In this document: piece after piece, positions 1 through 28,285 of the stretch
Layout of the letters: each line of letters starts with the position of its first letter
How positions within the stretch are numbered: the first letter of the stretch is position 1
DNA from: a virus
IMG/VR virus record: IMGVR_UViG_3300023257_000093
Coordinates: 1-28,285 of that record
DNA: 28,285 bases
Direction: 5' to 3' (one strand)
Translations under genes and position numbers: made by a program
Notes under the pieces: generated by a model
Databases searched by the model: none
What the model was told of the DNA's origin: nothing
The model's input: the letters and a program-made list of their open reading frames with translations, nothing else

Positions 1-626
1 GCTCTAAACTCACCAAGCTTCTTTCTCTTTCCTAATCCCTTAAATCCTAATGCCTCTTCATGACTAAAAATTACTATTCCATCAGTAGACCAAAAATGTT
101 CAACTTTCTGAACTTTAACGCCTAAATGATTTTCATATCTACCAAATTCAGCCCAAAATTTAATCGGTTTATCTATAGCTTTTTCAAGTCTTTCTTTAAG
201 AGCTTCAATAAATAATTTTGTAGGAACAATTATAGCAGGACCACTAATTCTTCTCTTAACTGAATACACATCTTTCCAAGTATACACACTCCATTTCGAC
301 ATATCATATCCAAATGTATCATCTGCAGGTCTATACTCAGTAAAGTGTCCAGCAGAATATAATGTATCATCTTCTGCAATAGCTATATATTTTGTCTTAA
401 CTTCTTTTGCTCCAATTAACATTTGTCTATAAATATTCAAATGTGTTTGACCAATATCACCCACACAAATATTTACATCACCAAAATCCATTGGCTTTTG
501 GGAAACACATACAATTGGAAAGTCTTCAGCTGCCTTTACTAATTGTGCTCTTATTTTTTTATCAAAATTAGGCTTTAATTTATTTGCAGTATAATATACA
601 ATTGTTAAATCATTTCTATAATTCAT
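1..626 (-). CDS. Glycosyltransferase-like protein, C-terminus missing (runs off left edge)
   Basis: The frame is open from an ATG at 626 to the window edge, giving at least 208 residues. It begins MNYRNDLTIVYYTANKL and carries an acidic AIAEDDTLYS motif near residue 90, which fits the DxD-type metal and nucleotide-sugar site of GT-A fold glycosyltransferases. The start overlaps the stop of the upstream methyltransferase as ATGA, so the two are probably translationally coupled. With the GT2 gene at 1149-2036 it forms a sugar-modification cassette at the distal end of the structural operon, suggesting glycosylation of virion or host surface structures. The family assignment rests on the motif and context; substrate unknown. 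Confidence 0.55.
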   Translation of the reverse strand, partial: MNYRNDLTIVYYTANKLKPNFDKKIRAQLVKAAEDFPIVCVSQKPMDFGDVNICVGDIGQTHLNIYRQMLIGAKEVKTKYIAIAEDDTLYSAGHFTEYRPADDTFGYDMSKWSVYTWKDVYSVKRRISGPAIIVPTKLFIEALKERLEKAIDKPIKFWAEFGRYENHLGVKVQKVEHFWSTDGIVIFSHEEALGFKGLGKRKKLGEFR

Positions 627-1159
627 TTTTTTATAAACCACCAGCAAGGTTGTCGGTCATCAGGATGATTTTTTGGATTACGACCAATCAAATTTAATTC
701 TATTTTGTGGATTTCACAATATTTATTCACTGCTTCTATTACTCCACTATCTGTAAAATGACAATAGTCATGACCAGATACAATACCACCTTTTTTAACT
801 TTTCTACTCCAAATTATAATATCTGTCATTACATAATCAAATATATGGCTACCATCTATAAAAACAAAATCTAAACTTTTATCTTCTATTTTAAATGATG
901 CCTCAACACTTGGCTCTTTTATTAATTCAGCATTATATTCTTTTAACTTTTCTCGTGCTTGTTCCATTGCATTGTTTTGATAATTTTGAGGTCTTCTACC
1001 AGCTTCATATGGTGCCCACACATCAATACATTTTAATTCTAATTCAGGAATTTCTTTGCATAGTATTTGAGAATATCTACCATCAGCAACTCCTATTTCC
1101 GCACCTTTCTTAAATCCTTTTTCATTAAAAAATTTTGCTAAATCTATTCTACTCTTCAT
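623..1159 (-). CDS. Class I SAM-dependent methyltransferase (Methyltransf_24-like)
   Basis: The protein is 178 residues from the chosen start. Motif I is seen as GAEIGVADGRYS (about residues 19-30), an acidic strand-2 end as CIDVW (44-48), and a motif IV-like FVFIDGSH (98-105) followed by the KKGGIVSGHDY strand. These are typical of the small Rossmann methyltransferases found in surface-sugar loci. An earlier ATG at 1186 is possible, but the ATG at 1159 reduces the overlap with the GT2 gene to 11 nt, an overlap length that recurs in this genome. It lies between two glycosyltransferases, so a sugar or glycoprotein acceptor is the likeliest target (inference). Confidence 0.75.
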   Translation of the reverse strand: MKSRIDLAKFFNEKGFKKGAEIGVADGRYSQILCKEIPELELKCIDVWAPYEAGRRPQNYQNNAMEQAREKLKEYNAELIKEPSVEASFKIEDKSLDFVFIDGSHIFDYVMTDIIIWSRKVKKGGIVSGHDYCHFTDSGVIEAVNKYCEIHKIELNLIGRNPKNHPDDRQPCWWFIKK

Positions 1160-2036
1160 TGAATTTTTCTCCAAATAATTTTTCATAATTTTCTTCAGTC
1201 CAAGTTGGAATAGGCCAAAAATGTTTTATTAACCATTTAAGAGGCTTTGTTTGCTTCGGCCATACACCACCAGTTATCCATTTGTTTGTAAAATCATTAG
1301 CTTTCTTCATATCTTTATTGTTTAAATAATATCCTCTACCATATTTCTTTCCTTTATGTAAATGATAATAAACTGTATTCTTATTTCTTACAACTCGTCC
1401 ACCACTTAGCCAACACTTTAATCCTACCTCTTGAAATTCACTACCAAATGGTCCATAATTTACATAATCTAATAATTCAAGTTCCTCAAAATAAGATTTT
1501 TTCATAAAATAACAAGAACCTTGCGCTGACATCAAATCTACTATTTTTTCACTTCGTAATGCTCTGTCAGAATTTTTTTCATCCCATTTTCTACCATGTA
1601 GTCCAATTCCTCCTCTTTCATTAGGGTCGTCTGGATATGATAAAAACATATAATTCATATCTCGATTTCCACTAGTAACATTACACCAATTTTCTGCATC
1701 TAATTTTCTTCGTGTTGGAACTTGAATCCAGTTATCCTGATTTACTTTAATAAGTTCTAAATCAAATCCTTCATCCACCATACAATGTCCATCTATTTTC
1801 ATAATATATTCTCCACGAGCAACAGCAACTCCAGAATTAATTCCCATTCGCATTCCTTCAGAAATTCCTTTATGTAAATAAATAACTCGTGGGTCATCAA
1901 CTATTTCTTCTGCAAGAGGCCAATATCCATCCAATACAGCAATAATCTCAACCTCTCCACTAGCTTTAGCTAATAAGTCTCTTATTGTCTTTTCTAAAAA
2001 CATTTCATTTCTTGAGGGTATTATTATTGATAGCAT
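1149..2036 (-). CDS. Family 2 glycosyltransferase
   Basis: This 295-residue protein opens with the GT2 nucleotide-binding strand (MLSIIIPSRNE), continues with GEVEIIAVLDGYWP, and has the metal-binding MKIDGHCMVDEGFD block (DGH at 82-84), where DxH replaces DxD as in polypeptide GalNAc-transferase-like enzymes. A later FGSEFQEVGLKCWLSGG segment resembles the acceptor-side ED/EW region. The gene directly follows the virion gene at 2038-2463 with a 1-nt gap and is coupled to the methyltransferase downstream. Decoration of capsid, tail or host glycans is the likely role, but the acceptor is not visible. Confidence 0.85.
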   Translation of the reverse strand: MLSIIIPSRNEMFLEKTIRDLLAKASGEVEIIAVLDGYWPLAEEIVDDPRVIYLHKGISEGMRMGINSGVAVARGEYIMKIDGHCMVDEGFDLELIKVNQDNWIQVPTRRKLDAENWCNVTSGNRDMNYMFLSYPDDPNERGGIGLHGRKWDEKNSDRALRSEKIVDLMSAQGSCYFMKKSYFEELELLDYVNYGPFGSEFQEVGLKCWLSGGRVVRNKNTVYYHLHKGKKYGRGYYLNNKDMKKANDFTNKWITGGVWPKQTKPLKWLIKHFWPIPTWTEENYEKLFGEKFNEE

Positions 2037-2037
2037 T

Positions 2038-2463
2038 TTACTCTCCTATAAAGCTACCGGTATTTAAATATCTTATGTAAAGCTTCTTATAAATTGGTGT
2101 TCCATTAACTTCCCAAGTTGTGACCTGATTATCACCCAAAACCTGATATTCTTTTGAAACAGGACTACCTAAACCGACTTTTATTTGGGAAAGACCTGAT
2201 GTTGGAACACTTCCTTCGACATATAATTTCTTATCATCAAAAAGAATTTTTCCTTGCTGTAAAAGAGCTCCTTCTGAAGTATATTCATTAGACTTAATAG
2301 GTTGTGAAAGACCAGACGCCCAATAGTCTGTTCCTGACTGAGTTAATGTAACATCGTCATCATACTCTCCAGTAAGATTTTGTGTATAATACTTGAACCT
2401 TATCTGTTCCCCGTATTGTAGTATCTGATTGAAATCACTAATTAATTGATTTGCGAATGTCAT
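2038..2463 (-). CDS. Putative head-closure / neck protein
   Basis: A 141-residue protein with an N-terminal helix (MTFANQLISDFNQIL) followed by beta-rich sequence ending in TTWEVNGTPIYKKLYIRYL. The helix-then-beta arrangement, the size and the position a few genes past the major capsid protein suit the head-closure/tail-terminator class of small siphovirus proteins. No catalytic motif is seen. The start overlaps the end of the preceding small gene by 26 nt. Function is inferred from position; a structure prediction would be needed to choose between head-closure, tail-terminator and fibre-base roles. Confidence 0.45.
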   Translation of the reverse strand: MTFANQLISDFNQILQYGEQIRFKYYTQNLTGEYDDDVTLTQSGTDYWASGLSQPIKSNEYTSEGALLQQGKILFDDKKLYVEGSVPTSGLSQIKVGLGSPVSKEYQVLGDNQVTTWEVNGTPIYKKLYIRYLNTGSFIGE

Positions 2464-2608
2464 TAACCACTACCTCCTTTTTTAAAGTGGGCAATTTAAA
2501 TAATAGTTCATATTCGCCATTATCTAAAAGGGTTTTGACATCAGCTTCCTCAACTTCAATAACCATACCTTGTGGCTGATGTGTTCCAATATATTTTAAT
2601 TTTACCAT
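2438..2608 (-). CDS. Small virion-region protein, unknown function
   Basis: A 56-residue protein starting MVKLKYIGTHQPQGMV, with an acidic VIEVEEADVKTLLDNGEYELL middle. Small proteins of this shape (a beta strand, an EVEE turn and a short helix) often lie among connector genes in phages. The reading frame runs upstream to an ATG at 2677, but the ATG at 2608 begins just after the holin-like gene ends and gives the sensible N-terminus. It overlaps the next gene by 26 nt. No function can be assigned. Confidence 0.55.
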   Translation of the reverse strand: MVKLKYIGTHQPQGMVIEVEEADVKTLLDNGEYELLFKLPTLKKEVVVNDIRKSIN

Positions 2609-2610
2609 TT

Positions 2611-2859
2611 TTAATTCATTATAACGCCCCCCAAAATACCTAATAATGTACAGATAATACCTATTAGTGCACACCAAACAGTTACTGTTCCTTTCGTAAC
2701 TCTGTTAGACATATGATTAAACAATTCTGATTGTTTATTATTTATGTTTACTAATTCAGTTTCTATTCTTTTGAATCCAGCATTTACACTTTCTTTAAAA
2801 TCCATAACTTTTTGATTTGTTAATTGACCGTATGCGCATCCTTGTATTTTATTTGCCAT
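2611..2859 (-). CDS. Holin-like small membrane protein (XhlA-like layout)
   Basis: Eighty-two residues: a polar helical N-terminal half (about 18-55, with the heptad-like stretch ESVNAGFKRIETELVNINNK) followed by one strong transmembrane segment (about 57-80, CALIGIICTLLGILGGVIM) and almost no tail. This layout is that of the haemolysin XhlA / phage holin-accessory family, which anchors or forms membrane lesions at lysis. It sits between virion genes, and no endolysin is visible in the window. The membrane topology is seen directly; the lysis role is inferred. Confidence 0.5.
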   Translation of the reverse strand: MANKIQGCAYGQLTNQKVMDFKESVNAGFKRIETELVNINNKQSELFNHMSNRVTKGTVTVWCALIGIICTLLGILGGVIMN

Positions 2860-2861
2860 GT

Positions 2862-3239
2862 TTAAACTGATTTATAGTGCTCAAATGATATTCCCAAATT
2901 ATTCAATTTAGTTAATCCATCTTCACGCAAACTTTGTGATGTTATTGAAGTATTACTTTGACCTCCTTTATTGATAGTAAAATCTCCTAGCTTAACACTA
3001 TTAACATCTGCACCTTGAAGTTCCATTAGCCCTACTACTGCAGATGCTGATAAACTTATAATAGCCGGTTGATAAATTTCTGGTATATCTGTACCTATTG
3101 ATACACCTGTTTGATTTGTTGCATTAAATCGCTCATTATCTACAATGTTCCATAAAGTAGCACCACTAATTGTGGCTGGAACATTTTCAACCATGTTTAA
3201 TACTATACTTCCTACTTGGATATTCGTTAGAGTTCCCAT
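2862..3239 (-). CDS. Putative head-tail connector (adaptor) protein
   Basis: A 125-residue protein with the segment TISGATLWNIVDNERFNATNQTG, then a long helix (EIYQPAIISLSASAVVGLMELQG) and LGDFTINKGG. The helical core with the short strand 'vkiGdftinkg' resembles gp6/gp15-type adaptor proteins that bind beneath the portal. Position in the head-to-neck block supports this. It starts 5 nt after the gene at 3245 ends, so it is co-translated with the virion proteins. The assignment is tentative. Confidence 0.45.
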   Translation of the reverse strand: MGTLTNIQVGSIVLNMVENVPATISGATLWNIVDNERFNATNQTGVSIGTDIPEIYQPAIISLSASAVVGLMELQGADVNSVKLGDFTINKGGQSNTSITSQSLREDGLTKLNNLGISFEHYKSV

Positions 3240-3244
3240 TGTAG

Positions 3245-3664
3245 TTAAATATAAATTATGGTTAATCCACTTGCTGCACTACCAGTTCCGACTATTCCTG
3301 TTTGTACTCTTATGTGAGACCAAATTGGAATTTCTGCGAATTTATCATATCCGTCTGCTCCAGATATTGTAACTCCTGTTGTATCAACTGTTCCTACTCG
3401 TGGAAACACTACCCAATCTTCATTCAGTTGTCGTTCAGCTGCTGTTCCACTTACTTGGTTTAATATTGTACCTGCGGTTCCGGTTCCTGAAACACTTATA
3501 ATCATACTTCCAGTCGCATCCCAATCACCAGCTTCAAAATAAACACTTTGAATTCTTCCATTAAGAGGATTATCAGTATATGTATCAATCAACCCTGTAG
3601 TTGCATCACCTGTTAAATCAGTGCTATCAAATGTATAAAACTTTATTCTATTACTTCTTACCAT
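3245..3664 (-). CDS. Beta-rich virion protein, unknown
   Basis: A 139-residue, low-lysine protein rich in Gly, Thr, Ser and Val, typical of extracellular virion parts. It has alternating beta strands (MIISVSGTGTAGTILNQ, WVVFPRVGTVDTTG, HIRVQTGIVGTG) and no enzymatic motif. Composition matches its neighbours at 3717-4490. It is probably a minor capsid, neck or fibre-associated protein; I do not recognise a family. Confidence 0.55.
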   Translation of the reverse strand: MVRSNRIKFYTFDSTDLTGDATTGLIDTYTDNPLNGRIQSVYFEAGDWDATGSMIISVSGTGTAGTILNQVSGTAAERQLNEDWVVFPRVGTVDTTGVTISGADGYDKFAEIPIWSHIRVQTGIVGTGSAASGLTIIYI

Positions 3665-3698
3665 TTTTCTTATCGCTTAGGTTTCTTTAAGCATGCTC

Positions 3699-3714
3699 TT
3701 CGGCGTGAACCGAA
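3699..3714 (-). other. Small intercistronic RNA hairpin
   Basis: TTCGG and CCGAA form a perfect 5-bp inverted repeat around a 6-nt loop, between the genes at 3717-3947 and 3245-3664. It stands out as GC-rich in an AT-rich intergenic stretch. No T tract follows on the minus strand, so it may be an mRNA processing or stability element rather than a terminator. Confidence 0.35.
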
Positions 3715-3716
3715 AA

Positions 3717-3947
3717 TTATGCAACAGAACCTAATTTGACCCACGTTTCAGTAGTTGCTAAAAACATATAATGTTGTGAGTTTTCTCCATCCCAAGCTAC
3801 GCCTGATGCTGGAACTCCAGTAACTACTCCGTTAGGGTCGCCTAACACATTAACAATTTTACCAATATCTAATCCCGAGACTCCTCCACCACCTAAGCCG
3901 AGACCTAGTCCTTGAACTGTTCCTAAAACTGTACTTCCTGTTGTCAT
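3717..3947 (-). CDS. Small glycine-rich virion protein
   Basis: A 76-residue protein with a glycine-rich N-terminal third (GLGLGLGGGGVSGLDIGK) followed by a compact strand-rich domain with aromatic residues (GVAWDGENSQHYMFLATTETWVKLG). The latter resembles the short 'wd..n..y.Yl.tt.tW..ig' modules seen in phage fibre or fibre-tip proteins. The gene has a good upstream AAAGGAGGG ribosome-binding site. It is probably a fibre or spike accessory. No named family is claimed. Confidence 0.55.
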   Translation of the reverse strand: MTTGSTVLGTVQGLGLGLGGGGVSGLDIGKIVNVLGDPNGVVTGVPASGVAWDGENSQHYMFLATTETWVKLGSVA

Positions 3948-3983
3948 TTTTACTTTGCCCTCCTTTCAGTTCTTTTAAACATC

Positions 3984-4490
3984 TTAAATACCTACCGCCA
4001 ACCAGCTAAAACTATCTGTTGCATTAGTTCCTATTACATGAAAACTTCCTACATTTAAACTACCTACACTTAAATGCAAATCTGCATCAACATCACTTCT
4101 ATTCTGAGTTAAAACTGTGGGCATTCCTGCATATGATGTCGGAAATGTAATCCATGCATCATTACTTGCTAAAACACCTGAACCTGCTTGAGTAATTGCC
4201 CCATAAACTGCTGTTCCTGAGCCAATACTAACTGATTTTAATGTACCATCATCATTATTAATTGTTGAACCTTTAATTAATAGACCACTAATAAATTCAT
4301 TTCCATACAATCTATCTGCAACCACATTAGTATCTGCATAAACATTTGTTCCACTAATTTCTTGTGCTTCAACAGTTACTCCACTTATATGAAAACCATA
4401 AACTATATTTGCTCCAGCATCTCTTTCTAAAGGTAATTGATTAACTTCTTCAAAGCCTAGTCCATCTACTGTACCTACATTCTCTACCAT
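3984..4490 (-). CDS. Fibre-like protein with H-type-lectin-like C-terminal domain
   Basis: A 168-residue protein. The first ~95 residues are repetitive beta sequence with SG-containing turns (EISGTNVYAD, EFISGLLIKG), suited to a trimeric shaft. The C-terminal ~65 residues (AWITFPTSYAGMPTVLTQN through SFSWLAVGI) match the layout of the H-type lectin fold common in receptor-binding proteins: an F-P strand, 'mPtVl', and a final aromatic strand. The preceding AAAGGAGGAAAT is a strong ribosome-binding site. It may bind host surface sugars. Lying next to the major capsid gene, it could instead be a capsid fibre. Confidence 0.5.
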   Translation of the reverse strand: MVENVGTVDGLGFEEVNQLPLERDAGANIVYGFHISGVTVEAQEISGTNVYADTNVVADRLYGNEFISGLLIKGSTINNDDGTLKSVSIGSGTAVYGAITQAGSGVLASNDAWITFPTSYAGMPTVLTQNRSDVDADLHLSVGSLNVGSFHVIGTNATDSFSWLAVGI

Positions 4491-4541
4491 TTTATTTTTT
4501 ATTTCCTCCTTTCATTTTCGTTTTTTTATTATTTAATTTAT

Positions 4542-4565
4542 AGTCTTACGACTTTGCCTTACGGC
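4542..4565 (-). other. Two tandem stem-loops with GTAA tetraloops after the capsid gene
   Basis: Read on the minus strand, two hairpins lie 2 nt apart: GCC-GTAA-GGC and AGTC-GTAA-GACT. Both have GNRA-type (GUAA) tetraloops. They are the only marked structure in the 138-nt gap between the capsid stop at 4629 and the start at 4490; the rest of the gap is AT-rich and ends in a strong ribosome-binding site. A role in processing or stabilising the capsid mRNA is inferred. Confidence 0.4.
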
Positions 4566-4628
4566 TTGGGGTTTTTGATTTCAGCAGATTTCCCAAAACT
4601 GCATAGTTTATATTCTACAAACTCAACT

Positions 4629-5495
4629 TTAAGATGTTGTAATCTTACAGGTTGCGTCTGCCCTCAAGTACCTAACTTTAATTCTCTGTGTGATATTTGC
4701 TGCGCTCATATCATTTACAGGTAAATCAAAGTTCTGGACTGTAACAGGTCTCTTCTCAGCGATAACATATGCATGCATTTTATCAGTCACATAAGCATAA
4801 TTACTATATGCGGTTGAAGGTGCTGCATTTGTTGAAAACTTGATAACATTAAGCCCGTAGATAGTTCCTAAGAACCCTCGTTTAAGCATATCAGTATTAC
4901 CAACCTTATTTGCTTCTACAAAAGTGTCAATATTTCTTAAATCATTCAAAACTGCCATACCTACAAATAATGTAGTTGGAGTATAATCTGAATCATCTAA
5001 ATACTGCATTGCTCTAGTGATGTTCGCAATTGTAATTGCTGCACCACCTGCTACAGTATTAGTTGCACTGTTCAATGCATCCGAAATAACTAGACTTGTC
5101 TCATTTTCTGCAAATCGTTTCCCTGCTGTCTTTATGCTGTGCTGAAGTAAGTTCCATTTGCTATCCTCAAGCATTTCTGCTGTAATTCTAATTGCAACTC
5201 CATACTTGATTGGTTTCATATTGAACGAAGAGTATCCTGGTTGGTCGATTGTGCTTTCTGCTCCCTCGCCAACAACTCTAATATCCATTGTATTAGGGTC
5301 TACTGTGTCTACATCAATACTAGAACCCGGAATGTCTGCTGGTCCGAATAATAATGCTGCCTCACTTCTGGGTATAAGATTTTTATCTACTTCTTCAATC
5401 AAAGTATCATGAATCTTTCGTGGTATCAAAAGTTGACCTTCTGTACCAAGTCCTGTGCTCAACAACTCTTTAACATATTTCATTTTTTCTACCAT
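4629..5495 (-). CDS. Major capsid protein, HK97 fold
   Basis: A 288-residue protein from the ATG at 5495, which lies 1 nt beyond the stop of the decoration gene. A longer frame to 5567 would run into that gene and is rejected. Features fit phage HK97-type capsid proteins: an early 'EGQLLIPRKIHDTLIEEVDKN' arm, the E-loop-like segment VVGEGAESTIDQPGYSSF, 'KPIKYGVAIRITAEMLEDSKW' as spine-helix entry, a peptide 'PTTLFVGMAVLNDLRN' typical of the A domain, and a final beta region. It directly follows protease and decoration genes, the standard order. Length is in the normal range for capsid proteins. Confidence 0.88.
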   Translation of the reverse strand: MVEKMKYVKELLSTGLGTEGQLLIPRKIHDTLIEEVDKNLIPRSEAALLFGPADIPGSSIDVDTVDPNTMDIRVVGEGAESTIDQPGYSSFNMKPIKYGVAIRITAEMLEDSKWNLLQHSIKTAGKRFAENETSLVISDALNSATNTVAGGAAITIANITRAMQYLDDSDYTPTTLFVGMAVLNDLRNIDTFVEANKVGNTDMLKRGFLGTIYGLNVIKFSTNAAPSTAYSNYAYVTDKMHAYVIAEKRPVTVQNFDLPVNDMSAANITQRIKVRYLRADATCKITTS

Positions 5496-5496
5496 T

Positions 5497-5949
5497 TTAA
5501 CCGTGAATATCGACAACAACAAAATCGTCCTCGCTTCCGCAAGTCCATGCTCGTCCAATTGCTCCATAAGCTCCTGATGTAGTAATTGCCAAATCGCTTA
5601 CATTACTTTCACCTGCCGCTCCTACTTGAACTCCTGCCAATACATTAGCTCCACTTGCCATTAAAAGGAATGAACCTCTTGTTGCAAATGATAAAGGTGC
5701 TCCACTTGCTGCATCGTGTAGTGCTACACCAACAAAATTTGGTGATACGGTACCATCTGTTAAATCAACAATGTGATATAATTCAATATCACTTGATGCA
5801 AAACTTGCTGCCCCGCTTGTAACAACACCTGCTGCTCCTGACGCTCCTAATAACTGACCTCCACTAATAACTTCTTTAGCATATCCTGTTATAATCCTAG
5901 GTGTACCCCCATCTGTAAGATTTTGGTATCCTAGTGGATTAACTGCCAT
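5497..5949 (-). CDS. Capsid decoration protein (DUF2190-like)
   Basis: A 150-residue, Ala/Gly/Ser-rich protein beginning MAVNPLGYQNLTDGGTPRIITGYAKE. The pattern 'isgGqllgasga', 'vGVALhDAasGaplsfaTRGsFll' and 'aGvqVgaa' is that of small beta-barrel decoration proteins of the DUF2190 / lambda gpD-like kind, which stabilise expanded capsids. It lies between protease and major capsid genes, as usual. The upstream GAAAGGAGGTTATAAG is a strong ribosome-binding site, consistent with abundant expression. Confidence 0.75.
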   Translation of the reverse strand: MAVNPLGYQNLTDGGTPRIITGYAKEVISGGQLLGASGAAGVVTSGAASFASSDIELYHIVDLTDGTVSPNFVGVALHDAASGAPLSFATRGSFLLMASGANVLAGVQVGAAGESNVSDLAITTSGAYGAIGRAWTCGSEDDFVVVDIHG

Positions 5950-5982
5950 TTTTCTTATAACCTCCTTTCAGAAATTGTAAAT

Positions 5983-6972
5983 TTATCTGCATAGTCTATT
6001 GAATTTGCCAGTATCGTTTGAATAGTCTCTGTATATCTGAAAACCTTTTCCTATCTCAGCTCTTTCCAAAATAAGACCTTCCTCAACAACTTCGGCTTCG
6101 TCTTCATCATTTCCAACTTCACCTTGTGTATCGTCTTCTACTGGTGTTTTTGGAATCTCATCTTCCTCTACCTCTGCAGATGGAGCTGGAGTTTCTTCTT
6201 GTTCAGTAACTTTCTTTGCTAATGCGCCTACTGCTGCTGTTAAAGCCGCAATTCTTTTGTCTGTCTCTGTCATATCTATCTTAACAGTCTCAACATTAAT
6301 AGCTTTAGCTTTTTCTTCTGTAGGTGCTACAACTTCCTCTTCCTGTGGCATTTCCTTTTCCGCTTCTTCCATATTATCCTCCTTTTCAATATTTAGTTCA
6401 GTATCACTTTCATCACTTGTTAAATCTACTTCTTCCCCATTCATTTGCATCTCTTTTAAATTAAAGGACTCACTTAATGCATTCGCCAAATTTGCTCCTG
6501 GGTCTCCAGGAATTGCTACCAAGCTAATCTCCATTCCTTCCAAACCAATTGCAGTTATAGTACCATCTTTTTTATTCTCAACTAAATCTTTAACACCTGC
6601 TCCAATACTAACATCAGTAATTCGACCATCATTAATCATTTCTTTTATTTTGGAGTCCATAATTCTTGCTTCAAATTCTATAGATTTTTTAAATGAATCA
6701 AATTGAACATTCTCAGTAGTCCTTCCCACAATATCTTTTATTGCACCTGAGTGGTCTGTCATAATAGGCTTATTTCTAAAAGAAGGAGCTGCAGATTCTA
6801 ATTCAGATGCAATATAAGTAATTCCATTTCGGGTTGTGGTTTCATTAATAGCCGTACCTCTAATAATAAAATCATTTCCAGACATAACTGCTTCGCTAAT
6901 AGGAGTATAAAACTCAATTAATTTCCAATTCTTTTTTGGAGTTGCAGATTTTTTAGTAATTATGTTTACCAT
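5983..6972 (-). CDS. Prohead protease fused to scaffold domain
   Basis: A 329-residue protein. The N-terminal ~160 residues are a HK97-type (U35-like) serine protease: His74 in MTDHSG followed by IVGRT, Ser122 in TDVSIGAG, and an acidic residue in GMEISLVAIP (E148) complete the expected catalytic pattern. Residues ~175-300 are strongly acidic, coiled-coil prone and Glu/Pro-rich, typical of the scaffold/delta domain removed during maturation. It is the first gene after promoter element P1 (7004-7037), with the TATA box 43 nt upstream of the ATG, so it heads the capsid operon. Function is well supported by motif and position. Confidence 0.9.
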   Translation of the reverse strand: MVNIITKKSATPKKNWKLIEFYTPISEAVMSGNDFIIRGTAINETTTRNGITYIASELESAAPSFRNKPIMTDHSGAIKDIVGRTTENVQFDSFKKSIEFEARIMDSKIKEMINDGRITDVSIGAGVKDLVENKKDGTITAIGLEGMEISLVAIPGDPGANLANALSESFNLKEMQMNGEEVDLTSDESDTELNIEKEDNMEEAEKEMPQEEEVVAPTEEKAKAINVETVKIDMTETDKRIAALTAAVGALAKKVTEQEETPAPSAEVEEDEIPKTPVEDDTQGEVGNDEDEAEVVEEGLILERAEIGKGFQIYRDYSNDTGKFNRLCR

Positions 6973-7003
6973 TTTTTAAATTCTATAAATATATTAATAT
7001 TAA

Positions 7004-7037
7004 ATCTTATATAAACACATAGAATTAACTTATATAA
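7004..7037 (-). promoter_or_regulatory. Late-type promoter element P1 (capsid operon)
   Basis: On the minus strand this reads TTATATAA, G, TTAATTCTATG, TG, then the TATA box TTTATATAA and GAT. It is nearly identical to elements at 11113-11145 and 14352-14384. The first T of the TATA box (7015) is 43 nt from the protease ATG. The 88-nt gap around it otherwise has no gene. Confidence 0.75.
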
Positions 7038-7060
7038 GAGGAAATATTCAAAAAATGCCA

Positions 7061-7978
7061 TTAACAGTGCTCATGGAACACAACATTCCAATCTAAACTC
7101 AATGTTCTTGCTGCAATATTATCAGTTTTTATCAAATATGAAGACCCATTACATAAAATTGCTTGACCGCCATGTACTCCAGTACCCACTGGTGCCGATA
7201 CAAATTTAATAGATGTTCCTGAGCCACCCAAATAAATAGCAGTCTGAAGTACTGTTCCACTTGTCCCAATTGTTGGATTAGTCCATATAGAACAATTTGA
7301 AATATTTGTAAAACATCTATTCTCATTAAAAATAGAATTTTGTACTCCACTATTAGTAACTGCAACATTTTCCATTATTGTCATTATTGCATCACCATCT
7401 GTTCTTGAATCATAGTTCATGTGAACATCACAACTACCACAATTAAATAATAAACATGTGCTTCCAGCATCTGCCATCTTATAATATACAGAACCACACA
7501 AATATTCTTGTCCCATAATCTGTCTATCATGGTCTTTTGGGAATACAACTAATCCACTGCCTCTAGTTTTTACTCCTTGTAGAGTAAGATTATTTTCAAC
7601 AACTACACTACCAGGATATGTTATAGGATAGTTGCTAATAGCAATATTTCCACTTGTTACATAAGTATCTCCAACATTAATAACACCACTGACCGCCCAA
7701 GGATTAGTTCCTTGATATACATAACTTCCTGCATATAAATTATCAACTGATATTATTCCAGAAGTAACATAAGTATTGCCAGATGCTTGATACATCGTTC
7801 CACTTTGAATATAAATAGAATCGACATGAGCACTAACACTTCCAATCACAATGCTTCCAGAAATATTAGCATTAACAGTACCAGAAATAGGCACGGCTCC
7901 TTCAGAAGTAATATCCATCTGATACCGATAATCATCTGCATCAACTGAGCTTCCCAAAATAGTCGTTTGACCATTCAT
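7061..7978 (-). CDS. Repetitive beta-structured virion protein
   Basis: A 305-residue protein. Residues ~25-135 consist of short beta repeats with Ser-Gly turns and two near-identical TYVTSG units (NTYVTSGIIS and DTYVTSGNIA), as expected for a beta-helix or fibre shaft. The C-terminal ~150 residues contain several cysteines (LCGSVYYK, LLFNCGSCDVH, NISNCSIW) and hydrophobic strands resembling phage head-fibre or spike domains. It is the last gene before promoter P1. Probably an exposed capsid or fibre protein; no family recognised. Confidence 0.6.
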   Translation of the reverse strand: MNGQTTILGSSVDADDYRYQMDITSEGAVPISGTVNANISGSIVIGSVSAHVDSIYIQSGTMYQASGNTYVTSGIISVDNLYAGSYVYQGTNPWAVSGVINVGDTYVTSGNIAISNYPITYPGSVVVENNLTLQGVKTRGSGLVVFPKDHDRQIMGQEYLCGSVYYKMADAGSTCLLFNCGSCDVHMNYDSRTDGDAIMTIMENVAVTNSGVQNSIFNENRCFTNISNCSIWTNPTIGTSGTVLQTAIYLGGSGTSIKFVSAPVGTGVHGGQAILCNGSSYLIKTDNIAARTLSLDWNVVFHEHC

Positions 7979-7979
7979 A

Positions 7980-8288
7980 TTAACAGTACCTCAGTTTAAA
8001 TGACACTTCAGCATTAAGTTGACCTTTAATTTCAACCCTTAAACTATCATTAAGTATCCATTTTGTAGGAGCATCTCTAAAATTAACTCCTTCACAATCA
8101 ACAACTCCTAATCTGACAGGAATATAATTTTGTCCTTGAATACTATTAATTGCAAACACTAAAATGTCTGTATCTCCTAAAAATATGTTTACTGCAATTT
8201 GTTTATCTGATAAAATAAGAATTCCTTCTAATTCACCGTTTATTTTTTGGGTAACATAGGTTGCTTTACCAGAACTAACAGTATTCAT
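7980..8288 (-). CDS. Virion-region protein, probably the C-terminal part of a -1 frameshift fusion
   Basis: A 102-residue frame from an ATG at 8288, with beta-rich sequence (ILILSDKQIAVNIFLGDTDILVFAI). This ATG has no ribosome-binding site, unlike most neighbours. The frame stays open upstream to 8384 without any start codon and encodes sensible acidic sequence (KEEIEESIEVKVTETPDEQ), overlapping the lysine-rich end of the gene at 8345-8545. The simplest reading is a single ~188-residue product made by a -1 shift near 8373-8386, or a missing A in the assembly. Function unknown; probably structural. Confidence 0.6.
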   Translation of the reverse strand: MNTVSSGKATYVTQKINGELEGILILSDKQIAVNIFLGDTDILVFAINSIQGQNYIPVRLGVVDCEGVNFRDAPTKWILNDSLRVEIKGQLNAEVSFKLRYC

Positions 8289-8344
8289 ACTAAATGATAC
8301 ATCTTTTATTCTTTCCTCTTGCTCATCAGGAGTTTCAGTAACCT

Positions 8345-8545
8345 TTACTTCAATACTTTCTTCAATTTCTTCTTTTTCGATTTTTTATTCTCCTTCTCTT
8401 TAATATCAGTAGAAATTATTATTTCTTTGATGCCATGCTCAACAATTGGACCTACAACTTTGTCAGGGATAACTCTTTGGACTTTACCACCTACTATATC
8501 CCAATGCTCATCTTTTCTATTTCTCATTATGTCTAGTTTTTTCAT
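8345..8545 (-). CDS. Small basic-tailed protein; N-terminal part of a probable frameshift fusion
   Basis: A 66-residue protein beginning MKKLDIMRNRKDEHWDIV and containing KVQRVIPDKVVGPIVEHGIKEIIIS. It has a strong ribosome-binding site (AAAGGGAGG). The zero-frame end is an abnormal run of lysines (KKSKKKKLKKVLK) encoded by A-rich repeats, while the -1 frame at the same place is open and continues into the 7980-8288 protein. The annotated zero-frame stop may therefore be used only by a fraction of ribosomes, or be an artefact. Unknown function. Confidence 0.6.
   Translation of the reverse strand: MKKLDIMRNRKDEHWDIVGGKVQRVIPDKVVGPIVEHGIKEIIISTDIKEKENKKSKKKKLKKVLK
8369..8387 (-). other. Candidate -1 frameshift site (two A runs)
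   Basis: On the coding (minus) strand, runs of six A (8381-8386) and five A (8373-8377) lie within 14 nt. The heptamer G-AAA-AAG in the zero frame resembles, but is weaker than, the canonical A-AAA-AAG slip site. The TAA that closes the -1 frame (8385-8387) lies immediately upstream, so any shift must occur after it and before the zero-frame stop at 8345. Confidence 0.45.
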
Positions 8546-8863
8546 TTAATTACCTCCCTTTAAATTTATAAATTCTAAATGTTGTCTTTGTCTTCTTGTA
8601 GATGCCCTATTTCCTCTTTTGGTAACTGGTTCATCATCTTCTCCTTCAATATCAGCTCTAGTTCCAAACAATTCATTTTCAGTTCCTTGAGTTAAGGCAT
8701 TATTACCTTTTCCACTTCCAGAATAATCTGACCACCCACCAATCACAACCACATCTTCATTATCTAATGTATCATTACCAGAATTACATTCATGAACAAA
8801 ATCTTCACAATGAGGGTCTACAATATATCGCTGTTGACATCTTGGACAAATCTTAACGACCAT
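8546..8863 (-). CDS. Zinc-ribbon protein of the portal/capsid operon
   Basis: A 105-residue protein with CPRC at residues 6-9 and a second Cys/His cluster (HCEDFVHEC, 18-26), followed by a conserved-looking acidic centre (TLDNEDVVVIGGWSDYSGSG) and a basic tail (RGNRASTRRQRQH). The pattern resembles small zinc-ribbon proteins next to portal genes in uncultivated archaeal and environmental tailed viruses (recollection, not searched). The start overlaps the previous gene's stop by 11 nt. A packaging, capsid-assembly or DNA-binding role is possible. Confidence 0.65.
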   Translation of the reverse strand: MVVKICPRCQQRYIVDPHCEDFVHECNSGNDTLDNEDVVVIGGWSDYSGSGKGNNALTQGTENELFGTRADIEGEDDEPVTKRGNRASTRRQRQHLEFINLKGGN

Positions 8864-9014
8864 TTTTTAACACTTCCTGAAGTTTATTAAATTGTTCTTC
8901 CTTAATTTTTCTATCATATCTAGTTAAACACCCACCACAAATCCATTCATTCCCAAATAATACTAATGCGGGATTAGTACATCCTTCAATTGCGCAAATT
9001 GGTCTGTCTGCCAT
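8853..9014 (-). CDS. Small zinc-finger protein (53 aa)
   Basis: Starts at an ATG 1 nt beyond the portal stop and ends overlapping the next start by 11 nt. The sequence begins MADRPICAIEGCTNPALV and has C7 and C12 followed by CGGC (about residues 32-35), a treble-clef-like four-Cys pattern, then a helical C-terminus (KEEQFNKLQEVLKN). It is too short for most gene finders but fits the operon exactly. Function unknown. Confidence 0.65.
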   Translation of the reverse strand: MADRPICAIEGCTNPALVLFGNEWICGGCLTRYDRKIKEEQFNKLQEVLKNGR

Positions 9015-9015
9015 T

Positions 9016-10959
9016 TTATTTTAATTCAGAAACAGGAACAACCATACATCTACACATAGGGTGTACAGGTATTGCCGGATGGTCATCAATCTCATAAACA
9101 TTTCCATCTAAACTGGCACATATAGGGCATGTCCTAGTCCCAGCAGATGCAACCCATCGGATTTTCTTAACTCCTCCTTCTTTAAAATGATTAATAGCTC
9201 CAGCATTAGCCGTTCTTGTAACCTCTGTCCTTACTAATAATGCCCCTCTTGTTTCTTTACTTCTAACCAAAACTGATTTACCATCCTTTTTAACAATTTG
9301 ACCATCCTCCATCTTTAACAAATCTTTTAAGCCAACTTTAGAATCTACTTTACTTATCATATCATTAATGCTATCACCTTTCTTAAATCCATTCTTTAAA
9401 ATCCCTTTAAATGTGGTTACTTGTGATTCAGTCAATTTACCTGCAGTAGCTTCCAATACAGTTGACGCTTTAATCAATTCAAATGTATCTTCATCAATAA
9501 AAGACTCAATACTTTTTACATATTCTTTATAATTAAATCCTAGCCATTCGTGAATCTGTTTATATTTATTTGTATCCTCTATAACAGTAAGACTTTCTCT
9601 TGTTGGTCGTTTAGCTGGAGCAGGTTTAGCATTTTGTCCAGGAATTAATGGTTGCGGCCTTTCTTGTTCCCTTTTTCTTTCTTCTTCTTTCTGCTTATCT
9701 TCTTCCCCGCTCAATTTTATATATTCATCCTCATCTAATTCAAGTGTTTTAACCAAATCTACCTCTAACAACTTAACTAAACTCATTGATATAGTAGGAG
9801 TCTTCATAATATTTGCTAATCTATCAATCCTCTCATATCTTTCTGCATTTGACGGTCTTCCCCAATTAAATTCTACATGAGCATCAATTTTGTTATAATC
9901 TAAAACTCTTTTGTATATTTTTTGCTCAACAATCTTCTCTATCTCTGCTTGAAAAGAAGTAATTCGTCTCTCAAAGCCATCCATTTGTACTTTAGCAATC
10001 CCTTCATTAACATTTGCTGTTCCCATAAGCACAGATGGTACTTGGAATGTATACATCAGCATTTCTTTATCATATTTCAACACCTCATTAAACTTCTCAC
10101 CAATATTCCCAAAATCTACAGTTTTAATTTCAGTCAAAGCATCTGTTACCCATTCATGCTTATTAGTCAACCAGCTTAAATCTCCTCCCCATTTTGTAAT
10201 AGCGGCGGCAGATGGTTTCAAATATCTTCCACCAACAATTCCTCCTAACTTAATGTGGTATGGACTATTTGCTTTTCTATTCATCAACATATGTAAATCT
10301 TTTTCATTCTGCAACAAATTATTAATTGTGTTTATAGCAGGATACATAATTCCTAGTCCATAAGGCATATCACCAATCTTATTAAATGAAAGATGTGCTA
10401 TCTGGTATGGTTCAAATGAAATTATCTTTTCTTTAGCAAACTTATCAAATCCACCTCTATATTGATTAAAACCTTTGACACTTCCTTTCTTATCTCGCTT
10501 CACATACATATATTTTGAATCTAAAATCTTTAATCCTTTTGGTGGTTCATCTTTTTTTCCGCCAATCTCTAAAAAACCATTTTTTACAAGAGCCTCTTTA
10601 ATCCATCCTCTTAATACTGTATCTATTTCAACATCCTGATTAAATGTTTCAATAATTGCTAATGCTTTTTCATCATCACTACTCACCCAATATCCAGGAC
10701 CCATAATGTAATCAACATACTTATCAACAACACCTGTAGAAAATCCAAAATTCTTATAAAGCCCTTCTGTTATTGCAAAATCAAATGGATGTTCTTCTCC
10801 TAGCTCAACAGGAAACTTAATTGTATTAGATTTGACTTCTCCTTTAAAATTTGGCTTATCAGATGTTGTAGTATCCAATTTGTTAGTAATAACTTGTGCA
10901 TCATACTCAAAAATATCTTCGCTAATCTTTCTCATTCCAAAAAATTCTTTTATTCCCAT
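9016..10959 (-). CDS. Portal protein fused to MuF-type head morphogenesis domain
   Basis: A 647-residue protein. Residues ~1-400 are a portal: the 'NLLQNEKDLHMLMNRKANSPYHIKLGG' helix, the wing/stem segment around 'EKFNEVLKYDKEMLMYTFQVPSVLMGTANVNEG', and 'ERRITSFQAEIEKIVEQ' are typical. A proline- and charge-rich linker (~430-460) leads to a MuF/SPP1-gp7-like domain ending with the Cys/His cluster CPICASLDGNVYEIDDHP...HPMCRCM (~611-640). Such fusions of portal and minor head protein place an injected or processed domain at the vertex. It follows the 40-residue gene with a 1-nt gap and has no ribosome-binding site of its own, so it is probably coupled. Confidence 0.88.
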   Translation of the reverse strand: MGIKEFFGMRKISEDIFEYDAQVITNKLDTTTSDKPNFKGEVKSNTIKFPVELGEEHPFDFAITEGLYKNFGFSTGVVDKYVDYIMGPGYWVSSDDEKALAIIETFNQDVEIDTVLRGWIKEALVKNGFLEIGGKKDEPPKGLKILDSKYMYVKRDKKGSVKGFNQYRGGFDKFAKEKIISFEPYQIAHLSFNKIGDMPYGLGIMYPAINTINNLLQNEKDLHMLMNRKANSPYHIKLGGIVGGRYLKPSAAAITKWGGDLSWLTNKHEWVTDALTEIKTVDFGNIGEKFNEVLKYDKEMLMYTFQVPSVLMGTANVNEGIAKVQMDGFERRITSFQAEIEKIVEQKIYKRVLDYNKIDAHVEFNWGRPSNAERYERIDRLANIMKTPTISMSLVKLLEVDLVKTLELDEDEYIKLSGEEDKQKEEERKREQERPQPLIPGQNAKPAPAKRPTRESLTVIEDTNKYKQIHEWLGFNYKEYVKSIESFIDEDTFELIKASTVLEATAGKLTESQVTTFKGILKNGFKKGDSINDMISKVDSKVGLKDLLKMEDGQIVKKDGKSVLVRSKETRGALLVRTEVTRTANAGAINHFKEGGVKKIRWVASAGTRTCPICASLDGNVYEIDDHPAIPVHPMCRCMVVPVSELK

Positions 10960-10960
10960 T

Positions 10961-11083
10961 TTATTTATTTGGTAACAATCGTTTTACAATGTCATCATAT
11001 GTTTCTCTACTATAAATCCGACAACCATCCAGGAGTAATTTAGTTTCTTCTTTCAATGCAATTTTTGGGTCTTGCTTTACCAT
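10961..11083 (-). CDS. 40-residue VapB/DUF7557-like small protein
   Basis: The sequence starts MVKQDPKIALKEETKLLLDG and ends RETYDDIVKRLLPNK. The 'T..LLD..ri..RETYDDiv.rL' pattern is typical of small archaeal antitoxin-like / ribbon-helix-helix-like proteins (the DUF7557 kind in haloarchaea). It is the first gene after promoter element P2 and immediately precedes the portal gene, so it would be made at the same time as head proteins. Either an autoregulator or a remnant of a DNA-binding protein; no toxin partner is seen. Confidence 0.6.
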   Translation of the reverse strand: MVKQDPKIALKEETKLLLDGCRIYSRETYDDIVKRLLPNK

Positions 11084-11112
11084 TATAATCTAATATAATA
11101 TAATATATTAGC

Positions 11113-11145
11113 ATCTTTATAAAAACATAGAATTAAATTATATAA
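11113..11145 (-). promoter_or_regulatory. Late-type promoter element P2 (portal operon)
   Basis: Minus-strand reading: TTATATAA, T, TTAATTCTATG, TT, TTTATAAAGAT. It shares the full TTAATTCTATG core and both AT boxes with P1 and P3. The TATA box starts 40 nt from the ATG at 11083. It lies in the 69-nt gap downstream of the terminase gene, so portal transcription can start independently of terminase. Confidence 0.75.
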
Positions 11146-11152
11146 AAACGAT

Positions 11153-12520
11153 TTACATTATAAAACTCTCATACTCTTCAGTCTCTTCTTCTTTCAACCA
11201 CAAACAAGCCAATGCCAAAGCGTCTACATAATCGTCATGATACTTATCGCCATCAGGATGATGTATCTTAATCGTCTTATTTGGCATTCTCTCATATCGC
11301 AATTCCATCATCTCCCTTAACAATATCTTATTATCTGGTAATATTAAAGTTGGAGTTTCTATCTTCTCTTTACCAGAATAGGTTACCTTCCTTTTCTGTA
11401 ACCACATCTTCAAATTACTATACATATCCATCTTGCTCACCGTACTAAACCTAATATCCTCAACCTTGTCATAACCAATCTCCATCCCTATCCAATCAGC
11501 CGGTCCTTCTCCTAATCCCGTCTTATCAATATACAACTTCTCCAAATTATACTTTCTATCAATATCTTGCAATAAAACAACAAGTTCCCTTGGTCTATTC
11601 TTATCTAAATAAAATATTTCAATAACACCATACTTCTGCCTCATAGAATCAATCTCCAATACCACACAGACGCTTTTATCTTCCCCCATACCAGCACAAT
11701 CAACACCAGCGACATATCTTTTCTTTGGATGTGGTAAGCCATGGTCACAATCTTTCTGAACACAAAACATAACATCATCCATATCAAAATAACAATCCGT
11801 ATTACTTGTATACTTCCCAAAAATCTCTGCTTGTACATACAAACTGTCTTTACCCCACTCCAAAATGTCTTTCTCAATCTCTTTCTTACCCTCATCAGTA
11901 ATATACGGATTATCCAAATAACAATAATTAAAACTAGCCCAATCTTCATCATTTGCTAAACCTCTTTTCCAGAACTCCCAAACAAAGTTCCTCCTCCAAG
12001 GAGTTGTAGTAATCCACAAAGGAGCACCAGTATCATATATCAAAGGTCTAATAGCATTCATTGCTTCTTCTTTAATAAACTCACCCTCATCTAGAAATAC
12101 TCTATCATATGCCTCACCTCTCAAACTATCCGGATTATCAGCACTACCAAAATCAACAATACACTCACTCTTAAATACAATTTGGGGATGTGGTGATTTA
12201 AGAGTCTTTTCAATATCATCATCCACCTTTGCAATTTGCATCAATTCAATCATTTTCTTAAAAACAATAATTGCTTGCTTATAGGTAGGAGCTATAACAA
12301 TTTGTTTTCGATAAATATTCAGTACAGCTCCTCTAATCAATTCAGCAGCAATCATTTGTGACTTACCAGCTCTTCTTCCACAAACAATCACTTTATTCTT
12401 TTTGGGGTTTAATAGAACTTCCTCTTGTTTCTTATGTGGAATTTGATTAAGATAACCTACTTGAAATCCAACAGGATTCTCAAAGTCTTCCACACTTAAT
12501 TCAATTTGCTCATTTACCAT
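11153..12520 (-). CDS. terL: Terminase large subunit
   Basis: A 455-residue packaging motor. The ATPase has Walker A CGRRAGKS (47-54), Walker B VFLDEGEF (D144, E145) and a coupling-motif-like TTTPW (171-175). The RNase H-like nuclease has its first Asp in AGVDCAGMGEDKS (D274) and a C-terminal acidic motif in DDYVDALALACLW (D433). Length and order are normal. The start overlaps the preceding zinc-protein stop by 7 nt (ATGGTAA). Drives cutting and ATP-powered packaging of DNA through the portal encoded downstream. Confidence 0.95.
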   Translation of the reverse strand: MVNEQIELSVEDFENPVGFQVGYLNQIPHKKQEEVLLNPKKNKVIVCGRRAGKSQMIAAELIRGAVLNIYRKQIVIAPTYKQAIIVFKKMIELMQIAKVDDDIEKTLKSPHPQIVFKSECIVDFGSADNPDSLRGEAYDRVFLDEGEFIKEEAMNAIRPLIYDTGAPLWITTTPWRRNFVWEFWKRGLANDEDWASFNYCYLDNPYITDEGKKEIEKDILEWGKDSLYVQAEIFGKYTSNTDCYFDMDDVMFCVQKDCDHGLPHPKKRYVAGVDCAGMGEDKSVCVVLEIDSMRQKYGVIEIFYLDKNRPRELVVLLQDIDRKYNLEKLYIDKTGLGEGPADWIGMEIGYDKVEDIRFSTVSKMDMYSNLKMWLQKRKVTYSGKEKIETPTLILPDNKILLREMMELRYERMPNKTIKIHHPDGDKYHDDYVDALALACLWLKEEETEEYESFIM

Positions 12521-12642
12521 GTTACTTCATTTAATGTTTTCTTAAACATCTTCCTACATTTCTTACAAAAAAAGAAATCAACAAATTCGTATACGCCATG
12601 GTCATTTATCATTACCTCATATAACTCATGGTCACATTCCAT
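12514..12642 (-). CDS. 42-residue zinc-ribbon protein between HNH and TerL
   Basis: Begins MECDHELYEVMINDHGVYEF and ends in W-stop. C3 and H5 near the N-terminus plus CKKC at 26-29 form a plausible zinc site. It overlaps the HNH stop by 11 nt and the terminase start by 7 nt, so the three are a coupled block. Possibly a packaging accessory; no family recognised. Confidence 0.6.
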   Translation of the reverse strand: MECDHELYEVMINDHGVYEFVDFFFCKKCRKMFKKTLNEVTW

Positions 12643-12883
12643 AATCGTCATAACCATCCATACCATCTTTATTGCCATGTCTCTCTTTATGACAATTAGT
12701 ACACAATGCTACAACATCAATATCCAATTCCTCACTTCCCAAATTATCGTAATTCTCATGGTGTAGTTGTGTGGCTTTGTCTCCACAATCGGCACATACA
12801 CCACCGGCGTCTTCCATTAATTCTTTTCGTCTTTCTCTCCAATCGTCTGACATTAAGTATTCTCTATAGTTATCAATTTTCAT
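12632..12883 (-). CDS. HNH endonuclease, packaging-associated
   Basis: An 83-residue HNH nuclease with structural cysteines CADC (30-33), the catalytic HH (41-42) in QLHHENYDNLG, and CTNCHKERHG (61-70) completing the zinc site and second histidine. Small HNH proteins encoded next to terminase assist genome cleavage by TerL in many phages (cos/pac processing). It overlaps the candidate small terminase gene by 11 nt and is followed by TerL, so the same role is likely here. Confidence 0.88.
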   Translation of the reverse strand: MKIDNYREYLMSDDWRERRKELMEDAGGVCADCGDKATQLHHENYDNLGSEELDIDVVALCTNCHKERHGNKDGMDGYDDYGM

Positions 12884-13286
12884 CTTTTACCACCTCAACT
12901 TCTTTTATTTCTTTAACAGCGAGCTGGTCCCTCTTCCAATTCTTCAATCTCTCAATAACAGCGTCGGCGGTAACATCAATATTAAGATTTACACTCTTTT
13001 GAACTACAGGATATAAATATTGCATAAACTGCAACATTCTATTCTGCATATTATTCAAATCTCTAATGCTTTCAGATTTTAACTTAACTGGATTACCTTT
13101 ATTGAGCTTTTCATCAGTCCTTAAAATCTTTTTAAAAAGTGTCATACACTCTTCTAGCTCTTCAATACATTTTTCTCTAGTCCAGACTCTCTTCCTAGGA
13201 ACTCCCTTAGCCATAGCTCTATACCTATCATCAACCTCTTTCGGTCTACTGCCAAACCCGCGTTTACCAAAATTTTTGTCTCCCAT
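12873..13286 (-). CDS. Candidate small terminase subunit
   Basis: A 137-residue, basic, mostly helical protein. It has an Arg/Lys/Gly-rich N-terminus (GKRGFGSRPKEVDDRYRAMAKGVPRKR), then helices with coiled-coil character (CIEELEECMTLFKKIL; IRDLNNMQNRMLQFMQYLY) and a charged tail. Size, charge, helical content and position immediately upstream of HNH-TerL match small terminases, which bind the packaging site and oligomerise. No recognisable HTH was read with confidence. The nearest ribosome-binding site lies more than 30 nt upstream. Confidence 0.5.
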   Translation of the reverse strand: MGDKNFGKRGFGSRPKEVDDRYRAMAKGVPRKRVWTREKCIEELEECMTLFKKILRTDEKLNKGNPVKLKSESIRDLNNMQNRMLQFMQYLYPVVQKSVNLNIDVTADAVIERLKNWKRDQLAVKEIKEVEVVKDEN

Positions 13287-13318
13287 TGTTGTTAAATTAT
13301 TGTTACATAACTATCTAA

Positions 13319-13795
13319 CTATTCCTCCTTATCCTTAGTTTTCTTTTCAAATCTCTCCTTATAAGCTTCCAAAGGAATGAATACGCTACAACCATGTTGT
13401 CTTTCTGTACAAACATACTTCACAGTATGACCAACCAAAACTCCTGTTCTTGTGTTATTCACGTTCTGAATTTCAATCTCTTCGTCATCTCCTTCAATTG
13501 TGAATCGTTTCTTGTCACCATACTTTTTCAAATCTCCAAATTCAACTTTTGAAATATCAGATTGTCTTACATATCCAAATTTTCTTTGACTTTCTTTCTC
13601 AATTGCTTCCAATCTGTCATTGAAATCTATCTTTGCACATTGTGCATCAAAAGGTTCGTGATTTTTTGTAAACTCATGATTAACTGTTGCTAACTCTTTC
13701 AAAAACATCATATTAAGTGAACTCGCACCTAATTGTTTGTAGTCTTGCATCTCTTCATTCGTTGGAACTCTACTAATTCCAATACTATCTGCCAT
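13319..13795 (-). CDS. Hypothetical protein with C-terminal Cys/His segment
   Basis: A 158-residue protein (starts MADSIGISRVPTNEEMQD) with a strong ribosome-binding site (GAAAGGAGGTAATAATTAAG). The centre is charged and helical (DFNDRLEAIEKESQRKFG), followed by an acidic strand region (RFTIEGDDEEIEIQN) and the segment VKYVCTERQHGCSVFIPLEAY, whose C-x5-C with an intervening His could bind metal or sit in a small beta domain. It opens the packaging block. Unrecognised. Confidence 0.65.
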   Translation of the reverse strand: MADSIGISRVPTNEEMQDYKQLGASSLNMMFLKELATVNHEFTKNHEPFDAQCAKIDFNDRLEAIEKESQRKFGYVRQSDISKVEFGDLKKYGDKKRFTIEGDDEEIEIQNVNNTRTGVLVGHTVKYVCTERQHGCSVFIPLEAYKERFEKKTKDKEE

Positions 13796-13803
13796 CTTAA
13801 TTA

Positions 13804-13890
13804 TTACCTCCTTTCATGTTTGTTAATATATTTATCAGCTTTTTCATTTAAATTGCTTACAACAGTGTCTATGCCTGTGAAACCACACAT
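13804..13890 (-). CDS. Possible 28-residue ORF (weak)
   Basis: From an ATG at 13890 (MCGFTGIDTVVSNLNEKADKY, then basic residues). A TTG four codons earlier would overlap the previous gene's TAG. There is no good ribosome-binding site. It fills the only gap in this part of the operon, but evidence for translation is weak. Confidence 0.25.
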   Translation of the reverse strand: MCGFTGIDTVVSNLNEKADKYINKHERR

Positions 13891-13894
13891 AATA

Positions 13895-14188
13895 CTAGTC
13901 AACCATGCTGGTTTTATTCTCAATAATCTTAACACCTTCAACCAATTGCTTTTTAGTAATTTTGATAATCGTTTCAAGTTCAATAACTTCAGCCTTAAAA
14001 TCTTTATTCTGCTTAACATATCCTCTTTGTTTTTCTAAATAATTACTATATAACATCTTCTCAATCATAAAATCATTATATTCAATCATCAATTTCATAT
14101 GACTCAATTCTTCTTCTCTTCCTACAAGATTGGCTTCAGTAAACTTTCTTTCCTTTTCATCAAATTGTCTAAATTTTTCTTTGCTCAT
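13895..14188 (-). CDS. Coiled-coil protein, unknown
   Basis: A 97-residue, highly charged protein (start MSKEKFRQFDEKERKF), predicted almost wholly helical with heptad-like stretches (LSHMKLMIEYNDFMIEKMLY; FKAEVIELETIIKITKKQL). It has the strong ribosome-binding site AAAAGGAGG, 9 nt upstream. An overlapping frame at 13804-14019 lacks one and is rejected. It lies 4 nt downstream of the ribbon-helix-helix gene. Role unknown. Confidence 0.65.
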   Translation of the reverse strand: MSKEKFRQFDEKERKFTEANLVGREEELSHMKLMIEYNDFMIEKMLYSNYLEKQRGYVKQNKDFKAEVIELETIIKITKKQLVEGVKIIENKTSMVD

Positions 14189-14192
14189 AATT

Positions 14193-14333
14193 TTAACCTC
14201 CTTTTAATTCTTTCTTAAATTTAATATATTCATCTAATCCATTTCTTACAAATTTTGAAAAGTTAAATGACTTTGTTTGGTCTTTCAAAAAATCTTCTTG
14301 GTCTTCTCTTATCTGCAAATTCTTTTGTATCAT
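14193..14333 (-). CDS. Ribbon-helix-helix (CopG/Arc-like) DNA-binding protein
   Basis: A 46-residue protein from the ATG at 14333 (MIQKNLQIREDQEDFLKDQ). A short strand (QKNLQIRE), a first helix (DQEDFLKDQ) and a second helix (NFSKFVRNGLDEYIKF) with the 'fnfSkfvR.gLdeyi' signature are typical RHH dimerising DNA-binding proteins. The longer frame to 14387 would begin inside the promoter and is rejected. The TATA box of P3 starts exactly 29 nt upstream of this ATG, indicating a leaderless transcript. It is a good candidate for a regulator of one of the two promoter families. Confidence 0.75.
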   Translation of the reverse strand: MIQKNLQIREDQEDFLKDQTKSFNFSKFVRNGLDEYIKFKKELKGG

Positions 14334-14351
14334 ATTAATTACAATAAAAGA

Positions 14352-14384
14352 TTCTTTATAAACACATAGAATTAATTTATATAA
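14352..14384 (-). promoter_or_regulatory. Late-type promoter element P3 (RHH gene / packaging operon)
   Basis: Minus-strand reading: TTATATAA, A, TTAATTCTATG, TG, TTTATAAAGAA. It matches P1 and P2 almost base for base. The TATA box starts at 14362, 29 nt from the ATG at 14333. In archaea transcription starts about 25-30 nt downstream of the TATA box, so the start codon is at or near the transcript 5' end. Confidence 0.75.
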
Positions 14385-14409
14385 CAATATAATAATATAA
14401 GACTATAAT

Positions 14410-14614
14410 TATTTAAGTACTTTAAGTAATAAAAAAGTGTATACGTGTATATTTTATTAAATTTATATACAAAGTAATAAAATAGTACTTAATGCCCTTA
14501 ATTCACAAGGTAAAATTTTTTAAAAATATCAAAAAAAGCTAAAAAACTGGAAATTCTTCCATTTTTTTTACCTTATAAAAAAATAAATGAGCTTATTTCT
14601 ACAAGGTAAATCAA
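14410..14614. repeat. AT-rich repeat region, candidate origin/control region
   Basis: The 14385-14766 gap has no gene. It holds a 9-bp inverted repeat (TTAAGTACT at 14413-14421, AGTACTTAA at 14484-14492) enclosing two identical 11-nt direct repeats (AAGTAATAAAA at 14424-14434 and 14472-14482) and a near-palindromic GTATACGTGTATA core. To its right are three copies of an AAGGTAAA-type motif: ACAAGGTAAA at 14505-14514 and 14601-14610, and the inverted TTTACCTTAT at 14567-14576. It separates leftward from rightward transcription units. Iteron-like repeats plus extreme AT content fit an origin, but this is inference. Confidence 0.5.
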
Positions 14615-14689
14615 AAAAAAATAAAATTTTAAATTATATAAAATTTATATAAATTTGCTAAAAACAGCCATAATTAAAATATATTATTA

Positions 14690-14745
14690 TATTTAAATAC
14701 TTATATACTCAAACATATATATTCAAATTTATATATATTTATATA
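14690..14745. promoter_or_regulatory. Divergent early-type promoter pair (C- and C+)
   Basis: Leftward: ATATATGTTTGA (14709-14720 on the minus strand), 11-nt spacer, then TTTAAATA (14690-14697). Rightward: a weaker ATATATATTCAA (14715-14726), 11-nt spacer, TTTATATA (14738-14745), exactly 29 nt before the ATG at 14767. The leftward arm points into the non-coding repeat region, with no start codon until 14333, so it may make a leader or non-coding RNA. Confidence 0.6.
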
Positions 14746-14766
14746 CTAAAATATATTAATATAATC

Positions 14767-14895
14767 ATGGTATACGAAAAAATACAAGAAAAATCACCAA
14801 GACAAAAACACATTGAAAAGTGTGAATTTTGGAGAGGAACTAAAGAAGGAATATGCCCAATATATCCTCAACCACAAAAACAAGATGACAAATAA
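14767..14895 (+). CDS. 42-residue hypothetical, first rightward gene
   Basis: Begins MVYEKIQEKSPRQKHIEKCE and ends with a Pro/Gln/Asp-rich tail. The start is supported by a TATA-type box exactly 29 nt upstream, the same geometry as at 18361, and by a TATAATCATGG start context shared with genes at 15887 and 16066. It overlaps the next gene by 11 nt. Two cysteines (19 and 30) are present but no family is recognised. Confidence 0.55.
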   Translation: MVYEKIQEKSPRQKHIEKCEFWRGTKEGICPIYPQPQKQDDK

Positions 14896-15061
14896 AAATA
14901 CAACAATGAAAATGCCAAAAGAATTACGCGATGACTTAGCAGTACTCAAATTTAAATATCATATGGATGAACTCTATCAAGTTGTCCAACTACTTTATAA
15001 TATTAAAGATGATAGTGTGTTTAAAGAACAAGTAAAGGAGATAAATAATGAAAATATTTAA
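14885..15061 (+). CDS. Small ribbon-helix-helix-like protein
   Basis: Fifty-eight residues from ATG 14885 (MTNKNTTMKMPKELRDDLA). A strand (NTTMKMP) followed by two helices (KELRDDLAVLKFKY; MDELYQVVQLLYN) fits an RHH fold. The in-frame ATG at 14813 would overlap the upstream gene almost entirely and is rejected. The last residues overlap the next ATG by 14 nt. Probably a DNA-binding regulator of the early region. Confidence 0.55.
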   Translation: MTNKNTTMKMPKELRDDLAVLKFKYHMDELYQVVQLLYNIKDDSVFKEQVKEINNENI

Positions 15062-15173
15062 ATGTCCAAATTGTAAAAGAGTATATGAAAAAGCCAATGA
15101 TATAATTTGTGTAAGATGCGTTTGTGGCTATCCTACTGAGCATGTTGATGAAAAGCATGAGGTGATTGAATGA
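15048..15173 (+). CDS. 41-residue zinc-ribbon protein
   Basis: Starts MKIFKCPNCKRVYEKANDI with two Cys pairs (CPNC at 6-9; CVRCVCG around 22-27), a rubredoxin-like knuckle arrangement. A good AAAGGAG site lies upstream, and the stop overlaps the next start as ATGA. Likely zinc-binding; target unknown. Confidence 0.65.
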   Translation: MKIFKCPNCKRVYEKANDIICVRCVCGYPTEHVDEKHEVIE

Positions 15174-15448
15174 AAATAGAAATAAACAAATTTGATAAAG
15201 AAGCACTTGATTCAGCAACTCAAAAGAAATTCAAACCATCAGTATCATTAAGAGCAATTTGTGGAGACATCATAATAAAAGAATATCAAAAACAAAAAGA
15301 TAAAAAAGAAAAAATAAAAAATTACAAAGAAGAATATTGTGAGCATTGTGATTCAAAACATACCTGTTCAGATTTAGATGGAACTTTAATGGATGAACAA
15401 GTTGACATTTGTATGAATATAAACAAAGATTTGGCTGGTGGAAAATGA
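15170..15448 (+). CDS. Cys-containing hypothetical protein
   Basis: Ninety-two residues starting MKIEINKFDKEALDSATQKK. The N-terminal half has an RHH- or helix-like look (KFKPSVSLRAICGDIIIKEYQK). The C-terminal half carries EYCEHCDSKHTC followed by a later single Cys, a possible zinc site. Coupled at both ends by ATGA overlaps. Function unknown. Confidence 0.6.
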   Translation: MKIEINKFDKEALDSATQKKFKPSVSLRAICGDIIIKEYQKQKDKKEKIKNYKEEYCEHCDSKHTCSDLDGTLMDEQVDICMNINKDLAGGK

Positions 15449-15513
15449 GTGAAGAAAGCCAAGAATTTGACGAGCAATTAAAAAAAGAATTGGAAGAACA
15501 TAAAGAAAGATGA
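15445..15513 (+). CDS. 22-residue acidic/charged peptide
   Basis: Begins MSEESQEFDEQLKKELEEHK. It is linked by ATGA overlaps to the genes before and after, which is the main evidence that it is translated. It would form a single charged helix. It may serve mainly to pass ribosomes along the operon. Confidence 0.45.
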   Translation: MSEESQEFDEQLKKELEEHKER

Positions 15514-15644
15514 ATGCACAACAAATAATAGACGAATGTAATACCCAAAAATTCAATCCTAGACAATTTAGAAAAGAAATGAATATAAGTTGGTTAATCA
15601 ATGATGTAGTTAAACAATTTGAAATAAATAATGGGTATTATTAA
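15510..15644 (+). CDS. 44-residue hypothetical protein
   Basis: Begins MNAQQIIDECNTQKFNPRQF and ends NNGYY. Predicted helical with one central Trp. It starts in an ATGA overlap and ends just before a palindrome and the tRNA-like gene, so it closes this small-gene operon. No family recognised. Confidence 0.5.
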   Translation: MNAQQIIDECNTQKFNPRQFRKEMNISWLINDVVKQFEINNGYY

Positions 15645-15659
15645 AACTCAATTTGAGTT
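15645..15659. repeat. Palindrome immediately upstream of the tRNA-Cys-like gene
   Basis: AACTCAA-T-TTGAGTT, a 7-bp inverted repeat with a 1-nt centre, ending 3 nt before the tRNA acceptor stem and starting 1 nt after the preceding stop codon. It could end upstream transcription, mark processing, or bind protein. Confidence 0.45.
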
Positions 15660-15662
15660 AAT

Positions 15663-15743
15663 GCGAGAGTAGTGGTAGTTTGGTTTAACACGCTTGGTAC
15701 TGCAGTAACCCAGGAAACGCAGGTTCAAATCCTGCCTCTCGCT
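15663..15743 (+). tRNA. tRNA-Cys-like (GCA) with irregular anticodon arm
   Basis: The acceptor stem is a perfect 7 bp (GCGAGAG / CTCTCGC). The T-arm is perfect (GCAGG-TTCAAAT-CCTGC). The D-arm has GTG/CAC with GG in the loop. The discriminator base is T, a cysteine identity element, and the loop holds CTGCAGT (U33, anticodon GCA, G37). The anticodon stem is abnormal: the best 5-bp pairing (CTTGG / CCAGG) leaves a 12-nt loop, while a 7-nt loop leaves two mismatches. It may be a divergent functional viral tRNA or a decaying one. Confidence 0.65.
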
Positions 15744-15886
15744 TTGGAATTCCAAACTCTGAAGGAGCGGAGTATAATAACAGACATTCTGACACTCGGA
15801 AAGACGAGAATGTGGGAAATCCCTATCCTAGCTTTGTGCGGGAGGCTCAAATATATGGGTGTATGCCTGAACCACATTTTATAATC
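15743..15886 (+). ncRNA. GC-richer structured leader; possible small RNA
   Basis: Starts with a perfect 14-bp palindrome (TTTGGAATTCCAAA, 15743-15756) and then holds several inverted repeats: ACATTC/GAATGT with CTCG/CGAG inside (about 15783-15812), GGGA-AA-TCCC (about 15814-15823) and AGGC/GCCT (about 15843-15868). Base composition is visibly less AT-rich than its surroundings. No ATG-started coding frame with a ribosome-binding site crosses it. I recognise no RNA family. It could be a tRNA-linked ncRNA or the leader of the gene at 15887. Confidence 0.35.
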
Positions 15887-16063
15887 ATGGAAAAAATATC
15901 AAAAGAAGAAATGGACTGGTTCGATAAGAAAGGAAATTTAGTTATTCTTAATGGAATTGCATTAAGAAACCTAAAAAAAGATGAGAGCTTATTTACTTAT
16001 GGACAAATACAAGGAATTTATCCAGCAGGCTTGATACATAATGCAGGAAATGGAGTTTTATAA
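15887..16063 (+). CDS. 58-residue hypothetical protein
   Basis: Begins MEKISKEEMDWFDKKGNLVI, followed by LNGIALRNLKKDESLFTYGQIQGIYPAGL. The ATG is preceded by TTTTATAATC, the same context as the next gene. The frame extends upstream through the structured region only from non-ATG codons. Beta-rich, soluble; the adjacent ERCC4 nuclease starts 2 nt after its stop. Unknown function. Confidence 0.6.
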   Translation: MEKISKEEMDWFDKKGNLVILNGIALRNLKKDESLFTYGQIQGIYPAGLIHNAGNGVL

Positions 16064-16065
16064 TC

Positions 16066-16500
16066 ATGGAAACAAAAACAATAAAAATAATATGTGATGA
16101 CAGAGAACCAAAATCAATGGATGTATTCGCCTTAACAGTCGGAGGAATTGAATTTGAAAGAAAACGATTAAAGACAGGTGACTATATTCATGAAGATGTC
16201 GTAATTGAAAGGAAAGAAATAAATGACTTTTGTGGTTCAATTATGGATGGCAGACTAACTTCCCAAATAGAAAAGATGAAAAAAGATTTTAAAAATATTT
16301 ATATTTTAGTGTCAGGCAGTATAAAAAATCGAACTTCTGACATTCATGAAAACTGTATTTTGGGAAAGATGGCATCAATACTTGTCAAACATCAAGTTTC
16401 AATTATTACAGTTGATGATGATTTCCAATTAATATATCTTATGAAGCGAATATTTGAAAAACATTTAGAAATAACTAAATTAATAGGAGAGAAAAAATAA
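16066..16500 (+). CDS. ERCC4/XPF-family nuclease
   Basis: A 144-residue stand-alone ERCC4 nuclease domain: IICDDREPK (D12-R13-E14), TGDYIHEDVVIERKEINDF (D39 and the ERK at 48-50) and SIMDGRLTSQIEKM are the catalytic V/IERK-x3-D and flanking motifs of XPF/Mus81/Hef nucleases. These cut branched or flapped DNA and in archaea often bind PCNA. There is no helicase and no clear tandem HhH domain, so it is minimal. Likely role: resolution or repair of viral replication intermediates. The stop overlaps the next ATG by 1 nt. Confidence 0.9.
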   Translation: METKTIKIICDDREPKSMDVFALTVGGIEFERKRLKTGDYIHEDVVIERKEINDFCGSIMDGRLTSQIEKMKKDFKNIYILVSGSIKNRTSDIHENCILGKMASILVKHQVSIITVDDDFQLIYLMKRIFEKHLEITKLIGEKK

Positions 16501-16739
16501 TGGGAAATGGAAAATCAATTGCAGCAATGGTTTTAGGAATTATTAGTGTTGTATTTTGTTTAACAGGATATTTTTCTTTAATTATAGGTATTATTGCAAT
16601 AGTATTTGCAAGCTTATCTATGAAGAATGATAAAACTGGAAAAGGAATGGCAATAACAGGATTAGTAACAGGAATTATTGGAACAATTCTTGGAGTTTTA
16701 TATGCAATTCTTTGGACAGCTTTAGCAGCAACTCTATAA
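16500..16739 (+). CDS. DUF4190-like two-helix membrane protein
   Basis: Seventy-nine residues with two long hydrophobic segments (about 8-40 and 48-77) separated by a short polar loop (MKNDKTGKGMA). The GKSIAAMVLGIISVVF and GLVTGIIGTILGVLY pattern is that of DUF4190-type small membrane proteins. Directly coupled to the ERCC4 gene (TAATG). Possibly a lysis or membrane-remodelling protein. Confidence 0.65.
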   Translation: MGNGKSIAAMVLGIISVVFCLTGYFSLIIGIIAIVFASLSMKNDKTGKGMAITGLVTGIIGTILGVLYAILWTALAATL

Positions 16740-16740
16740 T

Positions 16741-16773
16741 TAAAAAATTTTATTTTTTTATTTTTTTATTTTG
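16741..16773 (+). terminator. Oligo-T terminator between convergent genes
   Basis: AAAAAATTTTATTTTTTTA followed by a further T7 run, starting 2 nt after the membrane-protein stop. Archaeal RNA polymerase terminates on such T tracts. The 3' end of the converging gene lies inside it. A near-identical tract occurs at 20034-20065. Confidence 0.65.
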
Positions 16774-16885
16774 TTTTAAATAATTTCCTATCTCCAAATT
16801 CAGAGACTTTTCCTTCATTCCATTTATTTATAGGTCGTAGATATCCTACTACTCTACTCCATATTTCACATTTAGTTCTTTCCAT
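16766..16885 (-). CDS. 39-residue NrdD-C-terminus-like micro-protein
   Basis: Begins MERTKCEIWSRVVGYLRPIN, continuing KWNEGKVSEFGDRKLF. The run 'CE.wsRVvGYlRPi..wNeGK..EF.dRk.f' is the signature of the C-terminal region of anaerobic ribonucleotide reductase (NrdD). Here the whole protein is just that segment, without the active-site barrel and with only one Cys. It has a strong AAAGGAGGG site and lies 10 nt downstream of the helicase. It may modulate the host reductase or be a domesticated fragment. Confidence 0.65.
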   Translation of the reverse strand: MERTKCEIWSRVVGYLRPINKWNEGKVSEFGDRKLFKTK

Positions 16886-16895
16886 TTTCCCTCCT

Positions 16896-18245
16896 TTAAA
16901 TTTTTAACATATTTCCTTCATTAACTTTAACATTTAACCATCCTCTGTATTGAATTGGTCCAGCACTCTTGTTGACAGCATAAGATGGTTTAAACTTTCT
17001 TCCAAAACTTTGAATATCAACCTCAATATTCTTTTCATTCAATTCACAAAACTTACAATAATAATTATACATATCTAACTTTGGTATTAAATTTTTATCA
17101 TCTTGTTCACAACATTGACTTTGAAATGCTGATACAGTATTACCACTTCTTTTCATAATTTTTTCAATATCTTCCCAATGTTGTACTTTAGTAAATTTAT
17201 TTTGTTTAATCAACCTTTGAAAGCCTTCAATAGCCCAATTCAAAATACCTGACAATTCATCATCAGAAGTCAATTTCATATCCAAGAATTTATCTGTTTT
17301 GGGGTTATCCTTATCGAATACATTATCAAGTTCAAATGTAATAAATTTATCATAATAAGAAGCTGGGTCATCAATAACTCTTGGTAATGGCATTTTATTT
17401 GTAGCAAAAATCAACTTAGCATAATTAGTAAAATTATATGGTGTTTGATTTTTAGCCTCTGCAGGAATTAAACTTCTTCCCAAAAGACGCTTAAACATGA
17501 CTGTGCTTTTTAAATCGTTTGCATCCAACTCATCATTAATATTAACCAATTTATTGTAAAGATTGTTTGATGCAAATCTATTTTCTGTAATATCATGAAA
17601 GTCAACAGAAGAGGTATTGCTGTTTCCAACAAAATGTTCTACTACATTCAAATAAACTGTTTTACCAGAATGTTTTGGTCCAATTAGTACAAGTGCTATC
17701 TTCTCATGATATCTTCTATACATTAAAAATCCAAACCATTCTTGACAAGTTGGAATGTCTTCTTCCCACATAATATCTGCCAGCCAATTTTTAAATATTT
17801 CACAAGTTGCAGTAGGATTATAGTTGATTGGAATTTTTGACATGAATCCATATTTTTTATCATGTGAGAATTTTTCTTTTGTTTTTAAATTCAAAACACA
17901 ATCATTTAAACAAATCAAATCCAAATTTTTGCATCCCAAATCTTTTCTTTTAAATTCTTTTTGTCTTTTGATTTTTTGAACAATTTGATTTACAGAATTA
18001 TTATCAGCTCCTACTTCTAAAATTTCTTCACAATATTTAGAAATAAATGCTTCTCCTTTATTTCTAAAATAGCCACTATCATAAACATAAATTGGGTCTT
18101 TAGATGCTGTTCCTATAATGCATCTAAATTCAAATTGTTTCATTAACCATTTCGCCACTAGATGATTAATTTTTGCTTTAGATTGTTTGGACATCACTAA
18201 TTGAAAAACTTTTTTCTTTATTATTTTTAAATTTATTTCATCCAT
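16896..18245 (-). CDS. SF3 replicative helicase (D5/phage primase-helicase-like)
   Basis: A 449-residue SF3 helicase: Walker A GPKHSGKT (189-196), Walker B KLVNINDELD (D238, E239), motif C KLIFATNKMP (N283) and an arginine-rich segment 'VIDDPASYYDKFITFEL'. The N-terminal ~150 residues resemble the D5_N domain that precedes the ATPase in D5 and P4-type proteins. No primase active site is visible, so priming must come from elsewhere. It is read leftward from the divergent promoter at 18284-18339, away from the other replication genes, and has an AAAGAGGAAA ribosome-binding site. Confidence 0.9.
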   Translation of the reverse strand: MDEINLKIIKKKVFQLVMSKQSKAKINHLVAKWLMKQFEFRCIIGTASKDPIYVYDSGYFRNKGEAFISKYCEEILEVGADNNSVNQIVQKIKRQKEFKRKDLGCKNLDLICLNDCVLNLKTKEKFSHDKKYGFMSKIPINYNPTATCEIFKNWLADIMWEEDIPTCQEWFGFLMYRRYHEKIALVLIGPKHSGKTVYLNVVEHFVGNSNTSSVDFHDITENRFASNNLYNKLVNINDELDANDLKSTVMFKRLLGRSLIPAEAKNQTPYNFTNYAKLIFATNKMPLPRVIDDPASYYDKFITFELDNVFDKDNPKTDKFLDMKLTSDDELSGILNWAIEGFQRLIKQNKFTKVQHWEDIEKIMKRSGNTVSAFQSQCCEQDDKNLIPKLDMYNYYCKFCELNEKNIEVDIQSFGRKFKPSYAVNKSAGPIQYRGWLNVKVNEGNMLKI

Positions 18246-18283
18246 TATTTTCCTCTTTAAATAATAAAAAAAATATTAATTCC

Positions 18284-18339
18284 TATTTAAATACATATAT
18301 ACTGCAACATATATGTTAGACAATATAAGTGTTTAAATA
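18284..18339. promoter_or_regulatory. Divergent early-type promoter pair (A- and A+)
   Basis: Centred on a perfect 12-bp palindrome AACATATATGTT (18306-18317). Rightward: ATATATGTTAGA (18309-18320), 11-nt spacer, TTTAAATA (18332-18339), 29 nt before the ATG at 18361, so leaderless. Leftward: ATATATGTTGCA (18303-18314 on minus), 11-nt spacer, TTTAAATA (18284-18291), 46 nt from the helicase start. One bound dimer could control helicase and ssDNA-binding genes together. Confidence 0.75.
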
Positions 18340-18360
18340 ATAATTTAATTATTATATTTT

Positions 18361-18606
18361 ATGAATACAAAAGAGGATAGACAAACGATAATACAGGAAT
18401 TTGAGACAAATCAGGTTGGTCTTAAAGCAGAAGCCTACAATATTTTAAAAGCAATAAAGAGGCAATTAATCAAAAAGCATAAAAGAAATTTTACATTTTC
18501 TGATGCTATTATTGAATTAAAAAATAAAAGGAAAGGAACTAATATTGAATTTACTCAAGAAGAGGTAATTCAAATAAAAACCAAATTGAAAGGAGGTAAT
18601 AAATAA
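18361..18606 (+). CDS. Small RHH/VapB-like protein
   Basis: Eighty-one residues. The centre 'VGLKAEAYNILKAIKRQLIKKHKRNFTFSDAI' has the strand-helix-helix pattern of archaeal VapB-like DNA-binding proteins, with a long basic insertion, followed by a lysine-rich tail. It is the first gene after promoter A+ with a leaderless start. Autoregulation of the 18306 palindrome is plausible. No toxin partner is seen. Confidence 0.6.
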   Translation: MNTKEDRQTIIQEFETNQVGLKAEAYNILKAIKRQLIKKHKRNFTFSDAIIELKNKRKGTNIEFTQEEVIQIKTKLKGGNK

Positions 18607-18792
18607 ATGAGAGTTGAAAAAAAAGAAAAAGAAATGCAGTTTACTCCGGTTATAATAACTTTAGAAACTAAAGAAGAATTTGATTTTTTATATGGATTAG
18701 TTAATGGTAGTCCTGATGCTATCAAACAGAACTGTATTGATTATTCAAATAAATTAGACCATACACTTTTTAATTTGTTAAATGATTTATAA
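18607..18792 (+). CDS. Small hypothetical protein
   Basis: Sixty-one residues beginning MRVEKKEKEMQFTPVIITLE and continuing TKEEFDFLYGLVNGS. The 'vtLet.eEf..Ly.lvn' pattern occurs in many small phage proteins of unknown function. A strong AAAGGAGG site precedes it, inside the end of the previous gene. Confidence 0.65.
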   Translation: MRVEKKEKEMQFTPVIITLETKEEFDFLYGLVNGSPDAIKQNCIDYSNKLDHTLFNLLNDL

Positions 18793-18793
18793 A

Positions 18794-19933
18794 ATGGATA
18801 CAAAAATATATTTTGAAACATGGGCAGAGAAATTATCTATACCAATTGAAAATATTCAATCTGAATTTGATAATCTATTAAAGGAAGAACAGACAATTCA
18901 TAAAACTTTAAATGATGAAGAACAACAAAAGCGAGCTCTTCAAAGATTAGTATTGATGTACAAAAAACAACTTAGAAGTCCTGCAATTGGATTTGAAGGA
19001 ATGGTTATTGGAGTTGGAGATTTGTTTGATACTGCCAAGAAGATGAGAGAAGCTGGGATGGATGCTTTTAGAATAAATCCTCATGATGCAATTCAGAATA
19101 GAATAACTGACAGCGAAGGAAATCCTTTAGACACCAGAGAAGTGTATGGAACTGGAAGACAAAATACAAATTTTGGTAAACTATTGCCTGAACATAGTTA
19201 TATTAGAAATGTTGTTGGTATAGCATTAAGAACTAATGTTGAAGAATCACCAAAAGTATTTGCTATGTCTTTGAATGGAGATAAAGCAGAACATCTTGAA
19301 TTTCCAATGTTTAAACCTGTAAGATTTAGAGCAATAAATAAGTCTGAAGAGAATGCAAATCAGTTTACTTTGAATGGTTCATCTATTACGACATTTACTA
19401 TCGATGAAAATCTTAAAATGCCAACACCAGTTGATGTTTTAAAGAAAAGCTGTAAAGAGATGTATGTTTCACTAGAGAACATTCAAGAATATCATACTGC
19501 AAATAAAGATGATTTTAATAGATTGTCTTTAATTGAAGGAGATGTTTCAATGATTGGAGCAGAGCCTACAAGTGTAGGAAATAGATTGATGGTTGTAGAA
19601 GACATAAACAGACCAATTGATGATTTAGAAACTGCCGGTTTAACATGTTGGGTGCCACAAAGTGTAGAAATAGATTTTGCAGAAGGTAGCAAAGTTATTG
19701 TGGTTGGCAAAACTTCACAAGGTAAGTCAAGAGATAATCCAAATGAACTTGGTGATGTTATGATGAATGTTTTAGGAGTTTATGCAATTCCTGAATTCAA
19801 GATTGAACCTTTAACTGATGATAATATTGAAGAAGCTATAGTTGAGGCACAAGAAATACTTGATGTTAAAACTGAAGCTGAAAAAACTGAAACTAAACCA
19901 GAAGAGGTTCAAACTGAATTAACATCATGGTAA
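18794..19933 (+). CDS. Putative ssDNA-binding protein (RPA/OB-fold-like)
   Basis: A 379-residue protein from ATG 18794 (the ATG at 18782 lies inside the previous gene). The N-terminal 60 residues are helical, followed by 'KQLRSPAIGFEGMVIGVGDLFD', where an OB-fold strand pattern begins; further beta-rich blocks span ~160-330, and the last ~45 residues are an acidic tail. This shape (OB fold(s) plus acidic C-terminus, in a replication operon) matches archaeal and viral ssDNA-binding/RPA proteins. I cannot confirm homology by eye. A less likely option is a different structural beta protein. Confidence 0.5.
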   Translation: MDTKIYFETWAEKLSIPIENIQSEFDNLLKEEQTIHKTLNDEEQQKRALQRLVLMYKKQLRSPAIGFEGMVIGVGDLFDTAKKMREAGMDAFRINPHDAIQNRITDSEGNPLDTREVYGTGRQNTNFGKLLPEHSYIRNVVGIALRTNVEESPKVFAMSLNGDKAEHLEFPMFKPVRFRAINKSEENANQFTLNGSSITTFTIDENLKMPTPVDVLKKSCKEMYVSLENIQEYHTANKDDFNRLSLIEGDVSMIGAEPTSVGNRLMVVEDINRPIDDLETAGLTCWVPQSVEIDFAEGSKVIVVGKTSQGKSRDNPNELGDVMMNVLGVYAIPEFKIEPLTDDNIEEAIVEAQEILDVKTEAEKTETKPEEVQTELTSW

Positions 19934-19956
19934 ATCAAAATCTAAAGGAGGACAAT

Positions 19957-20025
19957 ATGGAAGATACAGAAACTGTTGATGACCAAGTTGAAACAACTGA
20001 AGAAACTGAAGAAGACGAAGAGTAA
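19957..20025 (+). CDS. 22-residue acidic micro-protein
   Basis: MEDTETVDDQVETTEETEED plus two more Glu, with an excellent AAAGGAGG site 7 nt upstream. Nearly every residue is acidic or Thr. An in-frame ATG at 19927, overlapping the previous stop by 7 nt, would add ten residues. It resembles a detached acidic tail and follows the acidic-tailed ssDNA-binding candidate. It may be a DNA mimic or protein-interaction peptide. Confidence 0.5.
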   Translation: MEDTETVDDQVETTEETEEDEE

Positions 20026-20033
20026 ATCGTCAT

Positions 20034-20065
20034 AAAAAAATTTATTTTTTTTATTTTTAATTTTA
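20034..20065 (+). terminator. Oligo-T terminator
   Basis: AAAAAAATTTATTTTTTTTA followed by further T-rich sequence, 8 nt after the micro-protein stop. Like the tract at 16741 it fits archaeal intrinsic termination. The next gene starts 31 nt later without a recognisable early-type promoter, so some read-through is likely. Confidence 0.6.
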
Positions 20066-20095
20066 CTCAAAAAAAGGAAACAAAGAAAAAACAAA

Positions 20096-20425
20096 ATGGC
20101 AAACATAAATCAAGTAAAACATTGGCTAAAGGCCGGAAAGAAAGTAAGAAGACCTATTTGGGATAAAGAATCTTATTGGGTTTTAAGTACAGATGGATTT
20201 GGAAGAATACTTTATTCTGATGGAACTGCTGCTAGTGTCCATTTATTACAATTAGAAGAAATTGACTGGGAACTTTATGAAGATGAAAAAACTGTTAAAG
20301 ATATATTAATAAAAGTTTTAAACGCTGGACGTGAAGCAAATAATTTTAAAAAAGGATATGTCGTAATGTATAATAAACTTATTAATATACTTGATAAAAT
20401 AGGAAATCAAAAAATAAAATGGTAG
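20096..20425 (+). CDS. DUF2829/Tad2-like protein (possible anti-Thoeris)
   Basis: A 109-residue protein. Residues ~1-62 have the pattern of the DUF2829 / Thoeris anti-defence 2 family: an initial helix ending 'WLKAGKKVRRPIWDKESYWVL', a strand pair, and 'DGTAASVHLLQLEEIDWELYED', i.e. the conserved 'l..GkkvrR..W' and '..DW..y.' ends. The C-terminal ~45 residues are an extra helical segment. Tad2 proteins bind and sequester cyclic nucleotide signals of Thoeris defence. The match is to general layout only, and key ligand residues cannot be verified by eye. Confidence 0.5.
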   Translation: MANINQVKHWLKAGKKVRRPIWDKESYWVLSTDGFGRILYSDGTAASVHLLQLEEIDWELYEDEKTVKDILIKVLNAGREANNFKKGYVVMYNKLINILDKIGNQKIKW

Positions 20426-21183
20426 GATGGGATGATAATACACAAGAAGTGAAAGAGCAAGAAACTCCAAAAGAGGCAATACAATTTACAACTCTTGGAG
20501 AAGCAAAAGATAAAAGAGGATTGAAGATTGGAATTTATGGTGATTATGCCACAGGTAAAACACATTTTGGATTAACAGCAACTGAACCGATATTCATAAT
20601 TGATACTGAAATGGGAGCATCACCACTTGCTCATTCATTTGAAGGTAAAGATATTAGAATATTAGATGTTGCTGAAAAGGATGGAACAAAATCATATCAA
20701 AAGATTATAGAAGCTGTAGAATATATTTCTAAACAAGAAAAGGTTGGAACAGTAATCATAGATAGCATCACAGACCTTTGGGAATTTTCTCAAGAGTATG
20801 CTAAAGTAAATATTTTTAAGATTAAACCAGAACAAAGATTAGCACAGCAATGGGATTGGGGAGTAATCAATAAATGTTATATGAAAGTTTTAATGAATCT
20901 TTTAAAAATAGAATGTAATTTAATTGTTACCGCAAGAGAAGCAGAAATATATGCTGGTGCTGGTCAAGTAACAAATCAAGTTAAACCAAAATGGCAAAAA
21001 GCTACAGGATTTTGGGTTGATATGGTTATTCATAATACAAAGAAATTTGATAAATTAGGAAAGACAAATTTTAATTCTACAATTGAAAAGTGTAGACAAT
21101 ATGGAGGAATTATGGGAAAGAGTTTTGATAATTTGGATTTTAAAAGTTTAGAAGAAGAATTAAATAAGGTGAAAAAAGAATGA
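20419..21183 (+). CDS. Sak4/RecA-like ATPase (AAA_24)
   Basis: A 254-residue single-domain RecA-fold ATPase with Walker A GDYATGKT (41-48), a DTEMG segment (62-66) and Walker B GTVIIDSITDLWEF (D115). 'LIVTAREAEIY' supplies the post-Walker B strand. This arrangement is typical of phage Sak4 proteins (Rad51-core recombinases aiding single-strand annealing and recombination), commonly beside an SSB gene, as here. The start overlaps the previous stop by 7 nt (ATGGTAG). Confidence 0.85.
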   Translation: MVGWDDNTQEVKEQETPKEAIQFTTLGEAKDKRGLKIGIYGDYATGKTHFGLTATEPIFIIDTEMGASPLAHSFEGKDIRILDVAEKDGTKSYQKIIEAVEYISKQEKVGTVIIDSITDLWEFSQEYAKVNIFKIKPEQRLAQQWDWGVINKCYMKVLMNLLKIECNLIVTAREAEIYAGAGQVTNQVKPKWQKATGFWVDMVIHNTKKFDKLGKTNFNSTIEKCRQYGGIMGKSFDNLDFKSLEEELNKVKKE

Positions 21184-21335
21184 ATTTTTATGAACGGCAA
21201 ATCAAAGGATTAATTTTAATTATGAAGCAAGAAAATAGTCTAATGGTATCACGAGAATATGTAGTTGAAAAATTAAATATGATACTAAACGGTGGAATTG
21301 GATTTCATTCATCAATATTAGAAAAATTAAAATGA
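21180..21335 (+). CDS. 51-residue hypothetical protein
   Basis: Begins MNFYERQIKGLILIMKQENS and continues MVSREYVVEKLNMILNGGIG. Helical with no motif. It starts in an ATGA overlap with the Sak4-like gene, which supports translation. Function unknown. Confidence 0.55.
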   Translation: MNFYERQIKGLILIMKQENSLMVSREYVVEKLNMILNGGIGFHSSILEKLK

Positions 21336-21359
21336 AATTAAATTATAATGGAGGTACAT

Positions 21360-21656
21360 ATGGAAATTAAAAGTCGATATGAGGTAATATCTGATTTGGA
21401 AAGACAGAAAAGAGATTTGATTCAGACACGAGATGGGTTTAAAGATGAACTAATTGAAAAAGAAAAAGAACTCACAGAAACAGAAAGAACCAAATCGGAC
21501 CAGATAGTAGCATGGGACAGAAAAATTGCTGATTTAAAAAAAGGCATTGAAACATTCAAAAAAACAATAGAAGAAAAGAAAACAACAACTATTGAATTAA
21601 TTAAGAGTGTTGAGGATAGTCTTAACAGATTCAGTAAAATACAGGATAAAAAATAA
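21360..21656 (+). CDS. Coiled-coil protein
   Basis: Ninety-eight residues starting MEIKSRYEVISDLERQKRDL. Almost the whole protein is a continuous charged coiled coil. The ATG at 21360 follows a GGAGGT site; the ATG at 21348 lies within that site and is rejected. Possibly a small SMC-like spacer or anti-defence scaffold; no family assigned. Confidence 0.6.
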   Translation: MEIKSRYEVISDLERQKRDLIQTRDGFKDELIEKEKELTETERTKSDQIVAWDRKIADLKKGIETFKKTIEEKKTTTIELIKSVEDSLNRFSKIQDKK

Positions 21657-21696
21657 ATCCTGTTTATACTCTCATCCAACAAAAACAAAAATTTGA

Positions 21697-21815
21697 CCCC
21701 CACATGAGAGATTTGATAGCTCAAATGGTCTAGAGCACTTCACACCTAATGAAGATGTTGTCGGTTCAAATCCGACTCAAGTAACCTAAAATGATAAAAA
21801 TTTTAAAAGTGGGGG
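21697..21815 (+). repeat. Inverted repeat enclosing the tRNA-Arg-like gene
   Basis: CCCCCAC (21697-21703) and GTGGGGG (21809-21815) are perfect complements, both far more GC-rich than their surroundings and lying 7-26 nt outside the tRNA ends. In a transcript they would close a stem around the tRNA, as processing stems do. No gene is encoded between 21657 and 21923; this gap holds the inverted repeat, the tRNA and promoter B. Confidence 0.55.
21710..21784 (+). tRNA. tRNA-Arg-like (CCT) with non-canonical position 33
   Basis: The D-arm is GCTC/GAGC with GG in the loop. The anticodon stem is a perfect 5 bp (CTTCA / TGAAG) around a 7-nt loop CACCTAA, giving anticodon CCT (reads AGG). The T-arm is perfect (GTCGG-TTCAAAT-CCGAC). 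The acceptor stem GATTTGA / TCAAGTA has one mismatch (G1:A72) and one wobble. Position 33 is A instead of the nearly universal U, which could impair normal decoding. Discriminator A. Confidence 0.7.
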
Positions 21816-21845
21816 ATTTATAATCATAGACAAAAACCTATATGG

Positions 21846-21896
21846 TCTAACATATATAATGAAATATATATGTTAGAGATAATAAACCTTTAAATA
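21846..21896 (+). promoter_or_regulatory. Early-type promoter B with 13-bp inverted repeat
   Basis: ATATATGTTAGA (21866-21877), 11-nt spacer, TTTAAATA (21889-21896), with the ATG of the phosphoribosyltransferase 35 nt from the TATA start. An inverted copy TCTAACATATAT lies at 21846-21857 with no TATA box on its far side, so this is an operator pair with one active promoter. Drives the PCNA-PolB operon. Confidence 0.75.
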
Positions 21897-21923
21897 ATAA
21901 AGACAATTAATAAAATAAAAGAG

Positions 21924-22259
21924 ATGGTAAAAAAACATAAAAACACAAAATATATCGGATTTGAAGAATTTGAAATTAGATGTAAAGAACTTGCTAATGA
22001 AATTTCTACAAATAAAAATATAAAAAAAATTTATGGTGTACCTCGTGGTGGGGTTATACCGGCAATGAGAATTGCTTTACTTACAGATTTAAAATGGACA
22101 AATAACCCAAATGCAAAAGATACAGCAATAATTGATGATTGTATTGATAGTGGTGCAACTAGACATTCATTTTCTAATTTTCCATATTTCTTTCCATTAA
22201 TAGATAAGCAATATGAAAATATAAAAGAATGGATAGCATTTTGGTGGAGAGAAAAATGA
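21924..22259 (+). CDS. Small phosphoribosyltransferase-like protein
   Basis: A 111-residue PRTase-fold protein. 'IYGVPRGGVIPAMRIALLT' (37-54) is the pyrophosphate-loop region and 'TAIIDDCIDSGATR' (67-80) the PRPP-binding motif. It is shorter than typical hypoxanthine/xanthine PRTases (about 150 or more residues) and lacks an obvious hood. It could serve nucleotide salvage or make a modified base precursor. It is the first gene of the PCNA operon, coupled by ATGA. Confidence 0.8.
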   Translation: MVKKHKNTKYIGFEEFEIRCKELANEISTNKNIKKIYGVPRGGVIPAMRIALLTDLKWTNNPNAKDTAIIDDCIDSGATRHSFSNFPYFFPLIDKQYENIKEWIAFWWREK

Positions 22260-22957
22260 TAAAATTAAAAACAAATTTAAAACAATTTGAAACTATTATA
22301 AATATGATTGGAAAAATATCATATGAAACAGATTATAATTTTAATTCAGAAGGCATTAAAATAAGAGCTGTTGACCCAAGTGGAACTTATTTGGGAATTT
22401 TTAATATATCTAAAGATATGTTTGATGAGTATGAACTTGAAAAAGACCAAACGATTACACTCCAAAATGATTTGTTTTCAAAATTAGTTAAAAAGGTTGG
22501 AAAGACAGAAATGAATATTGAAATGTTAGAAGACAAAATTCAATTAAGTAATAAAAAAGATAAATTTACTTTAAAGTTTTTTGTGGGGCAAGTTGATAAA
22601 AGACCAGACCCAAATCCTGAATGTGCATCTGTTTGGTCAATGAAGTCATCTGAGTTTTCTAAAATAATAAATGACATGAGTAATCTTGGAGTTATTTGTT
22701 GTCTTGATGGAAGTGATATTTTAAAAATAAAAATGAAATCTAATATGGTTGAGGGAGAAACAATAACCTCAGCAACAAAAATTCAAAGTGAAGATTGTTA
22801 TTGCTTTTATGATTTAAGCTTTATTGAACCTGTTACTAATAGTAAAGATTTATTTGATAATATTAGAGTAGGATTTGGTGCAGATACTCCTTGCATTATC
22901 AAAGGAACTAATAAATATCTAAAATTTGTGTATATTGTTGCACCGAGGGTAGAATGA
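22256..22957 (+). CDS. pcn: PCNA-type sliding clamp
   Basis: A 233-residue protein from the ATGA-coupled start at 22256. 'KTNLKQFETIINMIGKISYETDYNFNSEGI' and 'RAVDPSGTYLGIFNI' correspond to the first clamp half, and the C-terminal 'KYLKFVYIVAPRVE' is the classical PCNA end ('yyLAPrie'). Two similar halves of about 115 residues are consistent with a trimeric archaeal clamp. It would tether the PolB encoded downstream and other partners. The usual 'AMDPSHVAL' loop is altered to AVDPSGTYL. Confidence 0.92.
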   Translation: MIKLKTNLKQFETIINMIGKISYETDYNFNSEGIKIRAVDPSGTYLGIFNISKDMFDEYELEKDQTITLQNDLFSKLVKKVGKTEMNIEMLEDKIQLSNKKDKFTLKFFVGQVDKRPDPNPECASVWSMKSSEFSKIINDMSNLGVICCLDGSDILKIKMKSNMVEGETITSATKIQSEDCYCFYDLSFIEPVTNSKDLFDNIRVGFGADTPCIIKGTNKYLKFVYIVAPRVE

Positions 22958-23157
22958 GAAAACGAGGAAGAACCACAAACTCAAATGTGAAAGGAAGATT
23001 CATAAAAGTAATTTGTAAAGATTGTGGGGCAGAACATGTAGTTTTTAGTAGAGCTACAATGAGAGTTAGATGTCCAGAGTGTAAAGAAATTCAAACTGTT
23101 CCAAAGGGTGGTAAATGCACTTGGCAAAATTGTACAGTTGTGGAGGAGATGAGATGA
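22954..23157 (+). CDS. Ribosomal protein eS27-like zinc-ribbon
   Basis: A 67-residue protein. Residues 14-54 follow eS27 closely: 'GRFIKVICKDCGAEHVVFSR', with CxxC at 21-24 and CPEC at 40-43, then a glycine pair in VPKGGKC. eS27 is archaeal/eukaryotic, so the gene is likely host-derived. It overlaps PCNA and the methyltransferase by ATGA at both ends. It may enter viral-phase ribosomes, or be a zinc-ribbon re-used for nucleic-acid binding. Confidence 0.75.
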   Translation: MRKRGRTTNSNVKGRFIKVICKDCGAEHVVFSRATMRVRCPECKEIQTVPKGGKCTWQNCTVVEEMR

Positions 23158-24050
23158 GTGAAAATATATTAAATAAAAAATTTTTATTATCACCTTTTAG
23201 TATTTTTGATACAATACAAGGTAATTGGCAAGAAAACAAAAAAAAATGGTTGCATATGGGTGTTAAAAGTGAAATTGGTAGAGATGCCACATGTTTACCA
23301 ACAGGTTTTGATGAAAGTAAATATGGTAAAAAAATATCACAAGGTACATCTATATTTGACCCATTTTTGTGTGAAGTTTTATACACTTGGTTTAATGTTG
23401 AAAATGGAAATATTTTAGACCCATATGCAGGTGGAAGTGTTCGTGGCATTGTGGCAGAAAAACTTGGATTTAAATATACTGGAATAGAATTGAGTGAAAA
23501 ACAAGTATTATCAAATAGAGAACAAGCAAAGGATATTGGTGTAACTCCAAAATGGTTTATTGGTGATAGTAATAAAAAATTAGATGAAGCACCAAATTTG
23601 CATTATGACATGCTATTAACATGTCCTCCATATTATAATTTAGAAGTTTATAGCGATGATAAAGACGATATATCAAATTTTAAAACGTATGAAGAATTTT
23701 TAGAAGTTTATAGTAGCATAATTAAAAAAGGAATTGAAAAAGTTAAAGTTAATAGATTTATTGTTTATGTTGTTTCTAATTTTAGAGACAACGAAGGAAA
23801 TATAATTGATTTTGTTGTAGATACAATACGATTACATAAAAAACATGGTGTAAATTTATATAATGAAATTATTTTGGCAAACGCTATTGGAACACTTCCT
23901 GTACGAACATCAGCAATATTTCCAAAAACCAGAAAAATAGGTAAACGACATCAAAATGTATTAGTGTTTTTTAAAGGAGATTCTAAAGAAATAAAAAATA
24001 TTTATGCACTTTTAGATATACAAGGTACTAAACAAAAGAGGCTTTTCTAA
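23154..24050 (+). CDS. DNA methyltransferase (N4-cytosine/N6-adenine)
   Basis: A 298-residue enzyme with SAM motif NILDPYAGGSVRG (87-98), 'YTGIELSEKQ' (acidic SAM-ribose contact) and the catalytic motif LLTCPPYYN (154-162). The CPPY form is nearer N4-cytosine or N6-adenine amino-methylases than C5 enzymes. There is no paired restriction gene, so self-protection of viral DNA is the probable role. It ends in KQKRLF, a possible clamp-binding tail. Placed between eS27-like and PolB genes in the PCNA operon. Confidence 0.85.
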   Translation: MSENILNKKFLLSPFSIFDTIQGNWQENKKKWLHMGVKSEIGRDATCLPTGFDESKYGKKISQGTSIFDPFLCEVLYTWFNVENGNILDPYAGGSVRGIVAEKLGFKYTGIELSEKQVLSNREQAKDIGVTPKWFIGDSNKKLDEAPNLHYDMLLTCPPYYNLEVYSDDKDDISNFKTYEEFLEVYSSIIKKGIEKVKVNRFIVYVVSNFRDNEGNIIDFVVDTIRLHKKHGVNLYNEIILANAIGTLPVRTSAIFPKTRKIGKRHQNVLVFFKGDSKEIKNIYALLDIQGTKQKRLF

Positions 24051-24094
24051 TGATACCAGAAAAAGGTTATGCTACTCAGACGAGGTTGTTTTGA
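24050..24094 (+). CDS. 14-residue micro-ORF between methyltransferase and PolB
   Basis: MIPEKGYATQTRLF, overlapping the methyltransferase stop by 1 nt (TAATG) and the PolB start by 1 nt (TGATG). The tight coupling on both sides argues for passage of ribosomes. Its end (QTRLF) resembles that of the methyltransferase (QKRLF). It may be only a coupling leader. Confidence 0.35.
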   Translation: MIPEKGYATQTRLF

Positions 24095-25989
24095 TGGTAA
24101 TGCCTGAAAGTGTGCTCTGCTACGATATCGAGACGGCCACAAACGGAGCATCATTCCAAGAATTAGAAAAGCATAAGTTAAGATTCTTTGGAGCATACTC
24201 TTATCTCGACAAGAAATACTACTTATTAGACCATTCCCAAAAGAAAGAAATTAAAGAGCTTATTTCTAGACACAAATTTGTAGTAGGATTCAATAATAAA
24301 TATTATGACAATCCAATTTTAGAACAAGAAGGAATAAAATTTAATTATAAAATTGTTATTGATTTATTAAAAATTATTGGTGATAGAGAATCATCAATCA
24401 AATGGAAAAATTCTATTTTAGCATATCAACTTAGAGATTTGTCACTTAATACAATTACAAGAACTTTAAAATTAGTTGATGATTCAACCGCTAAAGGTGA
24501 ATTAGATTATGAGATTTTAAATAAAGAAACATTTACTAAAGAAGAATACAAAGATATTAAAAAATATACAATTAGAGATATTGAAATTACAAAGAAACTT
24601 TGGGAATGGTGTTTTAATTGGTTTGATAGTTGGGGACATTTACTTTCCCAAAAAGACCAAAATAATTTAGTTCATATTCATTGTGCTCCATCTGTTTATT
24701 CATATAAAGTAATTTGTAGAAAAGCGGGAATAAGAGAAACGTACAGTATGAGGAAAGAACGAAATGAATTTAGAGAAGGCGGATATGTTGCTTATCCAGC
24801 AGTAGAGAGCTTGGAGGGTAATATTTATTGCATGGATTTCGCTAGTTTATACCCACATATAATGATACAATGCAATTTATTCGGAAGAAACAAAACTGAT
24901 GTAGTTGGTTGGAATGGATATGATTGCAAAGGTAACTATGATTTAACTAATATGCATAAAATTTCTAAGGCTCTTCATGAAATATATAAAGAAAGAAACA
25001 CACTTAAAAAAGCTAAAGACCCTCGTGAATATGGTTTAAAAATTGCTATGAACACTATTTATGGGTTACTTAGAAATAGTTCATTTAAAGCTGTATATGA
25101 TGATACAGCAGGAAACGATGTTTGTTTAATAGCTCAAAACTGGATAAAATTAGCAAGACAAAAATTTAAAGATGCTGGATATTTTGTATTTTATACTGAT
25201 ACAGATTCTGTTTATTTAGAAGATAAAGAAAATAATAAAGAAAAACTACTTCAAATTACTAAAGAAATTATTGATGAAATAAAATCTAAAGTTCCATTTC
25301 CTGTTGATACATTTGATATGGATATTGATTATGAAATTGACTTTATATCATTTTTTAAAGGAAAAGTAAAAAGCGATGAAGATGATGGAGAACTTGATAA
25401 AGAAGATAGAAAAAATAAGGAATTAGGATTACTTAAAAAAAATTATTTATTTTCATATAAAAAAGAAGATGTACATGACATTTATATTAAAAATTTAGGA
25501 ATTGTTAAAAGAAGTAACACTCCATTATCAAAAAAGATATTTTGGGAAAAGATGAAACCAATGATTTTAGAAAATCATAATTGTAAATTTTCAAATGAAT
25601 TAATTAAAGAATGGGTTAAAGAATACATTAATAGCGATATGGAATTATTTACTAGACGATTTACAGTTAAGAGTAGAGATTCTTATAAGGTTGAAGGGTG
25701 TATTCAAGTTCAAATTTATGATTATATTCCAGAAGGCCAAACAAATAATTTAGGTCATGGAACTTATTTTATGGTTCCAAATAAAAAACTAGGAGTAGGT
25801 AAAAGTTTTAAACGATATTGTCTTTTGGAAGAATACCAAAGGAATTTAAACTATGATGACTTATATTTAGATGTGGTAATGAAAGAACTGTCATATTTTA
25901 ATGAAAATTATATTCCAGTTATGAATTCAAACAGAAAAGCAAAAATAATTAAATTTGAAGACACTTTAATGCAAAAAGAATTATGGTAA
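24094..25989 (+). CDS. polB: Family B DNA polymerase
   Basis: A 631-residue, compact polymerase with 3'-5' exonuclease and polymerase modules. Exo I is CYDIETA (D11, E13), Exo II GFNNKYYD (D72) and Exo III YTIRDIE (near 157-162). Pol motif A is MDFASLYPH (D248), motif B KIAMNTIYGLL (N320) and motif C FYTDTDS (D369, D371). All catalytic acids are present, so it should be active with proofreading. It is shorter than cellular PolB (about 770-800 residues). No protein-priming TPR insertions were recognised. The upstream GAGGT supports the ATG at 24094. The stop overlaps the nuclease start by 7 nt. Confidence 0.95.
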   Translation: MVMPESVLCYDIETATNGASFQELEKHKLRFFGAYSYLDKKYYLLDHSQKKEIKELISRHKFVVGFNNKYYDNPILEQEGIKFNYKIVIDLLKIIGDRESSIKWKNSILAYQLRDLSLNTITRTLKLVDDSTAKGELDYEILNKETFTKEEYKDIKKYTIRDIEITKKLWEWCFNWFDSWGHLLSQKDQNNLVHIHCAPSVYSYKVICRKAGIRETYSMRKERNEFREGGYVAYPAVESLEGNIYCMDFASLYPHIMIQCNLFGRNKTDVVGWNGYDCKGNYDLTNMHKISKALHEIYKERNTLKKAKDPREYGLKIAMNTIYGLLRNSSFKAVYDDTAGNDVCLIAQNWIKLARQKFKDAGYFVFYTDTDSVYLEDKENNKEKLLQITKEIIDEIKSKVPFPVDTFDMDIDYEIDFISFFKGKVKSDEDDGELDKEDRKNKELGLLKKNYLFSYKKEDVHDIYIKNLGIVKRSNTPLSKKIFWEKMKPMILENHNCKFSNELIKEWVKEYINSDMELFTRRFTVKSRDSYKVEGCIQVQIYDYIPEGQTNNLGHGTYFMVPNKKLGVGKSFKRYCLLEEYQRNLNYDDLYLDVVMKELSYFNENYIPVMNSNRKAKIIKFEDTLMQKELW

Positions 25990-26504
25990 AAGACCCAATA
26001 AATGTAATAAGAGGAACAAAAAATAGAGCAAGTGGTGCTGAATTTGAAAGACGTGTTAGAAAAGATTTAGAAGACAAAGGTTGGATTGTAGATAAATGGA
26101 GTAATCAAGTTGAATTACTTAATTTAGAACATGAAATTAAACATAAAGATATAATTGTTGGTCCTATTATTGGTAAAATAGTTCCAGCAAAACATAAATG
26201 GAATGGTCCAAATAGACCAATGATGATGGGTGCTGGTTTTCCAGACTTTTTGGCGTTTAAGAAAGCATTCAAACTGATAGGAGAACAAACTGACAAAGTC
26301 TATGAAGTAATCGGCGTAGAGTCAAAAGTTAATGGATATTTAGACAAAAAAGAACGCGAAAAATGTAAATGGCTTTTAGACAATAATATTTTTAGTAAAA
26401 TTTTAATTGCCTCAAAGCATAAAGTTAAGAATAAAATTGTGGTTGAGTATGATGACTTTGAGGAAAAATATGAATCGTCAATTGTCCAGGAGGCGTCGCC
26501 ATGA
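25983..26504 (+). CDS. PD-(D/E)XK nuclease, Holliday-junction-resolvase-like
   Basis: A 173-residue protein with the resolvase pattern: 'RASGAEFERRVRKDLEDKGW' (E20), 'GAGFPDFLAF' (D88) and 'VIGVESKVNGYL' (E113-x-K115), followed by a helix 'KKEREKCKWLLDN' and strand 'SKILIAS'. This is the PD-(D/E)XK fold of archaeal Hjc and VRR-type nucleases. There is an insert of about 50 residues between E20 and D88. Likely resolves recombination or replication branches before packaging. Confidence 0.85.
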   Translation: MVKDPINVIRGTKNRASGAEFERRVRKDLEDKGWIVDKWSNQVELLNLEHEIKHKDIIVGPIIGKIVPAKHKWNGPNRPMMMGAGFPDFLAFKKAFKLIGEQTDKVYEVIGVESKVNGYLDKKEREKCKWLLDNNIFSKILIASKHKVKNKIVVEYDDFEEKYESSIVQEASP

Positions 26505-26698
26505 TTATAGAAGAATTAGATAAAGAAGGAATGAATTTACAAGAAACAATTCTCAATCTAGAAAATCAAGGCTATGAAGAATATTATAAATTATGGCTTC
26601 AAGAAATATTAAACAAAGCTATGTGGGCAATACAAGTTGAAGAAATAGAAAAGATATTTGGTTCGCTTAATCTAAAGAATGGGAAGGTGAAAGCATGA
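26501..26698 (+). CDS. Small helical hypothetical protein
   Basis: Sixty-five acidic, helical residues beginning MIIEELDKEGMNLQETILNL. Coupled by ATGA to the resolvase-like gene and to the membrane protein downstream. No motif recognised. Confidence 0.6.
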   Translation: MIIEELDKEGMNLQETILNLENQGYEEYYKLWLQEILNKAMWAIQVEEIEKIFGSLNLKNGKVKA

Positions 26699-26874
26699 AC
26701 GGTGGGTGGTTGTTCTTAGCTATAATCTTCCTTGGAGTTAATTTTTATAATTTCTTAGACAGTCAAGACCCTTGGGCGTTTCTATCATTAATGATGTGTG
26801 TCTTAATGTATATTATAATCTATAGAGAAATGAAAGTGATTGCAGATTCGCTTACTACAGGAGAAACGAAATGA
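26695..26874 (+). CDS. Two-helix small membrane protein (59 aa)
   Basis: Starts MNGGWLFLAIIFLGVNFYNF with two hydrophobic spans (about 4-20 and 27-43), a short polar loop LDSQDPW and a soluble tail. ATGA overlaps on both sides support it. Possibly a holin or a superinfection/exclusion membrane protein; no family recognised. Confidence 0.6.
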   Translation: MNGGWLFLAIIFLGVNFYNFLDSQDPWAFLSLMMCVLMYIIIYREMKVIADSLTTGETK

Positions 26875-26969
26875 TAATAACAAATATACAAATAATTTTA
26901 TATTGGTTTATATGTATATTAACAGGATGTATAATTGCAGAATTAATAAAGAGGAAGACTTCGACTTAG
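26871..26969 (+). CDS. Single-span membrane micro-protein (32 aa)
   Basis: MIITNIQIILYWFICILTGC followed by IIAELIKRKTST: one membrane helix and a basic tail. It begins in the ATGA overlap with the previous membrane protein, so the two may act as a pair (holin/antiholin-like arrangement, inferred). Confidence 0.5.
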   Translation: MIITNIQIILYWFICILTGCIIAELIKRKTST

Positions 26970-26993
26970 ATAGTAAAAACGTAATAAAATATA

Positions 26994-27236
26994 ATGGAAT
27001 TACAACAACTAAGACAAATCTTTATGAGACTAAGTAAAGAAGTAAGAAATTATCCAGAGAGAATTGGAAAACCAGTTAGAACAAAGCATCTATTACAAGA
27101 TATGGCTTTAATAATACATCTCTTAGATAATGAAAAAATGTCTTCAACAATCCAAAAATTTAAATTAGATTTACTACCACAAAGATTAACTAAAATAATG
27201 GGATTGACTTCGCCATCCGAACCAAAGGGGAACTAA
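26994..27236 (+). CDS. Hypothetical helical protein
   Basis: Eighty residues starting MELQQLRQIFMRLSKEVRNY. Helical, with 'RIGKPVRTKHLLQDMALIIHLLD' and a Pro/Ser tail. The gene ends 1 nt before the next ATG, so they are probably co-translated. Function unknown. Confidence 0.6.
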   Translation: MELQQLRQIFMRLSKEVRNYPERIGKPVRTKHLLQDMALIIHLLDNEKMSSTIQKFKLDLLPQRLTKIMGLTSPSEPKGN

Positions 27237-27237
27237 G

Positions 27238-27732
27238 ATGGAATATGAATATTTAGCACAACCACCAAACAAATGGACGTTTAGGCAACCAAAGTTAAAA
27301 CTATGGACAGAAGGATGGTGTAGTGGAAAGGTATTAAATTTATTCGCAGGGCAAGTTAAGATGGATTGCGATGAGTTTAGAGTAGATGTTTCTGATGAAT
27401 TTAAACCTGATTTTATTGGAGATGCTTATGAGTTTATTAAAAATACAGATATGAAGTTTGATACTATTATTTTTGACCCACCATATAATTTAAGAAAATC
27501 AAGAGAGAAATATGATGGGAAGTATGTCGGGAGTCTTACTAAAATAAAGAATATTATGAAAAGAGTTTTGAATGAAAATGGAAAGATAATTCATTTTGGA
27601 TATGATTCTGTTGGTATGGGAAAGGGTAGAGGATTTGAAAAGATAGGAATTTGCTTAGTATGTCATAATGGAGACCACAACGATACAATATGTTTAGTTG
27701 AACAATTAAATCCTGCGACGGCTTTTGATTAA
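27238..27732 (+). CDS. DNA adenine-type methyltransferase, compact
   Basis: A 164-residue Rossmann methyltransferase with the SAM-binding strand KVLNLFAGQ (31-39) and the catalytic IIFDPPYN (77-84). The rest ('IKNIMKRVLNENGKIIHFGYD') completes the fold. It is much shorter than standard Dam or M.HsdM types and has no target-recognition domain, so it may depend on a partner or be promiscuous. An AGGGGA site precedes it. It is followed at once by another DNA methyltransferase. Confidence 0.75.
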   Translation: MEYEYLAQPPNKWTFRQPKLKLWTEGWCSGKVLNLFAGQVKMDCDEFRVDVSDEFKPDFIGDAYEFIKNTDMKFDTIIFDPPYNLRKSREKYDGKYVGSLTKIKNIMKRVLNENGKIIHFGYDSVGMGKGRGFEKIGICLVCHNGDHNDTICLVEQLNPATAFD

Positions 27733-27733
27733 G

Positions 27734-28285
27734 ATGGGAACTCAAAAGTTATTACAAGGTGATTGCTTAGAATTAATGAAGAATATCCCAGATAAATCAG
27801 TAGATATGATTTTATGTGATTTACCTTATGGAACTACTAAATGTAAATGGGATATTATAATTCCTTTTGAAAAATTATGGGAACAATACAACAGAATTAT
27901 AAAAGATAATGGAGCTATAGTTCTATTCGGACAAGAACCATTCTCTAGTTATTTAAGAATAAGTAATATTGGAAATTATAAATATGATTGGATTTGGGAG
28001 AAAGAAAGACTTACAAATATATCACAAGTTAAGAAACGGGCAGGGAAAACAGTTGAAACAATATCAGTGTTCTATAAATCACAACCAACATATAATCCAC
28101 AAATGACAATTTATACTGGAACACCAAGAACAAATAAAGTTAAAAATGGAAAGATGGGAAAACTTACAGATTCTCAAGAGAAAAAAGTTCTTGAATATAA
28201 TGATACAGGATTGAGATACCCAACACAAATATTAAAATTTCAAAGAGATTGTTTAAAATCAAATCTACACCCAACACAAAAACCA
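27734..28285 (+). CDS. DNA (adenine-N6/cytosine-N4) methyltransferase, truncated by window end
   Basis: Open from ATG 27734 to the end (184 codons read). It begins MGTQKLLQGDCLELMKNIPD, with the catalytic motif CDLPYGTT (28-35) near the N-terminus, then the target-recognition region, and LHPTQKP at the edge, just before the SAM motif. The catalytic-first order identifies the beta class. The true C-terminus lies beyond the window. DLPY is a variant of the common DPPY. Confidence 0.9.
   Translation, partial: MGTQKLLQGDCLELMKNIPDKSVDMILCDLPYGTTKCKWDIIIPFEKLWEQYNRIIKDNGAIVLFGQEPFSSYLRISNIGNYKYDWIWEKERLTNISQVKKRAGKTVETISVFYKSQPTYNPQMTIYTGTPRTNKVKNGKMGKLTDSQEKKVLEYNDTGLRYPTQILKFQRDCLKSNLHPTQKP

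Follow-up and report, generated by a model that had tools for sequence, protein, structure and literature searches.

The stretch of DNA analyzed here (the window) is a virus record of 28,285 bases in its own right. Its structural and packaging genes are arranged in leftward operons (Table 1), and a sequence scan located three leftward-strand copies of the element TTATATAAnTTAATTCTATGTnTTTATAwA, at positions 7006 to 7037, 11114 to 11145, and 14353 to 14384. When aligned, the copies read TTATATAAGTTAATTCTATGTGTTTATATAAG, TTATATAATTTAATTCTATGTTTTTATAAAGA, and TTATATAAATTAATTCTATGTGTTTATAAAGA, with 2, 0, and 0 mismatches, respectively, to the 32-column consensus. A preliminary description of this DNA had reported three minus-strand copies upstream of the protease/capsid, portal, and RHH/packaging operons; the scan recovered them at those places, and the gene names proved right as well (gene starts at 6972, 11083, and 14333). 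The claim that rightward genes lack the element also held, as no copy was found before them. The assignment to leftward operons has to be narrowed: the structural and packaging operons do run leftward, but the leftward D5-type primase gene (start 18245) has no copy and instead carries the other element of the preliminary description, TCTAACATATATGTTGC. The element therefore tracks gene class and not direction.

Table 1. Promoter elements and associated genes in the window, and hairpin leaders in related viruses
Feature	Position	Strand	Remarks
Upstream element copy 1, TTATATAAGTTA	7026..7037	-	Protease/capsid operon; same position before protease genes in relatives
Upstream element copy 2, TTATATAATTTA	11134..11145	-	Portal operon
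Upstream element copy 3, TTATATAAATTA	14373..14384	-	RHH/packaging operon
Clade-specific extension TTAATTCTATG, copy 1	7018..7028	-	Overlaps the 12-mer; confined to the closest clade
Clade-specific extension TTAATTCTATG, copy 2	11126..11136	-	Sequence scan
Clade-specific extension TTAATTCTATG, copy 3	14365..14375	-	Sequence scan
TATA box TTTATATA, copy 1	7008..7015	-	+22 from element; conserved spacing
TATA box TTTATAAA, copy 2	11116..11123	-	Sequence; conserved spacing
TATA box TTTATAAA, copy 3	14355..14362	-	Sequence; conserved spacing
Protease gene (phrog_4523, major head and protease protein)	5983..6972	-	First gene under copy 1
Major capsid protein (HK97-type, PF05065)	4629..5567	-	Same operon as protease, copy 1
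40-aa ORF	10961-11083	-	Between copy 2 and portal gene
Portal/Mu F-like fusion	9016..10959	-	Main gene under copy 2
46-aa RHH-like protein	14193..14333	-	Candidate regulator; first gene under copy 3; TerS/TerL further on
Terminase large subunit	11153..12520	-	Copy 3 operon
Tandem-hairpin leaders	L168:6577-6622, L116:3940-3982, L113:16377-16421, ~40 further relatives		Left of window position 1

A scan of the whole window, which the preliminary description had proposed as a check, found the full element at these three places only, every other site on either strand having at least 10 mismatches to the 32-column consensus. Ten dinucleotide shuffles of the window yielded no comparable three-copy family, and in the real window only this family and the other one previously described reached three-copy quality. 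The exact 11-mer TTAATTCTATG also occurred at three places only, all of them element copies; at up to 2 mismatches, 34 sites were found and 34.4 were expected in the window. Because the short 11-mer is at chance level, significance rests on the full two-part element. We rejected TTAATTCTATG alone as the core motif for this reason and because its middle part is unconserved outside the near clade. The first 8 bp of the upstream element TTATATAAnTTA, TTATATAA, form a perfect palindrome, as expected for a dimeric binder.

The other promoter family (window positions 14699 to 14749, 18293 to 18343, and 21850 to 21900) is centred on (CT)AACATATATGTTAG and serves replication genes. Its site at 18293 is apparently bidirectional, facing the leftward D5 primase and a rightward 81-aa ORF (18361 to 18606, plus strand). 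This ORF, which has a weak VapB-antitoxin-like match, heads the rightward operon under the other element, much as the RHH-like gene does under the late one; the long relatives have no orthologue of it. Elsewhere in the window, tRNA-Arg(CCT) was called at 21710 to 21786, and a possible second tRNA gene with GCGAGAG...CTCTCGC ends, a T-arm, and perhaps an intron lies at 15668 to 15743 (plus strand), where ARAGORN made no call. Intergenic T-rich TTTTTTATTTTT-like runs (16746 to 16776 and 20038 to 20068) recur in many relatives (23 of 34 after dereplication) and are probably archaeal terminators.

Relatives were gathered by pattern scan and by TerL search, which gave near-identical as well as diverged contigs; members of the TerL-selected set are 46 to 100% identical. 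A scan of all relatives showed conservation of TTATATAAnTTA, with a TATA box after it, in viruses with TerL identities as low as about 50%. The conserved core put forward in the preliminary description is therefore shared across the group as TTATATAAnTTA plus a TATA box at +22, but the middle TTCTATG that it had stressed is confined to the window's closest clade. The recurrence of TTATATAAnTTA, unchanged, at operon heads across relatives agrees with the earlier argument that conservation goes far beyond the needs of a TATA box. Conservation in related viruses, a further check proposed earlier, was evident in 22 of the 26 TerL-chosen relatives, and in every record all copies of the bipartite motif lay on one strand, that of TerL; the reversed-pattern control gave 0 matches in the same 26. 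Four long relatives (49 to 66 kb) had 3 or 4 copies each, on the late strand only. Column counts used copies picked by the same pattern and are by themselves no proof of invariance. In a second set, selected by capsid, there were 40 exact copies on the late strand, 0 on the opposite strand, and 0 in the control. The exact 12-mer reached capsid relatives of roughly at least 72% identity, and in several more distant ones a related TTATATAAT core occupied the corresponding position ahead of a TATA-like box. The distant TerL relatives L054-L100, used as a negative set, gave no matches in 528 kb. Pattern matches in L011, L013-L015, L019, and L022 were rejected, as they lacked the upstream part and lay in other sequence that has no family genes.

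For the distribution over gene classes, we considered TerL-fetched loci only and scored an element with at most 1 mismatch within 160 bases upstream of a gene; the motif-fetched loci L115-L220 were excluded from these counts and from the spacing frequencies. The element stood upstream of the portal gene in 22 of 29 cases, of the protease gene in 9 of 10, and of the RHH gene in 15 of 16, a flank so AT rich that shuffled regions match at this threshold in 14% of cases. Several of the portal misses came from the window's clade, where short ORFs intervene and the element sits further up. In the same TerL-selected set, the exact element was found before no early gene and, apart from one terS region, before no internal late gene. 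Related viruses have the element at their structural operons and lack it at early genes, which bears out the earlier proposal of a distinct promoter specific to the structural and packaging operons. We infer the late timing of this class, and with it the early/late switch proposed earlier, from gene content; with that qualification, the element is a real, nonrandom, and biologically meaningful signal, most plausibly a late-class promoter common to the virus group.

The layout downstream of the element is equally regular. The TerL-selected set contained 61 unique late-strand copies; in 46 of them a TATA box (no more than 1 mismatch to TTTWWAAA) started at +22, and in 19 an ATG (the first of an ORF of at least 40 codons) lay at exactly +51, a clear mode; none of the 10 opposite-strand copies had a TATA box at +22. 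In the window, the ATG of copy 3 (14333) is at exactly +51, and those of copies 1 and 2 are at +65 and +62. The 8-bp TATA box lies about 22 to 30 bp upstream of the predicted start, as in archaeal TATA/TFB promoters, and the window copies have the same layout. Given the usual archaeal spacing, with a TATA box at +22 transcription would start at the ATG or immediately before it; many late mRNAs thus look leaderless, and the mRNA from window copy 3 is predicted to be. No conserved purine-rich BRE was found in the relatives' copies, in which the six bases preceding the TATA box are variable and AT rich. BRE strength varies among archaeal promoters. The missing conserved BRE would fit an activator-dependent promoter and would weaken the case only for a core promoter that is strong on its own.

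In relatives, a fourth copy of the element precedes a gene of about 154 codons with a leader of about 43 bases. The first hairpin of this leader begins near the predicted start and the second adjoins the start codon, both with the loop AAGCGA. Their stems covary: across 28 distinct leaders, 94.8% of cells pair, compared with 58.8% in shuffles, 100 cells are changed on both sides, compared with 34, and the covariation score is 0.87 versus 0.20; sliding the partner abolished the signal. A covariance model found the leader in further relatives, some with a diverged promoter element, and found none in the window, which ends before the fourth-operon gene. One leader was compared with Rfam in a small scan, which returned no significant match. 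The tandem hairpins look like a translational operator, and because the leader starts near the predicted +1, it provides independent support for the promoter.

The best candidate for a recogniser of the element is the 46-residue RHH-like protein, a putative binder. A profile search identified about 20 distinct orthologues in relatives, and in most of these the element precedes the gene's own start. In the AF2 monomer (pLDDT 91), an extended N-terminus is joined to two helices; together with the alignment, this model fits an extended-helix-helix arrangement, but DSSP assigned no strand in the monomer. Searches of Pfam, of PDB sequences, and with Foldseek returned no match, and cellular RHH_1 proteins gave a weak profile match, in register. 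An RHH strand variant (NLQI versus CITI) seemingly correlates with the TTCTATG extension, which could reflect a single ancestral change. Counting against the candidate, the RHH gene is itself a late-operon gene, which is unusual for a factor required before late genes.

A capsid search of cellular genomes returned one contig, from a Candidatus Pacearchaeota MAG, at 60% identity, and a TerL search of about 85,000 cellular genomes returned no match. This MAG contig, which lies outside the exact-element clade, suggests a DPANN host for the virus group. The contig itself (L295) carries, beside the capsid gene, RtcB-like, CCA-transferase-like, and peptidyl-tRNA-hydrolase-like ORFs next to tRNA-like sequences recognized by eye, a gene set that suggests tRNA repair functions in the L295 virus.

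Taken together, we consider it likely that the element is a class-specific late promoter of DPANN tailed viruses, read by a virus-encoded, most likely RHH-like, activator. The promoter would have two parts, the invariant TTATATAAnTTA and a TATA box 22 bp, or about two helical turns, downstream. Host TBP, TFB, and RNA polymerase would start transcription about 51 bp past the element, in many cases at the A of the initiation codon. TTATATAAnTTA would be recognised by a DNA-binding protein of the virus, which would thereby couple the head-protease/capsid, portal, and packaging operons with the fourth operon outside the window. Most likely the recogniser would be the small RHH-like protein, whose place as the first gene in the packaging operon would imply autoregulation. 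In this model, promoter function, late timing, binding by the RHH-like protein, activation, and a DPANN host are all predictions. A bolder version, which we put forward tentatively and regard as rather doubtful, is that the RHH-like protein (46 to 70 residues) is the late-transcription activator, that from its site at TTATATAAnTTA it brings the initiation machinery of the host to every late operon, its own among them, in a positive feedback, and that it defines leaderless late mRNAs across the DPANN virus group, with the fourth operon further controlled by the tandem-hairpin RNA operator. If true, the late-gene switch would come from one tiny protein.

Activation is favoured over repression because of where the site lies: archaeal activators bind upstream of BRE/TATA, the position that TTATATAAnTTA occupies. 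Repressor sites usually overlap the BRE, TATA box, or start, whereas the conserved site here leaves the TATA box and the start site free, and contact with the initiation complex would account better for the fixed 22-bp spacing to the TATA box. We therefore think it unlikely that the element is a repressor operator through which an autoregulated RHH-like protein holds the structural operons off or shuts them down, in the way that SvtR of SIRV1 represses both its own and a structural gene, even though archaeal-virus RHH regulators are mostly autorepressors (PMC5569661) and the candidate RHH-like gene lies directly under the element. An improbable alternative is that a host-encoded factor reads the upstream element and that the virus borrowed a host promoter type. 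Transcription must be by the host polymerase, we found no TFIIB homologue in the window or in four long relatives, and no second regulator was obvious among the conserved early proteins of G007, which belong to sugar-metabolism, primase, nuclease, and methyltransferase families. However, the strict motif had 1 match in 378 genomes of the Pacearchaeota class, compared with 6 for the reversed control, and the looser motif had a single match in the linked MAG, on the capsid-bearing viral contig itself. The element is thus not a host promoter signal in that class, and its recogniser is probably virus encoded.

That the palindrome TTATATAA is TATA-like raises the idea of tandem TATA boxes with two starts per promoter. 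TATA boxes tolerate variation, however, and TTATATAAnTTA, including its TTA end, stays the same at operon heads of viruses with about 50% TerL identity, in contrast to the variable downstream box; moreover, the downstream box alone agrees with the distance to the start codon and with the point where the hairpin leader begins, which makes a second TATA box highly improbable. Sites for replication, packaging, or RNA processing would also be repeated and intergenic in a virus genome, but the strict late-strand bias, the restriction to operon heads, and the fixed distance to the TATA box and start codons leave such a nonpromoter role extremely improbable.

The early strand of G007 (L105, L106; 27-57 kb) also carries glycosyltransferases, epimerases, cupins, and a radical SAM protein, conserved in other long relatives, a cluster that makes up a sugar-modification pathway.

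Little is known about how viruses of DPANN archaea control transcription, and for most of these viruses no host is in culture. With so exact and so conserved a promoter signal, late operons can be recognized from nothing but sequence, and uncultured viral contigs become easier to group. The element also separates virus-specific from host control and points to one small protein, giving a testable model of how an archaeal virus without its own TFB runs its late gene class on the host machinery.

A narrow search of the open-licence literature found no description of a group-wide late element. Among named phages, the closest TerL is that of Halogranum tailed virus 1 (27% identity), an archaeal tailed virus with a related terminase; the window's capsid had no match in the phage collection. 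GvpE is an archaeal activator with an upstream activator site, and Ptr2 is likewise an archaeal activator (PMC5569661). Like the sites of Ptr2 and GvpE, the element is short and lies upstream of BRE/TATA at a fixed spacing, but those systems are cellular and involve different sequences and protein families. Rudiviruses such as SIRV2 have a conserved early-gene regulatory sequence (PMC11065993), which, like the present element, is conserved around the core promoter and marks one temporal gene class in an archaeal virus, a class that here is predicted. The rudivirus sequence belongs to early anti-defence genes and is centred on a strong BRE/TATA, whereas the present promoter marks structural and packaging operons, has no conserved BRE, and includes a palindromic element further upstream. 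Also comparable are SvtR, AvtR, and F55, small RHH regulators that bind near their own promoters in Sulfolobus and Acidianus viruses, with AvtR activating as well as repressing (PMC5569661). The likeness lies in a small RHH-type viral protein, a gene near the sites, and short sites near archaeal TATA promoters. Experiments on individual viruses or genera mapped their sites, many of which overlap the promoter; here, in contrast, one invariant, putative binding site lies at a fixed spacing before all structural operons of a whole virus group.
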